NCBI GenBank assembly: GCA_015233015.1
Contig: JADFYO010000007.1
Span: forward strand, 1-64,000
Length of the DNA stretch: 64,000 nt
Source of the DNA: Nitrospirota bacterium
Lineage (GTDB): Bacteria; Nitrospirota; Thermodesulfovibrionia; Thermodesulfovibrionales; Magnetobacteriaceae
Reading direction: 5' to 3'
Shown here: in pieces, positions 1-64,000 of the stretch
Layout of the letters: each line of letters opens with the position of its first letter
Position numbering within the stretch: the stretch's first letter is position 1
The notes under the pieces: generated by a model
Database searches by the model: none
Seen by the model: only the letters and a program-made list of their open reading frames with translations
What the model was told of the DNA's origin: nothing
Position numbers and translations under genes: made by a program

Positions 1-73
1 ATAAAGTTATCGTTAGTAAGGTTGTCTTGCTCAACGGCATAATTCATAGCCCCGTATTGTAACATGTTACGGG

Positions 74-304
74 TTAAGAATTCTCTTCTATAAACGGGAC
101 AGATTGCCTTTCTCTCTCTGCCTCTATCTCATCGAATAATTGTAGTTGCTCTTCTGATGCTTCAGACGATTTTTCACTCTTTCGGCCAAATAGTTTTGCC
201 TTCAACAGGCGCACCTGTTCCTCAAGTATATGGACATGAACCTGCTGTTCTTTTATTATTTCCTTCAAGACTGTTATGTCTTCAGGAAGTGTCTCTGCTA
301 TCAT
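74..304 (-). pseudogene. tnpC: IS66 transposase TnpC, N-terminal fragment
   Basis: The first 76 residues match the N-terminal leucine-zipper-like segment of IS66 TnpC transposases: a helical run with EEQVRLLKAKLFGRKSEK, followed by an acidic Glu-rich stretch. A full TnpC is about 500 residues, with a zinc finger and a DDE catalytic domain; here a stop codon follows SVPFIEENS and none of that is present. DNA beyond the stop (bases 1-73) is open in another frame but does not read as the expected RKPLP-containing continuation. The gene is therefore truncated or interrupted and the element is unlikely to transpose by itself. Confidence 0.75.
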
Positions 305-349
305 CGGAAATATAATAGCATAACTATTTGTTATTATGCAATATTTAAT

Positions 350-700
350 TCATAATACCGTTCCGTATCTAAGACTTCCATGTGCATTGCTTTGATTGAT
401 TTCAAGACCGTCGAGCAGCCAGTTTAGTTCTCTCATCCCTATCTCCAAACTCTTCTTTGCCGTCTCCGGCCACTTGAAGCGTTCCTTTTCAAGACGCTTC
501 TGCCACAGACAAAATCCGTTTCTGTCCCAATATAATATCTTCACTATGGTGCGTCTTCGATTGCTGAATACAAACAGATACCCTGAAAATGGATCAAGCT
601 CCAACACTCCCTCTACAAGCATCGACAGCCCGTTTATCGATTTCCTCATGTCCGTACTGCCACCGGCTAAATATACACGAATATTCGATGCATACATCAT
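350..700 (-). CDS. tnpB: IS66 accessory protein TnpB
   Basis: A 116-residue protein of the IS66 Orf2/TnpB family, recognised by the N-terminal pattern VYLAGGSTDMRKSINGL, the motif FVFSNRRRTIVKILYWDRNG and the segment LWQKRLEKERF. TnpB is needed for transposition of IS66 elements, but its biochemical role is poorly defined. Its start codon overlaps the tnpA stop by four bases, the usual translationally coupled arrangement. The length is normal and the frame is intact, so only tnpC is damaged in this copy. Confidence 0.9.
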   Translation of the reverse strand: MMYASNIRVYLAGGSTDMRKSINGLSMLVEGVLELDPFSGYLFVFSNRRRTIVKILYWDRNGFCLWQKRLEKERFKWPETAKKSLEIGMRELNWLLDGLEINQSNAHGSLRYGTVL

Positions 701-1020
701 TTCTCCAATGTCTCCAGCAGGTCAAGTGTGGCTGGGTTGAAACCGTCTCTGACTTCTATGCGGTACCGCATACCGAGTATAAGGCTTAGAGAAGGACTTG
801 TCTTAGCCTCCTCTTCAACTATGCGCACCTGATGAAATACGGGATTTGTTGCTGATTTGTCGAATTTCCTCTTCTGATAGGTGAACGCTTTTAGCTTTAA
901 CTCATGCTGCCTACAGTACTCTGCTTGTGTACTTCCACTTGCACGCCATGCCTCTATCTGTCCCTTCCAATTGCCCGATACCTTTGAGACTGATCCCTTC
1001 TTCCCTTTGCTCGTCATCAT
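697..1020 (-). CDS. tnpA: IS66 accessory protein TnpA
   Basis: A 107-residue IS66 Orf1/TnpA-like protein. Residues 15-50 form a helix-turn-helix-like segment with the typical W-x-x-x-I-x-x-W-x-x-S-G-x-T-x-x-x-Y-C motif (GQIEAWRASGSTQAEYCRQ). The tail is the variable region seen in this family. It is the first gene of the element, read leftward from the putative terminal repeat near 1092, and is coupled to tnpB through a four-base overlap. Intact. Confidence 0.85.
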   Translation of the reverse strand: MMTSKGKKGSVSKVSGNWKGQIEAWRASGSTQAEYCRQHELKLKAFTYQKRKFDKSATNPVFHQVRIVEEEAKTSPSLSLILGMRYRIEVRDGFNPATLDLLETLEK

Positions 1021-1185
1021 GAACCTCCTTCTTTCGGCTCATTATGACAGCTAACTTTTCTCTTGTAAAGATGCGGTTTTCTTGACGCTTACAATCATTC
1101 TTGCTCAAACTGGCTCCACTCCGTTAACGGTTTTAGAAATGTATTATACAATATTACAGTTGAATCAGATTAAATATTTTGCCGC

Positions 1186-4100
1186 TTACGCTTGCGGCAA
1201 TCCCATCTCTTCAAACACCTGCCGCGCTAATTGCTCTGCCTGGTTATAGTTGTGTGTCCTTGTGAATAGTTGTTCAAATAATTTTCCCTTGAGGTCTTTT
1301 AAATATCTCTCGTATTCTAAAACTGCATTTATAATTACAGTTGTCTCCCGTGGGATCTTTATAATAAAACTATCCTGCCTTTGGGCATATATAATATATT
1401 TTGCCTCATCAACTGCTGACGCGGTATATTTAAACGCACCGTCTTCGGAGATGACATCTTGTTGGCCCATAAAATAGGAACCGAGTTTTAATGGCTCATT
1501 AGGCAGGGAGATTTCGTTTGCGCCCTTGAGATATTTAAAATCGACAAACCCTTCGGGAAATCGTTTTGCCCCTTGCGGCAGTATCTCATCGACAACGGTT
1601 TCTTTCAATTTTTCAACGTCTCTATAAGTCTTTGCCTGCTTGTTGTTTTTTCTTAATTTAGGCAGCTCAAGTCTCTCTCTCACCAAGCCGGTAATCCCGT
1701 CATACAATGGTTTAAGATATTTCTTCGGATCAAGTCCAAGGGCCAAGAGCATAGCGCTGTCAAGGGATTGCCTGTCTTTCATTTTGACCTCTTCAAAAAT
1801 GGGTTTGATTTCCCGATTCTGAAGAGTTTCAAAACTTTTGTTCTGTTTCGACAGGGAATTAAGTATTTCCTCTTTGGGTGTTAAAATATCTTTCCAATCT
1901 ATGCCTTCAGTCTTAGTTGCCCCATCACCCAGGTTAACCCTGCTTATCAATTCCCTGAATAAAGCAAGCAGTGTTGAGTTCAGATATATGCAAAGGCCAT
2001 AAAATAAATCGTCCTTTTTAGGGAATATCTCAAATAAATTATGGTCAACTTTTATGTTGTCGACATTTAGTGGTGCAAAAAATCTATCGTTTGTAATCAT
2101 TTGAATCAATATCCTGCCGTTTGGTCTCTCCCCCAAGTCATACCAGAGTTTTCGGCCAGAGACCGAGGTTACTTTATTCCATGGTATGCCGTCAGCTGAT
2201 ACTCGTGTTTCACCCCATTGGATATATTTTAGTGCCCCATATTGTTTATTCTTCTTGAGTTCTTTTTTAGTTTTTCCGCAGATGAAAACTTTATACCTAA
2301 CGTCTTCCGATTTCAAGATGATCTTCAATGCCTCTTTAGGTGATTTGATAATCGGCGCTAAAAACTCCTCCTCGATTCCCCAGTGTTTTATCCTATCCTC
2401 ATCAAGGTAAAAAAACTCATTTATTCCTGTTTTACATCCACTTTTTACGTCTGCTACCAGTTCACTCAAGGGTACGAGTTTATCTTTACAATTATCCATT
2501 ATTTCAAAATAGATTGCTGGTGCCCTTAAATACTTCCCCCACTTAACCGTCTTACCGGCTTCTTCTACATCTGTAAGCAGTTGACATTGCTTTATGGCCT
2601 TAATCCTGAAATTATTGTCTTCATACGTAGAGCTGCCATCCAAATGTTTAACTATTTTAGCGGCGTGATGCTTGTAATTGTCTGAACCGGACATCTCTAT
2701 CGTGTTTACCAGCATGTCGATACCATGCCACCTGTCCATAGGAAAATTCATATCCCACGGGAAGAGTTCTTTGAGCCGCTTATTGATTTTTACAAAATTA
2801 ACGTTGTTATCGTTTCTGATTGCGTTGTCTTCGCAACGCTCAAGGATTGTTACTACGGTGTTTACTGAGGCGTCTTCAAACCACGGCTCGCATCTGGATT
2901 CTATCATGGCGATTATCTTAAATTTTTTGAGAAAGAATTTTTGAAGTTCATACCCATACGCAACGTCTAACCACGAATTGGACGTAACAATCCCCATCCT
3001 TCCACCTTCTTTGAGATGTCTTGCCGCGTGAAAAAACAGATACGCATAAATGTCTGCCTTGCTTGAGAGTTTTAACTTTTTTCCTATAAATAACTCAGGG
3101 TAGTCGTTACTCCAATCACAAAAGAGGGCGCTTTCAAGCGATTCCTTATATCCCTCGATTCTTTTTTCTATCAGTTCTTGCCGTATATATGGGAAATTAC
3201 CTACTATGGCATCAAACTGAGGCATCTTTTCATCCATACTGAAATCGGCACCGTGCGGTTTCTTTGGAGGAGGGAACTTGAATGTCGCACCGGTTTTAAC
3301 CTCAAAGAAATCCATTGATGTAATTCGCGGAAAGTTTTCGTAATCCTCTAGGTTTTGTCTGTATAGGTTAATGGTTGCAAGTTCGGCGGGGAAATGGGTA
3401 ATATCTATTCCCCATATCATAGAGAGGAGTTTCTTATGGTCTCTCTCTCCCCAGTTTTTGAGTCTGTCATATGCCCTGATAAGGAATGTACCAGTGCCGC
3501 ATGTAGGGTCCAATACTTTGTCCGACCTTATCCTGACGCAAAAGGCTGTGATAAAATCTACGAGATCTTCGTTGGTGTAATATTGTCCAAGTGTGTGCCT
3601 TTCTTCCTGTGGAATCAGTTTTTCAAAAACGTTTCCCACAACATCCTGCGGCATTTGTGAAAAGTTGTATTTGTTCAGTGCTCCAATGAGATTAATAAGC
3701 GGTTCGACCCCGTTTTGCGGGAAAGACACCTTATCGGAAAAGTCTTCCTCGAACACTGCCTGATAGTCAATCTGTCTGGCAATCTCAAAATATCTCTTCA
3801 ACTCCTTGTCAACATCTAAGGGATTTGTCCCTATTAAGACAAGTTTCGGGATGTCAGAGCGGAAGCGGCGTAACGTCAAATAAAAGAGTATCTTTCCTAA
3901 TAGCCTATAGACTATTTGTCCTGACACCGCTTCATAAAACGCCTGTCCTGCTTCATTAACGGCAATGCCCTGTTTTGCCGCCCACGCAAGCAGTGCCTTA
4001 TTAAATGCGGAGTTTTTTCCAACTTCCGCTCTCAGAGATTCGATAACGTGTGGCCTGATAGACTTTACTGCCTCTGAAAGCTCATGTACGAAGAATGTGG

Positions 4101-4614
4101 AGTCAACATCGCTAAGATGGAGATGTCCCACTCGAAAAATGGTAGAAAGGTCGTATAATATCTCTTTTATCCTTGATTTTAGAAGCGTCTGCGTGGGAAC
4201 AACCCACAAGTCATCAGGTGTGGATATTTGAACAATTGTAGGATAGGTTTTATATCTATGTTCTTTCGACACCTCTTCGGATATTGGCGTCCTCCAAATA
4301 ACAGCGTCTCTCATATTGCATGTTACAAAATAATCGGCGTGCATTGCCCTTGCCTTCTCGACAGCTTTCTTAAGCAGTTCTTTATTGTCAACCAGTGTAG
4401 TTGGAGTTTTTAATTCCCAACCGCAAAATCCTTGATTGGCCTTCCTGTTAAGCCAAAGCTGAACGTCAGGGAATCTTGTCTCGTTTTCTGCGACCTTTAG
4501 AGAATGCTCTGAGGAGGCAACCTCAAATGGATACTCACCGTCTTTCAAAAACTCGTTAAGCCAGGATATTACCCGGCTCATGAATTCCCTTTCGTTTGAT
4601 TTAATGTCTGACAC
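1186..4614 (-). CDS. Type IIG-like restriction-modification protein (nuclease plus N6-adenine methyltransferase)
   Basis: A 1142-residue single-chain protein. Residues 45-75 carry a PD-(D/E)xK-like nuclease signature: FPDVQLWL followed by GWELKTP. The middle holds an N6-adenine methyltransferase: the helical entry LGQYYTNEDLVDF, motif I DPTCGTGTFL (S-adenosylmethionine binding) and motif IV at IVGNFPYIRQ. Motif IV reads NFPY where NPPY is usual. The long C-terminal part is probably the target-recognition domain. This order (nuclease, methylase, specificity) is that of type IIG enzymes, which both cut and methylate. The start is GTG at 4614, three bases after the stop of a guaA remnant, with only a weak ribosome site. 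No separate restriction or specificity gene is adjacent. A solitary phage-defence methylase of the DISARM/BREX type is possible but less likely, because no partner genes are present. Confidence 0.75.
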   Translation of the reverse strand: MSDIKSNEREFMSRVISWLNEFLKDGEYPFEVASSEHSLKVAENETRFPDVQLWLNRKANQGFCGWELKTPTTLVDNKELLKKAVEKARAMHADYFVTCNMRDAVIWRTPISEEVSKEHRYKTYPTIVQISTPDDLWVVPTQTLLKSRIKEILYDLSTIFRVGHLHLSDVDSTFFVHELSEAVKSIRPHVIESLRAEVGKNSAFNKALLAWAAKQGIAVNEAGQAFYEAVSGQIVYRLLGKILFYLTLRRFRSDIPKLVLIGTNPLDVDKELKRYFEIARQIDYQAVFEEDFSDKVSFPQNGVEPLINLIGALNKYNFSQMPQDVVGNVFEKLIPQEERHTLGQYYTNEDLVDFITAFCVRIRSDKVLDPTCGTGTFLIRAYDRLKNWGERDHKKLLSMIWGIDITHFPAELATINLYRQNLEDYENFPRITSMDFFEVKTGATFKFPPPKKPHGADFSMDEKMPQFDAIVGNFPYIRQELIEKRIEGYKESLESALFCDWSNDYPELFIGKKLKLSSKADIYAYLFFHAARHLKEGGRMGIVTSNSWLDVAYGYELQKFFLKKFKIIAMIESRCEPWFEDASVNTVVTILERCEDNAIRNDNNVNFVKINKRLKELFPWDMNFPMDRWHGIDMLVNTIEMSGSDNYKHHAAKIVKHLDGSSTYEDNNFRIKAIKQCQLLTDVEEAGKTVKWGKYLRAPAIYFEIMDNCKDKLVPLSELVADVKSGCKTGINEFFYLDEDRIKHWGIEEEFLAPIIKSPKEALKIILKSEDVRYKVFICGKTKKELKKNKQYGALKYIQWGETRVSADGIPWNKVTSVSGRKLWYDLGERPNGRILIQMITNDRFFAPLNVDNIKVDHNLFEIFPKKDDLFYGLCIYLNSTLLALFRELISRVNLGDGATKTEGIDWKDILTPKEEILNSLSKQNKSFETLQNREIKPIFEEVKMKDRQSLDSAMLLALGLDPKKYLKPLYDGITGLVRERLELPKLRKNNKQAKTYRDVEKLKETVVDEILPQGAKRFPEGFVDFKYLKGANEISLPNEPLKLGSYFMGQQDVISEDGAFKYTASAVDEAKYIIYAQRQDSFIIKIPRETTVIINAVLEYERYLKDLKGKLFEQLFTRTHNYNQAEQLARQVFEEMGLPQA

Positions 4615-4617
4615 AAC

Positions 4618-4842
4618 TCATTCCCATTCGTTTGTGCCCGGGGGCTTGATTGTTGTGTTAAATACTACTCGGGTTACTCTTTTTACCTCGTTTATTATGC
4701 GGTTTGAAATGATAGCAAGCGTCTTGTCTGTTACGCACGTCCAGTCTGCCGTCATGCCGTCTATGCTGTTTACCGCCCTCATGGCGATGTCATAGTCATA
4801 AATTCGCTTGTATGCCATTACGTCCATGGTTATGAGCGGCAA
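4618..4842 (-). pseudogene. guaA: 3' remnant of GMP synthase gene guaA
   Basis: The last ~65 codons read as the extreme C-terminus of glutamine-hydrolysing GMP synthase: RIYDYDIAMRAV, DGMTADW, ISNRIINEV and the terminal KPPGTNEWE, corresponding to the family's RTYDYxIALRAV, DGMTADW, SSRIxNEV and KPPxTIEWE. The other ~440 residues are missing. Conserved positions have changed (EVKRVTRVV for EVPGVNRVV, NTTIKPPGTN for DITSKPPxTI), as expected for a copy no longer under selection. The 3' end of guaA is a known integration site for some mobile elements, so this may be a scar of past integration. The methylase gene starts three bases after its stop codon. Confidence 0.8.
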
Positions 4843-4891
4843 TAGGGATAACGAGGAGCAGACAACTGATCGACACGCTAATTTTCTTCAT
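4796..4891 (-). pseudogene. 5' fragment of a small exported-protein gene (duplicate of the gene at 8406-8693)
   Basis: A 31-codon frame begins MKKISVSISCLLLVIP, a short signal-peptide-like start, and then runs into the guaA fragment in another frame and stops. About 37 bases around its start codon closely match the start of the intact exported-protein gene at 8693 (MKKVSVLIVCLLL), with roughly six differences. It is best read as a broken-off 5' end fused to a broken 3' end of guaA, not as a functional gene. The similarity is visible by eye; no alignment score was computed. Confidence 0.55.
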
Positions 4892-4971
4892 TGGTGGGAG
4901 TATAAATAAATTGTGCTCGCGCTGTCAAATTCCAATTCCTTAATGAGCATGTATCTATCAATATTTGGAAA

Positions 4972-5040
4972 TCACCGACTAACGCATATGACGCCGTCTG
5001 CTGACACGAGTTTAGCGCTTTGGTTCATGATCTGGAGTTT
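4972..5040 (-). pseudogene. 3' remnant of a relA/spoT gene (duplicate of the end of the gene at 9539)
   Basis: Translating leftward gives KLQIMNQSAKLVSADGVICV followed by SR and a stop. The intact Rel protein in this window ends KLQLMNLSSKLMSADGVIGV followed by GR and a stop. Seventeen of the last 23 residues agree and DNA identity is high over about 70 bases, then ceases abruptly at base 5040. This is a partial, diverged duplicate of the rel 3' end with nothing of the gene left upstream. Confidence 0.75.
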
Positions 5041-5168
5041 GTGACAATGTAGCCGCTATTCAGGCAGCCGGTCATGTGCCTTCCTCCCACATCAATTTTC
5101 TGTAATAATTTTACAATATCGGAAATCCTTTTGCAAGGGGTCGCGCTCCCGTTGCTTATCCTGCGGAA
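5041..5168. other. Short non-coding stretch between the gene scar and tonB
   Basis: No reading frame of note. It holds whatever termination signal follows tonB on the leftward strand, but I see no clear hairpin with a T-run. Homology to the rel 3' end stops at its left border. Confidence 0.4.
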
Positions 5169-5918
5169 TTAGTCATCCAGTCTGAACTTAATGGGCATAA
5201 TTATTTCAGCCTTGCATGGTGGTTTGGGATATGGAGAACCACGCCTGATGGTTTCTACTGCGCTATTGTCAAGCACATCATGCCCCGATGTTTCAATGAC
5301 CCTGACATTACTAACGCCACCGTCTTCGTTGACCATAAAGGAAACCTTAACTGTGCCTGTCCATCCCATTTTGCGGGCAGTTGGCGGGTAGGAAAGTTTG
5401 CTGGTTATGGCGCTGCGTATTGCCGCAAAGTGCGCTTTCACGTATATCGTCTCAGGGCTTTCCGTAACGGCAGCCCGCGTGTCCCCATCTGGATTTCCCG
5501 GCGCACCTGCGCTTGGCTCCGGCTCGGCACTCGCCGCAGGCTGTGGTGTGACCGGCGTATCCCGATTATCTGTCAATGTCGTCTGCCGAGGCTCAGGCGC
5601 TGCCTGCATGACAACGGCTTTTTTTACAGGTGCGACCCGTTGTTTGACAGGCCTTGCCGGTGCCGGTTGTTTTACCTCAGCGGTGGACTCTGTCTTGCCG
5701 GCAGTCTGTGCCGGTTGTTTAGCCGCCGGCCTGTCTGAAAGACTAAAATCAATGACTATCGTCTTTTTCTGCGTAGGCGTCGCCTTCATAACCCCAAGTG
5801 CCAGAATAATCACAATAAGGTGTATAGCCAAAGAATAAGCCAATGCCTTGTTTTGATCTGTCATTTCTCCGATACCGCCTGTCGGCTTACCCGCGTAAAC
5901 CCCATCTGCCTCTTCCAT
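5169..5918 (-). CDS. tonB: Energy transducer TonB
   Basis: A TonB-family protein that carries proton-motive energy from the inner membrane to an outer-membrane receptor. From the chosen start (MEEADG, 5918; AGGGG lies eight bases upstream) there is a short cytoplasmic segment, one membrane helix (YSLAIHLIVIILALGVM), a long Pro/Ala/Lys-rich periplasmic linker, and a C-terminal TonB domain containing YPPTARKMGWTGTVKVSF, SGHDVLDNSAVE and the end IMPIKFRLDD. An in-frame ATG further upstream (5966) is possible but its leader lacks a good ribosome site. It follows a TonB-dependent receptor gene by about 100 bases on the same strand, so the two are probably dedicated partners. ExbB and ExbD are not nearby and must come from elsewhere. 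Confidence 0.9.
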   Translation of the reverse strand: MEEADGVYAGKPTGGIGEMTDQNKALAYSLAIHLIVIILALGVMKATPTQKKTIVIDFSLSDRPAAKQPAQTAGKTESTAEVKQPAPARPVKQRVAPVKKAVVMQAAPEPRQTTLTDNRDTPVTPQPAASAEPEPSAGAPGNPDGDTRAAVTESPETIYVKAHFAAIRSAITSKLSYPPTARKMGWTGTVKVSFMVNEDGGVSNVRVIETSGHDVLDNSAVETIRRGSPYPKPPCKAEIIMPIKFRLDD

Positions 5919-6016
5919 ATTCATATCCCCTGTATTGTGGCGGCACCAATGTGCTGTTGCCAACACAGCCTGATGCCGCCTGATTTCATGTCCCGCGCAG
6001 GACGCGGTTGTGCTTC

Positions 6017-8335
6017 TCAGAATTTTGCTGTCATGCCAACGTAGAACGACCGGCCATAGCCGGGCACGGGAACACCCCAGGAAACCGCAGTTCCCGACAT
6101 CGTTGCCCCCTGGCCAGTATATGCCCCGCCCAATGGCATGTCATAAAACTTGTTCAGCAGGTTTTCAATACCGGCATCCAGCCGCAGCATCTTCCATTCA
6201 TAGCTGGCGCGCAGATTAAGCAAGCCGTATGCCGGCGTCGGAACCTCGTTGCGAACCTGTGATACCTCCGTCTTTGCATCTACTAATTGCCCTTCAACCG
6301 TACCTGTTAAGCCGCCAATGTGATGCACTAAGGCCAGTTTTACATTCAGCGGCATGATGTTGTAAAGATGGTCACCCGTGGTCAGGTTCACACCCCTCAC
6401 GAAATTCAACGCTCCGGTAGCTGTGAAACTTCCATAATCGGCCGTTTTCGCTATCAGATAATGGCTGGAGACATCGATGCCGTAGAGATTAGCGGACTGA
6501 TTGACAAACTGAAGATAGACAAAGCCTGTTTGAGCGGTCAGGCTTGCTGTGACGGCGGCGCTGCTGCCACAGACAGACGCCGGGCAGCGGCGGGCATCGA
6601 TGTAATCCTCGATGTAGGTATAGTATGGAGTAACTTTCAGTCCCCATAGCTCCGGGTCATCGGTATGCACATAGGCGGTCATGCTCACTGTATTGGCCAC
6701 TTCCGGCTTCAGGTTGAGATTTCCCACATAGTAGTTTCCATCGCCGGCGAAGTTGACCATTTCCATCGCCATTGAGTTTGTTGACCAGGCGTAACGCTCG
6801 TAAAGATTGGGTGAGCGGGTTTTCCTGGCATAACCGAGCTCGATAGCCGTTGTGGATGTGGGTGTAAAGCGTGTCAGGGCTGTCACGTCAAAGTTGTAGT
6901 CTGTGCGCTGGCGGTCGCTGTTATTGAAGCTGGTGGCAGGATACAGGGGCGCCCCGTTATACATCATGGTGTTGTTGTAGCCCTGTATCGTCCCGGTGTT
7001 CATCATTACGGTATCGCTGCGAACGCCTAACAGGGTTAACCACTGAGGGTCCCAGCGTGCCGACCACTCGGCAAATACATCAATTCTGTCGCGTTGACCG
7101 TTATTAATGTTCCAGAACGTATTCGGCGACATTCCACCGGTTGCGTAACCGGCGGGCAGCACAGACGGCGACGGCGGCCACCAGTCGTCAAGACGGTAAC
7201 GCTGGGCCTCGACGCCTGCTGTGAGATTGTCGTGCTCCGACAGATAGAAGTTCGCTTTGACAAGCGCACCGGCATTATTTCCTCTGGTGTTCATCGGCAT
7301 ACCGGGTGCTAAGATGGTTGCCGCACTCCCATAGTAGTACTGCTTGTCGTTGGCGAAGTCCATCTTGTGCCGGGTAAGTTCGTCATAAACACGGGCCTCC
7401 AAATCGCCCCACTGGAAGCGGCCATTATAGCGCAAGTTATAGTGCTGGCTGAAATTTTCGGTCATATCCATGCGCTGGTTTGCAAATCCCTGATATGGAA
7501 TTTCCTGAATGCCGATATTGAGTTGAAGCAGATTATCCCACTTTTTCAGCGCCATGTCAACCGCATGATTCCATGACAGGTACCTTGATGAGCCGACCAC
7601 ATCGCCATCTAACCAGCCCCTGTCCGATGCCGCATTCCCTGCCGGTTTGAAATCCCGGGCAGCCTTGTAGTCGTCTGATTCGGCCACTGACCCGGAATAA
7701 CGAATACTAACGAAATCGGTGGCGGCACTTGCCGAGAGAGAAGCGCCGAAGGCATTGCCATTGCTGCGATAGTAGCCGCCTATTTGTCCATGGAATAGAG
7801 GGGCTTCGCCGGGCATGGCAAACTCCAGCGCGGCCGAGTTGACTATGATTGAACCAGCGATACTATCGCCGCCCAGACTAACCGGCGTAATCCCTGACGC
7901 AACGGTCACCGTGCCCACATTAGTCGGGTCGATGTATGAAAGCGGTGAATTCATATGATTGGCACAGGCCGAAATCAGGTACATGCCTTCAACCTTGATG
8001 CGTACGCGGTCATCACCCATGCCATGCAGGAAAGGGAGGGAAGTCACCCCGCCGTTTTTCTGCAGACTGACGCCCGGTACGTCTTCAAGCAAGTCAGCCG
8101 TGCTGCTGGTACGCACCCAATTGCCGGCGGTCACATTTAACTGATAGCTCCCCGTAGTAGCTCCCTCCTCCGGTTTTGTGGCGGCATCGCGCTTAGCGCT
8201 CACCACAGCCTCGTCAAGGGTTACCGGGGATGTTTCTTTTACAGCAGTTGTATTGTTGTCAGCTGCCCATAGCGGCATCTCCATTAATTGGAAAATGACC
8301 CCCAAAAGCAGACAGAAAAGCAGTACTCTTCTCAT
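6017..8335 (-). CDS. TonB-dependent outer-membrane receptor, OprC/NosA-like (probable copper uptake)
   Basis: The start at 8335 is preceded by GGAGGAG at good spacing; a longer frame to 8389 has no such site. From there the protein has about 772 residues: a signal peptide (MRRVLLFCLLLGVIFQL... AADN), a plug domain (STADLLEDVPGVSLQKNGG to LGGDSIAGSIIVNS) and a 22-strand-type barrel ending in Phe (VGMTAKF). Two features point to the copper receptors OprC/NosA: a CxxxM motif in the plug (SACANHMNSPLSYI) and a HxM motif in the barrel (TRHKMDFAND), the two elements known to bind copper in OprC. A TonB gene follows and a small exported protein precedes it, so the three form an operon. Receptor class is certain; copper is inferred from these motifs, and other metals or a siderophore are possible. 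Confidence 0.88.
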   Translation of the reverse strand: MRRVLLFCLLLGVIFQLMEMPLWAADNNTTAVKETSPVTLDEAVVSAKRDAATKPEEGATTGSYQLNVTAGNWVRTSSTADLLEDVPGVSLQKNGGVTSLPFLHGMGDDRVRIKVEGMYLISACANHMNSPLSYIDPTNVGTVTVASGITPVSLGGDSIAGSIIVNSAALEFAMPGEAPLFHGQIGGYYRSNGNAFGASLSASAATDFVSIRYSGSVAESDDYKAARDFKPAGNAASDRGWLDGDVVGSSRYLSWNHAVDMALKKWDNLLQLNIGIQEIPYQGFANQRMDMTENFSQHYNLRYNGRFQWGDLEARVYDELTRHKMDFANDKQYYYGSAATILAPGMPMNTRGNNAGALVKANFYLSEHDNLTAGVEAQRYRLDDWWPPSPSVLPAGYATGGMSPNTFWNINNGQRDRIDVFAEWSARWDPQWLTLLGVRSDTVMMNTGTIQGYNNTMMYNGAPLYPATSFNNSDRQRTDYNFDVTALTRFTPTSTTAIELGYARKTRSPNLYERYAWSTNSMAMEMVNFAGDGNYYVGNLNLKPEVANTVSMTAYVHTDDPELWGLKVTPYYTYIEDYIDARRCPASVCGSSAAVTASLTAQTGFVYLQFVNQSANLYGIDVSSHYLIAKTADYGSFTATGALNFVRGVNLTTGDHLYNIMPLNVKLALVHHIGGLTGTVEGQLVDAKTEVSQVRNEVPTPAYGLLNLRASYEWKMLRLDAGIENLLNKFYDMPLGGAYTGQGATMSGTAVSWGVPVPGYGRSFYVGMTAKF

Positions 8336-8405
8336 GATAGCTCCTCCAATCCTTTTTCTGCAGGAGTCCCTAAAGAACTCTCTGCGCAAACCGTGAAACG
8401 ACGGG

Positions 8406-8693
8406 TTAGGTTTTAGGAGGACGTTCCAGCTGAAAGGGTATTAAAAGTGGTGAAAAGCGTGTATTTTCAATCGAAAGGAAACCTGTAATTTTCAAAGGGA
8501 CAAAGGGAGCGCGAACTTCACAGAGATAAGTAAGTTCATTGTTTGACAACAGAGAAGGGCCGGAAGAGCCGCACACATCAAGGGTATGAATAGCTGTGCC
8601 ATTGGCGGACGCTGCAACAGCTGTAACAAACCGTACCTGCGACAGCAGTGACATGAGAAGCAGACAAACGATCAACACACTAACTTTCTTCAT
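8406..8693 (-). CDS. Small exported protein preceding the receptor
   Basis: A 95-residue protein with a clear signal peptide (MKKVSVLIVCLLLMSLLSQV, cleavage probably after the VAASA region), then about 65 residues with two cysteines (TLDVCGSSG and TYLCEVRAP) and a Pro-rich end LLIPFQLERPPKT. I do not recognise a named family. Small periplasmic proteins of this kind often precede TonB-dependent receptors; the gap to the receptor gene is about 70 bases on the same strand. A role in metal handling is guessed from position only. Its 5' end is duplicated at 4796-4891. Confidence 0.7.
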   Translation of the reverse strand: MKKVSVLIVCLLLMSLLSQVRFVTAVAASANGTAIHTLDVCGSSGPSLLSNNELTYLCEVRAPFVPLKITGFLSIENTRFSPLLIPFQLERPPKT

Positions 8694-8762
8694 TGTTATA
8701 GTGTAGAGGATTTAGGCACGGGCTGTCAACGATTTGCCACTGATGTTAATTGATCGATAGTG

Positions 8763-9206
8763 TTACTTTCCCGATAATCTGTCTATATTTTTTTCTCTTT
8801 CTAATCTTCTTTGCTTGCTGCCATGAATGAATGTGCCAACCAATGATAATAACCCGCCAAAACCAAGAGATGCACCAATCCAGCCATGCCCAGAATAAAC
8901 CAATGCCATAGACCCTACAATTAATATCAGAGATAAAATGAAAGCAAACACCAACCCATATAAACTATTTCTGCTTTCTATGTCTATAACTTTCTTTTCT
9001 AATTCTTGCCGGTGTAACCCCTGTATCTCAGTCATTTTTAAGATTCTGTCTGCAGCGCCAGGCAACGCTTCTTCATACTTAGCAAACTCTGATGCTGGAG
9101 GAATTGGCCCTGAATAAACAGCCCCGACAACCTTCATCGGAGGCATATTCTGTGAACCATTGGTCTGTAAGGCGTCGGATGGCGTTTTACTTTGAGGCTT
9201 TTTCAA
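8763..9206 (-). CDS. DUF2335-type membrane protein
   Basis: 147 residues. The N-terminus is polar and proline-rich with the motif YSGPIPPASEFAKYEEALPGAADRIL, followed by a helical stretch, two membrane helices (LYGLVFAFILSLILIVGSMAL and WIGASLGFGGLLSLVGTF) and a basic tail. This is the layout of DUF2335 predicted membrane proteins, whose function is unknown and which often sit in phage or accessory DNA. The start overlaps the end of the preceding small gene by 20 bases, so the pair is co-transcribed. Confidence 0.75.
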   Translation of the reverse strand: MKKPQSKTPSDALQTNGSQNMPPMKVVGAVYSGPIPPASEFAKYEEALPGAADRILKMTEIQGLHRQELEKKVIDIESRNSLYGLVFAFILSLILIVGSMALVYSGHGWIGASLGFGGLLSLVGTFIHGSKQRRLEREKNIDRLSGK

Positions 9207-9399
9207 TATTCTCCTGAGAAAAACCCTTCATGGCATGGCGAATATCATCACCCACTGCTTGAAAATCTGATTTCAAGGCCATAGAGTCGGCTATTTCAGC
9301 GGTAGGGGAAAAATTAAAATTAACCATCGTACCGCCTATGTCTATTATCCTCGCCACACCTTCCATGAAGCTCGGGACTGCGAATAAATAACAAGTCAT
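9187..9399 (-). CDS. Small hypothetical protein paired with the DUF2335 protein
   Basis: A 70-residue soluble-looking protein (MTCYLFAVPSFMEGVARIID... DDIRHAMKGFSQENIEKASK). No signal peptide or membrane helix. It is preceded by GAGGAGG, which supports the start, and overlaps the DUF2335 gene by 20 bases. Function unknown; the tight pairing suggests the two act together, possibly as an accessory two-gene unit. Upstream lies a set of short direct repeats that could be its operator. Confidence 0.65.
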   Translation of the reverse strand: MTCYLFAVPSFMEGVARIIDIGGTMVNFNFSPTAEIADSMALKSDFQAVGDDIRHAMKGFSQENIEKASK

Positions 9400-9423
9400 A
9401 ACAACCTCCTCTCTTATATCAAC

Positions 9424-9455
9424 TTGTACATCATGTACTACATGTACTACATGTC
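9424..9455. promoter_or_regulatory. Operator-like 9-base direct repeats upstream of the DUF2335 pair
   Basis: The run TTGTACATCATGTACTACAT and its continuation contains CATGTACTA repeated with a 9-base period. Each copy includes the palindromic core ACATGT or ATGTAC. It lies just upstream of the leftward pair 9187-9399 / 8763-9206, in the position of a promoter or operator. A regulator binding at roughly one helical turn is plausible but not shown. Confidence 0.45.
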
Positions 9456-9538
9456 TTATTATACAAAGAATGATTTACCATGTCAAACATTTTATTGCCG
9501 CCGTTAACTACATTTTTTCTATAACGCTTATCAAACAA

Positions 9539-11683
9539 TCAACGGCCAACGCCTATGACGCCGTCCGCTGACATGAGTTTAGAGCTGAGGTTCATGAGCT
9601 GGAGTTTGTCTCTTACGTCTAATATGAAAACGAAATGGGCGTGCTTGTCTGCGGAGGAACGGGCCTCCAGATGTGATAAGTTTATGTTGAAGCCTGTTAT
9701 TACGTTGGTCAGGGCGGCCAGCATTCCCGGTTTATCCATTGTTTCGACAAAGAGTTTGGCCGGGGCAGTCGTGTTGTCTTCAGAGTGCCATGTAACAGTC
9801 ACTATCCTGTTTTCGTCCAATAGGGCGGAACGCTTAAAATTATGGCACTCCGTGCGGTGAATTGTAACACCTTTCCCCTTTGTGATAAATCCATATATGT
9901 TGTCTCCCGGTACAGGGAAACAGCACTTGGCCGTCGTATAGAGCAGATTATCCACTCCGGTGATTTGTACCCCTTTGTTGGATTTTTGTGCCTTGCCGGG
10001 TTTAGGCTCCTCTCTGGCCTCTTTATTTCCCTTATTTTCGGGACTCAAAATGTTTACCACATGCCTCGCAGACAGCTTGCCGTAACCAATTGCCATCAGT
10101 AAATCGTCGAAGGTTTTATAGTTCAGCTGCGCTGTCGTCTCCTGCATCTTTTTGGATTTCATCATTGCGAGTTTTATCTTATTTCTTATGAGCATGTCCT
10201 CTAAGATTGATGTGCCAAGCTCAATGCCCTGCTTTCTCTGCTCGACCTTTATAAACTGCCTGATGCGGTTCTTCGCCTTGTGAGTTACGACGAAGTTCAA
10301 CCAGTCCCTGCTTGGACTGTGTGTGGTTGAGGTGATTATCTCGATAGTGTCCCCGTTTTTCAACTGATATTTAAGCGGTACCATTCTGCCGTTACATCTT
10401 GCCCCGACACAGCGGTTTCCTATATGGGAATGAATGGCGTAGGCGAAATCCACAGGGGTGGCCCCTGCTGGCAATTCCCTTATCTCGCCGGCAGGAGTAA
10501 ATACAAATACGACCTCGGAAAATATCTCGCCCTTGAACATCTCCAGAAACTCGCGCGCGTCCTTGGAGTCCTTTTGCAGGTGTACCAGCTCTCTGAGCCA
10601 TTTTGTGTACTTGGAGTCTTTTTTCTCTATAGCGTGGCCGCGCTCCTTGTAAAGCCAATGCGCCGCTATGCCCTTTTCGGCTATCAGGTTCATCTCCTCA
10701 GTCCTTATCTGAAACTCTACGCGTTCTGCGCCGGGGCCTAAGACTGTAGTGTGCAGCGATTGATACCTGTTTGATTTCGGCATGGCTATGTAGTCCTTAA
10801 ACCGCCCCGGCACCGGCATCCAGAGCGAATGAATGATGCCAAGGATAATGTAGCACTGTTCTGGTGTCTGCGTTATTATTCTCAGGCCCAGCATGTCGTT
10901 GACATCGTCAAAGGTTATACGCTGCGTCTGCATCTTCTGATGAATTCCATAGAAATTCTTCACCCTCCCGCTTACGCGCCCCGGGATATTATGCTCGCTT
11001 AGTTTTTTTTCGATGATGTCGGCAAGGCCTTTTATGAAATCCTCGCGCATTTGCCGTTTAGCGGCTACTTTATTATATAAATCCTCATAAATCTCCGGGT
11101 GCAGGTACTTAAAACCAAGGTCCTCGAACTCCGCCCTGAGCCAGCCCATGCCGAGGCGGTTGGCAAGCGGCGCATATATATCCAGCGTCTCGGCGGCTAT
11201 CAGCTTTTGCTTGTGGGGAGGCATAAATCTCAGGGTCTTCATGTTGTGAAGCCTGTCGGCAAACTTTATGAGTATCACCCTGATATCCTCGGCCATCGCT
11301 ACAAACATCTTCCTGAAATTCTCGGCCTGGGTATCCTCTCTTGACTTGAACTCCATCTGTTTCAATTTAGTCAGGGCGCTTACCATAAAGCCGACATCCT
11401 CGCCAAAAATCTCGATGATTTCCTCCATGGTCGTCTCCGTATCCTCGACAGTGTCGTGCAGAAGGCCGGCTACTACCGTTTTACAGTCAAGGTGCATGTC
11501 GGCCAATATGGACGCCACGGCAAGCGGATGAGAAAAGAACGGTTTGCCCTCGCGCCTTCTCTGGTCGCAGTGCGCCTCCTGAGTAAAATAATACGCCTTA
11601 CGAATAATTGAGACATCGGCGTCAGGGGCGTATGCCGTTATTTTAGCAAGCAGTTCGTCTAGTCTTAAAAGGTCGCTCTCCAT
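9539..11683 (-). CDS. Bifunctional (p)ppGpp synthetase/hydrolase
   Basis: A 714-residue RelA/SpoT homologue that makes and degrades the stringent-response alarmone (p)ppGpp in the cytoplasm. Domains in order: HD hydrolase (FFSHPLAVASIL, then HDTVEDT, residues ~40-150), synthetase (RVSGRVKNFYGI ... RFKDYIAMPKSNRYQSLHTT, ~230-330), TGS (VFTPAGEIRELPAGATPVDFAY, ~390-450), a zinc-finger-like region (AKCCFPVPGD), and a C-terminal ACT domain. The RFKD motif in the synthetase loop is the version found in bifunctional Rel enzymes; monofunctional RelA has ExDD. The intact HD residues agree. It is transcribed away from a divergent methyltransferase gene. A 70-base copy of its 3' end lies at 4972-5040. 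Confidence 0.95.
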   Translation of the reverse strand: MESDLLRLDELLAKITAYAPDADVSIIRKAYYFTQEAHCDQRRREGKPFFSHPLAVASILADMHLDCKTVVAGLLHDTVEDTETTMEEIIEIFGEDVGFMVSALTKLKQMEFKSREDTQAENFRKMFVAMAEDIRVILIKFADRLHNMKTLRFMPPHKQKLIAAETLDIYAPLANRLGMGWLRAEFEDLGFKYLHPEIYEDLYNKVAAKRQMREDFIKGLADIIEKKLSEHNIPGRVSGRVKNFYGIHQKMQTQRITFDDVNDMLGLRIITQTPEQCYIILGIIHSLWMPVPGRFKDYIAMPKSNRYQSLHTTVLGPGAERVEFQIRTEEMNLIAEKGIAAHWLYKERGHAIEKKDSKYTKWLRELVHLQKDSKDAREFLEMFKGEIFSEVVFVFTPAGEIRELPAGATPVDFAYAIHSHIGNRCVGARCNGRMVPLKYQLKNGDTIEIITSTTHSPSRDWLNFVVTHKAKNRIRQFIKVEQRKQGIELGTSILEDMLIRNKIKLAMMKSKKMQETTAQLNYKTFDDLLMAIGYGKLSARHVVNILSPENKGNKEAREEPKPGKAQKSNKGVQITGVDNLLYTTAKCCFPVPGDNIYGFITKGKGVTIHRTECHNFKRSALLDENRIVTVTWHSEDNTTAPAKLFVETMDKPGMLAALTNVITGFNINLSHLEARSSADKHAHFVFILDVRDKLQLMNLSSKLMSADGVIGVGR

Positions 11684-11745
11684 TATGATATATTATAGTA
11701 CAATTAATTACTAATATCTAATATAATTTTGAGGGCATACGGGTT

Positions 11746-12942
11746 ATGCTTAAAAAGATAATCATCGAAAAGATCGGGGAAAACGGCCCGATGCCGTTTA
11801 GGGCGTTCATGAACGAGGCCCTCTACCACCCGGTCTATGGCTATTATATGTCAAAAGAGGCAATGCCGTTTGGGCGCGAGGGCGACTTTTTTACCGCCTC
11901 ACACCTCCACCCGGCCTTTGGCGCAGCTATTGGCAGACAAGTTCAACAGATGTGGACGCTTATGGGAAAGCCAACCCTATTTCACATAATAGAATTCGGA
12001 CCGGGTCGCGCATTCCTTGCCAGCGATATGCTCCGGTCATTAGACAATACAGAGTTTTATAATGCCATTTCCTACGTAATCATCGAGGCCAACCCGTGGC
12101 TGATGCAGCACCAGCGGGCAATGCTCACAGACGATAAGGTATCGTGGGCGGCCTCGGCTAACGAGCTGCCACCGGTCTGTGGCTGCATCCTGTCTAATGA
12201 GCTTCCCGACGCCTTTCCCGTACATCTCGTACAAATGGACAACGGCGTTCTGAGGGAAGTTTGGGTCGCAGCCGAAGGAGATAATCTTATAGAAATACTA
12301 CGTGAGCCGTACAAGGAAATCCTTGAATATGTGGAAGAGTTTGAAATAGATGTACTACGAGGCTCGTCCACTTCTTTTAATCCTGTCATTCCTGCGAAAG
12401 CAGCAATCCAGTCCACTTACAGGACAGAGATAAATCTTGCTGTCAGGGATTGGCTCAAAGACTGCTCCTCAATTCTCAGAGAGGGTTTTATCATTACAGT
12501 AGATTATGGATTTCCGGCGTGGCAGTATTACCAGCCGGGCCGCTCCCGCGGCACACTGCTCTGTTACCACCGCCATAAGACCTCCGAAAATCCCTATGAA
12601 AACATTGGAGAGCAGGACATCACGGCGCACGTCAACTTCTCGGCGCTGAGTAAGTGGGGGCTTCAATACGGTTTTAGACCCGTAGGGTATGCCGCTCAGG
12701 GGCAATTCCTCCTATCGCTTGGAATTGACGAGCTGATTGCTCAAATACCGCAAGACGAAGACTACCAATTCGAGGCGATAAAGATAAAAAGGCTGCTCGT
12801 CCCCGAGGGCATGGGAGAAAGCCACAAGGTGCTGGTGCAATATAAGGGGGCAGCGGGGGAAATCCCTCGCTTGAGGGGATTTACGATACGAAACCAACTC
12901 AGTGAGCTTGATGTGATGCCAACAATGGAGTTAGAGAAATAA
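11746..12942 (+). CDS. MidA/NDUFAF7-family SAM-dependent methyltransferase
   Basis: A 398-residue COG1565-type protein. Recognisable segments are the N-terminal YHPVYGYYMSKE...FGREGDFFTAS, the SAM-binding site IIEFGPGRAFLASDML, the SNELPDAFPVHLV segment and the C-terminal GHVNF-like DITAHVNFSALSKWG. The eukaryotic member methylates an arginine of complex I; the bacterial substrate is unknown. Residues ~203-225 (SFNPVIPAKAAIQST) look like a translated dispersed DNA repeat inserted in frame in a surface loop. The gene stands alone and diverges from rel; a region of repeats follows it. Confidence 0.85.
   Translation: MLKKIIIEKIGENGPMPFRAFMNEALYHPVYGYYMSKEAMPFGREGDFFTASHLHPAFGAAIGRQVQQMWTLMGKPTLFHIIEFGPGRAFLASDMLRSLDNTEFYNAISYVIIEANPWLMQHQRAMLTDDKVSWAASANELPPVCGCILSNELPDAFPVHLVQMDNGVLREVWVAAEGDNLIEILREPYKEILEYVEEFEIDVLRGSSTSFNPVIPAKAAIQSTYRTEINLAVRDWLKDCSSILREGFIITVDYGFPAWQYYQPGRSRGTLLCYHRHKTSENPYENIGEQDITAHVNFSALSKWGLQYGFRPVGYAAQGQFLLSLGIDELIAQIPQDEDYQFEAIKIKRLLVPEGMGESHKVLVQYKGAAGEIPRLRGFTIRNQLSELDVMPTMELEK
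12381..12414 (+). repeat. Dispersed palindromic repeat inside a coding sequence
   Basis: The bases CCTGTCATTCCTGCGAAAGC plus about 14 more are a widespread bacterial intergenic repeat motif (usually GTCATTCCnGCGAAAGCnGGAATCCAG). Translated in this frame it gives NPVIPAKAAIQS, and neighbouring protein sequence is normal on both sides, so it is an in-frame insertion tolerated by the methyltransferase. Confidence 0.65.
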
Positions 12943-13023
12943 TTCCATTTCTAAATCATACGTATAATAATATATTTTATCTCACTCCACGACAATAAAT
13001 TATCATGACCGTTCTTGTCTTGT

Positions 13024-13099
13024 CGTCATTCCGGCTTGTCTGGAATCTTATTCGGCTTGAGGAAATGAAGAGACAGATTCTGGACAAGCCGGAATGACG
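13024..13099. repeat. Inverted-repeat element, family A
   Basis: Two 25-base arms, CGTCATTCCGGCTTGTCTGG... and its near-perfect reverse complement ending CCGGAATGACG, flank a ~26-base centre. It is non-coding and resembles a REP or small palindromic element. It lies in the 530-base gap between the methyltransferase and the PocR kinase. Confidence 0.7.
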
Positions 13100-13182
13100 G
13101 ACTAAGATATTTCATAAATACGCTAAACATAAGCACTGCTTATTAATGCACTAATGAATTATAAATAGTATAAGAAGCCAGG

Positions 13183-13431
13183 GAATCATCCTGAGCTTGT
13201 CGAAGGATGCTCCTTATCTTTCGTATCTCGCCGTAAATCGGCAATCCTTCGACAGGCTCAGGATGATTCTTTTAACAAGATGATTGTTACTGAGGACGAG
13301 AAAAACATAGTCGAGTTGCTGTCCGGCTCAGGATGATTCTTTTAACAAGATGATTGTTACACTCTACGCGTTAGTGCTGGAGCATATTTTTTTAAGGCTC
13401 AGGATGATTCTATTAACAGGATTATTGTTAC
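13183..13431. repeat. Palindromic repeat family B with three tandem partial copies
   Basis: The unit begins GAATCATCCTGAGCTTGTCG and ends with its reverse complement CCTTCGACAGGCTCAGGATG ATTC. The right arm plus tail (GGCTCAGGATGATTCTTTTA then ACAAGATGATTGTTAC) is repeated at 13255-13290, 13325-13360 and, with changes, 13396-13431. Other copies of the same family occur at 30652-30781 and 54973-55059. All lie between genes. Confidence 0.75.
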
Positions 13432-13475
13432 TCTTATGAATGCAACTAAGTATTAGGTGATAACAAATTCTACTC

Positions 13476-14723
13476 TTATAATTCTATCTTCACTTCGCAC
13501 CAACCATCGATATTTCTGAGTGAGATAGTGCCATTCATATTTTTTTCTATTATTATCTTTGCCATGAACAGCCCCAGCCCGGTGCCTCTTGATTTGTCCT
13601 TGGTGGAGAAATATGGGTCAAACACCTTGTTTATTATGTCAGCAGATACGCTGCCGCAGTTATCCGCGAAGGTGATGATTGTTCTACCCGCGATATCGTC
13701 CTTGTATAATCTTATCCTGATTGTGGCATTGGGAACGTTCATTCGTTCAACTTTGTCCTTGATATTGGTCAGAATGTTCAAAATTACATGGGCAAACTCA
13801 TTCGGATAGCCCATTGTCATCAAACTATCGTCCATTTCTTTATCGATAACTATTCCCTTATCTTTAAGGTAGTCTGAGATAATGGAGTAGGCATTGTTTA
13901 TCTCATATGATATGTTGAATTCTTTTTGTTTTTTATCCTGAAGATAGAAGTTCCTGAATTTATCTATGGTAGCCGATAACGATTTTAACTCCGAGATAGC
14001 CAACTCTACAGTTTTGTTTAAATATGCTTCATTTAATTCATTATGGCGGTAAGCGTCCCTTATCTCCTGCACATAAATCGCCACACCACAGAGTGGCTGC
14101 CTCCAGTGGTGGGCTATATCGATAAGTAACTCACTCATCGATATGTTTCGGGACTGCTCATAGAGGATTTGATCCTTGATGCGGGTTTGGGCTACCTCTT
14201 CGGCCAATTTTATCCTTGTTAGTCCCATTTCACCCAATAGATCTGCAAGGTATAACAGGAAGTCCATCAGCGTTTTTGCATAGTCTTCTGTAAATATGGG
14301 GATTTTAGATAATGCATTGAGATATTCTGTCTTATCAAAACCATATTCATCCGCTTGCCTGATGAAATATTGCTCATCAGGCGGTTCAAAAAAGAACTGT
14401 CCTGTAAAAAGGTTGCCTATGTGTATGCCATCTATAGTTATGGGTACTGCAACCTCCACAAGTCCGTTCTTACATCTATAGATGTTATATCGTTCCCCTT
14501 CCTTTAGTTTACCCGCAACAATGGAATCACTTTCTCTGCACCTTGCCGCCGATATAGGATTTACCCGATGAAATTCAGTGCAGAGTGGCTGCCATCCGCT
14601 ATTTGTAAATATATTACCTTCTAAATCAAGAACCGCGGTGGCTGAACCTGTCAACCTGGTAAAACTCTCGGAGAGTTCCTGAATCTCCTTAATATTGAAA
14701 ATATCTGATAGTTTATATGTCAT
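13476..14723 (-). CDS. PocR-domain sensor histidine kinase
   Basis: About 415 residues from the start MTYKLSDIFN. The N-terminus (residues ~1-165) is a PocR ligand-binding domain (LSESFTRLTGSATAVLDLEGN ... FHRVNPISAARC ... GLVEVAVPITIDGIHIGNLFTGQFF), known in regulators that sense small hydrocarbon derivatives. Then comes a dimerisation and phosphoacceptor segment IDIAHHWRQPLCGV with the probable phospho-His, and an ATPase domain with N (HVILNILTN), G1 (TFADNCGSV) and G2 (GTGLGLFMAK) boxes. There is no membrane segment, so it is a cytoplasmic sensor. No response regulator is adjacent, so the partner lies elsewhere. A longer start at 14777 exists, but 18 extra residues add nothing and a ribosome-like GGTGGG lies before 14723. 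Confidence 0.88.
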   Translation of the reverse strand: MTYKLSDIFNIKEIQELSESFTRLTGSATAVLDLEGNIFTNSGWQPLCTEFHRVNPISAARCRESDSIVAGKLKEGERYNIYRCKNGLVEVAVPITIDGIHIGNLFTGQFFFEPPDEQYFIRQADEYGFDKTEYLNALSKIPIFTEDYAKTLMDFLLYLADLLGEMGLTRIKLAEEVAQTRIKDQILYEQSRNISMSELLIDIAHHWRQPLCGVAIYVQEIRDAYRHNELNEAYLNKTVELAISELKSLSATIDKFRNFYLQDKKQKEFNISYEINNAYSIISDYLKDKGIVIDKEMDDSLMTMGYPNEFAHVILNILTNIKDKVERMNVPNATIRIRLYKDDIAGRTIITFADNCGSVSADIINKVFDPYFSTKDKSRGTGLGLFMAKIIIEKNMNGTISLRNIDGWCEVKIEL

Positions 14724-14926
14724 TAGAGACCCACCGGTGGATATTCTAACAGACAGGACGTATGCAATACAAGTCAATACGCCAAAACTGGACAGGGCAA
14801 TTTGAAAATAAAAGCCGGGATTTGAAAATAAAATCTAAGAAATGTTATCTTACGTTGCGGCTGTGCCGCTGGCGTTATTAGGCGTTATTCAGGCCTATTG
14901 CAATAAATTTATATCGGGAGGTCTCA

Positions 14927-16216
14927 ATGAAGTATCTTTTCACACTGTTTTTTGTGTTAATCGCCACACCGGCCTTTTCGGACACCCCTTTGGCTGTTGA
15001 CAAAGGGGATACGGCGTGGATGCTGGTCAGCGCGGCTATGGTAATGCTCATGACGCCGGCGTTGGCGATGTTTTACGGCGGCATGGTCAGACGAAAAAAT
15101 GTCCTTGCCACAATTATGCAGAGCTTTGCGGCTATCGCCATTGTAAGCCTTCAGTGGATTCTATTCGGTTACAGCCTTGCCTTTGGGCCGGATGTCCATG
15201 GCATCATCGGCGGGCTGGACTGGGCGGGGCTGTCTTCTGTCACACTGGAGCCTAATCCTGACTATGCCCCTACAATACCTCATCTGGCCTTTATGATTTA
15301 TCAGGCGATGTTTGCCGCCATTACGCCGGCCCTCATCAGCGGGGCATTTGCCGAGAGAATGAAGTTTTCGGCCTTTATCGCGTTTACTTTTATATGGGCT
15401 GCGGTTGTCTATACGCCGGTTGCCCACTGGGTATGGGGCAAAGGCGGGTGGATGTCTCAGATGGGCGTCATGGACTTTGCCGGAGGTATAGTTGTGCATG
15501 TTACGTCAGGGTTTTCTGCACTTGCGGCGGCCTTGTATCTGGGAAAGAGGAAGGGCTTTCCCCATGACCTGATGTCCCCTCATAATTTGCCGTTGACGGT
15601 TATAGGGACGGGGCTTTTGTGGTTCGGGTGGTTTGGGTTTAACGGCGGAAGCGCCTTGTCTTCGGGACAGTTAAGCACGCTGGCCTTTGTTACCTCACAT
15701 ACTGCCGCCGTTTCGGCAGTGTGCGTATGGATAACGCTTGAGTGGATGTTTCACGGCAGACCAACAATGTTTGGCGCCGCTACGGCCTCTATAGCCGGCC
15801 TCGCCACGGTAACGCCTGCCGCCGGATTTGTTACGCCTATGGCCGCCATTGCCATCGGTTCAGCCGCTGGTGTGGTTTGTTATCTCGCTCTTAATTTAAA
15901 ATCACGCTTTGGATACGACGATTCGCTTGATGCCTTTGGCGTACACGGGGTGGGAGGCGCTATTGGTACAATATGCGTCGGGTTGTTTGCCTGCAAGGCC
16001 ATGAACGCCCAGGGCGCAGACGGCCTGTTCTACGGTAACGCCAGACAGTTGTTCATTCAACTGGGTGCGGTGCTGACTGTGGCTGTTTTCTCCTTTGTCA
16101 TGACCGTTGTGATATTTAAGATTATCAGCTTGTTTACGTCTATCAGAGTAAACAATGAAGATGAAGTCGAGGGGCTTGACACCACACAGCACGGTGAAAG
16201 CGGCTATTATATGTAA
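14927..16216 (+). CDS. amtB: Ammonium transporter
   Basis: A 429-residue Amt/MEP/Rh channel that moves ammonium/ammonia across the inner membrane. It has a signal-like first segment (MKYLFTLFFVLIATPAFS), then eleven membrane helices. Family landmarks are GDTAWMLVSAAMVMLMTPALA, FYGGMVRRKN, the periplasmic gate and pore region (DFAGGIVVHVTSG with the first pore His) and FGVHGVGGAIGT with the second pore His. The Shine-Dalgarno GGGAGG sits upstream of the start. No glnK/PII gene is adjacent, which is unusual because amtB is often paired with glnK. Only ~50 bases separate it from the end of metG, which converges on it. Confidence 0.93.
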   Translation: MKYLFTLFFVLIATPAFSDTPLAVDKGDTAWMLVSAAMVMLMTPALAMFYGGMVRRKNVLATIMQSFAAIAIVSLQWILFGYSLAFGPDVHGIIGGLDWAGLSSVTLEPNPDYAPTIPHLAFMIYQAMFAAITPALISGAFAERMKFSAFIAFTFIWAAVVYTPVAHWVWGKGGWMSQMGVMDFAGGIVVHVTSGFSALAAALYLGKRKGFPHDLMSPHNLPLTVIGTGLLWFGWFGFNGGSALSSGQLSTLAFVTSHTAAVSAVCVWITLEWMFHGRPTMFGAATASIAGLATVTPAAGFVTPMAAIAIGSAAGVVCYLALNLKSRFGYDDSLDAFGVHGVGGAIGTICVGLFACKAMNAQGADGLFYGNARQLFIQLGAVLTVAVFSFVMTVVIFKIISLFTSIRVNNEDEVEGLDTTQHGESGYYM

Positions 16217-16269
16217 AGAGCGGTACGCGGTACAGGGGTGAAGCAACCGTGTTTAAGGCTATATGCCTA

Positions 16270-18192
16270 TTACTTTACCTGCGCACCGGCTGCGATGTCC
16301 CTCTCTACCGTTATCAGCGTCAGCCCTCCTTCGGAGTCCGAGGCGGCCAGCACCATGCCCTGCGATTCCACGCCCATCAACTTCGCGGGCTTCAGGTTTG
16401 CCACTATTACTACGGTCTTGCCTACCAGCTCCTCCGGCTGATAGTGTTTCCCTATGCCTGCTACTATCTGGCGCTCCTCACCGGAGTCAACCGTCAGCCT
16501 GATCAGTTTATTTGAACCCTTGACTGCCTCGGCGGTTAGTACCCTCGCGGTCTTTAGCTTTACCTTTGCGAAATCGGTGATGTCTATTATGTCTATTACG
16601 TTTGCCATGGTTGTCATTGGTACCTCGTCTTTTTTTGGTTTGGCGGCAGATGGCTGCGGCGCCTTAGTGTCCGGTTCAATTCGTGGGAAAAGCTGCTCCA
16701 TTGCATGAATTGTTATATCTTTTTCAAGTAGCCCCCACTTAGCCGCTTGGGGAAGTTTTATATTTGATATGTCCCTCTGCGTTAAATGGTTGTAGAGCAT
16801 GCACATAGATTTTGGCATAAATGGATATAAATACAGGCTTACGAATCTGATACCCTCCAGTAGTGAATATATCACTGTACGCAGTCTGCCCCCGGTTTCG
16901 TTTGATTTGGCAAGTACCCAGGGCTTGTTCGTATCGATATATTTATTCAGATATGTTACGAGCGTCCAAATCTCGTCGAGTGCCTTATTGAAGGCAAGCT
17001 CATCGAGATGGCCATTGAGTTTCGACAAAATCCCCTCTGCGAGACGCTTTAGTTCCGGCTCAACCGCGTCAGGGGTTGGGATATTGCCGTTATAATATTT
17101 CGTCAGCATGGCAAATGACCTGCTGACCAGATTCCCAAGGTCATTGGCAAGGTCGGTATTAATCCTCCCGATAAGCGCCCCCTCAGAGAAATCCCCGTCA
17201 AGGCCGAACGTTACCTCGCGAAAGAGAAAATATCTCAGGGCGTCCGCTCCATATCGTTCAATTATATCAAACGGGTCAACCGCATTGCCCAGAGACTTCG
17301 ACATCTTTTGACCTTTGGTAGTCCACCACCCGTGAGCAAACAGGCGCTTTGGCAGGGGCATCCCCAAGGCCATCAACATAGCGCTCCAGAACACAGCGTG
17401 TGTGGTCAGAATATCCTTTCCTACTATGTGAACGGAGGCCGGCCAAAAGTCTTTCATATCGGCGCTTTTATAGCGTGTTGCCGAGTAATAGTTTATAAGG
17501 GCGTCAAACCATACATAGGTCACATAATTTTTATCAAACGGCATCGGCACACCCCATGAGAGCCTCTGGGACGGCCTCGATACGCACAAGTCCCCAAGTG
17601 CGTTCGACCTCAGAAACCCCAGTACCTCGTTTCGCCTGGATTCGGGCATTATATAGCCGGGATTGTCTTTTATGTGGCGTACGAGTGCGTCGTGATACTT
17701 TGACATCAGAAAGAAATAATTCTCCTCTTCTATATTCTCGACAGGTCTTCCGCAGTCAGGGCAGTTCCTGTCTTTTACGTCTTTGTCCGTCCAGAAACGT
17801 TCATCATGCGTACAGTACCAGCCTTCGTAACGGCGCTTTACAATTTCGCCCTTGTCGTAGAGGCGCTGAAGGAGCTCCTGTACTATCTCTATGTGCCCCG
17901 CGTCGGTAGTCCTGATGAATGCGTTATTTGTAATATCAAGTTTTGTCCAGAGATTTTCAAAATTCACACAGAGCTTGTCTGTGTGCTCCCTTGGGGATAA
18001 TCCTGCGTCGGAGGCAGCCTTAAGTACCTTCTGTCCGTGTTCGTCCGTACCTGTAAGGAAAAATACGGCGTTGCCCATCTGCCTGTTGAACCGCGCCAGT
18101 ATATCTGCCGCAACCGTCGTATAGGCGTGCCCGATATGCGGGACGTCGTTTACATAATATATCGGGGTTGTTACATAAAAAAAATCTTCCAT
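16270..18192 (-). CDS. metG: Methionyl-tRNA synthetase
   Basis: A 640-residue class I aminoacyl-tRNA synthetase that charges tRNA-Met, including the initiator tRNA. The Rossmann fold carries the HIGH motif (VPHIGHAYTT) and KMSKS (GQKMSKSLGN). A zinc-binding insert contains CTHDERFW and NCPDCGRPV. The C-terminal ~110 residues (DFAKVKLKTARVLTAEAV to the end) are an EMAPII/Trbp111-type tRNA-binding dimerisation domain. This is the long form of the enzyme and the length is normal. It heads a leftward run of housekeeping genes with the ricT-like, holB and tmk genes upstream. Confidence 0.97.
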   Translation of the reverse strand: MEDFFYVTTPIYYVNDVPHIGHAYTTVAADILARFNRQMGNAVFFLTGTDEHGQKVLKAASDAGLSPREHTDKLCVNFENLWTKLDITNNAFIRTTDAGHIEIVQELLQRLYDKGEIVKRRYEGWYCTHDERFWTDKDVKDRNCPDCGRPVENIEEENYFFLMSKYHDALVRHIKDNPGYIMPESRRNEVLGFLRSNALGDLCVSRPSQRLSWGVPMPFDKNYVTYVWFDALINYYSATRYKSADMKDFWPASVHIVGKDILTTHAVFWSAMLMALGMPLPKRLFAHGWWTTKGQKMSKSLGNAVDPFDIIERYGADALRYFLFREVTFGLDGDFSEGALIGRINTDLANDLGNLVSRSFAMLTKYYNGNIPTPDAVEPELKRLAEGILSKLNGHLDELAFNKALDEIWTLVTYLNKYIDTNKPWVLAKSNETGGRLRTVIYSLLEGIRFVSLYLYPFMPKSMCMLYNHLTQRDISNIKLPQAAKWGLLEKDITIHAMEQLFPRIEPDTKAPQPSAAKPKKDEVPMTTMANVIDIIDITDFAKVKLKTARVLTAEAVKGSNKLIRLTVDSGEERQIVAGIGKHYQPEELVGKTVVIVANLKPAKLMGVESQGMVLAASDSEGGLTLITVERDIAAGAQVK

Positions 18193-18233
18193 GATAAAAT
18201 ATGGCCTCCATCGGCGTTACGGTTTCTTTGGCG

Positions 18234-19307
18234 TTACGGTTTCTTTTTAGCCTTGAACTTTCTGAATCTCCATTTGTTTTTCTTCCCGGTGGGTTCTGCT
18301 TTCGCGTCCGCAGGTGTGTCCTTAGGCGCATCTGGATTGGCTTCAGGGTTTGCCGGTTCCTGTGGGACGGCCTTCGCCTCAACTGCCTCTTTTGTCTCTA
18401 TCAGAGGGGCAGCCGGGGAATGTCTCTTAGTAAAGTGCTTTTTCCTGCGGTCACGATTTTTCAATGCCCCTGTGCCGTTTTCAAGTGTGGGGTCTGTGGC
18501 TTCTCCGCCGGTTATACCGGGGGACTTGGCGTCTTCACGGCTGTCGCCAAATTTTGATCGCGAATGTCTCTCCTCTGCCGTGTTAATAGAAAACTCGTTT
18601 TTCGCTTCGCCGATTAAATCCTCCAGAGCAACATCTTCTTTGATTATTATGGCATCTTCCGGGACGCACTCTGAATGGAAATCCTCCACTTCAAACCCAA
18701 GGCAGCACATCAGCCTGCCACAAAGCCCCGATAATTTGCCGGGATTTAAGACAAGGTCTTGTTTTTTTGCCATTCTGATAGAAATTGGGGCAAAATTCGA
18801 CAGAAATGTCCTGCAGCATACCTCCCTGCCGCATATGCCTATCCCCCCTATGAGCTTTGTCTCATCCCTTACGCCAATTTGGCGCATCTCTATTCGCGTC
18901 TTGAATCTTGACGCAAGGTCCTTCACAAGCTCCCTGAAATCTATCCTGCCGTCGGCCGTAAAATAAAACACTATGCGCCGCCTGTCAAGGGTTACTTCCG
19001 TATGCACCAGTTTCATGGGAAGTCCGCGAATGGCTATCCTCTCCGTACAGTACTCTCTTGTCTCTTGTTCCAGAAGATCGTTGCTTACCTTTGCATTTAT
19101 GTCCTCTTCGGTAACGCTTCGGATGACTTTCTTTAGCTCCTTATCGGCGGCTTCTATGGTTTTCTCCCCAATCACTATGTTTCCTATAGTCAGGCCAAAA
19201 CTCGATTCCACCACGACGAAATCGCCAACCTTTACTGTAAGACCGTCTATCTCGAAATCGTAAATCTTGCCGCATTTCTTAAATCTGATACCAACAACTG
19301 TAGGCAT
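18234..19307 (-). CDS. PSP1-domain protein, RicT/YaaT-like
   Basis: 357 residues. The first ~250 form a PSP1 domain like that of Bacillus RicT (YaaT): MPTVVGIRFKKCGKIYDF, VVESSFGLTIGNIV, RRRIVFYFTADGRIDFRELV and the Cys-rich GGIGICGREVCCRTFL...GLCGRLMCCLGFE, which may bind an iron-sulfur cluster. The last ~100 residues are a low-complexity, Lys/Ala/Pro-rich, highly basic tail (ending KNKWRFRKFKAKKKP), which may bind RNA. In Bacillus RicT acts in RNA maturation and phosphorelay; here the role is inferred only. Being next to holB and tmk is the common arrangement of this family. Confidence 0.88.
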   Translation of the reverse strand: MPTVVGIRFKKCGKIYDFEIDGLTVKVGDFVVVESSFGLTIGNIVIGEKTIEAADKELKKVIRSVTEEDINAKVSNDLLEQETREYCTERIAIRGLPMKLVHTEVTLDRRRIVFYFTADGRIDFRELVKDLASRFKTRIEMRQIGVRDETKLIGGIGICGREVCCRTFLSNFAPISIRMAKKQDLVLNPGKLSGLCGRLMCCLGFEVEDFHSECVPEDAIIIKEDVALEDLIGEAKNEFSINTAEERHSRSKFGDSREDAKSPGITGGEATDPTLENGTGALKNRDRRKKHFTKRHSPAAPLIETKEAVEAKAVPQEPANPEANPDAPKDTPADAKAEPTGKKNKWRFRKFKAKKKP

Positions 19308-19322
19308 ATTCAGTAAACCCCT

Positions 19323-20351
19323 TTATTTAGAGCTATTGGAGACACTCCTGAAAACGTCTCTGAGTTTTGAGGCTGTATAATTAAACACAATGCCCTTGTT
19401 TATATTCAACACGAAATACCTGCTCAGGTTGAAAAAGGTTTCATAACAATCTATTATCGCCTCAATATCAGTGCCTGTGCACAGTCCGGTAATCTCTGCC
19501 TTCTTGTCCATATTCAATAAGGCGGTGTGTCCCAGTTTCAACACTGCCATATCCCTGAGAAACGTCATCGCGGCCTCAAACCATAAGGACATCTCCTGTC
19601 TGTCTTTCCACTGTTGTGCGTCCCTGCCGCCGGCCATTCCCGTAAACGTCAGAAGCGCCCTGTTGCGCACGCTTACCAGTGCGTCGTTTAACATAGCTCC
19701 CGCGCTGCCGTTTGACAAGCCGATTTGTTCGTCCGTCACCTCAGCACCCTTTTTGTCCGCTATAGCACGTAATACCTTAAAAGAAAGAGGTACAAAGGGT
19801 ACATTTACGCACCTTGAGCGTATCGTATCCAACAGGAGCTCCTTCTTGTGGGTTATCAACACGATGACGCTGCCCGCTGTGGGCTCTTCGAGGGTCTTAA
19901 GAAAGGCATTTCCGGCCTGAGGATTCATCGCATGAGCATCTTTAATTATAACTGCCTTTCCCCGCCACTCCATAGCGCTGGTCGATAAGAACTCGCCTGC
20001 CTCCCTGATTTGATCTATTTGTATAACCCGGCTCACTTCTTTGGCTTGACCAGTTTTGTCAGCCTTCGCAGCCTTGTCCTTGACGGTGTCCTCAGGGGTT
20101 ATTACCCTTAGGTCGGGATGCACAAGTGAGTCCGTGTTTTTACATGAGCGGCAGCTGCCGCAAAAATTCCCCTCTCCGGCAGAGACAGCGTCTTCACAGT
20201 GCATCGCCTTTATAAATGAAAAGGCCGCCGTTGTCTTTCCCACTCCGCGAGGACCGGCAAATAAATATGCGGGGACAATCCTTCCTGTATTGAGCATTCC
20301 GCCGAGTATTCTCAACGCCCTTGGTTGACCCATTAACTTGTTTAACGGCAT
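19323..20351 (-). CDS. holB: DNA polymerase III delta prime subunit
   Basis: A 342-residue clamp-loader subunit (AAA+ fold). It has a P-loop (GPRGVGKTTAAF), four cysteines of the zinc module (NFCGSCRSCKN region), the sensor/Walker-B-like region AVIIKDAHAMNPQAGNAFLK, and SRC-type arginine finger (IRSRCVNVPF). A long insertion replaces the normal distance between zinc module and Walker B (EDTVKDKAAKADKTGQAKEV). It loads the sliding clamp onto DNA. It overlaps the end of tmk by ten bases and is followed by ricT-like after ~15 bases, so tmk-holB-ricT-metG form one operon. Confidence 0.92.
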   Translation of the reverse strand: MPLNKLMGQPRALRILGGMLNTGRIVPAYLFAGPRGVGKTTAAFSFIKAMHCEDAVSAGEGNFCGSCRSCKNTDSLVHPDLRVITPEDTVKDKAAKADKTGQAKEVSRVIQIDQIREAGEFLSTSAMEWRGKAVIIKDAHAMNPQAGNAFLKTLEEPTAGSVIVLITHKKELLLDTIRSRCVNVPFVPLSFKVLRAIADKKGAEVTDEQIGLSNGSAGAMLNDALVSVRNRALLTFTGMAGGRDAQQWKDRQEMSLWFEAAMTFLRDMAVLKLGHTALLNMDKKAEITGLCTGTDIEAIIDCYETFFNLSRYFVLNINKGIVFNYTASKLRDVFRSVSNSSK

Positions 20352-20959
20352 CGCAGCCTTTCCTCTATTGCCGCAACTATCGCCTTCGTTACAACGGCAG
20401 TATCTGTCGAGGCGTCAATCAGCTTAATACGCCCAGGCTCCGTTTTTGCCAATTCCAGAAACCCGGCGCGAACCTTTTCGTGAAAGACAAGAGGCTCAAG
20501 CTCAAACCGGTCTGACTTGCTTGCCGCTTGATTTCTGCCGAGGCCAATATTGGGGGACAGATCAAGTAAAAAGGTCATATCGGGGCGAAGGCCTCCTGTT
20601 GCTATTTTATCGATTTCCATAATCAGCCGCTTATCAAGCCCCCTGCCATAGCACTGATAGGCAATGGTTGAATCAGTAAACCTGTCCGTTATGACAACGG
20701 CGCGATTCTCTATCGCAGGGGAAATCACCTCTGCCAGGTGCTGCGCCCTTGCCGCGTTATATAGCAGGAGTTCCGTCAGTGGGGTCATATGTTGAAAACT
20801 ATTATCGAGTAAGATTTCCCTTATTCTCCTGCCTGTTTCTGTGCCGCCCGGTTCAAACGTGGCTACTGTCTCAAAGCCCGCTGCGCGTAACTGCTCCGAT
20901 ACCAGTCGAACCTGAGTGGTCTTGCCCGCCCCTTCTATGCCTTCAATAGATATAAATAT
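20342..20959 (-). CDS. tmk: Thymidylate kinase with a probable AUA start codon
   Basis: dTMP kinase, making dTDP for DNA synthesis. The protein reads (M)FISIEGIEGAGKTTQVRLV at the N-terminus with the P-loop, then the DR motif TDRFTDSTIAYQ, the lid region and the typical C-terminus; from 20959 it has 205 residues, the family norm. The only ATG in frame is far inside (20788), which would delete the P-loop. Upstream of the P-loop there is a stop (TAATGG...) and no ATG, GTG or TTG. The codon at 20957-20959 is ATA, eight bases after GAGGAGG, and falls exactly where the family has Met. AUA is therefore the likely start; ACG or ATT are alternatives. It follows the core-metE-like gene by 27 bases. 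Confidence 0.88.
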   Translation of the reverse strand: MFISIEGIEGAGKTTQVRLVSEQLRAAGFETVATFEPGGTETGRRIREILLDNSFQHMTPLTELLLYNAARAQHLAEVISPAIENRAVVITDRFTDSTIAYQCYGRGLDKRLIMEIDKIATGGLRPDMTFLLDLSPNIGLGRNQAASKSDRFELEPLVFHEKVRAGFLELAKTEPGRIKLIDASTDTAVVTKAIVAAIEERLRCR

Positions 20960-20986
20960 CGCCGTTGCCTCCTCAAATAAAATCCA

Positions 20987-22024
20987 TTACAGGTTCTCCG
21001 CAAGGAGGTATTGCTTCAATCCCTTCAGGAGGGCAAACACCTTCTCTGACTCTGCCGTGCTTAACGAACCCGTGCCACACGACGGCGTAAGCATGATGTT
21101 GGAAACAAGCAAGCTGTCAAACTTTTGAAGCCTTTCGTAACGCTCCATGAATTTCCTCTTTATCCCATCGGCGTCTTCAGTTCTTACCGTCTCGGTCGTA
21201 GGAACGATACCCCAGGCCATTGTGCCTCCGGCTGCAACATAATCAATCATTTCATCGCGATAAATCGCTATGGCGTCGAAATACCCGTAGGCATCGAAAT
21301 TTACAATGTCCGGCCTGACATTGAAGACCATAGGCCAGTCACAGTTGCCGCAGCAGTGCAGGCCGGCAACAGCGCCGGTCTGTTTCACACCGTCGATGGT
21401 CTGCTTTAAGAGCCTTGTGATCTCTGCCCCGGAAATCCCCAAATACGCGCTTGAGCCGACTGAGGAAAGCACCGGCTCATCGATAAAGATGATGACCGTG
21501 TCGGCCAGTTCTTTTAGCCTCTCCACCTGCCACGCGGCCTTAGAGATCAGCAGCATGACGGCGATTTCCCTGAGTTCCTCGTCGTAAAAAATGTCTCTGC
21601 CGTCACGGTCTTTCAATCCAAGGGTAAAGGTCATGGGGCCGGTTATATGTCCTTTGATAAATGGCAATTTCCCTCCAGATTGCAGGAGGTGCGTACTTCG
21701 CAATTCCCTGAGCATCCCGTAAAACCCCGCGGCATAGAACTCCGATATGGAAGATACAGGAGCGACATCTGAGTATGCCTCATAAAACTGTCTCAGAGGC
21801 GTGTCGTCCTCTTGTCTTTCTATCCAGACGCGCTCTCTCGATTCGTCTATTTTTACAAAAGGCATCCCCTCCGAGTACTGCAGGAGCATGGATTCGGTGA
21901 ATGCCCTTCTCGGCAGCTGAGGCCAAAACGGTATGTCAAAGTTTTCAATCACCGCGCTGCACGCCTCCCTTGCGTTATCATAGGGGAGACTTCCAATGCC
22001 GGTCGTAGTAAATTTAGGGAACAT
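20987..22024 (-). CDS. Core-MetE-like methionine synthase (UROD/MetE-type methyltransferase)
   Basis: A 345-residue protein equal in size to the C-terminal catalytic half of cobalamin-independent methionine synthase. It begins FPKFTTTGIGSLPY, has a catalytic acid region (VIIFIDEPVLSSVGS), the zinc ligands His-x-Cys at GLHCCGNCDW and a distal Cys at MLTPSCGTGSL. It lacks the N-terminal half needed for 5-methyltetrahydrofolate use. In related anaerobes such short proteins are thought to transfer a methyl group from a corrinoid protein to homocysteine, so methionine synthesis is plausible but the donor is inferred. It is the first gene of the run with tmk and holB. An uncharacterised methyltransferase remains possible. 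Confidence 0.8.
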   Translation of the reverse strand: MFPKFTTTGIGSLPYDNAREACSAVIENFDIPFWPQLPRRAFTESMLLQYSEGMPFVKIDESRERVWIERQEDDTPLRQFYEAYSDVAPVSSISEFYAAGFYGMLRELRSTHLLQSGGKLPFIKGHITGPMTFTLGLKDRDGRDIFYDEELREIAVMLLISKAAWQVERLKELADTVIIFIDEPVLSSVGSSAYLGISGAEITRLLKQTIDGVKQTGAVAGLHCCGNCDWPMVFNVRPDIVNFDAYGYFDAIAIYRDEMIDYVAAGGTMAWGIVPTTETVRTEDADGIKRKFMERYERLQKFDSLLVSNIMLTPSCGTGSLSTAESEKVFALLKGLKQYLLAENL

Positions 22025-22217
22025 GACTTATAGATAATAACCTATCCTTGGTGGTTGTTACAAGTGTTCGACTCCAGGGCAAACACATTATGTATTTTAT
22101 TGCCTGTGATTCCCGCATTTCAATACCCGCCCACAGGTGCCGTGCAAATACAAACGTTGGTGGCAATAGGGGTGAAGGGGGATTATCCCCCTTCGTCTTT
22201 AATCCTTTAAGTAAATG

Positions 22218-23051
22218 TTAACTGTTCTGACCGGAACTCGCCATGTAATCAGACGGCATAAAGGCTACAGGGACGCTGAGGCCGGCCAACGGCCTGGCGG
22301 ACCTGATGTTGTAAACGGACATCAACGCTACCATGTTTGCCGCCTTTGACTTATTGAGCTTTGCCCTTAGAGCAGCGAGCATAACGTCCTTCTGCTGCAC
22401 TTTGTGATTAGTGAGCCTGGCGTTTTGAGCTAAGGGCCGAATGTCTTTACGATTGGATACAGTATAAACAGTCTGGCCGCTGTCCTTTGATTTAGCAATA
22501 TAGGCGTTTTTGAGCTGTGAGCCAGTGAGCATACGTTTCATAAGCACGGCATTTTTGTAATCGACAAAAGCGATTTTACTAAGCCTGTATGGTAAAGTCT
22601 TCATATCTGTTATATCGACATACCTGGTTTTGGAACCGTCTTTGAGGATGTAATCGATTGTTACCAATGAGACGCCCTTGTTAACGATGCCTAAATCCTT
22701 AGCGCATTTAAAAGAGACATCGATATCCCTTGATTTTACAAATGGTCCACGGTCAGTTATGTTAACCCTTGTGGATTTGCCATTTTTGGGATTTGTGACC
22801 CTGAGGTTCGTGCCGAAAGGGAGCGTCTTATGAGCGGCCTGAGATGAGTTCATATCATAGATAACGCCAGAAGACGTTCTCCTGCCGTGATATTCTTTTC
22901 CAAACCATGAAGCAGCGGCATATTTTCGTGCCTCAGCTTTTCGCGCCTCTGAAGGAGCCGCTGGCAATCCAACAACAAGAATTAGTACAAATGAAACCAC
23001 TAAAACATTAAACGTGTAACCGCGATTGAATAAGGGTGTGCTTTGTTTCAT
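22218..23051 (-). CDS. rlpA: RlpA-family septal ring lytic transglycosylase
   Basis: 277 residues. A membrane anchor or signal peptide (FNVLVVSFVLILVVGLPAAPSEA) is followed by the double-psi beta-barrel of RlpA (ASWFGKEYHGRRTSSGVIYD, AAHKTLPFGTNLRVTN, NITDRGPFVKSRDIDVSF). RlpA cleaves glycan strands lacking stem peptides during septum separation. The ~130-residue C-terminal region is not a SPOR domain and I do not recognise it. A second RlpA with a SPOR domain lies at 48077-48772. The start is preceded by GGAGGT on the leftward strand. Confidence 0.88.
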   Translation of the reverse strand: MKQSTPLFNRGYTFNVLVVSFVLILVVGLPAAPSEARKAEARKYAAASWFGKEYHGRRTSSGVIYDMNSSQAAHKTLPFGTNLRVTNPKNGKSTRVNITDRGPFVKSRDIDVSFKCAKDLGIVNKGVSLVTIDYILKDGSKTRYVDITDMKTLPYRLSKIAFVDYKNAVLMKRMLTGSQLKNAYIAKSKDSGQTVYTVSNRKDIRPLAQNARLTNHKVQQKDVMLAALRAKLNKSKAANMVALMSVYNIRSARPLAGLSVPVAFMPSDYMASSGQNS

Positions 23052-23600
23052 AAAAACCTCCAGACGTTTACATTTTATTACTACTGTTGTGTTGAGCTAT
23101 AGCTGCAACTTTTAGTTGGAAATAATACGGCGTTCATCGTTATAAAAGGCAGATAAGTCTGCGATACATTACATTACCGATTAAATGCCGGGATTATGAC
23201 AGAACTAAACGGGATTTACCCACCAGTTAACCCCACTGCCAATCTTATACTCTAACGCCTGCCGGATAAAATGCCTGCCAACCCTAATGTGCGACGACAT
23301 TCATTTGTGGCGACGTTCATGTGTGGCGACGCTGCTGACTGTTGATATTGCCGACCGCCAAGCAGAGAGTATAGATTTTGCGTCTGCCCCAACCGGTTTC
23401 ATGTTACAATAAAAACAAATAAGTTGTCAAGGGGGGTTTTATTAATTTTTTTTATTAACTTATTAATATTTTTTGTGGTAAGATATGTCATGTGTTTTGG
23501 CATAACAATAAATACTTATAAATTGCCGCCTTATGGATACCGGATGGCAATTGGGGCAGGCGTGTCAATTGGGGCAGGTACACAAGGGCGCGTGTGAACG
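23052..23600. other. 550-base AT-rich intergenic region
   Basis: No convincing gene. The rlpA-proximal part holds a short near-tandem GTGGCGACGTTCATGTGTGG cluster (23285-23330). The centre (23430-23480) is very AT-rich. The end, just before the LysR gene, has two copies of CAATTGGGGCAGG 18 bases apart (23548 and 23566), listed separately. Confidence 0.4.
23548..23578. promoter_or_regulatory. Direct repeats preceding the LysR gene
   Basis: CAATTGGGGCAGG occurs twice with 18-base spacing, ending 22 bases before the LysR start codon. That is a typical position for autoregulator binding, but direct repeats are not the classic inverted T-N11-A site, so the assignment is tentative. Confidence 0.35.
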
Positions 23601-24518
23601 ATGGATGATAAATTAAGGGTATTTTGTACGGTTGCCGATCTGAGAAGTTTTTCGAAGGCGTCTGATGTTATTCATCTGACTCAGCCTGCCGTGAGTTCTC
23701 AGATACAGGTTTTAGAGGATATTTATGACACAAAACTCTTTGAACGCACAACAAGCAGCGTAATACTGACGGCTTCCGGCGAAATTCTCTACGAATACGC
23801 AAAAAAAATATTATCGTTATACTCGGATGCCGAGAAGACTATCTGTAAACTGACGGGGGTAGTAAAAGGGTCAATTAAAATTGGAGCCACATCTTTGGTT
23901 GGACACTACATGCTTACGTCAATGCTGGCCGATTATAAGAAAATAAGTCCCAAGTTAAAAATATTTCTTCGTTTTGGCAACTCCAAAAGGGTAATAGAGA
24001 TGATGAACACTGGCGCAATCGACTTAGGTTTTGTCGAAGGCAGGGTAAAAGGCTATAAGATAACAGCCGACAAGCTCTGCACAGACGAATTGTTTCTTAT
24101 TGTACCGGTGTGGCATCCATTTGCTAAGTTCGATGACATCTCCATTGAAAAGGTACTCAGGGAGACTTTTATCATCAGAGAAGATGTCTCGAGCGCGGGG
24201 AAATTAGTCGAGGAGTTTTTTTTCAAGTGCAGGGTAAATATGCAGAGCCTGAAAATCTTTATGGTTTCAGAGAGTATAGAGGCGATAAAAAACGCCATAC
24301 ATGAAGGGCTGGGCGTTTCGTTTTTGTCTAAACTTGCGGTAAAAAAAGAAATTCTTGACGGGCAGTTCAAGGCCCTGAGAATAAAGAAAAACAAAATCAC
24401 TCAGGATATTTCGGTAATCTATGGCAAGAAGAACAATGCATCCTACATGGTTGAGGATTTTTTGGCGTTTGCCATGAGTTATAATTATGAAGGGATATTT
24501 GGGGAGATGCTGCCCTGA
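23601..24518 (+). CDS. LysR-family transcriptional regulator
   Basis: A 305-residue LysR regulator. Residues 1-60 form the winged helix-turn-helix (MDDKLRVFCTVADLRSFSKA ... LTQPAVSSQIQVLED), and from ~90 the periplasmic-binding-protein-like effector domain (GSIKIGATSLVGHYMLTSML, then FVEGRVKGYKI, ISVIYGKKN). Conserved Thr/Gln in the recognition helix are present. By analogy it resembles the CysB/CysL-type branch that reads sulfur or anion signals, but the ligand cannot be read from sequence. No metabolic gene is adjacent; the next gene is a small unknown protein. Repeated elements upstream may be its own operator. Confidence 0.9.
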   Translation: MDDKLRVFCTVADLRSFSKASDVIHLTQPAVSSQIQVLEDIYDTKLFERTTSSVILTASGEILYEYAKKILSLYSDAEKTICKLTGVVKGSIKIGATSLVGHYMLTSMLADYKKISPKLKIFLRFGNSKRVIEMMNTGAIDLGFVEGRVKGYKITADKLCTDELFLIVPVWHPFAKFDDISIEKVLRETFIIREDVSSAGKLVEEFFFKCRVNMQSLKIFMVSESIEAIKNAIHEGLGVSFLSKLAVKKEILDGQFKALRIKKNKITQDISVIYGKKNNASYMVEDFLAFAMSYNYEGIFGEMLP

Positions 24519-24592
24519 GAGGTTGATTATTTTAAGATATTATGTTAGTATTATAAATAGTTTAGTGATCAAATCAGACAGGGGGTATTGGT

Positions 24593-24928
24593 ATGACGAT
24601 AGGGCATAGCCCTGCAGGCCGTGCGGTAGGCGCCGCCGCCGTGGATATTAATTCCAAGCCGGCGAAAGATGCTGCGAAAGTGCCGGAAAATGAAAAAGCC
24701 GGCGAAAAAGCCGCCACAGAGGCTTATACCATAGGAATAAGCAATGCCAAAATGCCCGGGTTGAATGCTGACACTACAATAAAAAATGAGGCTGACGCCT
24801 TGAATTCGGCTGAGATGGCTAAGAAGAAAATCATTCAAAATCCCAATAATGCCATCGGCTCGCTTGTCTTCAACAATTCAAGGGTCGCCAATCTGATGAA
24901 GGGGCTGGCCGGGACGGCTGCGACTTAA
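24593..24928 (+). CDS. Small hypothetical protein, flagellin-tail-like C-terminus
   Basis: A 111-residue hydrophilic protein, rich in Ala, Lys and Asn (VDINSKPAKDAAKVPENEKA), with no signal peptide or membrane helix. The C-terminal third, ADALNSAEMAKKKIIQNPNN then AIGSLVFNNSRVANLMKG, resembles short putative motility proteins and the terminal helix of flagellins, but the likeness is weak. It has a ribosome-like GGGGG before the start. A rho-independent terminator follows. Function unknown. Confidence 0.6.
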   Translation: MTIGHSPAGRAVGAAAVDINSKPAKDAAKVPENEKAGEKAATEAYTIGISNAKMPGLNADTTIKNEADALNSAEMAKKKIIQNPNNAIGSLVFNNSRVANLMKGLAGTAAT

Positions 24929-24943
24929 AACATAAATCAGCCG

Positions 24944-24980
24944 CCGCTACGCATAAAGCCTTAATAGCGGAGTGTTTTTT
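24944..24980 (+). terminator. Probable rho-independent terminator
   Basis: Stem CCGCTA / TAGCGG with a 15-base loop, then AGTG and six T residues. It is placed right after the small protein and 40 bases before the sensor-cyclase start. The stem is short, so confidence is moderate. Confidence 0.55.
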
Positions 24981-25018
24981 AAATGAGAAGTCTGATGGGC
25001 GCTTGAGAAAACAGTATT

Positions 25019-26653
25019 TTGACAGAGATTCATAACAAGATAGGGGCAGATTGGACGTACAGCCTGAAAAAGAAGATGCTTTTCGGGCTTCTGGGGCTTA
25101 TTAGTGTTTGTTTTGTTTTGTTGACAGCTATTGTCGTACTTCTTGTAAAGAATTCCCGCTTTGAAGACGCAAAGACTAATATTCAGGAATTGAACTCTGC
25201 CATTGAATCAAGCTTAAAACATTTGATGATGACGCGCTCTCCCTATATAAGGCAGGCTATAGAGCAAATCGTAAGCAGCAGGGATACCATTTCATCCATT
25301 ACGATTTTAAACAACAGGGGCGTGGCCATGTATAGCGCCGGCCAGAGTGATAATAGCAATAGAGTTTTCGATAAAGAAAAGGAAGCCTCTTGTTTTGGCT
25401 GCCACAAGACTGCTAAGGGCGGCCATTTAAAAGAATACACGATGGCGGTGAAGAACAAAGACGGTATAAGTGTCCTAAGAAATATCTCCGTTATTTCTAA
25501 CGAACCCCAATGTTATGGCTGCCACGGCTCTACGCGGATAAATGGCAAGCTCATCGTTGACTATACGCTTGAGCGCTACTCCTCGCTTACAATGACGCTC
25601 ATGGCGATTATCATTGGTTCGGGCCTGGTTTGTTTTTTGTTGCTTGTCCCGCTTATTTCTATTAGAATTAATAAATATACCGCTGAAATAATAAGTCAGA
25701 ACGAAGAGGCCAACCTTCTCTACTCGATGGTCGAAGAGCTAAGCAAGACCATTACCCTTGAAGATCTGAAGAAAATAGTTGTGGATATTTTCAGTGAATG
25801 TCTGAAGGCCGAGGAGGTCTCCATCGTCATGCCCAAGAGGAGCGGCAAGTACAGTGTATTTACCAAAACCATAGCAGCCGGCGGCATTGTCCGAAGAAAA
25901 GTTGAGGCCGACGACCCTCTCATAGGTATGATAAATCTATGGATAGAAGGAAAGCTCAACAGCTGTATTTTATCCAATGACAAAAGAGACATATGCCTGA
26001 ACATTTCAAAGTCCGGCGAGCCGCTCGCTCTGATTAACGCAAAAAAGGCAAGCGCACCATTTATGAATAAGAAGGTTGAGCTGTTGCAGTCGCTCTCAGG
26101 CCGTTTAGCCATTGCCTTCGAGAATGCCTATCTCTACGCTATGGCCATAACGGACGAACTTACGCATTTATACACAAAACGGCATTTCAGCTACACCATA
26201 GAGAGAGAACTGGCAAGCGCCGACAAATCGGGCAAAGGCCTTTCCCTTATGATGATAGACCTGGATGATTTCAGGCGCGTGAACGAAAGTCATGGACATA
26301 CGGCCGGGGACTTCGTGCTTGACGCCGTGGCACAGCGCATAAAGGACTCCATTCGGGAACAAGACATGGCGTTCCGGTACGGCGGCGAAGAGTTCGCGGT
26401 TATCCTGCCTGATACCGATGTGGCCAGCGGTCATATTGTGGCCGAAAGAATAAGAAAATATATAGAGGACACACCGTTGCAACAAGACGGCCTGTCAATT
26501 AATATGACCGTCAGCGTGGGGCTTGCGGATTATAAGAAGGACGAGGGCGTCTCATCTCAGGAGCTTCTTGCTAAGGCCGACAGCGCCCTCTATGAGGCCA
26601 AGTGGATTGGCAAGAACACCATAGTTGTCAGATACGACAGGCATGGTGGATAG
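25019..26653 (+). CDS. Membrane diguanylate cyclase with periplasmic c-type haem sensor
   Basis: 544 residues. An N-terminal membrane helix (MLFGLLGLISVCFVLLTAIV) leads into a periplasmic sensor (~45-180) with two CxxCH haem c motifs, SCFGCHKT and QCYGCHGS. A second helix (MAIIIGSGLVCFLLLVPLIS) returns to the cytoplasm, followed by a GAF-like domain (~230-370) and a GGDEF domain with the active-site RYGGEEFAVILP (~385-540). The GGEEF signature is intact, so it should synthesise cyclic di-GMP. Haem in the periplasm suggests redox or oxygen/NO sensing. The start is TTG at 25019, taken because it precedes the first helix; it has no strong ribosome site. Its end overlaps the adenine deaminase gene. 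Confidence 0.9.
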   Translation: MTEIHNKIGADWTYSLKKKMLFGLLGLISVCFVLLTAIVVLLVKNSRFEDAKTNIQELNSAIESSLKHLMMTRSPYIRQAIEQIVSSRDTISSITILNNRGVAMYSAGQSDNSNRVFDKEKEASCFGCHKTAKGGHLKEYTMAVKNKDGISVLRNISVISNEPQCYGCHGSTRINGKLIVDYTLERYSSLTMTLMAIIIGSGLVCFLLLVPLISIRINKYTAEIISQNEEANLLYSMVEELSKTITLEDLKKIVVDIFSECLKAEEVSIVMPKRSGKYSVFTKTIAAGGIVRRKVEADDPLIGMINLWIEGKLNSCILSNDKRDICLNISKSGEPLALINAKKASAPFMNKKVELLQSLSGRLAIAFENAYLYAMAITDELTHLYTKRHFSYTIERELASADKSGKGLSLMMIDLDDFRRVNESHGHTAGDFVLDAVAQRIKDSIREQDMAFRYGGEEFAVILPDTDVASGHIVAERIRKYIEDTPLQQDGLSINMTVSVGLADYKKDEGVSSQELLAKADSALYEAKWIGKNTIVVRYDRHGG

Positions 26654-28304
26654 GTTTTTCATTGCCGGCAATATCGTAGATGTCCTTAACTCCTGCATAT
26701 ACGCTGCCGAAGTTGAGATCTCCCAAGGAAAGATTGCCTCGATAACAAAGAGAAATGTACCTTATAGCGAATTTATAATACCCGGCCTCATAGATTCTCA
26801 TGTCCATGTGGAGAGTTCTATGCTGATACCATCTGAGTTTGCCCGTATAGCCGCAACGCACGGCACTGTGGCCACGGTAAGCGACCCGCACGAGATTGCC
26901 AACGTCCTCGGTACCGCGGGCATTGACTATATGATAGAAAATGGCAGGACGGTTCCATTTAAATTCTTCTTTGGGGCGTCTTCATGTGTCCCCGCAACCG
27001 GTTTTGAGACTGCCGGCGCCTCTATTGACGCTGCTCAGATTGACGCCCTTTTAAAACGGGATGAGATAAAATATCTGAGCGAGATGATGAACTATCCGGG
27101 CGTTATTAACGGCGACCCAGATGTAGTGGCAAAGATTGCAGCTGCTCAGCGCTGCGGCAAGCCCATCGACGGCCACGCCCCCGGTCTCAGAGGCAGTCTC
27201 TGCGAAGAATACGTAAAAATGGGGATTACCACAGACCACGAATGCCTCTGCATTGACGAGGCGCTGGAGAAGATATCCTACGGCATGAAAATCCTGATAA
27301 GAGAAGGTTCGGCGGCAAGAAATTTCGATGCCCTTTCACCTCTTATCGAAGGCCACTTTCACGACGTCATGTTTTGTACCGATGACATCCACCCCGATGC
27401 CCTTATGAGAGGCCATATAAATCTCATGGTCAAACGGGCACTTAGGGACGGTTATGATATAATGAAGGTGCTGCGGTGTGCGTGTGTTAATCCCGTGCTG
27501 CATTACGGCCTCGATGTTGGGCTTTTGCAGGTTGGCGATGCTGCCGATTTCGCCGTAATAGACGGCCCTGAGAGTTTTAATATCATAAAGACATATGTCA
27601 ACGGTCGGCTGATTGCCGAAAACGGAGTGCCGTTGATTGCTCATGTGCCTTATGAGGCTGTGAATAAATTTAATGCCGCGCCAAAGACCATGCGTGATTT
27701 CCTCATCCCGGAGCTCAGCGGCACACTAAATGTAATAGGTGTGACCGATGGTCAGTTGATTACAGATAAGCGTCAGGGGCGGGCGAATGTCCTCGATGGA
27801 AATCTGGTGTCGAACATCGGGGATGACATACTGAAAATCGCGGTTGTCAACCGTTATGAAAAAAACGCCCCGCCCGCCGTTGGATTCATACAGGGTTTCG
27901 GGCTGAAAGACGGTGCCGTTGCCTCGTCCATTTCACACGATTCGCACAACATCGTGGCCGTCGGCGTTACGGATTCCTCTCTTTGCGAGGCGGTGAATCT
28001 GATTATTGAACACGGGGGAGGAATTTGTGCCGTAGTCAAAGACGAAAAGAAGATTTTGCCTCTGCCGGTTGCAGGATTAATGAGTACCGGTGACGGCTTT
28101 GAGATTGCTCAGTGTTATGCGGAGCTTAACGAATTTGCAATTAAGCTTGGCTCTTCTCTTAGGGCACCGTTTATGACGCTGTCATTTATGGCCCTTCTGG
28201 TCATTCCCCATCTAAAGCTCAGCGACAAGGGCCTGTTCGATTCGGATACGTTTCAATTTACGGGTTTGTATCAGGAAAGAGATATTATCTTAACCCCGGA
28301 GTAA
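26643..28304 (+). CDS. ade: Adenine deaminase
   Basis: An amidohydrolase of the Ade family (~553 residues) converting adenine to hypoxanthine and ammonia. It has the metal-binding motifs PGLIDSHVHVESSML, DPHEIANVLG, GHAPGL and FCTDDIHPD, and the characteristic C-terminal half (PPAVGFIQGFGLKDGAVASS, ISHDSHNIVAVG, LKLGSSLRAPFMTLSF). I took ATG at 26643, which overlaps the cyclase stop; a TTG at 26625 could add six residues. The reading frames overlap by about 11 bases, so the two genes are co-transcribed, although their functions have no obvious link. Confidence 0.95.
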   Translation: MVDRFFIAGNIVDVLNSCIYAAEVEISQGKIASITKRNVPYSEFIIPGLIDSHVHVESSMLIPSEFARIAATHGTVATVSDPHEIANVLGTAGIDYMIENGRTVPFKFFFGASSCVPATGFETAGASIDAAQIDALLKRDEIKYLSEMMNYPGVINGDPDVVAKIAAAQRCGKPIDGHAPGLRGSLCEEYVKMGITTDHECLCIDEALEKISYGMKILIREGSAARNFDALSPLIEGHFHDVMFCTDDIHPDALMRGHINLMVKRALRDGYDIMKVLRCACVNPVLHYGLDVGLLQVGDAADFAVIDGPESFNIIKTYVNGRLIAENGVPLIAHVPYEAVNKFNAAPKTMRDFLIPELSGTLNVIGVTDGQLITDKRQGRANVLDGNLVSNIGDDILKIAVVNRYEKNAPPAVGFIQGFGLKDGAVASSISHDSHNIVAVGVTDSSLCEAVNLIIEHGGGICAVVKDEKKILPLPVAGLMSTGDGFEIAQCYAELNEFAIKLGSSLRAPFMTLSFMALLVIPHLKLSDKGLFDSDTFQFTGLYQERDIILTPE

Positions 28305-28419
28305 GAACTGGAAAGACTTTTACTTTTTTAAGTCGATTTTGGTATGCTCCACAGTTAATGACTAAATGATTACTTCGATAAAAAAAAACGGTTGATGCGC
28401 TATACAGTTCAGTTTTCAC

Positions 28420-28435
28420 AGGACTGGCCAGTCCT
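28420..28435. promoter_or_regulatory. Perfect 16-base palindrome before the acyltransferase gene
   Basis: AGGACTGGCCAGTCCT is fully self-complementary and lies 38 bases before the start of the acyltransferase-TPR gene. The half-site ACTGG resembles GntR/FadR-type operator halves. No regulator gene is adjacent. Its position suits an operator; nothing else supports it. Confidence 0.4.
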
Positions 28436-28473
28436 CTGGATTCCCCTACAGGTCATAACAGCGTGGTAATTCA

Positions 28474-30618
28474 ATGAGTTACGAGAAAATAACTTTAGAA
28501 AAATATGACAAGCTATTAATTTTGCGCGGACTTTTGTCTGTCGGCGTTATGATAGGCCACAGTTATCAGCAGCAATCCCTGTTGGTTTGTCTTTTTGAGA
28601 ATTATAGAAGTGTGGATAACCTGTGGATTAACGGCCTGATAAGATTTCTGACTGTCGGATATTGTTCAGAGTGCGTATGGTGCTTTTTTATCCTGAGCGG
28701 TTATTTGATGGGCAAACTTTTTTTAAATGGAAAATATGAGCTAAACATCGATGGCGTTAAAAGGTTTTATAAAAACAGATTCTTCAGAATTGTGCCGTTA
28801 TTGCTTACTGCCATAATTGTTTGTTATGTATTCGATGCTGAACCCTTTGACAAGAATCCGATAACAATACTCAACGATTTGTTTTTTATAAGCAATATAG
28901 CGGGTGGCAGTTCACACAGTACCGCATGGTCAGTAAGCTATGAGATGCAGTTTTATTTTATGTTTCCTTTTATATTTGCATTGTTTCGAAAGGTTTCTCA
29001 AAAAACTTTACATTTAGTTTTTCTATTGTGCGGCTTATTGTTTCTAATTAATTATTTAAATAAATGCAGTTTAATATATTTATTATGGCATTATTTATTT
29101 CTATTTATCCTAGGGTATTATATAAATATTATATTGAGGCTTACAAATATCGGGAAGTTCCGTTATAGCGGGCCGGCAGCGGTGTTATCTATTGCAATGG
29201 CAATGGTATGTAAATATATAATAGAGCAGCATTTTCATAATGCCAATGCCCGCTTGCTCACAATGTCACTTTTTTTTGGAGCAGCGATATTTTTTCTTGA
29301 AATCCCGACAGCAAAAGCTGAGAATGACAATGGCAAAAGATCCTTCATCAAACGAGGCATCCTGACTATATTGATTTTTTTAGGAAATATCTCCTATGGA
29401 GTTTATTTATGGCACTGGTTAGTGTTACAAAAATTAAGCGAATCCAAATATATTGACTCTATAGTAAACTATCTTATCTCTCACGGATTAATAGGAGATG
29501 ATTCTTTATGGGAAAGATTGATTTACAGTGTTATATTTTTGGGATCTCTTATGTTTTTTACATTCCTGTTGTCATGGTTATCCTTTATCCTGATTGAATT
29601 GCCTTTCAGACCGAATTTGTATAATAGAAAATCCGGCTTCATTTCACTCTCAAACAAGAAAACCCTTGCCATTTATTCATCCGTAATGATAACCCTCCTG
29701 TTCATTATGTCGGCGACCATATACACTAAATGGATTACCATAGGAAAACAGTACAAGGAAGGCCATCAGCTTGTTTCTATGGTGAAGGAGTACATATCAA
29801 ACCTGTATTTAAGCAAGTATAGCTGTTCTTCTGACAAACCGGTTGAAATGAATATGATAAAAGTTCTTGATATTTACCCTGGTAATTTTATGGCAATACA
29901 TAAGCTTGGAATAATATATGAAAAACATGGCGAGTACAAAAAGGCCGAGGAGCAATATCAATTGGCGATACAGATAAATCCTCAATACGATAAAGTATAT
30001 AATAACCTGCTTCAAGTATTGCATACTCCTGACAACGATAACGAGATTCTGAAAATAATTAATGACAGAATGAAAATAAATAAGTATCCGGTAGATTTAA
30101 CCAGACTGATATATATATTGAATAAACAAGGCAGATTAGGAGATGTCTTTAGTGTACTGAAGTACTGTAGAAACTTGCATCCCAATTATAACGAATTGGA
30201 CATTATGCTTGGCGATAATTTAGAGAGGAGAGGTACATATGACGATGCCATAAAACACTATTTCTCTGCACTGAGAATATATGGGACAACAAATTATCTC
30301 GATGCCTATTTACACTTGGGTGACGTTTACTATCGTACCGGTAATCTCAATGGAGCGGCTAAATGTTATAGATTTATCTTAAAATCAAATTCTGGTATAA
30401 GCAATGAAACTATCAACTATGCACGAATTAATCTTGGCCGTCTCCTGCTTGACAGTAATTACGTTGACGATGCGATTAGGGAGATCGAATTGTTGTTGAA
30501 AACAAACCGGCAGTTTGTAGAAAATAATCGTAATGTACGTGATCAAATGGATAATATTGTAAAAACAGTTTATGAAAAGACAGGAAAGGCAATTCATGGA
30601 TGGACGAAACCATACTGA
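28474..30618 (+). CDS. Acyltransferase-3 membrane protein fused to TPR repeats
   Basis: 714 residues. Residues 1-400 are an acyltransferase-3 (OafA-like) domain: ten or so membrane helices, the conserved HSYQQQ (ILRGLLSVGVMIGHSYQQQ) and FFILSGYLMGKLF, then RFFRIVPL and WSVSYEMQFYF. These proteins transfer acyl groups to extracytoplasmic sugars. Residues 450-700 hold several TPR units (FMAIHKLGIIYEKHGEYKKAEEQ ... YDDAIKHYFSALR ... DAYLHLGDVYYRTGNLNGAA), probably on the far side of the membrane and binding partner proteins. Acyltransferase plus TPR in one chain is uncommon. The gene is AT-rich compared with its neighbours and may be acquired. Substrate unknown, possibly a surface glycan. Confidence 0.85.
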   Translation: MSYEKITLEKYDKLLILRGLLSVGVMIGHSYQQQSLLVCLFENYRSVDNLWINGLIRFLTVGYCSECVWCFFILSGYLMGKLFLNGKYELNIDGVKRFYKNRFFRIVPLLLTAIIVCYVFDAEPFDKNPITILNDLFFISNIAGGSSHSTAWSVSYEMQFYFMFPFIFALFRKVSQKTLHLVFLLCGLLFLINYLNKCSLIYLLWHYLFLFILGYYINIILRLTNIGKFRYSGPAAVLSIAMAMVCKYIIEQHFHNANARLLTMSLFFGAAIFFLEIPTAKAENDNGKRSFIKRGILTILIFLGNISYGVYLWHWLVLQKLSESKYIDSIVNYLISHGLIGDDSLWERLIYSVIFLGSLMFFTFLLSWLSFILIELPFRPNLYNRKSGFISLSNKKTLAIYSSVMITLLFIMSATIYTKWITIGKQYKEGHQLVSMVKEYISNLYLSKYSCSSDKPVEMNMIKVLDIYPGNFMAIHKLGIIYEKHGEYKKAEEQYQLAIQINPQYDKVYNNLLQVLHTPDNDNEILKIINDRMKINKYPVDLTRLIYILNKQGRLGDVFSVLKYCRNLHPNYNELDIMLGDNLERRGTYDDAIKHYFSALRIYGTTNYLDAYLHLGDVYYRTGNLNGAAKCYRFILKSNSGISNETINYARINLGRLLLDSNYVDDAIREIELLLKTNRQFVENNRNVRDQMDNIVKTVYEKTGKAIHGWTKPY

Positions 30619-30651
30619 CGCCGAAATGCGTTCATAGAGGTAAGAAAATTT

Positions 30652-30781
30652 GAATCATCCTGAGCTTGTCCAAGGATGCTCCTCTATTTCGTATTTCCCC
30701 ATAAATCGGTAACCCTTCGGCAAGCTCAGGGCAAGCTCAGGGCAAGCTCAGGGCAAGCTCAGGACAGGCTCAGGATGATTC
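30652..30781. repeat. Palindromic repeat family B with a tandem array inside
   Basis: Same ends as the copy at 13183: GAATCATCCTGAGCTTGTCC on the left, CTCAGGATGATTC on the right. The right arm is expanded by an 11-base unit CAAGCTCAGGG repeated four times with small changes (30721-30764) and a CAGGCTCAGGA variant. This looks like slippage within a repeat element. It fills most of the gap between the acyltransferase and the small exported protein. Confidence 0.75.
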
Positions 30782-30871
30782 TTTGATAGGATACTTGTTA
30801 CTTCTATGTTTGCAACTTGGTATCAGTGGGTCTGTCATATATGAATTATCAGACCAATTTACCCGTTGATT

Positions 30872-31222
30872 TCATGAACAATGGCAGGATGGTTCAACAG
30901 CTTTTATTGTCCATGTGTTGCCGGCTCCTGTAACCGTAGATTTGCCCGATAACGGCGATGCCCCTCCGGTTCGGCTGGTTGCGGCGTTTACTTTCACCTC
31001 TTTGCCGTTATTATCCACGGCAAAGACAGTCACCGTAAGTATGATACAGCTGCTGCTGCCTGATACTGTGCCTGAGACGGTAACCCGGCAAGTCTCCCCC
31101 TGGCATTCGGAAGTTACGGCGGCATCGATGATATAACCATCTTTCTCAAAGTGCTCTGCATGGGCTGACATGGCTATTGCAAATATAGATAAAAATAATA
31201 CCAGAGAAACTATTTTTCTCAT
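30872..31222 (-). CDS. Small exported Cys-containing protein
   Basis: 116 residues. A signal peptide (MRKIVSLVLFLSIFAIAMSA, cleavage after AHA) is followed by a small beta-rich domain, with cysteines at ECQGETCRV, SSSCIIL and the C-terminal PSCHCS. A pattern of one or two disulfides is likely. No family recognised. It is preceded by GGGGGAGG, which supports the start. It is a monocistronic periplasmic or secreted protein just after the pgk terminator. Confidence 0.65.
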   Translation of the reverse strand: MRKIVSLVLFLSIFAIAMSAHAEHFEKDGYIIDAAVTSECQGETCRVTVSGTVSGSSSCIILTVTVFAVDNNGKEVKVNAATSRTGGASPLSGKSTVTGAGNTWTIKAVEPSCHCS

Positions 31223-31247
31223 TTGTTACCTCCCCCGTAAGTCAGAT

Positions 31248-31280
31248 AAAAAGGCCTGAAGAGAAATCTCCAGGCCTTTT
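31248..31280 (-). terminator. Rho-independent terminator after pgk
   Basis: On the leftward strand AAAAGGCCTG is followed by GAGATTTCTC and CAGGCCTTTTT. The stem AAGGCCTG / CAGGCCTT is perfect with a small extended loop and a T-run. It lies just downstream of the pgk stop and just upstream of the small exported-protein gene, ending the gap-pgk operon. Confidence 0.85.
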
Positions 31281-31296
31281 GTCGAGTATGATTAAC

Positions 31297-32493
31297 TTAC
31301 TTTTTCTCTGAGAGTGCCGCTACTCCAGGCAGGACTTTCCCTTCGAGAAGCTCTAAAGACGCGCCGCCTCCCGTAGAGATAAACGAGACCTGATCGGCAA
31401 CTCCGGCCCTCTTGACGGCCAATACCGAATCTCCGCCTCCAATGATACTTGTCCCGCTTGAGGCCGCAACGGCCTTTGCCAGAGAGTATGTACCCTTTGA
31501 AAACGCCTCTATCTCGAACAGACCCATCGGGCCGTTCCACACTATAGTTTTTGCGTCTGCTACAGCGCTGGCAAACAGTTTAGACGACTCAGGCCCTACA
31601 TCCAGTATCTTCCATCCTGCGGGGACGTTTTTCACTGAGACAGCCTTTATCTCGGTCCCAGGCTCGGTGGACTGCGCTATAATGCAGTCTATCGGCAGCA
31701 GGAAGTCCACATTGTTGGCCTTCATCTTTTCCATTATCGACCTTGCTGTGTCAAGCATTTCAGCCTCACACAGGGAATCGCCTATTTCGTAGCCCTGCGC
31801 CTTGAAAAACGTGTTGGCCATACCGCCGCCAATGATGACCTTATTGACCTTATCGGCCAGGTTCTCGAGGACGCCGATTTTACCCGACACCTTGGCGCCG
31901 CCTACTATTGCCACAAACGGCCTGACCGGATTGTTTATGGATTCTATAAGGTATTCGAGTTCCTTTTTCATCAGAAGCCCTGCCGCCGCCGTCTTCACGA
32001 ATTTCGTTATACCTTCGGTCGTCGCGTGCGCCCTATGGGCGGTGCCGAATGCGTCGTTTACGTAGATATCGGCAAGTTTTGACAGTTTTTCGGCAAAAAC
32101 GGGGTCGTTTTTCTCCTCTTCCGCATAAAATCTGACGTTTTCAAGGAGCACCACGTCGCCGTCTTTCATGCCGTTAACCGTCTTCTCTACCTCCGGCCCG
32201 ATGCAGTCGGCCGTAAACGTCACCTTTTGTTTCAGCAGCTCTTCAAGCCGCTTTGCCACGGGGGCCAGGCTGAACTTAGGATTAGGCTTTCCCTTAGGTC
32301 TGCCCAGATGGGAGGCAAGTATAACCCTCGCCCCGCCTTCGACGGCCTTCTGTATTGTTGGCAGGGCCATGCGAATCCTGTTGTCATCGGAGATATTTCC
32401 GCTTTCGTCAAACGGGACATTGAAGTCCACCCTTATAAAGACGCGCTTGCCCTTTAGGTCAAGGTCGGTCATTACGAGTTTATTGAGACCCAT
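31297..32493 (-). CDS. pgk: Phosphoglycerate kinase
   Basis: A 398-residue glycolytic enzyme making ATP from 1,3-bisphosphoglycerate. Landmarks: KRVFIRVDFNVP, the substrate-binding SHLGRPKGKPNPKFSL, the ENVRF segment, TVAIVGGAKVSGKI-like FVAIVGGAKVSGKIGVL, and the nucleotide-binding GGGDSVLAVKRAG near the C-terminus. The length is normal. It sits 14 bases downstream of gap and before a clear terminator, so the two are co-transcribed. Confidence 0.97.
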   Translation of the reverse strand: MGLNKLVMTDLDLKGKRVFIRVDFNVPFDESGNISDDNRIRMALPTIQKAVEGGARVILASHLGRPKGKPNPKFSLAPVAKRLEELLKQKVTFTADCIGPEVEKTVNGMKDGDVVLLENVRFYAEEEKNDPVFAEKLSKLADIYVNDAFGTAHRAHATTEGITKFVKTAAAGLLMKKELEYLIESINNPVRPFVAIVGGAKVSGKIGVLENLADKVNKVIIGGGMANTFFKAQGYEIGDSLCEAEMLDTARSIMEKMKANNVDFLLPIDCIIAQSTEPGTEIKAVSVKNVPAGWKILDVGPESSKLFASAVADAKTIVWNGPMGLFEIEAFSKGTYSLAKAVAASSGTSIIGGGDSVLAVKRAGVADQVSFISTGGGASLELLEGKVLPGVAALSEKK

Positions 32494-32507
32494 TGTGCAG
32501 TCCTCCC

Positions 32508-33509
32508 TTATCTCTTTGAGATAACATAGAGTGTGAGGTCTCTTAAGCGGCAGCTATAACCCCATTCGTTGTCATACCATGAGATTACTTTTGCCATATT
32601 GCCTATTGTCTTTGTAAGTGCCGGGTCAAATATGGACGAGTGTGGATTGCCCTTGAAATCGGACGATACCAGCGGCACGTCGCAGTACTGGAGAACGCCC
32701 TTCATCGGGCCTTCCGCCGCTGCCTTAATAGCGCTGTTGATGTCAGCCGCCGAGGCCTCTTTGCTGAGTTCTACGACGAGGTCGACAACCGATACGTTAG
32801 GGGTTGGTACGCGCATCGAGAAACCGTCTAACTTGCCCTTTAACTCCGGAAGTACGAGACCTATTGCCTTAGCCGCGCCGGTGCTCGATGGGATTATGGA
32901 AAGTGCCGCCGCCCTCGCCCTTCTAAGGTCTTTGTGCGCCAGGTCCAGAAGCCTCTGGTCGTTGGTGTATGAGTGAACGGTGGTCATAAGGCCCTTTACT
33001 ATGCCAAATTCCTTATGTATAACCTTGGAAATCGGTGACAGACAGTTAGTCGTACACGAGGCATTGGATATGATCTTGTGTTTTGCCGGGTCGAGAAGCT
33101 CATTGTTAACGCCCATACATACGGTGATGTCTTCGTCGGTTGCGGGGGCTGAAATCAATACCCATCCGGCGCCTGCGGTAAGATGCTTGGTGGCCGAGTC
33201 TCTCTTTGTGAAAAGACCGGTTGACTCTACGGCTATTTCAACGCCCATAGACTTCCATGGGAGATTTGCCGGGTCTCTTTCCGCCGTTATTTTTATGGTC
33301 TTGCCGTTTACGACGAGTGCGTCGTCTTTAGAAGTTACGTCGGCGTTGAGATTGCCTACTACCGAGTCATATTTCAACAAGTGGGCAAGTGTCTTAGCGT
33401 CGGTGATGTCGTTTATTGCCACGATTTCGATCTCTTTAGATTCCATGCACGCCCTAAAGTAGTTCCTGCCAATCCTTCCAAAGCCGTTTACACCAATTTT
33501 TACAGCCAT
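32508..33509 (-). CDS. gap: Glyceraldehyde-3-phosphate dehydrogenase
   Basis: 333 residues. NAD-binding start [17 protein letters not shown], catalytic cysteine in [15 protein letters not shown], and the conserved C-terminal [13 protein letters not shown]. It oxidises glyceraldehyde 3-phosphate to 1,3-bisphosphoglycerate. It heads a two-gene gap-pgk operon with an upstream DUF1015 gene on the same strand but separated by about 120 bases. The Shine-Dalgarno GGAGG precedes the start. Confidence 0.97.
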
Positions 33510-33633
33510 TTTGAAACCTCCTCCATCGCTCAGGGAGCAGCCACTCAGGGAGCAGCCTCGCTCAAACCCTGCATAAGTCCCTGCGCTTCTTTAAGATAAT
33601 TGTTCGGAGACAAAGCCTCCTGACGTTTTACAG

Positions 33634-34878
33634 CTACTTATCGAAATAATTAATCACTATACCCGTTGGTATCTTCGGATAAAAATATGTTGACTTTGGC
33701 GGCATTCTCATGCCTGCCCTGGCGACTAACTCGATGTCCCCGACGCGCGTGGGATTGAGAAAAAAGGCCGCGTCGTATTGTCCGCCTTCCTGCCTGCCAT
33801 CCCGCCCGCCTGCAACTTTAGCAATCGTCTTGTCCATATCCATCTCGTACCCGAATTCACTGACATTATACAACTTTTTGAAAATTATTTCATGTAATAT
33901 AATCACGTCTATCCCTAAAATTCCAGAAGGTATTTCTCCTTTATACCGAAGCGTGTAAAACTGTCCTCCTCTTAATAACATTCCAAAGGTGTGAGGCTTA
34001 CCGGCAATGGCCTGGATTATGTCTGTGCCGCCTTTAAGCCTTGTTATATCGAACTGTTCCGTTAACAGGTCAAGGGCGTCGGGAGGGAGTTTTAAAAGAA
34101 GCCTGTGCGTAGGTTTAATCGTTATCCCCTCGTCGGCGGTGTTTACAAGCAGCATCAAGACATAGTTATATGCGGCGCCTGAGTCGCCGGAGCCTTCTTT
34201 CATCAGCCTCTGATATTTAAGGGCGGTTTCATATCTGTGATGGCCGTCGGCGATAAAAATATCTCTTCCTCTGAGACCGTTTTGAATTGTTTCTATATGT
34301 CTTGAGTCGTTGACTATCCAGCATTTATGGACGACGGCGTCGTCGTCGGTAAACTCTATATACGGCTTTTCGTTAAGAACGCTGCCCAGGACATCTGCCG
34401 CCTTCATCTCCGGGTTATTGTAGAGGGAGAATATGGGGCTTGTGTTTGCCCTGCATATGCGCAGCAGATTAAACCGGTCCTCTTTGGGTTTGGAATGGGT
34501 CATCTCGTGCGGGAAGATACCGTGGCCTGGCTCTGCCAGTTTAACGGCGGCGAATATGCCCCGCATTGTCTTTTTCGTGTTTTCGGCCATGTAAACCGTT
34601 TCATAGAGATAGTAGGCCGGCCTGTCTTCAAACTTTATGATACCCCCTTCGATCCACTTTCTGAGATTGTCCGCGGCTAACAGATATTTTGTCAGATTAC
34701 CGCCATCCGTGGAAATATCCATGCCGCAATCTACCCTTGCTATGTTATACGGGCCGCGCTCATAGAGCTTATGCAGCATGTCGCCGGATATAATGTCATA
34801 GGGCGGTGCCGTAACATCACACATCGGGACCCTTAAAGGGTCATACAACAAACCTCTGAACGGGATTGCCTCAGTCAA
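33634..34878 (-). CDS. DUF1015 family protein
   Basis: A 414-residue DUF1015 protein: IPFRGLLYDP, the hallmark TAPPYDIISGDM, YNIARVDCG, GIFPHEMTHSKPKEDR, and FIADGHHRYETAL. In one archaeal member (SerK) the family is a serine kinase acting on free serine with ADP, but bacterial members are mostly untested, so I only suggest a phosphotransfer role. The motif FIADGHHRYET is well conserved here. It is transcribed with gap and pgk, or from its own promoter. Confidence 0.85.
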   Translation of the reverse strand: MTEAIPFRGLLYDPLRVPMCDVTAPPYDIISGDMLHKLYERGPYNIARVDCGMDISTDGGNLTKYLLAADNLRKWIEGGIIKFEDRPAYYLYETVYMAENTKKTMRGIFAAVKLAEPGHGIFPHEMTHSKPKEDRFNLLRICRANTSPIFSLYNNPEMKAADVLGSVLNEKPYIEFTDDDAVVHKCWIVNDSRHIETIQNGLRGRDIFIADGHHRYETALKYQRLMKEGSGDSGAAYNYVLMLLVNTADEGITIKPTHRLLLKLPPDALDLLTEQFDITRLKGGTDIIQAIAGKPHTFGMLLRGGQFYTLRYKGEIPSGILGIDVIILHEIIFKKLYNVSEFGYEMDMDKTIAKVAGGRDGRQEGGQYDAAFFLNPTRVGDIELVARAGMRMPPKSTYFYPKIPTGIVINYFDK

Positions 34879-35073
34879 TTTAACCTCGCCGGTTTATCAA
34901 TAAAATTACAGAGTGGTATTATAGCACTGTGGATTGAATAATTACAAATTCCCCGGAAAGACCATTTTTTTATGTGCTATCGCAGTTTTTGGTTTCTGAA
35001 ATACTCATTTTTATGATAGAATAGCTGGTGTCATGATAGATAAAACAATCACTTCGATACTTTTAAGGAGCGC

Positions 35074-37170
35074 ATGGGGAAAAAAAGCATTCTCGTAGTT
35101 GACGACGAAGTAGTGGTGTCTCTCGAGATAAAAAGGCTGCTTCATGGGTGGGGTTATAAGGTTTCAGGCACTGTCGGCTCTGGCGAGGATGCGCTTCAGA
35201 GCATCGAAAAGTTCGTCCCCGACCTCATCCTGATGGATATTAACCTTCGCGGGGCAATCGACGGTATCGAGACCGCAAAGTTGATTAAAGATAAATATAA
35301 GATCCCGATTATTTATCTTACGGCATATATCGATTACAATATCTTAAAACGTGTCGAGAAGACCAACCCCTATGGCTATATACTAAAACCATTCAACGAA
35401 AGCGAACTCTATGCGGTAATAAAAATCGCCCTCTATAACAGTAAGACAGAAAAAGAACTTGAGCTGCAATACCTCATTCAAAGCGTATTAAATACGATTA
35501 TCGGCATATCCCTCGAGCCTGCCGTATCGCTCAATGAGCAGATGGGCATGATTCTGGATAAGATTATCACGCTGCCGTGGTTAAAGCTGGAGTCCAAAGG
35601 CTCTATCTTCCTTGTCGAAGAGACGGAAGAGGTGCTTGAGCTGAAGGTTCATAAGGGTTTCTCCCCCGAGTTGCTCGAGGCATGTCACAAGGTGCCATTT
35701 GGCAAGTGTCTTTGCGGGAAGGCAGCGGTCAGCCGCAAGATTGTCTTTTCGGATTGTATCGATGACCGTCACGATATAAGATTTGAGAAAATGACACAGC
35801 ACGGCCATTTTTGTGTCCCCATCATGCTGACAGGCAAGCTCATTGGGGTATTTAACCTGTATCTCAAGGAAGGGCACAGGAAAAATAAAATGGAAGAGGA
35901 ATTTTTAATCGCGGTCTCCAATACCCTTGCCAGCATCATTGCCAGAAGAAGCGCCGAGGAGGCATTTAAGGAACTAAAGCAGCGCAAGGAGATGATCCTC
36001 AACTCAGCGGGGGAGGGTATCTTCGGCCTCGATAAGAACGGGCTTATCTCTTTTGTAAATCCCGCGGCGGCGAAGATGACCGGATGGGTACCCGAAGAAC
36101 TGATAGGAAAGAGACAGCATGACGTAATTCACCACCCAAATACGGGCGATATAGCCTGTTATATTGACAAGTGCAGCATATATAAGACTTTTTTTGAGGG
36201 AAGGGTCTATCGCGTCGATGGAGAGGAGTTTTGGAGAAAGGACGGCACGAGTTTCCCGGTAGAGTATGTATCTACACCGATTTTTGACGATGAACACCGT
36301 TTGATGGGGACGGTCGTTGTATTTAACGATACATCGCTGAGGAAACAGGCGGAGGAAAAACAGATACAGCTCCTCGATGAACTCAAACGAACGAACGAAA
36401 ATCTGATATTCAGCCAGGAAAAAATAATTCAATCGGAAAAACTGGCAGCCCTGGGGCAGCTCGTCTCTGGCGTTGCCCATGAGATAAACACCCCTATTGG
36501 CAACAGCGTGATGTCGGCCTCACATCTTCTGGAAAGAACCAGAGAGACTAACGAATTATTTAGTCGGGACAAACTGTCGAAGTCCAAACTTGCGGCCTAT
36601 TTATTGTCGGCAACGGAGGACAGCGATATTATCCTGAAAAACCTCCTCAGGTCGTCGGCCATGGTTAAGAGTTTTAAGATGGTCTCAGGCGACCAGACAA
36701 GCCAGCAGCGGCGAAGATTCAGGCTTAAGGAATACCTTGAGGATATTATCGTTAGTTTGAAGCCGACAATCAAGAAAACCCCGCACGAGATCCACATACA
36801 CTGCAGCGAGGACCTCGAGCTGGATAGCTATCCCGGGGCGTTTGCCCAGATAACCACAAATCTTATCATGAATTCGATAACCCATGCCTTCGATAAAGGC
36901 TCTAACGGCAAGATCGATATAAACGTCATCGAAACCCCCAAAAACATAGTCATTAAGTTTAGCGATAACGGCAAAGGTATCCCAGGCGGCACCGTATCCA
37001 GGATATTTGACCCGTTTTTCACGACAAACCGCAAAGAAGGCAACAGCGGTCTGGGACTTAATATTGTCTTTAACATCGTGCAGAAGACCTTAAAGGGCGA
37101 AGTTCATTGTGAGAGTATCGAGGGAGAGGGGACGAGTTTTATTATTACAATACCGGGAGAACTGCCGTAA
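35074..37170 (+). CDS. Receiver-GAF-PAS hybrid histidine kinase
   Basis: 698 residues: an N-terminal receiver (ILVVDDEVVVSLEIKRLL with DD and DINLRGAIDGIET around the phospho-Asp, ~1-120), a GAF domain (~150-300), a PAS domain (MILNSAGEGIFGLDKNG..., ~305-430), and a histidine kinase core with phospho-His in LVSGVAHEINTPIGNS and ATPase boxes IMNSITHAF, KFSDNGKGI and GLGLNIVFNIV. The receiver at the front is typical of sensor-regulated phosphorelays. There is no membrane segment. It starts eight bases after AAGGAG. It is the first of three linked two-component genes; the second begins 15 bases later. Confidence 0.9.
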   Translation: MGKKSILVVDDEVVVSLEIKRLLHGWGYKVSGTVGSGEDALQSIEKFVPDLILMDINLRGAIDGIETAKLIKDKYKIPIIYLTAYIDYNILKRVEKTNPYGYILKPFNESELYAVIKIALYNSKTEKELELQYLIQSVLNTIIGISLEPAVSLNEQMGMILDKIITLPWLKLESKGSIFLVEETEEVLELKVHKGFSPELLEACHKVPFGKCLCGKAAVSRKIVFSDCIDDRHDIRFEKMTQHGHFCVPIMLTGKLIGVFNLYLKEGHRKNKMEEEFLIAVSNTLASIIARRSAEEAFKELKQRKEMILNSAGEGIFGLDKNGLISFVNPAAAKMTGWVPEELIGKRQHDVIHHPNTGDIACYIDKCSIYKTFFEGRVYRVDGEEFWRKDGTSFPVEYVSTPIFDDEHRLMGTVVVFNDTSLRKQAEEKQIQLLDELKRTNENLIFSQEKIIQSEKLAALGQLVSGVAHEINTPIGNSVMSASHLLERTRETNELFSRDKLSKSKLAAYLLSATEDSDIILKNLLRSSAMVKSFKMVSGDQTSQQRRRFRLKEYLEDIIVSLKPTIKKTPHEIHIHCSEDLELDSYPGAFAQITTNLIMNSITHAFDKGSNGKIDINVIETPKNIVIKFSDNGKGIPGGTVSRIFDPFFTTNRKEGNSGLGLNIVFNIVQKTLKGEVHCESIEGEGTSFIITIPGELP

Positions 37171-37185
37171 AATGCTGAGGATGTA

Positions 37186-38484
37186 ATGGAAGAAAGGGAA
37201 GAGAGTTATTCGTTTTACGAAGAGGATGAGCAGCAGCCTGAGGGTCAGACCGGCCTGTGGAAAATACTTATCGTCGATGACGACTTAGAAGTTCACAGGG
37301 CGACAAGGTCATCGCTGGCAGAGTTTAGTTTTCAGGGCAGGGGGCTTCTGCTTCTGTTTGCGGCCTCGGCTGCCGAGGCAAGGAAGCTGCTGACGGAACA
37401 CGGGGACACGGCGATTATCTTGCTCGATGTCGTGATGGAAGACGATTTAGCGGGGTTGAACTTTGCCAAATATGTCAGGGAAGAGCTGAAAAACCGCTTT
37501 GTCAGGATTTTATTAAGGACCGGGCAGCCCGGCATAGCCCCTGAGAAATCGGTTATAGTCAATTACGACATCAACGGTTTTCTGGAAAAAAGCGACCTTA
37601 CGATGCAAAAACTCTATACCGCAATCATCACATGTCTGCGTTCATACAGGGATATAATTGACCTGGAGAGTGCCAATATCGCGCTGAAAACTGAATTCGA
37701 TATGCGCATGGAAGCTGAGAGGAAAATGGCAGAACAGGCGCAGCAGGCGGCTATCGGCCTTGCAATAGCGCAGATAATTCACGGCGCGAAAAATATACTC
37801 AATGCCCTCAAAGGCGGGAAATATATAATCGAATCTGCCCTCAAAGACGACAACCTCGAACTGATAAGAAAGGGTTGGGATGTAACGAAAATCGGCATCT
37901 CACGCATGGAAGATCTCACCTGCGGCCTGCTCGATTTGTCGCGCTTTAACAGGCTTGAAATTAAGTCTCATTCCCTCAACGAGGTTATAAAAGAGATCCT
38001 CGCTTCATGCAGGAATTCTCAGGCTTGTTCTGGAATTGGCGACATCGAAATCGCTGCCGATATGGACAACTCCCTGCCTGAGGCAATGTTCGATTATAAG
38101 GCAATTCACACCGCGTTGATGAATCTTATTTGTAATGCGGTGGATGCATGCAAGGATAAAGAATATAATGAAGGGGAAAGCGGCAGGGTGACGATAAAAA
38201 CGTACCCTGGCGGAGACGGTTACACCTATGTGGAAGTGGAGGACAACGGCTGCGGAATAAAACCTGAAGAGATGGAAAATATTTTCAAACTGTTTTATAC
38301 TACAAAACATTCTAATGGTAACGGCCTTGGGCTGTCCATTACAAAGAAGATTATTGAAGAGCACGGTGGGAGGTTGGATATCGATTCAAAGTTAGGCAGA
38401 GGAACGAAGTTTACAATAGTACTTCATAAAGACCGGCGGCATAATCTAAAATATAACACCCAAAAGGAGAACCACGATGGTTAA
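37186..38484 (+). CDS. Receiver-histidine kinase fusion
   Basis: 432 residues. The receiver (WKILIVDDDLEVHRATR ... ILLDVVMEDDLAGLNFAKY) lies at ~20-150 and a kinase core at ~190-425. The phosphoacceptor region reads IAQIIHGAKNILNALKGG, where the residue after His is Gly, not the usual Glu, a variant found in some unorthodox kinases. ATPase boxes: NLICNAVDACKD, VEDNGCGIKPEEME, GNGLGLSITKKI. It is cytoplasmic. Its 3' end overlaps the following response regulator by eight bases. It probably exchanges phosphate with the upstream kinase's and downstream regulator's domains. Confidence 0.9.
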   Translation: MEEREESYSFYEEDEQQPEGQTGLWKILIVDDDLEVHRATRSSLAEFSFQGRGLLLLFAASAAEARKLLTEHGDTAIILLDVVMEDDLAGLNFAKYVREELKNRFVRILLRTGQPGIAPEKSVIVNYDINGFLEKSDLTMQKLYTAIITCLRSYRDIIDLESANIALKTEFDMRMEAERKMAEQAQQAAIGLAIAQIIHGAKNILNALKGGKYIIESALKDDNLELIRKGWDVTKIGISRMEDLTCGLLDLSRFNRLEIKSHSLNEVIKEILASCRNSQACSGIGDIEIAADMDNSLPEAMFDYKAIHTALMNLICNAVDACKDKEYNEGESGRVTIKTYPGGDGYTYVEVEDNGCGIKPEEMENIFKLFYTTKHSNGNGLGLSITKKIIEEHGGRLDIDSKLGRGTKFTIVLHKDRRHNLKYNTQKENHDG

Positions 38485-39028
38485 AGCCAAACGCGTACTG
38501 GTAGTCGATGACGATGAGGCAGCAAGGCAATTTCTATCAATAACCCTGGGGCAAAAGGGGTATTTTGTCATTACGGCCGAAAACGGAGAGGTTGGAGTTA
38601 AAAAGACAATGGAGGAACACCCCGACATTGTCATTTTGGATATTATGATGCCAAAGAAAAACGGCATAAGCGCCTTGCAGGATATAAGAGGCAATAAGGA
38701 CACAAGGGCAATTCCGGTCATAATACTAAGCTCTGTCATGAGTTTTATAGAACATGCCCGCAAGGAAATAGACAGCAAGGATGTTATAAAGGAAATGGAA
38801 CGTCTGCTGGATAACGTGGACAGCAAGATAGATAAGGTCTTCCTGCGCTTTGCATCTTATCGTAAGATCTTACTGTATGAGAGAGAACAGCTGCTCAAAC
38901 AATTCAAGGACAAAGAGGCAAATATTAAACCATATTTATCCTTACCGGATATGTTTATGGATAAACCGGTGGACCCCGATGAAATAGCAGAGGCGATAAA
39001 GGAACTGTTAGAAGACAAGGCAAAGTAA
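38477..39028 (+). CDS. Response regulator with helical C-terminal extension
   Basis: 183 residues. The receiver (RVLVVDDDEAARQFLS ... DIVILDIMMPKKNGISALQD; ~1-105) is complete and the conserved Lys-Pro-like turn is replaced (DKPVDPDE at the end). The last ~75 residues are charged helix (KEMERLLDNVDSKIDKVF ... ERE) with no DNA-binding domain, so output is by protein contact, not transcription. It overlaps the second kinase gene by eight bases. The three genes form a phosphorelay-like operon whose output is unknown. Confidence 0.85.
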   Translation: MVKAKRVLVVDDDEAARQFLSITLGQKGYFVITAENGEVGVKKTMEEHPDIVILDIMMPKKNGISALQDIRGNKDTRAIPVIILSSVMSFIEHARKEIDSKDVIKEMERLLDNVDSKIDKVFLRFASYRKILLYEREQLLKQFKDKEANIKPYLSLPDMFMDKPVDPDEIAEAIKELLEDKAK

Positions 39029-39328
39029 GGGGTATTTTTTAAACAGGGTATAAACTACACTGAGATAATCACGGCGCTTGTGTGGCATGAGAGCGGCAGA
39101 GGGTTTGTTTCCTGTTCCGGGTTAAGATGCGGAGGCGCGGGTATGCCGGCTCGTGCCGGCTTGTAATACTGGGCTGCTTAGCGCTGTCGTTATACAACGG
39201 CTTATAGGGTGCTGTGAGTAGGCCAGTGCCGGGGATGGGAGGTTTATCCGAAATTGCCGGAATTATCGCGGTGGACAGATGGGCACGGTGGACAGATGGT
39301 GTAGAGATGCCGGACTGGAAATACGTGC
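39029..39328. other. 300-base intergenic stretch with small repeats
   Basis: I see no gene. It contains two copies of CGGTGGACAGATGG (39270 and 39285) and a palindromic GCCGGCTCGTGCCGGC (39143). No obvious terminator for the kinase operon. Confidence 0.35.
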
Positions 39329-39637
39329 TTATTTCTTTTTCAAAAATGGGAGAAATGTATCTTTAACCGTATCGACGATGGATGATGCCTTAGCCATGCT
39401 GTTTTTTGTCTTAGCGACAAGCCGGGTGGTATTTTCGATTACCATAATGGTAGCAGTGTCAACCTGATCGCTGACATTCTCTTCCAATACATTAATGGTG
39501 TCTTTCACCTTGCCATGAAGTCCTCCCAATACCGCTTTCGGCGTTGTAACGAGAGTTATTGCGGCACCCATGAAACTTCCAAGAAAAACTGACGCAAACA
39601 CGATGGCGCCAGAGAGTTTTTGTTTAGGATTTATCAT
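39329..39637 (-). CDS. Small membrane-anchored protein (YtxH-like, coiled coil)
   Basis: 102 residues. An N-terminal membrane helix (LSGAIVFASVFLGSFMGAAI) is followed by a region with regular hydrophobic spacing (VKDTINVLEENVSDQVDT ... KASSIVDTVKDTF), probably a coiled coil in the cytoplasm. YtxH-type proteins have this form, but the similarity is only of layout. No partner gene is adjacent. Function unknown. Confidence 0.6.
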   Translation of the reverse strand: MINPKQKLSGAIVFASVFLGSFMGAAITLVTTPKAVLGGLHGKVKDTINVLEENVSDQVDTATIMVIENTTRLVAKTKNSMAKASSIVDTVKDTFLPFLKKK

Positions 39638-40396
39638 ATTCCTTTATTTCCGGTAATCTCCATAAGTATCCTGCATATCATAGTAATGTGCCCCAGCGGA
39701 CAGATGCCAGAGCAACTGCTGGCTGACGCCCACGCTGGCGCCCACTTTGGCGCCCACGCTGACCTGCCTATTTTGATAATACATAATGGAATCCTGTTTT
39801 GTCAATCTCTAAGTTGTATTTATTATAGATTCATTCATAGGTTGATGGCATGGCGGTGCAGGGATTTGAACCCCGGACCATATGTAATGCGGGTTTTCAG
39901 ACCTTCTAATTTGTAATTTTGTTACCTTTATAACTAAATAGTAACGCCTCTCTTTCTCTCTCCAGTCTATTGATTGTGAACTCAAAACGCGGCAGAGCTC
40001 CTCTACCCCTCGGAGCGCCGCCCCACCCGGCCCGGGCGCCGCGTCAGCAAGCCCGAATCAGTCCCTGCCCTGCCGTCAAATTGCTGACGAATTTCGATGT
40101 CCATCGCCTGATGAGCGCGTGACTATGTCCGCTCATCAGCGCGGCAACGCAAAAAACAGAAAGGCGCCGAGCTAAAAGTGTCCATTTTTTGACTTTTTGT
40201 ACTACAATATTTAGTGCGCGGCCACAATGCCAGGTCAACTCAATCAGAAGTAACCACGACTGTCATACAGCTGTATTACAAAAAAAAGCGAATCTGGAAC
40301 GCCGGTCAAAAAAGACCTCAGTGAAATTATGAAAATAGGGCATTTTCGGTATCCGGTACCCCTAAAATCACATATCAGACATATCAGGAGGAATTT
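39638..40396. other. 760-base intergenic region with a tRNA-like remnant
   Basis: No credible protein gene. At 39725-39765 there is a small GCGCCCAC tandem (GCTGGCGCCCACTTTGGCGC). At 39851 there is a tRNA 3'-end-like sequence. Around 39985-40050 the DNA is very GC-rich (CCGCCCCACCCGGCCCGG), unlike the AT-rich flank. The right end is AT-rich and ends with AGGAGG before the RHH gene. The composition changes sharply, as expected at an element edge. Confidence 0.4.
39851..39883 (-). other. tRNA 3'-end-like remnant, possible attachment-site relic
   Basis: Leftward, the sequence CCGGGGTTCAAATCCCTG is a good T-arm (five pairs and TTCAAAT), followed by CACCGCCA, an acceptor-3' strand plus discriminator base. 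No matching 5' half of a tRNA lies within the preceding 100 bases and no CCA is encoded. So this is a fragment. It has the same orientation as the 3' end of the tRNA-fMet at 43657 and shares GGATTTGAACC. It may be the distal end of an integrated element, but the sequences are not identical. Confidence 0.5.
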
Positions 40397-40654
40397 ATGT
40401 CGAAGCTCTTATCTGTCCGCATCGAGGACTACCAGGACAAGAAACTAGACCTCATGGTCGCCAAATATGGCAAATCAAAAGGCAGTGTCATCAAGGACGC
40501 ACTCAGGCATTACTTCAATACCTGCTCCAAGTCACAAATACCAGAATCCGAAATCACGCCGACCAAAAATCTCAAACTCAAAGACCCTTTCGCTGATCGT
40601 CTGGACGCTCGAACGCCAAACCCTGACTACTGCCGTATCAGCGGCATCTTATAG
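40397..40654 (+). CDS. Ribbon-helix-helix (CopG-like) DNA-binding protein
   Basis: 85 residues. The N-terminal ~45 form a ribbon-helix-helix: a beta-strand SKLLSVRIEDYQDKKLDLMV then helices with VAKYGKSKGSVIKDALRHYF. Such proteins bind DNA as dimers, often as antitoxins or plasmid copy regulators. The tail contains KDPFADRLDARTPNPDYCRI, not seen in a known toxin-antitoxin pair; no toxin gene follows. AGGAGG precedes the start at good spacing. It opens the probable integrative element. Confidence 0.75.
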   Translation: MSKLLSVRIEDYQDKKLDLMVAKYGKSKGSVIKDALRHYFNTCSKSQIPESEITPTKNLKLKDPFADRLDARTPNPDYCRISGIL

Positions 40655-41308
40655 CTGAACCTCCGGGCTTGATCCGCAATCCCTCGACACCTCCCGCCGC
40701 TCCCTGCGGTCGCTGCTGCCGTCTCTGCAATCCCCTCGAGAGAGCCGCTTTGGCATTAGTTTTGAAAGTGAGGATTTTCAAAATCATGCCAAAGCTTATG
40801 TGTGCCGTTATTGATGTGAAAGACTCGCCTTGTTTCGCTACGCGAAATCGCCTTCGGCGAACGTAAAGACGTCCTGATTATGGGAAAGTTTGGGCAGAGC
40901 GTTCGTGCCCGCGCTCCGCGCGGTCACGGTTTTTGCAGGTGTTAGGGACCACCAGCAAAAACGGCATAGGGAAAAAGACAACTACATCTGGGGGCGGCGT
41001 TGGTGCCTTTGACTCGATGTTGGAACGTGCCGGCAAACGAAGCCGTCACGGTTTTTGCTAATGACGATAGCAAAAACTCCGGGTTTATATTTAAAGACCA
41101 AAGACGAAAATTGGTGAAGACAATTTTCATATCATCAATGGTGAGGACATTGATGATACGGTTATCTGAAAAGATCTGGAGAAAGGACGACCGCCCACGG
41201 CATGACGGTCATTTTTGGTGAGGACAAAAATAAATAACATCACCGCGGCCTCTTGAATGTTCCTGGTATAACTAAAACATATTTAATTATATCCTGTATT
41301 ACAGGGGT
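40655..41308. other. 650-base gap, no protein gene, holds the hairpin array
   Basis: Apart from the array at 40750-41238, this stretch has no credible protein gene. Several short open frames overlap the hairpins by chance (for example around 41000-41221), and none has a plausible ribosome site and family motif. Confidence 0.4.
40750..41238. ncRNA. Array of perfect hairpins with a shared GTGAGGA-type loop (candidate structured RNA)
   Basis: Perfect hairpins occur at: 40750-40793 (inner stem TTTTGAAA / TTTCAAAA, loop GTGAGGAT, nested in CTTTGGCAT / ATGCCAAAG); 40929-40961 (GTTTTTGC / GCAAAAAC, loop with TTAGGGAC); 41051-41077 (same stem sequence, loop TAATGACGATA); 41105-41127 (GAAAATTG / CAATTTTC, loop GTGAAGA); 41131-41157 (ATCATCAATG / CATTGATGAT, loop GTGAGGA); 41211-41231 (ATTTTTG / CAAAAAT, loop GTGAGGA). 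Stems differ but loops share TGANGA. Two 14-base copies of GTCACGGTTTTTGC precede the middle pair. Such conservation of loop with varied stem is a sign of a functional RNA or protein-binding array. Hypotheses: a CsrA/Rsm-type sponge (loops hold AGGA), or an RNA partner of the element's replication. Strand is not determined. Confidence 0.5.
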
Positions 41309-41431
41309 TTAGGCGTCAAGAGGTTTACCGCACGTCGGGCAATGAATGCGGGTTGAGCGGCCCGGGTTCGCTATGATAGACGAACAGTATCTGCAGGGAA
41401 CCATATAAGCGCCCTTAGTTCGGAGATACAT
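41309..41431 (-). CDS. 40-residue zinc-ribbon protein
   Basis: A tiny frame, MYLRTKGAYM then VPCRYCSSII, ANPGRSTRIH, CPTCGKPLDA, with two CxxC pairs (CRYC and CPTC) about 25 residues apart, the arrangement of a zinc ribbon. The start has GAGG about eight bases upstream. The same CPTCG motif opens the integrase coded nearby (MHKCPTCGTELL), hinting at a family of such modules in this element. Role unknown, perhaps nucleic-acid binding. Confidence 0.6.
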   Translation of the reverse strand: MYLRTKGAYMVPCRYCSSIIANPGRSTRIHCPTCGKPLDA

Positions 41432-41633
41432 AGTTATGCCTCGTGTGATTGCTCGGTGTCGAATTCGACATAATTAAATTGGAGGTGGCCGGCGAGAAGC
41501 CCGCCGGCCATGTCTGACGAATGTTACATCTTGGATTATGGGTGCTTAATTATACCACGAAAGGGAAACGAGATGTAAACGCCAGGGCACCGCGTCTGGA
41601 TCATCAGAGCAGCTTACCTCTAAATCCTATCCT

Positions 41634-41828
41634 CTATTTCTTATCCGGAAAGCGTCCATTAACATATGACTTCCAGATACACTTGATCTCGTTATCCGAA
41701 TAATATATCGCTATATTCTTTTTCTTGAGCAGTTTACATATCATGTCGATGTCATAATCTCCAATATCTGCCGTTGCTATATACTGGCCTGTCCAAATGC
41801 TGTCAAGCGCCTTCTCAAGTCTGGTCAT
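41634..41828 (-). CDS. Small protein coupled to the integrase
   Basis: 64 residues, charged, no membrane segment (MTRLEKALDSIWTGQYIATA ... YVNGRFPDKK). The ATG overlaps the integrase stop in an ATGA, so translation is coupled. The position and size are those of an excisionase or other accessory recombination protein, but no such motif is recognised. Unknown function. Confidence 0.5.
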   Translation of the reverse strand: MTRLEKALDSIWTGQYIATADIGDYDIDMICKLLKKKNIAIYYSDNEIKCIWKSYVNGRFPDKK

Positions 41829-42721
41829 AGTCTCTCCTTTGATCCCAGGGTATAGTATTTCAGAGTTGTGGCCACATGCTCATGCTGCAGAGCTGCTTGA
41901 AGCTGGCAAAGCCGATCTCGTTCGCAGGCCTCGTTGATTTGCGATGCCTTACTATGCCGGCACGCCTGATATAACGGGATCGATATGCACGCTGCTTTGC
42001 AGGCCCTCTGCCACGCTCGTTGACATCCGCTCCGGCTGAAATCAAACATGTTTGCCTCGGGCAGATAGAGCGTGTGATTAATCTCGATGAAGATTGCCAG
42101 GGCTCTTGATATTTGATACTCGTATGTCCGTCCGGTCTTCGTCGGCCGCAGGTTGTTCGCTTCATCGAGGGCGCGCTCAACGGTGATGATAGTTCCCTCA
42201 ATGTCGCGGCGTTTCAAAGCACGTGCTTCACCAGGACGCATACCGGTTTCAAACAGGATCTGAAAATAGAGACGATACTTATTATCGATCTGATCGAGAA
42301 TCGATAATTGCGATTCTCGGCCTATCCAGCGTTTCGATTGTGCCGTAATCTTGATACGCGGGAACTTTGGCAGCGTGGTAATGACCTCGATGTTGCACAG
42401 ATGATTTAAAAGGGCCTTCAAAGCGTCGAGGATGTGCTTGATAGTTTTGCCCGCTAGGCCGCGCTGAAGCAACGTAGAGTAAAAATCAAAGACAATTCGA
42501 CTTGAGATAGCCCTCACATCCATTTCGCCGAAATTTGGCCTAATATGGTTCTTCAAAAATGATTGCAAATGTCTAATGTGCGAATAGGAACAGCCCGATG
42601 CCTCCTGATGATTAATCCACTGCTCCATTAATTTACATAATGGCTCAAGAGCCTTTACCTCGAAAAGTAATTCAGTTCCGCATGTCGGGCATTTGTGCAT
42701 TGTTATTCTCCTATTGTCCAT
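41825..42721 (-). CDS. Tyrosine recombinase/integrase with N-terminal zinc-ribbon
   Basis: 298 residues. N-terminal CPTCG then a SAM-like core-binding domain (CSYSHIRHLQSFLKNHIRP...DVRAISSRIV). The catalytic domain has the first Arg in FETGMRPGEARALKRRDI, box II with the second Arg in YQACRHSKASQ, and the nucleophile region QHEHVATTLKYYTLG (H/W and Tyr). The position usually occupied by His in HxxR is Tyr (YQACRH). Function in phage-like integration is likely. The gene is part of the putative element at the tRNA-fMet 3' end. A coupled small gene follows it. Confidence 0.85.
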   Translation of the reverse strand: MDNRRITMHKCPTCGTELLFEVKALEPLCKLMEQWINHQEASGCSYSHIRHLQSFLKNHIRPNFGEMDVRAISSRIVFDFYSTLLQRGLAGKTIKHILDALKALLNHLCNIEVITTLPKFPRIKITAQSKRWIGRESQLSILDQIDNKYRLYFQILFETGMRPGEARALKRRDIEGTIITVERALDEANNLRPTKTGRTYEYQISRALAIFIEINHTLYLPEANMFDFSRSGCQRAWQRACKAACISIPLYQACRHSKASQINEACERDRLCQLQAALQHEHVATTLKYYTLGSKERL

Positions 42722-42841
42722 TTAATATCCAATTTATTTTGATTAGATGCAGACGCCCCCAGACGTCACAATCCTCTTGGCATTCCTTACCCCGTTCAAA
42801 GCAATTATTTTTCATACCATGCCGGAGTATTTCTCCTTTCG

Positions 42842-43315
42842 TTAGTCCTTTAGTCGTAATTTTATAAAATTCTTGTCCCTCGCGCGCGCGCGTTTCTTTT
42901 GAATAGTGTATTTCTTTTCTTTTGAGGGTGGCACGGGTGACACCCTTTTTATCCAGTTATTAACATCGGTAAGCGTGTAACTGCAATGGAAGCCATCCGT
43001 CTTCGTTTTGATGATCATATTGCGTTTAATGAGGTCATCGAGAGCGCGTATTACGTTTCTTTTTGATAAGCCGGTAAGTTGTTGGAGCTGGCTTAAGGGG
43101 ATTCTGTCCGTTTCTTTATTGAACCCGGTTGTCTTGCGCATAATTGCCAAGTAGGTGTGCTCGGCTTCAATACGTATCTTGGCCTTTATCAGCTCTTCAA
43201 GGATGTCATTGTAGAATTTCGTATAGGGCCTTTCATTTTCGACCGTAGTTTTTGTTTCTTTTGCACCTTGGCCCTTGCCTTCGGCAATTATGCCTTTATA
43301 ATCTGGTTTAACCAT
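42842..43315 (-). CDS. Phage RepO-like replication initiator
   Basis: The N-terminal half carries the winged-helix domain of phage O-type replication proteins: YTKFYNDILEELIKAKIRIE, AEHTYLAIMRKTTGFNKETD, RIPLSQLQQLTGLSKRNVI, ALDDLIKRNMIIK. It binds origin DNA and recruits a helicase loader in such phages. The C-terminus is basic (KKRARARDKNFIKLRLKD). The start may be GTG at 43378 or ATG at 43315; I take 43315 since a -35/-10-like TTGACA and TATAGT pair lies just before it. No helicase loader is in this element; one is in the prophage module at 58.5 kb. Confidence 0.75.
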   Translation of the reverse strand: MVKPDYKGIIAEGKGQGAKETKTTVENERPYTKFYNDILEELIKAKIRIEAEHTYLAIMRKTTGFNKETDRIPLSQLQQLTGLSKRNVIRALDDLIKRNMIIKTKTDGFHCSYTLTDVNNWIKRVSPVPPSKEKKYTIQKKRARARDKNFIKLRLKD

Positions 43316-43348
43316 GCTGTATGAACTATAATACGCTTGTTTTTTAAA

Positions 43349-43354
43349 TGTCAA
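43349..43354 (-). promoter_or_regulatory. Leftward -35 box of the RepO-like gene
   Basis: On the leftward strand TTGACA is followed 18 bases on by TATAGT (43330-43325), and the next in-frame ATG at 43315 is nearly at the expected transcript start. The message may be leaderless. Together with the rightward promoter at 43372 it forms a divergent control region, as in phage-like immunity regions. Confidence 0.45.
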
Positions 43355-43371
43355 TACTCTGTATGATTTAT

Positions 43372-43400
43372 TTGACACTTTATTTGGAGATGTGTTATCT
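43372..43400 (+). promoter_or_regulatory. Rightward promoter of the XRE regulator
   Basis: TTGACA (43372-43377), a 17-base spacer and TTATCT (43395-43400), good sigma-70 spacing. The regulator's ATG is 28 bases downstream behind AGGAGG. Confidence 0.6.
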
Positions 43401-43427
43401 TAGACCAGACAGTAAAAGGAGGTTTTT

Positions 43428-43700
43428 ATGAGAGGAAACGAGTATATACGCATGAAACGAATCGAACAAGGATTATCATTACGGGATCTCAGTGCAAAAT
43501 GTGGCATGTCTCATGCCCAGATAGCCTCAATCGAGCGCGGCGAGCATAAGATCATATTCGATAATTTGCTCAAGATAATGAACGGCCTCGAAATATCAAT
43601 GTATGATTTCCTGAATGTTGTAGGCTATTTTCCGCCGAGCTATAGTAAAGAGGATGTGGTGGCGGGGGGTGGATTTGAACCACCGGCCTTCGGGTTATGA
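43428..43700 (+). CDS. XRE-family helix-turn-helix regulator ending inside the tRNA gene
   Basis: 90 residues. Residues 1-65 form a Cro/C1-type HTH (IRMKRIEQGLSLRDLSAKCG, SHAQIASIERGEHK). AGGAGG precedes the start. After ~75 residues (YFPPSYSKEDVV) the frame enters the antisense of tRNA-fMet and adds AGGGFEPPAFGL, a well-known signature of translated tRNA antisense. So the natural C-terminus is shaped by the attachment site. It is probably the element's regulator, opposite to the RepO gene. Confidence 0.75.
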   Translation: MRGNEYIRMKRIEQGLSLRDLSAKCGMSHAQIASIERGEHKIIFDNLLKIMNGLEISMYDFLNVVGYFPPSYSKEDVVAGGGFEPPAFGL

Positions 43701-43733
43701 GCCCGACGAGCTACCGAGCTGCTCCACCCCGCG
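43657..43733 (-). tRNA. Initiator tRNA-Met (CAT anticodon)
   Basis: Read leftward: 5' acceptor CGCGGGG, D-arm GAGCAGCTCGGTAGCTC, anticodon arm CGGGCTCATAACCCG with CAT, T-arm GGTGGTTCAAATCCACC, acceptor CCCCGCC, discriminator A and encoded CCA. Three G-C pairs in the anticodon stem (GGG / CCC) and a mismatched 1-72 pair (C-C) are the hallmarks of the initiator tRNA. Folding checked by eye. The DNA downstream of its 3' end is the putative integrated element. Confidence 0.95.
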
Positions 43734-44145
43734 TTACGCACTGGCTCTGACTTCGGCACTGCCGGCGCTGTATATAGAGGTTAACAGAAAGGTTGCGTTA
43801 ATGTCAAACGTTTAATTATTATTTTTCCCTTATTATTATAATATATTAATTTGGAGCTGTTTCACTGTGCGGAATGTCTTTTCCACCGCCTTCGGCATGG
43901 AAGCGATTAAAGGGGCGTATCCCGATGAGGTCATAACGTTGCTTAGGATTTTGGGGGTTGGACCCAATACTGTCCGGCATAGAAATTGCGTAGCTGAAAC
44001 AATTAGCAACAACGAGGGGGTATCGGGATTTTAGAGTAACCTAACGGGTGATGTCGATGATTTGTGGCATTGGCAGGGAAGGTATTAATCGGACGCAGCT
44101 ATCGCCATTATAGCCGCGGAGAAAAAAATATCCCTTCAGCTATTT
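43734..44145. other. 410-base gap between the tRNA and IS4-like pseudogene
   Basis: AT-rich upstream DNA of the tRNA (43790-43855) presumably contains its promoter. A 55-codon frame from GTG at 43867 is discussed separately. I see no repeat signature. Confidence 0.3.
43867..44034 (+). CDS. Possible small protein of 55 residues
   Basis: A GTG-started frame reads MRNVFSTAFG, MEAIKGAYPD, EVITLLRILG, VGPNTVRHRN, CVAETISNNE, GVSGF. GGAG lies about ten bases before the start. The composition is protein-like but no family is recognised, and it may be the relic of a larger gene cut by the neighbouring IS. Low confidence. Confidence 0.25.
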   Translation: MRNVFSTAFGMEAIKGAYPDEVITLLRILGVGPNTVRHRNCVAETISNNEGVSGF

Positions 44146-45298
44146 TCAGATTTTTTCCAAATTTTCTATATGTTCTTCTAGTTCCTCGTCCGTAGCGACG
44201 CCCATAAAGTGAAAACAAAGCATTTCATATGTCCGCTTCGTGGGCTTTCTGCCTATCCACAATGTTATAAGCATACTGGCTATCAACGCGCAATAGACCT
44301 GTATTGACAAGCCATTGTTTGAGGGGATAATCCCCCGTCTTGTCGAATGCTATAGTTTCAGCGCTCAAATCCATACGGTCAGTTACCACCAACACGGTGT
44401 AATCCTGTTTGTCAGTACGTATAATCCTGGTTTTAGACGATAGCTTTAAATTCCTCTTACTACTGCCTTTGTGATAAATCTCTATCACCCTTCCCGGTGC
44501 TGACAAATCTCCACGTGTTGAGCCTCCCCCCAAATGCACCTTCATATCCCTTTGAACCCCACAGAGCCGGTCTGCCTCAGTCAATCTGTGCTCTTCTATT
44601 AATTCCCACGCTGCATTATCCCGAAGCCGGCATACGAAATTGCTCCCAGCTTTCCTTATCTCTTCGAATACACTATACTGCCCATACCCCGCGTCCATTA
44701 CATACAGCTTGTTCCCCGTCAGTTTTCCCCTTAGTATGGTTTTTTCGTTTGCATTACCGTCAGTTACTTCCGCCCATACCGGCACATGTCTAATTACATC
44801 GAATTCAAGGTGAATCTTTGCCGCCTTATGATCTTTGTCCAACCACAGCGGCCACATTATCTTGGGTAAGGCATGGATTATCGTCCCATCTACCGCAACG
44901 ATTGCCTGTTCTATCGACTTTAACCGAGCATCTTCCAATTTCTGCGCCTTATCAGCTAATTCACCCACGATAGGCTCTAATAATTTGCTGTCAAATACAT
45001 AACCAGCCTCAGATAAGCTGCTTAGGCTGTACCGCTTTATCCCAAGCGCTTTCTGAATTTTTTTAAATTTCGACACTTCCGTCAAACCTCTAAGGCTATC
45101 TATTACAGGGTTAAAATAATATAGTAAATACATCAGTACGTACTTATCGTAATGCAGTTCCCTATCGATATGGTCGTTTTGCCCGCTCAATTTCTCTAAA
45201 ATCGGCTCTATGACCTGAAAATACTTGAATCCCTTTATCCTTTCGGCCTTCACCGGGTCTTTAACTTTTCTACTCATATTGAATTGTTGCACAACCAA
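44146..45298 (-). pseudogene. IS4-family transposase with internal deletion and frameshift
   Basis: The N-terminal part (DDE fold with VAVDGTIIHALPKI, KIHLEFDVIRHVPVWAEVTD, YVMDAGYGQYSVFEEI) is a complete IS4-family start. After VVTDRMDLSAETIA the frame goes out of register. A second frame then reads GLSIQVYCALIASMLITLWI and EELEEHIENLEKI, the normal C-terminus. The stretch with the YREK signature (Y...RWxxExFFKWLK) has been deleted, so the catalytic Glu is lost. The single-frame ORF of 357 residues therefore ends falsely at 44225. The element cannot make an active transposase. Confidence 0.8.
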
Positions 45299-45334
45299 TA
45301 GTGAAAAATCTAGATGTTAATTATAATTATCAGG

Positions 45335-45361
45335 ATAGTTGATATGACTACTATCAACTAT
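45335..45361. repeat. Perfect 10-base hairpin upstream of the heptose gene
   Basis: ATAGTTGATA and TATCAACTAT are exact inverted repeats with a seven-base loop TGACTAC. A second 10-base inverted repeat, AACCAATAGT at 45292 and ACTATTGGTT at 45357, encloses it. This may be the terminal part of the IS4-like element or a regulatory hairpin for the following gene. Confidence 0.5.
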
Positions 45362-45562
45362 TGGTTTTGACTTGGGGATCTGTTTTTGTCAGCAATTTCT
45401 ATACCGGACTGTATTGGGTTGGACCATGGAAAACACAAGAACTTGCTGTAACTTAAATATGGAATTTTTTTGTCTTGACAATTGGGTCCACTATAGGACA
45501 TCGTATCTATTAAAAAATATGACAAAAGCAAATAACTACTTTGGCTTAAAGGAGCTTACCGA

Positions 45563-47131
45563 ATGTTAATTGCCAAGTCACCAGTAAGCATAAGTTTTGG
45601 CGGCGAGGGTACTGATTTAAAGCCTTTTTGTGATAATTACGGCGGTGCGGTCATTAGTACTACTATAGATAAATACTTTTACTCCGTTATTCAGAGCAAT
45701 GATAAAGACATTATTGAAATAGAGTCAGATGATTATCAATTACGACAACGTGTTAGTGAACTGTGCGATATTGACACAGATGATATTCTTATGATTCCCA
45801 AAGCGGTTTTAAAGCATTTCAACGTAACAAATAATGTAAGTCTGCTGCTGAAATCAGACATACCTCCTGGTTCGGGGTTAGGTCTTTCGGCAGCGGTTAC
45901 TACGTGTCTTGTTAAGCTGGTGAGTTCTTTTAGGCAATTATCGTTGACAAAGGCTGAAATTGCCGCGTTAGCTTCTTATATCGAAATCGATGTTTTAAAT
46001 AGATCGATAGGTATGCAGGCTCAGTATGCGTCTGCGTATGGAGGATTTAATTTTATTACATTCGGCAAGGACTCTATAAACGTAGCCCCCATGGGTGTTG
46101 ACAGAGAAATCATTAATGCCCTTCAGGAAAACCTCCTGCTGTTTTACAGCGTGACATGCAGAAAGCCGGCGTCAATTTTAACTAACCCTACGGAGATGAA
46201 TGATAAAAAAGTAATAAGCTCTCTACAGGAAATGAAGGCGATAGCTTTTAAAATGAGAGATGCGCTTGTTAAGGGCGATGTAATGGCGGTTGGCAGGCTG
46301 CTTCATGAATCATGGGAATATAAGCGTACTCTGGCAAAGGATATTTCTAATACGGCAATTGATAGTTATTATGAACTGGCACGGCAAAATGGAGCCATAG
46401 GCGGGAAAATAACCGGTGCCGGCGGAGGGCATTTACTTCTATTTTGTGAAAAGGAAAAACAGGAAAATGTAAGGAACGCCCTTTTAAGCAAAGGTCTTCA
46501 TGATTTGCCTTTTAAGTTTGAAAATAATGGCGCTCATTTAGTGCTCGATCAAAAAGGTCCCCGTACCACAATAACCGCCGAGGGTTATTTATTAGGCATA
46601 TCAACAATCGTAAAGAAGATGGACGACGCACATATTGAAAGAATTGCCGATTTGATATATCAGGCATACAAGCAGGATAAGCAAATATTTATTATGGGCA
46701 ATGGGGGCAGTGCGGCAACGGCGTCGCATTTTTGCAGCGATTTATCTAAGACAGCTATGGTTCATGGGAAAAGAGGATTCAGGGTAATTTCGTTAACTGA
46801 CAATATACCGCTAATGACAGCCTGGGGTAACGATACAGGCTATGAGAATATTTTTTACGGCCAGTTGCTGAACCTTTTAAACGCGGGCGATGTGGTAATT
46901 GGAATTAGTGGGGGAGGAATGTCAAAGAATGTGCTGAAGGCTTTGGAATTAGCGAAGGCCCGGTCAGCTGTGACGATAGGGTTGAGCGGGTTTAGCGGCG
47001 GCAAGCTCAAGGCAATAGCGGATGAGTGTTTGGTTGTTCATAGTGAGAACTATCAGTTTATCGAGGACATACACATGATGTTGGCGCATTTGATACCAAG
47101 CATACTTAAAGAGAAGATTACAAATGAGTAA
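45563..47131 (+). CDS. HddA-GmhA-like fusion (heptose kinase plus sedoheptulose-7-phosphate isomerase)
   Basis: 522 residues, two enzymes in one chain. Residues 1-325 are a GHMP kinase (LIAKSPVSISFGGEGTDLKP; P-loop-like LLKSDIPPGSGLGLSAAV; C-terminal GAIGGKITGAGGGHLLLF), matching D-glycero-alpha-D-manno-heptose-7-phosphate 1-kinase (HddA). Residues 330-520 are a SIS isomerase (IFIMGNGGSAATASHFCSDL; VVIGISGGGMSKNVLKA; HMMLAHLIPS) matching GmhA. Together they make the first two steps towards GDP-D-glycero-alpha-D-manno-heptose, in reversed order along the chain. GmhB and HddC are not nearby. The upstream neighbour is an IS pseudogene, suggesting it was acquired with surface-glycan genes. Confidence 0.87.
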   Translation: MLIAKSPVSISFGGEGTDLKPFCDNYGGAVISTTIDKYFYSVIQSNDKDIIEIESDDYQLRQRVSELCDIDTDDILMIPKAVLKHFNVTNNVSLLLKSDIPPGSGLGLSAAVTTCLVKLVSSFRQLSLTKAEIAALASYIEIDVLNRSIGMQAQYASAYGGFNFITFGKDSINVAPMGVDREIINALQENLLLFYSVTCRKPASILTNPTEMNDKKVISSLQEMKAIAFKMRDALVKGDVMAVGRLLHESWEYKRTLAKDISNTAIDSYYELARQNGAIGGKITGAGGGHLLLFCEKEKQENVRNALLSKGLHDLPFKFENNGAHLVLDQKGPRTTITAEGYLLGISTIVKKMDDAHIERIADLIYQAYKQDKQIFIMGNGGSAATASHFCSDLSKTAMVHGKRGFRVISLTDNIPLMTAWGNDTGYENIFYGQLLNLLNAGDVVIGISGGGMSKNVLKALELAKARSAVTIGLSGFSGGKLKAIADECLVVHSENYQFIEDIHMMLAHLIPSILKEKITNE

Positions 47132-47174
47132 TTTGATAATTACGTCACTCTGAAAACCTGTTCGCCGCGCCTGG

Positions 47175-48056
47175 TCACACCACTATCTCCGTGCCAATTC
47201 CCTCTTGTGTAAAGATCTCAAGCAACAGGCTGTTGGGGATTCTACCGTCTATGATATGGATTTTCCCGACGCCGGCGTTGAGGGCCTCCAAGCAGGCGCT
47301 CATCTTTGGCAGCATCCCACCGGTTATCGTGCCGTCTTTCATGTACGACAGGTAATCACCGCTTCTGATTGTAGAGATAGTCCTGCCGGTTTTGTCCAGT
47401 ATGCCGGGAGTGTCTGTAAGCAATATCAATTTTTCGGCCTTCAGCGCCCCTGCAATAGCCGAGGCAACGAAGTCGGCGTTTATATTCAGCGTATCGCCAT
47501 CTTTTGATACCCCTATGGGGGCTATAACGGGGATAAATCCCTGGGAGCCGAGGGCATGGATAATCGCGGGGTTTATCTCTGTCACTTCGCCTACCTGCCC
47601 TATGTCAATTGGGGCGGCGAAATCGCCGGAGGGCAGGAGTTTTTTAGCTGCCGTAATCAGACCGCCGTCTTTCCCTGTTAGTCCAACGGCATTGCCGCCG
47701 GCGCGGTTGATTAACGATACAATTTCCTTGTTTATCAGCCCACCAAGTACCATCTCCACAATGTCCATCGTCTCTTTGTCGGTAACGCGGTGGCCTTGTA
47801 TGAATTCAGGGGATTTCCCCATCTGTGTCATCGTCTTTGAAATCCGCGGCCCGCCGCCGTGGACGATTACCGTGTTTATCCCTATGTGGTTGAATAATAC
47901 GATGTTGCTCGCGAATGCCTCTTTCAGTTTGTCATCTGTTTGGGCGGCCCCGCCATATTTTATCACAAAGGTTTTTTTGTAAAACTTCCGTATATACGGC
48001 AGTGCCTCTATCAGCACTCCGGCCTTTGCTATCAGAGAATTCATAGCAGCCTCCAT
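47175..48056 (-). CDS. argB: Acetylglutamate kinase
   Basis: 293 residues. It phosphorylates N-acetylglutamate in arginine synthesis. The amino-acid-kinase fold is clear: FVIKYGGAAQTDDKL, VIVHGGGPRISKTMTQMG, VGLTGKDGGLI, NINADFVASAIAGAL, LLTDTPGIL and the C-terminal GGMLPKMSACLEAL. Length and motifs are normal. It is transcribed with rlpA and hslUV (all leftward, spacing 20 bases or less), probably an operon in which these genes have been joined. Confidence 0.97.
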   Translation of the reverse strand: MEAAMNSLIAKAGVLIEALPYIRKFYKKTFVIKYGGAAQTDDKLKEAFASNIVLFNHIGINTVIVHGGGPRISKTMTQMGKSPEFIQGHRVTDKETMDIVEMVLGGLINKEIVSLINRAGGNAVGLTGKDGGLITAAKKLLPSGDFAAPIDIGQVGEVTEINPAIIHALGSQGFIPVIAPIGVSKDGDTLNINADFVASAIAGALKAEKLILLTDTPGILDKTGRTISTIRSGDYLSYMKDGTITGGMLPKMSACLEALNAGVGKIHIIDGRIPNSLLLEIFTQEGIGTEIVV

Positions 48057-48076
48057 TGTTTCAGCCCCCTGGCGAT

Positions 48077-48772
48077 TTAATCGTTAGGTGTAATGTATGT
48101 ATCGTAGCCCTCGTTGGCGAATTGTTTGGCCTTGGAAATAGCCTTTTCCTTGTCGGTGAATTTGCCAACTCTTACCTTGTAATAAGTCTTCCCGTTTACT
48201 GACACCTGTTTTATGAATACCCCCGGGTTTGACTGTCCAACGGAGGCCTTGAGATTCTCGGCGTTTTGTTTGTCCTCATAAGAGGCTATCTGAATCGTAT
48301 AAGCAGCTGACATGGACTCTGAGACCCTTATGTATTTGGCATATTTCATGTCCCTGCCCATATATTGCACCATCACGGCAAGTACCCCAGGACCTACGAC
48401 GCCGATTTCTTTGGCCGCGCTATATGACAAATCCAGGTCCCTGCCAGCAACGAAAGGCCCCCTGTCGGTTACCGTTACAGTTACGGAGGCGCCGGTGCCG
48501 GGATTTGAAAGCCGTAAGATAGTGCCAAAGGGCAGCGTCTTGTGCGCTGCTGTCATGGCATACATGTCATAGACTTCCCCCGACGCGGTGAGTTTGTTGT
48601 GGAAGTCAGGGCCATACCACGAGGCGACCATCTGGGTTTTTTCAGCAGCCGGAGAAGTTTCAGGTATGCTTACAGCCCTTTGGCGCGGTGTTTTCACTGC
48701 ACTCGTACAACCGCATACGATCAAAACCGCCGATATAATAAATATTGCCTTGCTCTGCCGTGTATATTTCAT
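48077..48772 (-). CDS. rlpA: RlpA-like lipoprotein with SPOR domain
   Basis: 231 residues. The N-terminus has a lipobox (SAVLIVCGCTSAVK), so the protein is an outer-membrane lipoprotein. A double-psi beta-barrel follows (ASWYGPDFHNKLTASGEVYD, AAHKTLPFGTILRLSN, VTDRGPFVAGRDLDLSY), then a SPOR domain (AYTIQIASYEDKQNAENLKA ... KTYYKVRVGKF) that targets septal peptidoglycan. This is the canonical RlpA. The first RlpA in this window (22218) lacks the SPOR domain. The gene is five bases from hslU. Confidence 0.92.
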   Translation of the reverse strand: MKYTRQSKAIFIISAVLIVCGCTSAVKTPRQRAVSIPETSPAAEKTQMVASWYGPDFHNKLTASGEVYDMYAMTAAHKTLPFGTILRLSNPGTGASVTVTVTDRGPFVAGRDLDLSYSAAKEIGVVGPGVLAVMVQYMGRDMKYAKYIRVSESMSAAYTIQIASYEDKQNAENLKASVGQSNPGVFIKQVSVNGKTYYKVRVGKFTDKEKAISKAKQFANEGYDTYITPND

Positions 48773-48777
48773 TGTTA

Positions 48778-50118
48778 TTATAAGATATATCGGCTCAGGT
48801 CCTCGTTCTTTACTATTTCCGAGAGTTTTTCTTTTACCATTTTACAGTCTATCGTTATCTTTGCCGGCGATAGCTCAGGGGCATTGAAGGAGATGTCCTC
48901 CACGAGTTTTTCCAAAACTGTGTGAAGGCGTCTCGCGCCTATGTTTTCAGTCCTTTCATTTACGGTGGAGGCGATTTCGGCGATTTCCACGATACTTTCC
49001 GTGAGAAAATCAAGCTCTATTGCCTCAGTATTCAGCAGCGCCACGTACTGTTTTATCAGGGCGTTGCTTGGTTCGGTCAGAATGCGTATGAATTCGTCCT
49101 TGCCCAGGGCGTCAAGTTCCACTCTGATAGGAAAACGCCCCTGCAGCTCAGGGATGAGGTCTGACGGTTTTGAGACATGAAACGCCCCTGCCGCTATGAA
49201 AAGCACATGGTCGGTTTTAACAGGGCCGTGCTTTGTAGTAACCGTCGTGCCCTCGACAATAGGCAGCAGGTCGCGCTGCACACCCTCACGCGATACATCG
49301 GGGCCGTGCGACTGCCCCTTGCTTGCTATTTTGTCTATCTCGTCAATAAACACTATGCCGGTTTGCTCTGTCCTCTGAATGGCCTCTTTGGTGACCTTTT
49401 CCATGTCTATCAGTTTGCCTGCCTCTTCTTTTGTGAACTGAGTAAGGGCATCGGGGACTTTCATCTTCTTTTTCTTTTGTTTTTCCGGCAGGAAATTCCC
49501 AAGTATTTCCTTGATATTCATCTCGAGGTCGTCCATGCCCATGTTGGATATGACGCCGAAGGGCATTACCTTCTCTTTGACGTCGATATCGACGTATTTA
49601 TTTTCAAACTTGCCGTCTTTGAGTTTTTCTCTGAGTTTTTCCCTTGTCTCGGATTGCTTTTGCTTGTCTTCCGGGTTGACGGGCGAACTCTTCGACTGCC
49701 TCAGCGGGGGAAGCAGCGTGTCGAGCAGTTTTTCTTCCGCAAGGAGCCTTGCCTTTTCCTGGATTTTTTCGAAATGCTCCTCTTTGACGATATTAATGGC
49801 AAGCTCTGTAAGGTCTCTGATCATTGACTCCACATCTCTGCCGACATAGCCTACCTCGGTAAATTTCGATGCCTCTACTTTGATAAAAGGCGCTGCGGAG
49901 AGCTTTGCCAGCCTTCGGGCTATCTCCGTCTTGCCAACGCCGGTAGGGCCTATCATGATGATGTTTTTAGGCAGCACTTCGTCTCTGAGGTCTGCCGGTA
50001 GTTTCTGCCGCCGCCATCTGTTTCTCAGCGCAATGGACACGGCCTTTTTGGCCTTATTCTGCCCCACAATATATTTATCCAGCTCTTCTACGATTTTCCT
50101 TGGTGTAAGATTATCCAT
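48778..50118 (-). CDS. hslU: ATP-dependent protease ATPase subunit HslU
   Basis: 446 residues, a AAA+ unfoldase that feeds proteins into HslV. It has [20 protein letters not shown], Walker [15 protein letters not shown], Walker [11 protein letters not shown], the I-domain with charged linker ([18 protein letters not shown]) and the C-terminal EKLVEDISF ... ENLSRYIL-like end (NEDLSRYIL) that inserts into HslV. It overlaps hslV by eight bases. All key residues present. Confidence 0.97.
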
Positions 50119-50668
50119 TTAGTTCCTCGACTATTATATTGTTATTTGTATAGATGCAAATATCTGCGGCTATTTCCATTGCCTTCACGGTTATATCTTT
50201 TACGGAGAGTGCTGTATTGTCGTAGAGCGCTCTGGCGGCTGCCTGTGCATACGGTCCGCCTGAGCCTATGGCGGAGACCCCTCTCTCCGGTTCGATGACA
50301 TCGCCGTTTCCCGACACTATCAGGGTTACGTCTTTGTCGGCTATAATCAGCAGGGCCTCAAGCCGTCTGAGGATTTTATCTGTCCTCCAATCCTTTGCCA
50401 GCTCAACGGCGGCACGGGACAGATTCCCTCTGTATGACTCGAGTTTCCCCTCAAATTTCTCAAACAGCGTAAAGGCGTCTGCCGTTGCCCCGGCAAACCC
50501 CGCAACAACCTTATCATTGTACATTCTCCTGAGTTTCTTTGCGTTGTGTTTGAGCACTGTCGCGCCAAAGGTAACCTGCCCGTCTCCCGCAATGGCAACC
50601 TCGCTGCCCCTTCTTACGCAAAGTATCGTCGTGCTGTGAAACAAATTATCTCCTCCGTGTTCTGCCAT
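50111..50668 (-). CDS. hslV: ATP-dependent protease peptidase subunit HslV
   Basis: 185 residues. The proteolytic subunit is a threonine peptidase; the sequence [13 protein letters not shown] places the catalytic Thr after an N-terminal propeptide of about 12 residues. The other family landmarks [34 protein letters not shown] and [13 protein letters not shown] are in place. It is the first gene of the hslV-hslU-rlpA-argB run. Confidence 0.97.
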
Positions 50669-50720
50669 AATTATTGCTCTTTAAAACCTCTTCAGCTATG
50701 CTGTCAACACACGCAGCCGT

Positions 50721-51917
50721 CTAAGGTCTCCATGTATATGCTGTCTTGTATTTTCCATCTTTGATTTCAACGATTGCTATAGACTTTATGGGCGGCATAT
50801 TCGGCCTCATCGTTATCAGGCCGGTTACGGCCTTAAAATCCTTTGTCTCAGAGAGTGCCTTTGCTATGGCGTCACTATTTGGCGAATCTGCCGAAGCCTG
50901 CAAGCTGGCACGTTTTACCGCGTCGGCAAGCATATTTACGGCATCAAAGCCCAGGGCTGCGTAGGCACTGTCTGGTTCGCTTCCATATTCCTTTTTGTAT
51001 TCCTTAATGAAGCCGGTTACCTCCGCGCGGGTTTCTCCCCTGAAGGAGTGCGTGGCAAAGTAAACATCGGTGATGGGTTTAGCCGTCTCCACCTGTTTGA
51101 CAAGCGGGCTGTCGAACCCGTCTCCGCTTACGATGGGTATATCGATACCGCCGTTTCTCAGGAGTTTAACCGAAAGGGCTGCCTCCTCATCGATTGCGGC
51201 GACAAAAACGGCCTCTGGTTTTGGCTCGTTTGTCTTTATTCTTTCAACCAGTTTCGACAAATCCGGCGGTGTGGGCATACCGCTCTTAAATAAATCCTCG
51301 TAGAGGATTGTCCCTCCTAATTCTGTAAACCGCTGTTTAAAAGAGCCGCTCAATTCTAAAGTGAACGCCATCGATGTATCTGTCCAAACCGCTATTTTTT
51401 TCATGTTTAGATTTTTGTACGTATAGTCCGCTATGGCATGGCCCTGGTCGTAGTCGCTGTATGCAATCATAAAAAGCTGGTCACCAAGTACCTGGTTGAG
51501 AGTTGGAAGAGTAGCCCCCGGAGTAATATACAAAATTCCTTTATTTACAAAAGGGGAACCCGCGCTCATAACGAAGGCGCTGTCTCCATAGCCTATGGCG
51601 GCAATAACATCCTTATTTTTCTCATCCGCGGCGGCGCTGGAAGCGTTCGCGATATTGGAGCCGGAGTCTGTGGGAATAAGCTCAAGTTTTCTGCCGGCAA
51701 TGCCCCCGTGCGCGTTAATTAACTTCGCAGCCAGCATGGCGCCTTTATATGCAGGCTCGTCTATCGAGGCCATTGGGCCGGAACTGTTATATAAAAGTGC
51801 GGCCTTAACAGGCGTCTTGTCCTGCCGTTGTTCCTGTTTTGTCGCGGCGCTGACCACCTGCCCTATCAGTAGTGCCGATACTAAAATTACCCAAATTGCC
51901 GGTTTAGCCAATTTCAC
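50721..51917 (-). CDS. ABC-type branched-chain amino acid substrate-binding protein
   Basis: 398 residues from a GTG start at 51917, which has GGGAGG upstream; the longer open frame to 52109 overlaps the divergent kinase and is not supported. A signal peptide (KLAKPAIWVILVSALLIGQVVSA) precedes a type-I periplasmic-binding fold (KAALLYNSSGPMASIDEPAY ... GMLAAKLINAHGGIAGRKLELIPTDSG). Such proteins deliver amino acids or similar ligands to LIV-type permeases, but no permease genes are adjacent. It could also serve as a sensing receptor. It diverges from the sensor kinase at 51997, so the two may share control. Confidence 0.85.
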   Translation of the reverse strand: MKLAKPAIWVILVSALLIGQVVSAATKQEQRQDKTPVKAALLYNSSGPMASIDEPAYKGAMLAAKLINAHGGIAGRKLELIPTDSGSNIANASSAAADEKNKDVIAAIGYGDSAFVMSAGSPFVNKGILYITPGATLPTLNQVLGDQLFMIAYSDYDQGHAIADYTYKNLNMKKIAVWTDTSMAFTLELSGSFKQRFTELGGTILYEDLFKSGMPTPPDLSKLVERIKTNEPKPEAVFVAAIDEEAALSVKLLRNGGIDIPIVSGDGFDSPLVKQVETAKPITDVYFATHSFRGETRAEVTGFIKEYKKEYGSEPDSAYAALGFDAVNMLADAVKRASLQASADSPNSDAIAKALSETKDFKAVTGLITMRPNMPPIKSIAIVEIKDGKYKTAYTWRP

Positions 51918-51996
51918 GTTAACCTCCCATATTTTAATGTTATCCAACAAGTATAACATTTTTATGATTAATAATATGTTATAATTATTGGCGGTT

Positions 51997-53481
51997 ATGA
52001 AAAATCCCTTAGCACTGTCGCTGAACAAAAAGCTGATTGCGATGATGCTCATCCTTACGTGCACCATCATATTTATGCTGGTGATGTTTAATTTGCAGCT
52101 GGAGCACAAACTCCTTCAGCAGGTAGAAAGACAAACCGGCGAACTCACGAAGGCCATACAGGTCGGAGTTGAGGAAGTTACCGGAAAGACCGGCGAATCA
52201 AGGCTTTCCCAGTATCTTACTGAGTTAAACAAACGCGGTATAAATGAGATTTCTATCATAAGCAATAACAGTGAGATAGTGGCCAGCACTAATCAGTCAA
52301 AAATTGGCAGGCAAATCTCACACAAAAGAAAGGAGATGGTCATCAAGGCGGAACTCGGAGAGCATGTCTCAGACGAAGGCAAGACATATAATGTTATCGT
52401 CCCCGTTGTGGCCGACGGCCAGCAGTACGGCTATATCCATTTGATGATAAACAAGGACGACTTCTCAGAGCTGATTAAAATGAACACGGTAAAACGTACC
52501 TTAACTATCGTCCTTGTGTTTGGTACCGGGTTGATTATTGCGCTGGTGTTCTCCCGCAGATACACCATGCCCATTAAAAGTCTTGCGGATGCCGCCCTGC
52601 GCGTGTCGGCGGGGGACCTGACCCAGCAAATACCGGTACAGTCAAAGGATGAGATTGGCCAGCTTTCCGAGAGTTTCAACTATATGGTCAAAAAACTCAG
52701 TGAGAGCAAAAACCTCGAGGAGCGCCTCAGAGAGGCTGAGCACCTCTCCGGCCTCGGCAAACTCTCGCGCGACATGGCCCATGAGATACGAAACCCGCTA
52801 AACTTTATCAGCCTTTCAATAGACTATATACGAGGAAAATACCCTCCAGAGGATAATGATAAACTGGAAAAATTCAACACCCTTGTCGTCGGCATCAAAC
52901 ATGAAATCCACAGGCTTAACAAACTCGTCAACGATTTCCTCGAGTACAGCAGGACACTTAAAATAAATCGCAAAATGGTACAAATTAACGACGTCCTCGA
53001 GGATGTCGTAGCCCTCGTCTGGGCAAAGGCCGAGGCCGACGGCATTGTCATCAGTAAAAATTACTGCAGCGACATGACTCTCAATGTCGATTCCGATTTA
53101 TTTAAGTCCTGTGTGCTGAACGTCATAACAAACGCCTTTCAGGCCATTAACGGTATTAAGGCCTCCGGCGGCCATCTAAGTATAACCACCGAGGTAAAGG
53201 AAAACGAGTTCATTCTTACCATAGAAGACGACGGCCCGGGTGTGCCGGCAGAGAACCTGCCAAAACTCTTTGAGCCATTTTTCTCGACCAAGCAAAACCA
53301 TCCCGGACTTGGCCTGCCCATGACCTTCAGGGTTATGGAGGAACACGGCGGGAGGGTTGAATTTTACAGCGAGCCGGGCAGTGGTTCAGAGGTGAAATTA
53401 TTCCTCCCCTGCCCGTGTGAGAGGAGCGGCGGTAATAATAAAAACGAACTCAACCCCGAATTAGAGGCCGCATGGCAGTAG
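51997..53481 (+). CDS. Membrane sensor histidine kinase
   Basis: About 494 residues. Helix 1 (LIAMMLILTCTIIFMLVMF), a periplasmic region of ~130 residues, helix 2 (TLTIVLVFGTGLIIALVF), a HAMP domain (RRYTMPIKSLADAALRVSAG), a HisKA region with phospho-His in LSRDMAHEIRNPLNFIS, and an ATPase with NVITNAFQAI, IEDDGPGVPAENL and GLGLPMTFRVME. The start is taken as ATG at 51997, not the TTG nine bases upstream. It overlaps the response regulator gene by ten bases and pairs with it. Confidence 0.92.
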   Translation: MKNPLALSLNKKLIAMMLILTCTIIFMLVMFNLQLEHKLLQQVERQTGELTKAIQVGVEEVTGKTGESRLSQYLTELNKRGINEISIISNNSEIVASTNQSKIGRQISHKRKEMVIKAELGEHVSDEGKTYNVIVPVVADGQQYGYIHLMINKDDFSELIKMNTVKRTLTIVLVFGTGLIIALVFSRRYTMPIKSLADAALRVSAGDLTQQIPVQSKDEIGQLSESFNYMVKKLSESKNLEERLREAEHLSGLGKLSRDMAHEIRNPLNFISLSIDYIRGKYPPEDNDKLEKFNTLVVGIKHEIHRLNKLVNDFLEYSRTLKINRKMVQINDVLEDVVALVWAKAEADGIVISKNYCSDMTLNVDSDLFKSCVLNVITNAFQAINGIKASGGHLSITTEVKENEFILTIEDDGPGVPAENLPKLFEPFFSTKQNHPGLGLPMTFRVMEEHGGRVEFYSEPGSGSEVKLFLPCPCERSGGNNKNELNPELEAAWQ

Positions 53482-54860
53482 TTGTCGTAATAGACGATGA
53501 GCCGCTGCAGCGGGGGATACTAAAAACCATTCTCGAAGATGAGGGCTACGAGGTATTTGCGGCCGAAAGCGCCGAAGAAGGGCTTAAGATAATCAGGGAG
53601 CAGGACGCCGACGTAGTTGTAACCGACCTCAACATGGCGGGAATGACCGGCATACAGATGCTTGAGCGCCTGCCGAATGAGCCGATTCGTCCCGCCGTTG
53701 TCGTAATTACCGCGTATGGGACTATTAATAGCGCCGTTGACGCCATGAAAAAGGGCGCCTTTGACTATCTCACCAAGCCGCTCGATAAAGACGTAATCAT
53801 ACTTGTAGTCGGCAAGGCCGTGGAGAGAATGAGTCTTCTCAAGGAAAACATCCGGCTTCACAGGGAACTTTATGAGAAATTCGACATGGAGGGCATCATC
53901 GGCCACTCAAAGAAGATGACCGAGGTAATAGAGATTGTAAAGAAGATAACCGCCCACGCCGTTACAATATTAGTCTATGGCGAAAGCGGCACCGGCAAGG
54001 AACTCATCTCCCGCGCCATTCACTATAACAGTCCGCGCAAGACCGCGCCCTTTAACGCCATTAACTGTGCCGCTATCCCTGACAATCTTATCGAGAGCGA
54101 ACTCTTTGGATACGAACCGGGGGCGTTTACAGGCGCATCGCACAGAAAACCCGGCATAATAGAATCTACCGAGGGCGGCACACTCTTTCTCGATGAAATC
54201 GGCGACCTGCCCCTGCTGACGCAGACTAAACTCCTGCGCGTCCTCCACGACAAAGAGGTCCGCAGACTAGGCGGTAAAGATACAATAAAGGTGAACGTCA
54301 GGTTCATAGCCGCAACGAACAAAGACCTCGAGAAGGAAATAGAAAACGGGAAATTCAGAGAAGACCTCTACTACAGGTTAAAAGTGGTAACCATCACGCT
54401 GCCCCCGCTGACAGACCGCAGAGAGGACATCCCGTCGCTGGTGAATTTCTTTATTTCCAAATACAATACGGAATTTGAAAAACAAATAACCGGCATAGAC
54501 CACAGTGCGCTCAAACTGCTGACAGACTACCACTGGCCGGGCAATATCCGCCAGCTTGGCTCAGTCATAGAGCGTGCTGTCCTGATGGCCGACACGCCGG
54601 TAATAAGCCTCGACGATATTAAAAGCGAATTAAAGCAGCCGGTTGCTCTGGGCATCATGGACCTTGAAATCCCCGACGAGGGGATAATATTTGAGGAGCT
54701 GGAGAGGCAGCTGTTAAAGCAGGCCATGCAAAAGGCCAATAACGTAGCGGCAAAGGCCGCCCGCCTTCTTGGTATGAGCTATAAGACCTTCTGGTACAGG
54801 CTTGAGAAATTCGGCATAAACATCCCCAGCGGCACACGTCCGCCGAAAGATACGGCGTAG
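53472..54860 (+). CDS. NtrC-family sigma-54-dependent response regulator
   Basis: 462 residues. Receiver (VVVVIDDEPLQRGILKTILE ... VVVTDLNMAGMTG, ~1-120), a sigma-54 AAA+ domain (Walker A YGESGTGKELISR, the GAFTGA motif in EPGAFTGASHR, Walker B GGTLFLDEIGDL), and a C-terminal Fis-type HTH (VAAKAARLLGMSYKTFWYRL). It activates sigma-54 promoters upon phosphorylation by the kinase encoded just upstream. Targets are not in view. It ends with a repeat region and ligA. Confidence 0.95.
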   Translation: MAVVVVIDDEPLQRGILKTILEDEGYEVFAAESAEEGLKIIREQDADVVVTDLNMAGMTGIQMLERLPNEPIRPAVVVITAYGTINSAVDAMKKGAFDYLTKPLDKDVIILVVGKAVERMSLLKENIRLHRELYEKFDMEGIIGHSKKMTEVIEIVKKITAHAVTILVYGESGTGKELISRAIHYNSPRKTAPFNAINCAAIPDNLIESELFGYEPGAFTGASHRKPGIIESTEGGTLFLDEIGDLPLLTQTKLLRVLHDKEVRRLGGKDTIKVNVRFIAATNKDLEKEIENGKFREDLYYRLKVVTITLPPLTDRREDIPSLVNFFISKYNTEFEKQITGIDHSALKLLTDYHWPGNIRQLGSVIERAVLMADTPVISLDDIKSELKQPVALGIMDLEIPDEGIIFEELERQLLKQAMQKANNVAAKAARLLGMSYKTFWYRLEKFGINIPSGTRPPKDTA

Positions 54861-54972
54861 AACGATATTGGTGTAGCAATCCGAGCCGAAACACGAAGCC
54901 CTGAGTAATAAATCACTCACTTACTATAATATGAGGCTGCGACAATATGAGTAAAAATTATTCTGTTAAGTA

Positions 54973-55059
54973 AGAATCATCCTGAGCCTGTCGAAGGATG
55001 CCCGATTTATAGGGAAATGAGGAATAAAGGAACATCCTTCGACAGGCTCAGGATGATTC
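54973..55059. repeat. Palindromic repeat family B, third copy
   Basis: GAATCATCCTGAGCCTGTCG on the left and its reverse complement CGACAGGCTCAGGATGATTC on the right flank a ~45-base centre. The arms are exact complements of about 28 bases. A partial extra CAGGATGATT follows at 55067. Between the NtrC regulator and ligA. Confidence 0.75.
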
Positions 55060-55167
55060 GATTGTTTCAGGATGATTAAAAACCCCCTTGCTTCTATGAA
55101 CTTTGGTATGAAATACGTTTAGCGGGAGCGCAAACGCCCACCTATGCAACTTTTTGCCGCTTCGTGA

Positions 55168-57201
<2,034 letters not shown>

Positions 57202-57222
57202 GGCGATGAGCTATTAAGTAAG

Positions 57223-57852
57223 CTAATATTCTACGTACTTAGCGATTACTTTGCCGACAATGCGCAGGTCTTTCCTGTCTCTTCCGCTGATAATAATGTC
57301 GTCGTACTCGGGATTCAGCGGTTTGAGAAGCACACTGTCGTCTAGTATCTTCAGTTTTTTTAACGTTACATCGTCGCCAAACTTAGCTACGACATAATCG
57401 CCGCTCACCGTGGCCAGCGACGGAGAGACGACAACAAACTCGCCGGCCTTAAACTCAGGCTCCATGCTGCTGCCTTCAACCCTTAAAGAAAACGCGTGCT
57501 CGTCTTTGGCATCATAAGCAAGCCATTCGTCGGCATAGCCGGGCTGGAAGATGTCAACCGCCTCATGCCACAAGCCGGCCTTGACCCACGAAATCACAGG
57601 GACCTTTTTGGCCTTTTTCAGTTTTGAGCGGCCGATGGTGGTATCCGAGTAGAAATCTTCCTCGGGAATCTCAAGCGCCTTTGCTATCCGGCTGATGTTT
57701 TTCTTGCCAAATCCGCGTTTGCCCGTCATGTACGCGTTCAGGTTTTGCGGCATTACGCCAATCTTAGCAGCCAGCTCCTTCTGCTTAATACCCCGCTGCT
57801 GAAGTATCCTGACAATCTTGTTTCTGATGCGTTCATCGATAGCCGTGTTCAT
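57223..57852 (-). CDS. Phage-type S24 repressor (LexA/CI-like)
   Basis: About 209 residues. N-terminal XRE-type HTH (IVRILQQRGIKQKELAAKIG, VMPQNLNAYMTGKRGFG) and a C-terminal S24 peptidase domain with the catalytic Ser in RVEGSSMEPEFKAGEF and Lys in DYVVAKFGDDVTLKKL. It would bind an operator and be inactivated by RecA-induced self-cleavage on DNA damage. A start eight codons earlier (57876) overlaps a hairpin. It is divergent from the replication genes at 58001, the classical position of a prophage CI. Targets are probably the operators between 57877 and 58000. Confidence 0.9.
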   Translation of the reverse strand: MNTAIDERIRNKIVRILQQRGIKQKELAAKIGVMPQNLNAYMTGKRGFGKKNISRIAKALEIPEEDFYSDTTIGRSKLKKAKKVPVISWVKAGLWHEAVDIFQPGYADEWLAYDAKDEHAFSLRVEGSSMEPEFKAGEFVVVSPSLATVSGDYVVAKFGDDVTLKKLKILDDSVLLKPLNPEYDDIIISGRDRKDLRIVGKVIAKYVEY

Positions 57853-57873
57853 AGTAGCTATATAATAACGCAA

Positions 57874-57910
57874 CATGGGGCAGAATATACATTATGCCCC
57901 ATGTTTTTTT
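57874..57910 (+). terminator. Hairpin with T-run before the prophage promoter
   Basis: CATGGGGCA and TGCCCCATG are perfect 9-base inverted arms around a 12-base loop, followed by seven T residues. Read rightward it is a strong rho-independent terminator, which would block transcription from ligA into the prophage genes. On the other strand it lies over the repressor's possible start. Confidence 0.75.
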
Positions 57911-57934
57911 ATAGCCACCATATAAGATTAATAG

Positions 57935-57950
57935 TGTTAGCGTTATAACA
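57935..57950. promoter_or_regulatory. Candidate operator, TGTTA-N6-TAACA
   Basis: A perfect inverted repeat TGTTA / TAACA with six intervening bases lies between the repressor and the rightward promoter. CATGT / ACATG inverted arms also flank the promoter. These are typical positions for CI-like binding, without further proof. Confidence 0.5.
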
Positions 57951-57966
57951 AAATTAATAATAATGA

Positions 57967-57995
57967 TTGACATGTAATATTAATTGTGTTATATT
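57967..57995 (+). promoter_or_regulatory. Strong promoter, transcript probably leaderless
   Basis: TTGACA (57967-57972), a 17-base spacer and TATATT (57990-57995). The ATG of the replication gene is only five bases after the -10 box, so the transcript should start on or next to the ATG. Confidence 0.75.
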
Positions 57996-58000
57996 AAGAC

Positions 58001-58492
58001 ATGAAGCGTGGTTTTACAAGGTCGTGGCGTAGAGAATTAACCAGTCCTGTCTGGGCGATGCCCCCGCTCTACCATAGGGTGTTTTATTGGCTTCGGCAGA
58101 AGGCCAAATGGAAGCATGAGCTTGTGCCTACTGACAGGGGCGTCGGCATTTGGCTTGACCCGGGTATGCTGATTACCAGCTATCAGATTATCTCCGAGGG
58201 TGTGGCTTATAGTGAGATGGGGGTGCTGAGGCTGCCTTCCAAGAAAACCATTGGGAAGATCCTCAGATGGCTGGAAAAGAATGGGCAGGTTCAAATTGTC
58301 GCGGGGCATTATGGCACAACGATAAAGATATCGAATTGGGATAAGTATCAGCCTGCACACTATGAAACACCGTCAAATAACTCAAAGGCCAACGGCGGCA
58401 AACGTAAGGCGCGTAAGAAGCCAGACCCCTACGCACATCTTTATATCAGGGAGATAAACAGTCATACGGAGGCAGAGAGTGCAGGGAGCTGA
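58001..58492 (+). CDS. Phage replication initiator, winged-helix type
   Basis: 163 residues. Residues ~20-115 resemble the N-terminal domain of phage replication proteins (WAMPPLYHRVFYWLRQKAKW, LRLPSKKTIGKILRWLEKNG, VQIVAGHYGTTIKISNWDKY). The rest is basic (KRKARKKPDPYAHLYI). It probably binds the phage origin and recruits the loader coded next. The start is fixed by the promoter spacing. Its end overlaps the DnaC-like gene by 14 bases. An origin may lie within or near the gene but I cannot identify it. Confidence 0.75.
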   Translation: MKRGFTRSWRRELTSPVWAMPPLYHRVFYWLRQKAKWKHELVPTDRGVGIWLDPGMLITSYQIISEGVAYSEMGVLRLPSKKTIGKILRWLEKNGQVQIVAGHYGTTIKISNWDKYQPAHYETPSNNSKANGGKRKARKKPDPYAHLYIREINSHTEAESAGS

Positions 58493-59207
58493 CGGATTGT
58501 TGAGACTTTCCCGCATCGAGGCTGTTGAGCTTGAGCGTCAAAGGGCGCGTCTGAAATGGAAAGACGCCATGAGGCTCAGGGCAACGGAGACAATGATAAG
58601 GTGCGGGGTGCCGGTAAAGTTCTCGGCGGCAGAGGAAGGCTCCATAAGCGCAGAGCTTTGGCAGATGGCCGCGTGTGTCTTTGGCGAGCAGGGGTTGTTT
58701 ATTTTTGGCCGCCCCGGCGTTGGTAAGACCCATGTTGCGGCATTATGCGTAAGGAGTTTTATTTTGCGCATGGAACCGGTGTTTCGCGAGGAAGGCGGCA
58801 CTGTGCCGCAGGAGGTTGCGTATCCTTTGTTCAGCACGGTTGCCGACATGCTGTTAGCTGTCAGGGATTCTTTCCGGCAGAGGGATTTTTCGGAAAACGA
58901 TGTATTGAAAAGGTATTCAGCCGCTCCTCTTCTCGTATTGGACGACTTAGGGGGCGAAAAGGTTACCGAATGGTCGGCCAAGACATTATACGCGATAATT
59001 AACCGCAGATATGCTGAAAGGCGGCCGGTAGTTATCACGTCTGCTATGAATTTAAAGGAGCTTGAGGACAGATACAACACTGCCAGTGCTAGTACCGGCA
59101 GCGCTATTGCCATAAGGATAACTGAAACGAGCAAAATATTGAGCCTTCAGGCGGCTCGAAAGACTGCGGCCCCGGGCCGTAAAAGGAGGACAGATGAGAG
59201 AGTATGA
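58479..59207 (+). CDS. DnaC-like helicase loader ATPase
   Basis: 242 residues, AAA+ family. Walker A IFGRPGVGKTHVAALC, Walker B PLLVLDDLGGEKVTEW, and sensor TSAMNLKELEDRYN; then a typical arginine-rich end. It loads the replicative helicase at the phage origin. It overlaps the preceding and following genes, so the three are translationally coupled. Confidence 0.85.
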   Translation: MQGADGLLRLSRIEAVELERQRARLKWKDAMRLRATETMIRCGVPVKFSAAEEGSISAELWQMAACVFGEQGLFIFGRPGVGKTHVAALCVRSFILRMEPVFREEGGTVPQEVAYPLFSTVADMLLAVRDSFRQRDFSENDVLKRYSAAPLLVLDDLGGEKVTEWSAKTLYAIINRRYAERRPVVITSAMNLKELEDRYNTASASTGSAIAIRITETSKILSLQAARKTAAPGRKRRTDERV

Positions 59208-59571
59208 GGTGTCAAAAAAAGGCGTTGCTTTAGTAACATCATGTATGAGGTGCAAAAAGTACATAAGCTGCAATGAGACATGCGTATATGTTGACATGCT
59301 TTTGCCGGTGATTCCTAATTCGCCCGAAGTCCCCGTGGACGGTAATGTGCTGACACGCGACTACAAGGAGGTACTGAACGATCTCAGAGAAGGCAAGGAG
59401 ATGTTCAAAAAAATACACATTGGAAAAATCAGACAGATAAAAGACATCAGGCTTCGCGCTATAGCATCGATGATATACGGCAAAATCAGTATATTTGAGA
59501 TAGCCGCGTTATTAGACAAATCTGTCTCGCAGATATACAGAATAGTAGGCAGGGGGCAATCACAGGCCTGA
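59194..59571 (+). CDS. Cys-rich HTH protein of the prophage module
   Basis: 125 residues. An N-terminal cluster of Cys (SCMRCKKYISCNETCVYVD) may hold zinc; the C-terminal third is a sigma-like or RinA/homeodomain-like helix-turn-helix (RLRAIASMIYGKISIFEIAA, LLDKSVSQIYRIVGRGQ). It may be a late-gene or replication regulator. It overlaps DnaC by 14 bases and is convergent, with 12 bases overlap, with the zinc-ribbon gene. Confidence 0.65.
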   Translation: MREYEVSKKGVALVTSCMRCKKYISCNETCVYVDMLLPVIPNSPEVPVDGNVLTRDYKEVLNDLREGKEMFKKIHIGKIRQIKDIRLRAIASMIYGKISIFEIAALLDKSVSQIYRIVGRGQSQA

Positions 59572-59832
59572 TTTGTCAGCGCATCTCTTCAGGAAGGTTC
59601 TGCACGATGGATAAGCGGAGCATCGGTATCTTACGAGCCCCTCTTTTTTCATATACTGGTGCATGGACCTTCCGCAGACGGGACAGCTAGGCCTGTCTAA
59701 AGGCGCAGCGCCGACAGAAAACTGCCTCCCGCAGACCAGACACAAACGCCGCGGTTTACCGGTTCTCGTCCTCCCGTACTTATAGTACGCGTCGAGACCG
59801 CATACAGGGCATCTTACCTGATATTCCTCCAC
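59560..59832 (-). CDS. Double zinc-ribbon protein
   Basis: 90 residues with three CxxC pairs: RCPVCGLDA, RLCLVCGRQF and PSCPVCGRSM, plus Cys at SAYPSCRTFLKRC. The first half resembles the zinc-binding InsA-type domain of IS1 (YYKYGRTRTGKPRRLC); the second is a topoisomerase-type zinc ribbon. Probably nucleic-acid binding. No associated transposase is present. Function unknown. Confidence 0.65.
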   Translation of the reverse strand: MEEYQVRCPVCGLDAYYKYGRTRTGKPRRLCLVCGRQFSVGAAPLDRPSCPVCGRSMHQYMKKEGLVRYRCSAYPSCRTFLKRCADKSGL

Positions 59833-59902
59833 CTGTCAATACCCCCGTGCCGGTATAATAACATAAACACGAAATTTCTATAGCATTTTTCAAATGTGGG
59901 TG

Positions 59903-60331
59903 CTATTTACCGCCAAGCTCTATTATGAACCGAATATATTCATCTACATCTTTTATATCGGGCATTGGATAACCCGGGCATCTTTCTTGAGACAAGGCAT
60001 CGAGATCCATTGCCAGACAGTCAAGTTCGCTTTCAAATGCCCAATCTGGCTCAAACATTAATTCCTCTGTAAATCTATCGGTGGGGCGAATCAGCGCTGC
60101 TGGTATAGCTAATGCGCGAGATATATCGTTAAGTATTTCAATGACCTGGTCTTTAGGCAGCCCCGAAGAGTAATAGTATTGCCGATAAAACTCATCGGGG
60201 CTTAATTCCGCCCTGTCAGAAAACCGCTTCGCCCGTGCCGCCATTGCTATGTTGAAGAGTGGTTTATGTAATATTATAGCAAGCACTATTAAGATAGCGC
60301 ATACAATAATATCTATATTCCAGATTGTCAA
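59903..60331 (-). CDS. Hypothetical membrane-anchored protein
   Basis: 142 residues from a TTG start with GGAG nine bases upstream. An N-terminal membrane helix (IDIIVCAILIVLAIILHKPL) precedes an acidic domain (LSPDEFYRQYYYSSGLPKDQ ... RFTEELMFEPDWAFESELD). The second part looks like a small acyl-carrier-like or immunity-like domain, but I do not recognise a family. It follows a larger hypothetical gene by 35 bases on the same strand. Confidence 0.6.
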   Translation of the reverse strand: MTIWNIDIIVCAILIVLAIILHKPLFNIAMAARAKRFSDRAELSPDEFYRQYYYSSGLPKDQVIEILNDISRALAIPAALIRPTDRFTEELMFEPDWAFESELDCLAMDLDALSQERCPGYPMPDIKDVDEYIRFIIELGGK

Positions 60332-60366
60332 GTAAACACTCCTATACCTATACGGATAAAAGTTAG

Positions 60367-61026
60367 CTATTCTATCATCAAACCATCTATATATGGAAAT
60401 AGACGACAGGATTTATTATCGCATGAATCACTTTTATATGAACAATGCTCTATGCAATTAGCTTCAGCTGAAATATCCCAGGCACCTTCACCTAACGTTA
60501 GTCCAATCGCAGCCCGTCCACCGTACTTGGCTATAGAGTTCAACTGGCTTACCCCCGGGAATCTCTTTTTTAGATTATGCTGCAATAAATGCCGCCATGA
60601 TGTTGGATGACGAGGACTTCCAAATCCAGCACGGGGAGTTAATCCAACGGACCTGTTAAGAGGAGGATTAAATACATCATGTTTAGTCAACGCCTCCGGA
60701 TGTTCAGTCAACCACTCCGGCAACTGGAATTTATTCTCATCTATACATTGTTGCAGACAATGTAATGCCTCTTCTGTATCCTTATTGAGGTGAATATACT
60801 TCAAAGACAACTCAGCAAGTGCATATAGAACTGAGTTACACGCTTCTGTCATTAAGTCAATAGATCTCCCGGGCGTTGAAGAGAAACGTATAATTTCTTT
60901 ATTGAATTCGCCAAGTAATTCAGTAACTCTAATTGTATCGATAGGCTCATGTGAAATCTCCTGCTCTATTTCGCCAAGTAATGCAATAAGTCTGTCTGTG
61001 CCAATGACCTTATTTAAGTCCTCCAT
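60367..61026 (-). CDS. Hypothetical protein with Cys/His-containing C-terminus
   Basis: 219 residues. Residues 1-125 are helical; residues ~125-219 contain a Pro/Arg-rich stretch (GLTPRAGFGSPRHPTSWRHL) and a compact end with GGRAAIGLTLGEGAWDISAE and five cysteines with a His (CIEHCSYKSDSCDNKSC). Such C-termini suggest metal binding or disulfides. The pair with the following gene may be an effector-immunity unit, but this is only a guess. AAGGAGAG precedes the start. Confidence 0.55.
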   Translation of the reverse strand: MEDLNKVIGTDRLIALLGEIEQEISHEPIDTIRVTELLGEFNKEIIRFSSTPGRSIDLMTEACNSVLYALAELSLKYIHLNKDTEEALHCLQQCIDENKFQLPEWLTEHPEALTKHDVFNPPLNRSVGLTPRAGFGSPRHPTSWRHLLQHNLKKRFPGVSQLNSIAKYGGRAAIGLTLGEGAWDISAEANCIEHCSYKSDSCDNKSCRLFPYIDGLMIE

Positions 61027-61318
61027 GTTCGTTCTCTCCTTTTAGTGTACAAAAATTATCATTGCTTATGCAATGTTTGTTTATATTTATGAAGGGCGGG
61101 GGATACAAGGTAAAGGTTCGATCTCGTTATCTCCGGCTCCCCTCAATTTTAATACAAAACTTTTCCGGCATCATCCTCCTGTGGTATGGTTTTATGACCG
61201 CTAATGCGGCCATTTCGATCAATAATGATGTATTTGCGAGTTAGTGAAACAACCTGTATTGCAGTAAATATATTTTGCTATAATACATTATGGTTTATTT
61301 GTCAAGTGGGAATTGGGA
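61027..61318. promoter_or_regulatory. Intergenic region with a rightward promoter
   Basis: The rightward TATAAT at 61279-61284 has TATTGC 16 bases upstream, a plausible promoter for the small-gene cluster that follows. The rest has no notable repeats or frames. Confidence 0.4.
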
Positions 61319-61495
61319 GTGTTGGTCATTTTTAATGATTTCCCCCCTCTTGACGAGGGACTTGGGTTACTGGTAAAATTAGTAAATACTGTTTTTACAG
61401 GTTTACAGAACCTGATTGACATGGGGTTTCATGGCACCTTGCCGGTTACGGCAGACGCGCCGGTGGAAAAGTCAGCCAGTATGAAGCCAGCATAA
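61319..61495 (+). CDS. Small protein preceding the zinc-ribbon genes
   Basis: 58 residues from GTG at 61319 (VLVIFNDFPPLDEGLGLLVK ... ADAPVEKSASMKPA). A hydrophobic first half and a Pro/Ser-rich end. It stops just before AGGAGG of the next gene, which is consistent with an operon. No family recognised. Confidence 0.4.
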   Translation: MLVIFNDFPPLDEGLGLLVKLVNTVFTGLQNLIDMGFHGTLPVTADAPVEKSASMKPA

Positions 61496-61510
61496 AGGAG
61501 GTGTGTGAGG

Positions 61511-61618
61511 GTGGCAGTCTTTAAATGTGAGAAATGCGGCACAGTAAAAGAAGGCAGGTGTAAGCCTCAGAAGTGTCCCAAGTGCGGTGAAAAGGCTACG
61601 ATGAAAAAAGAAGAGTGA
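61511..61618 (+). CDS. RCKP-type rubredoxin-like protein
   Basis: 35 residues, MAVFKCEKCGTVKEGRCKPQ then KCPKCGEKATMKKEE, with CxxC near each end and the RCKP signature that defines this family. Four Cys should bind iron or zinc, as in rubredoxins. AAGGAGG lies before the GTG start. Its TGA overlaps the next gene's GTG, but a further ATG start for that gene is more likely. Confidence 0.75.
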   Translation: MAVFKCEKCGTVKEGRCKPQKCPKCGEKATMKKEE

Positions 61619-61632
61619 GGAGGGTTACGGTT

Positions 61633-62085
61633 ATGTGTATGGATCACACATTTAAGTGCAGCTGCGGTGCGCAGGAAGTCAGCATAAATTTCAGGAATGA
61701 GATATTGCCGCCTGAGACATTGCTGGGGCTTTATTGCCCTGAGTGCAGCAAGGGTGTCGCTTTCAATCCGGACACGATGATCGCCGACAACGGCTGGATC
61801 TTAGAATACGAAATGGACGTAGCACGCATGATGGCGAGGAGCCTGCCCGCCGAACATTTGAGAAACCTCTCTCCGGCGGTTATATTCGACGAAGATTATT
61901 GCTCATGGCGCGGCATTTATCCAAACGACCATGTGGACAGTCTTCGTGAGAAAGAAGAAATCATATCGATTGCAAAGGTCAATCCTAAGCAGTATCTGCA
62001 AGAGATAAAGGCCTGGGCAAATACGCGCATTGAGCGCCTGAAAAGCCAGGGATGGAGGAAGGCGCATGAGCGGGTCACAGTTTAA
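61633..62085 (+). CDS. Zinc-ribbon protein of unknown function
   Basis: 150 residues (MCMDHTFKCSCGAQEVSINF). Two Cys pairs, CSCG and YCPECS, form an N-terminal zinc ribbon; the rest is helical and acidic (VIFDEDYCSWRGIYPNDHVD; IKAWANTRIERLKSQGW). GAGGAGGG precedes the ATG at 61633. A conserved hypothetical. It overlaps the next gene by 20 bases. Confidence 0.65.
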   Translation: MCMDHTFKCSCGAQEVSINFRNEILPPETLLGLYCPECSKGVAFNPDTMIADNGWILEYEMDVARMMARSLPAEHLRNLSPAVIFDEDYCSWRGIYPNDHVDSLREKEEIISIAKVNPKQYLQEIKAWANTRIERLKSQGWRKAHERVTV

Positions 62086-62236
62086 GGAAAAACCACTCTG
62101 CTCTGTCACCTCTGCGGCCGTCCCAGGCACGGTGGAGTGTCCTGAGTGCGGGGCGGCGCTCGAGATATGGAGCGACGAGGACGAGGTGCGCTGTAACGGC
62201 TGCGGTGCGTGTGTGGTGGTCAAAAATGCAATATGA
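62066..62236 (+). CDS. Small zinc-ribbon protein
   Basis: 56 residues (MSGSQFKEKP LCSVTSAAVP then GTVECPECGA ... VRCNGCGACVVV). Two CxxC pairs (CPEC, CNGC) with a third Cys. This is the third tiny Cys-pair protein in a row. Start ATG within the end of the previous gene, behind GGAGG. Function unknown; perhaps a metal-binding or lysine-biosynthesis-like (LysW-type) carrier. Confidence 0.6.
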   Translation: MSGSQFKEKPLCSVTSAAVPGTVECPECGAALEIWSDEDEVRCNGCGACVVVKNAI

Positions 62237-62417
62237 ACGGGCGGGCGGGAATTATAGGTAATTTCCCTATATATATTCTAAAATAATCCTATATGGAAAC
62301 CTGCCTTCTACCGATTGATTCAAGGTTTCATTCGTGTAATAATTATCGGGTGACGAGCCGGACTCTGGCGGTTAACCGTTAAAATAAGGTAGCAAGAGAA
62401 ATTAAGGTGGTGAGAGA
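62237..62417. other. 180-base intergenic region before fprA
   Basis: AT-rich at 62255-62290. The start of fprA is behind GGTGG (62404-62411). I see no defined promoter or riboswitch. Confidence 0.3.
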
Positions 62418-63671
62418 ATGAATGCTATAGAAATCAAACCGGATATATACTGGGTAGGCGTCGTCGATTGGGCGGTGAGGGATTTCCACGGTTACGTAAC
62501 GCCAAATGGGACGACGTACAATAATTATCTTATCTTAGATGAAGAGGTAACACTGGTCGATACCGTCAAACACGACTTTCTCGATGTTGGCATAGCCAAC
62601 ATAAAGAGTGTCATTGATCCGTCCAGGATAAAAAACATAGTAATCAACCACATTGAAAACGACCATATGGGCGCCCTCGAGCAGGTTATGGAGATTGTCC
62701 CCAAGGATGTTACCATCTACACCACTCAGAGGGGCATGGCAGGGATGGACAGATTTTTCGACATCTCAAAGTGGACAGTTAAAACCGTCAAGACCGGCGA
62801 TGAGTTAATAACCGGGAAATATAAGTTGAAATTCATAGAGACCCCGATGATACACTGGCCGGACTCGATGATGACGTATGTGGAAGGGGCCAAGCTCCTC
62901 CTGTCGCAGGACGCCTTCGGTCAGCACATTGCCACCGCATCGCGCTTTGACGACGAGTTCATTGGCTGCGAGTCTCTGACCGAACTAAAAGACGCCACCG
63001 TTGACTACTATGCCAATATCCTGATGCCCTTTGGCGCGTTGATTAAGTCAAAAATAGGCGAAATTCAAAAAATGGGTATCGAAATAGACATGATTGCCCC
63101 TGACCACGGCATTATATGGAGGACAGATCCAGAGCGTGCGATACAGATGTACCTCGACATGGCAAACAATCAGGCCGATGAGAGAATTGTTATAATATAC
63201 GATACCATGTGGCACAGCACCGAACAGATGACCCTCCCCATAATGAGGGGCATACGCGACGAGGGGGTTGACTGCAAGGTGATAAAACTGCGCTCTACCC
63301 CTATGAGTGTCGCAATAAAAGAGTTCTGGAAGGCAAGGGGCTGCCTGATAGGCTCTCCGACATTAAATAACGAGGTATTTCCTTCGATAGCGGAATTTAT
63401 GGTTCACCTGATGGGGCTGCGTCCTAAGGAGCGGCTGATGGGTGGCTTTGGCAGTTACGGCTGGGGCGGAGGGGCAGTGAACTGGCTTTATGACATGTTT
63501 AGCAAAATGAAACTGCCGGTAATAGAGCCGGGAGTTCAGATACTATACAGGCTAAAGCCTGACGATGAGAAGACGTGTTATGACTTTGGCCGCAATTTTG
63601 CGCGTCAGGTGAAGGAATATCAGCAAAAATTTACCGGCACATCGGCGCCGATGCTTAAAAAGGAGGGTTAA
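62418..63671 (+). CDS. fprA: Flavodiiron protein (oxygen/NO reductase)
   Basis: 417 residues. The metallo-beta-lactamase part has the diiron motif NHIENDHMGALEQ (HxExDH) and further ligands (MIHWPDSMMTYVEG, LLSQDAFGQH, APDHGIIW); the C-terminal part is a flavodoxin-like domain (IVIIYDTMWHSTEQM; GSPTLNNEVFPS; GSYGWGGGAV). It reduces O2 or NO to water or N2O with electrons from rubredoxin, the gene that follows two bases on. A class A enzyme of usual length. Confidence 0.95.
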   Translation: MNAIEIKPDIYWVGVVDWAVRDFHGYVTPNGTTYNNYLILDEEVTLVDTVKHDFLDVGIANIKSVIDPSRIKNIVINHIENDHMGALEQVMEIVPKDVTIYTTQRGMAGMDRFFDISKWTVKTVKTGDELITGKYKLKFIETPMIHWPDSMMTYVEGAKLLLSQDAFGQHIATASRFDDEFIGCESLTELKDATVDYYANILMPFGALIKSKIGEIQKMGIEIDMIAPDHGIIWRTDPERAIQMYLDMANNQADERIVIIYDTMWHSTEQMTLPIMRGIRDEGVDCKVIKLRSTPMSVAIKEFWKARGCLIGSPTLNNEVFPSIAEFMVHLMGLRPKERLMGGFGSYGWGGGAVNWLYDMFSKMKLPVIEPGVQILYRLKPDDEKTCYDFGRNFARQVKEYQQKFTGTSAPMLKKEG

Positions 63672-63673
63672 TT

Positions 63674-63802
63674 ATGTACAGATGCACCGTATGTGGATGG
63701 ATTTACGATGAGACAAAAGAAGGAACCCCGTTCAACGATTTGCACGACGACTACACGTGCCCGGTGTGTAACGCCCCAAAGGAGGCATTTGAGCCTGCAT
63801 AG
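63674..63802 (+). CDS. Rubredoxin
   Basis: 42 residues: MYRCTVCGWIYDETKEGTPF, NDLHDDYTCPVC, NAPKEAFEPA. Two CxxC pairs bind one iron. A short loop and Tyr in place of the usual Trp in DDxxCPVC. It passes electrons to the flavodiiron protein and superoxide reductase. Behind AGGAGG. Confidence 0.93.
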   Translation: MYRCTVCGWIYDETKEGTPFNDLHDDYTCPVCNAPKEAFEPA

Positions 63803-63845
63803 GATTGTCCGTCAAGGGTTATTAATGAAGTAAGGAGGTATTATA

Positions 63846-64000
63846 ATGTCAGAGAAGAGTTTATTCTGTGGTATGAACAAACCAGCCGACCCCGGCAGCC
63901 TGACGGAGACAGAGAAAAAGCATATGCCCGTTATTGATTGCCCCGATACGGTGAAGTCAGGGGAGCCGTTTAAGGTAACAATCAAGGTAGGTGAAATTCC
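63846..64000 (+). CDS. Superoxide reductase (neelaredoxin type), cut by the window edge
   Basis: The visible 51 codons read MSEKSLFCGMNKPADPGSLT then ETEKKHMPVIDCPDTVKSGE, ending KVTIKVGEIP. This is the start of a class II superoxide reductase: the Glu-Lys-Lys-His segment (EKKHMPVI) supplies the first iron ligands. The rest lies outside. GGAGG precedes the start. Confidence 0.85.
   Translation, partial: MSEKSLFCGMNKPADPGSLTETEKKHMPVIDCPDTVKSGEPFKVTIKVGEI

Follow-up and report, generated by a model that had tools for sequence, protein, structure and literature searches.

An apparent AUA start codon conserved on the thymidylate kinase gene of Candidatus Magnetominusculus

The gene for thymidylate kinase, tmk, is in all probability translated from an AUA codon in Candidatus Magnetominusculus, a magnet-sensing genus of the phylum Nitrospirota. 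A Shine-Dalgarno (SD) sequence and an ordinary initiator tRNA would serve this initiation, which is expected to be slow and open to rejection by IF3 and to keep Tmk at a low level. The argument builds on the sequence and frame of the gene, its SD sequence, the lack of a canonical alternative, the conservation of this arrangement in the genus and the canonical starts found outside it. Genes that start at AUH codons are already known as a kind; tmk with AUA is an addition to them, in a genus where the trait is found in several genes.

The tmk gene and its start region

We analyzed a 64,000-nucleotide stretch of one genome of the genus (contig JADFYO010000007.1, assembly GCA_015233015.1), which we call the window and to which all positions refer unless a contig or locus is named. 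Read from ATA, tmk occupies positions 20342 to 20959 on the minus strand and comprises 205 codons and a stop codon (20344-20342, minus). Its product is identified as a dTMP kinase by profile scores above curated cut-offs, with 183.3 bits for TIGR00041 (cut-off 83.25) and 181.2 bits for PF02223 (cut-off 27), and its catalysis is putative. The window genome, estimated to be 99.23% complete, contains a single PF02223 match, which is tmk itself; a family search across this genome for a second tmk copy found none.

The reading frame of tmk is closed upstream by a TAA codon (20987..20989, minus) that doubles as the stop codon of the preceding gene. A downstream limit for the start is set by the P-loop GIEGAGKT (codons 7-14; 20918..20941, minus), which we aligned to a solved thymidylate kinase. 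No ATG, GTG or TTG codon is present in frame between these two landmarks, and the first such codon of the gene is codon 58 (ATG at 20788), beyond the P-loop. The proposed start codon is the ATA at 20957..20959 (minus), which follows the SD sequence GAGGAGG (20968..20974, minus) by 8 nt. Translation beginning at or near this ATA is the only arrangement that puts the P-loop near the N-terminus, and alignments of Tmk with solved thymidylate kinases start at residue 1, 2 or 3. If tmk is read from AUA, the predicted N-terminus of the protein is (fM)FISIEGIEGAGK. The in-frame stop, GAGGAGG, the 8-base spacer, ATA and the P-loop had been described in an earlier sequence-only reading of this DNA, and both sequence and frame are as given there. 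That reading also listed the possible starts, but its list omitted the codons between ATA and the P-loop, two of which are likewise of the AUH type: ATA at codon 3 and ATT at codon 5. Their distances of 14 and 20 nt from the SD sequence make them poor candidates for a start.

The gene upstream of tmk encodes a distant methionine-synthase-like protein (20987..22024, minus; 29.3 bits for PRK00957, below the cut-off of 258, and no Pfam match) and ends 27 nt before the ATA. An open reading frame that is similar by eye precedes tmk in all five congeners read. Downstream, tmk shares its last 10 bases with a holB-like gene for the delta prime subunit of DNA polymerase III (19323..20351, minus; 151.7 bits for PF13177, and 171.2 bits for TIGR00678, below the cut-off of 180.6), which begins with ATG, and an ATG likewise stands shortly before the tmk stop codon in 5/5 congeners read. 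This arrangement makes translational coupling between tmk and holB possible, in which case a weak tmk start may limit holB as well. The same gene run continues with a PSP1-domain gene (18234..19307, minus) and ends with a methionyl-tRNA synthetase-like gene identified from its translation (16270..18192, minus), which we take to be metG. We also considered RNA structure in the leader as an explanation of the tmk start. Folding of the start regions in the genus revealed no common feature, and this explanation was rejected for want of a common fold; in M. xianensis, the start region has more structure than shuffled versions of it (z -2.74).

Conservation in the genus and alternative explanations

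Our genus set consisted of seven Candidatus Magnetominusculus genomes, six of which gave tmk matches: the window genome and five others, namely Candidatus Magnetominusculus xianensis HCH-1, Magnetominusculus sp. LBB02 and three Nitrospirae MAGs. The seventh genome (G002), which is 75% complete, had no tmk match. In 6/6 tmk-bearing genomes the start codon is ATA, an in-frame stop lies upstream of it, and no canonical codon occurs from that stop to codon 8. The SD sequence is GAGGAGG in five of the six and GGGAGGG in M. xianensis, at a spacing of 7-8 nt. The rest of the leader varies among congeners while the SD sequence and ATA are retained, and ahead of ATA the codons, apart from the SD sequence itself, show no conservation at the protein level; conserved protein begins at ATA. 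In M. xianensis, a second in-frame ATA is found two codons upstream, 1 nt from the SD sequence.

Tmk is 78-81% identical to the proteins of its congeners, and pairwise identity at four-fold sites of tmk within the genus is 49-82%. Given this divergence, the one-step change from ATA to ATG was open to these genes yet was not taken. That ATA does not vary says little by itself, because this codon is no better conserved than those for other isoleucines: four of the nine other invariant isoleucine columns are also codon-invariant. The telling point is that none of the six genomes carries ATG, GTG or TTG up to codon 8. A standard start in relatives had been named in the sequence-only reading as an observation that would count against AUA initiation, and within the genus there is no such start. 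Together with the SD sequence and its spacing and the lack of a canonical alternative, the 6/6 conservation strongly supports initiation of tmk at AUA, as that reading had proposed.

Outside the genus, one or more canonical codons precede the P-loop in 103/103 tmk loci, which do not amount to 103 independent lineages, since 65 of them are from Pseudomonas, some may represent the same genome twice, and in one of them (L034, 35% identical) the two canonical codons fall inside the aligned protein. Of all loci compared, only those of Magnetominusculus have AUA with no canonical alternative. The family's other genera have the same protein with an aligned start position but use ATG or GTG there in 10/11 tmk loci, the eleventh being L034, which makes AUA a derived trait of Magnetominusculus. 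The ATA corresponds to residue 1 of other Tmk proteins, as the earlier reading had indicated by aligning it to their Met. As judged from these sequences, the AUA start has most likely a single origin, at the base of the genus, and was then retained; the six ATA genomes possibly share one ancestral event and hence do not represent six independent origins.

Several other explanations would leave tmk with a different start. The window comes from one draft genome of 149 contigs, so that a sequencing or assembly error might conceal a true ATG. The same ATA, however, stands in six genomes from different assemblies, M. xianensis HCH-1 and LBB02 among them, and any two of their tmk genes disagree at 18-51% of four-fold sites; the presence of ATA in such diverged congeners excludes an error in practice, leaving this explanation a negligible probability. 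Initiation at a different non-canonical codon in the frame, whether the ATA of codon 3, the ATT of codon 5 or an ATT upstream of the SD sequence, draws on the fact that these are AUH codons and that codons 3 and 5 remain AUH in congeners. We nevertheless regard it as improbable: these codons lie too far from the SD sequence, at the distances given above, or upstream of it, the upstream ATT is missing from the leaders of the five congeners, and it is codon 1 that aligns with ATG or GTG in 10/11 tmk loci of the family's other genera. A canonical start in another frame could also give rise to Tmk by a frameshift, or by reinitiation after a mini-ORF, and the window does contain a candidate, ATG GAT TTT ATT TGA, which overlaps the tmk SD sequence. 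This mini-ORF is not retained, as the congener leaders differ except in the SD sequence and ATA, and a route of this sort seems very improbable to us. A start at the ATA of codon 1 thus remains the reading that we prefer.

Initiation machinery and comparison with known systems

The window carries an initiator-like tRNA gene (43660-43733, minus) whose anticodon is CAU and whose anticodon stem contains three G-C pairs (GGG/CCC). It came from a tRNA search with 42 matches, of which 30 were taken as loci and three genes with a CAT anticodon, called by ARAGORN, were read; matches outside those 30 loci were looked at only where they fell on a fetched locus. An unusual initiator tRNA was rejected as the basis of the AUA start, since the initiator-like gene has the CAU anticodon and the GGG/CCC stem and no altered anticodon was seen among the genes read. 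As a separate observation, this tRNA gene reads as having C1 opposite C72; in initiator tRNAs, C1 opposite A72 is the commoner form. IF3 of this lineage can be aligned to solved IF3 across residues 7-166 of 166.

With these components, we propose that the strong SD sequence (GAGGAGG or GGGAGGG, 7-8 nt upstream) would bring the tmk AUA into the P site of the ribosome, to be read there by the ordinary initiator tRNA (anticodon CAU) with a mismatch at the third position. Because of this mismatch, initiation would be slow and could be rejected by IF3, and Tmk, perhaps together with the product of the overlapping holB, would be held at a low level. Low and IF3-sensitive translation of tmk is plausible by analogy with infC and pcnB and with AUA- and AUU-started reporters of Staphylococcus aureus.

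The AUU-started infC and pcnB genes of E. coli are the classical cases (PMC1780047, PMC4245954); in the account given in PMC1780047, AUU regulates infC and reduces expression of pcnB. Both genes start at AUU in the annotated record of E. coli MG1655. Three features of genes of this kind are each found in 6/6 tmk genes, namely no usable canonical codon, an SD sequence at a working distance and a conserved AUH codon; a fourth, initiation with fMet at that codon, is predicted for tmk. The tmk gene resembles infC and pcnB in having an SD sequence followed by a near-cognate AUH codon and differs from them in having AUA rather than AUU and in being another gene of another phylum, for which any feedback by Tmk or IF3 would be hypothetical.

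Closer in codon are the cases described for S. aureus (PMC13009471), where infC, ccpN and citZ start at AUA and cvfC1 starts at AUU. Ribosome profiling with retapamulin (infC, cvfC1 and ccpN) and reporters (cvfC1, ccpN and citZ) provide the evidence there; in poor medium, expression from the ccpN, citZ and cvfC1 reporters was about 10% of that with AUG, and ccpN reached up to 30% in rich medium (PMC13009471). Like tmk, the AUA-started genes among them have a strong SD sequence, and ccpN and cvfC1 also keep their non-canonical starts in relatives (PMC13009471). Unlike them, tmk is a different gene in a different phylum, and its start rests on sequence comparison. A further parallel is lepA of Borrelia burgdorferi and Bacillus licheniformis, for which an AUU start has been assumed (PMC1780047). 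The full-length frame of tmk can likewise be read only from an AUH codon and its start is likewise deduced from sequence; unlike lepA, tmk has AUA, and it has a genus-wide conservation that does not figure in the passage on lepA in that source (PMC1780047).

Among the papers returned by full-text searches of the open-access literature, no title or abstract opening described an AUA-started tmk or weak starts in Nitrospirota. With a conserved AUA on tmk, a gene of DNA-precursor synthesis and the phylum Nitrospirota would join the short list of AUH-started genes. There is also a practical side to this start, as gene finders limited to ATG, GTG and TTG are expected to begin tmk at codon 58 and to lose the P-loop, so that an essential enzyme would appear defective or absent.

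Other non-canonical starts in the lineage

We surveyed coding scores for genes that have no canonical codon near the coding boundary, and the window genome (G000) gave 17 among 597 coding-scored genes in 801.5 kb. Four of these were judged credible, tmk with ATA, pilC with ATT, a response-regulator gene with ATC and pilD with CTG; tmk was known in advance, and the other three were found blind. The other 13 were set aside by eye, the start lying further in, the frame being doubtful, or a matching SD sequence and codon being absent. One of them, a long ORF (C22:57409-59910) considered as a further AUA start, was dropped as unconserved, with ATG one codon later in most genus relatives. A survey based on the SD sequence, with a minimum SD of 6, found 8 AUH codons in the same genome, including those of pilC, the response regulator and tmk. 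The counts from the other genomes are not comparable rates, because the samples from G006, G014 and E. coli were partly chosen for known loci: the congener G006 gave 7 rows from 222 genes, including pilC and tmk, to which the SD survey added infC and an ATC at thrS; the sister genus genome G014 gave 17 rows from 312 genes, including thrS, infC and a weaker bioA-like ATC case, and six AUH rows in the SD survey, two of which were thrS and infC; G029, from another family, gave 11 rows from 298 genes, including thrS and infC, and three AUH rows in the SD survey, two of which were followed up; and the E. coli K-12 control gave 4 rows from 158 genes in 200 kb, with infC as the only AUH case. In this control the survey missed pcnB although it had been sampled, and the SD variant returned one false positive, an ATA that precedes the annotated rpnC start.

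The gene for IF3 itself, infC, has ATA after GGAGGT or GGAGGG in 15/16 loci of this family, among them each of the 5 that were found in Magnetominusculus; in the window genome (contig C67; loci L153 and L279) the ATA follows AGGAGGT. In 12 of the 15 loci, the stretch from the upstream stop to ATA is free of canonical codons. The remaining three have one in frame upstream of ATA, a TTG 14 codons up in the window genome and an ATG and a GTG two codons up, abutting the SD sequence, in G006 and G009. In this family, infC apparently starts at AUA, which would be compatible with discrimination against the tmk start by IF3. The pilC-like T2SSF gene of the window genome (contig C94; L161:2773-3966) starts at ATT after AGGAGGT, and its starts in the congeners G006, G002, G003 and G004 are ATA, ATC, ATA and ATC, respectively. 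An AUH start is therefore seen in 5/5 genus genomes with an orthologue, with no canonical codon from the upstream stop to the start; the two remaining genomes have distant pilC paralogues only, the five nearest pilC relatives from other genera use ATG or GTG, and in G003 and G004 an ATG follows ten codons after the AUH codon. The prepilin-peptidase-like gene pilD (contig C83; L222:10507-11280, minus), so called from its sequence, has CTG after GGAGGG. This CTG is present in 6/7 genus genomes, where no canonical codon lies upstream in frame, and the seventh has GTG one codon on; in G003, a TTG occurs ten codons after the CTG. The earlier statement that AUA starts are very rare consequently needs qualifying for this lineage: infC apparently uses AUA too, and non-canonical starts are conserved for pilC and pilD.

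These genes raise the alternative that AUA is not a weak start at all in this genus and that start-codon selection is relaxed, with AUH and CUG codons being ordinary and without regulatory meaning. The AUH start of pilC in 5/5 genomes, the CTG of pilD in 6/7, the ATA of infC and the response-regulator ATC of one genome are all in keeping with it, as is the free variation of pilC among ATT, ATA and ATC, which is expected if AUH codons are equivalent. Against it, such starts form a small minority, with the 4 credible cases among the 597 genes scored, the initiator-like tRNA has its CAU anticodon and three G-C stem pairs, and IF3 aligns over residues 7-166 of 166. We consider relaxed selection unlikely and retain the view that the tmk AUA would be a weak start.

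A more ambitious idea is that, in Magnetominusculus and its family, infC (AUA), thrS (AUU or AUC), tmk (AUA), pilC (AUH) and pilD (CUG) form a start-codon regulon with a shared dependence on IF3 and initiator tRNA. We put this forward tentatively, as something that we would sooner doubt than expect. If it were true, autoregulation of IF3 would be coupled to DNA-precursor synthesis and to pilus or secretion assembly. Conserved weak starts recur in infC, tmk, pilC and pilD, which make up a natural set for asking whether IF3 stringency regulates a gene group beyond itself.

The remaining cases are more scattered. The thrS gene adjoins infC and has an apparent ATT start in four genomes of the sister genus (for instance L249:9313-11202, minus) and also in another family of the order (L295:3475-5199, minus). 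In Magnetominusculus, thrS perhaps starts at AUC, the alternative being an in-frame GTG inside the SD sequence, three codons before the ATC, in 5/5 loci; three thrS loci of genus g2 have a TTG nearby. The response-regulator/HD-domain gene of the window genome (contig C83, start at C83:37329; L167:17329-18429) has ATC after AGGAGG in this genome alone, and its two closest congener relatives, which are possibly paralogues, have GTG. Finally, in the sister genus genome G014, a reading frame that we presume to be BioA-like (L251:4690-6108, minus) has ATC after GAGGT, with no canonical start near.
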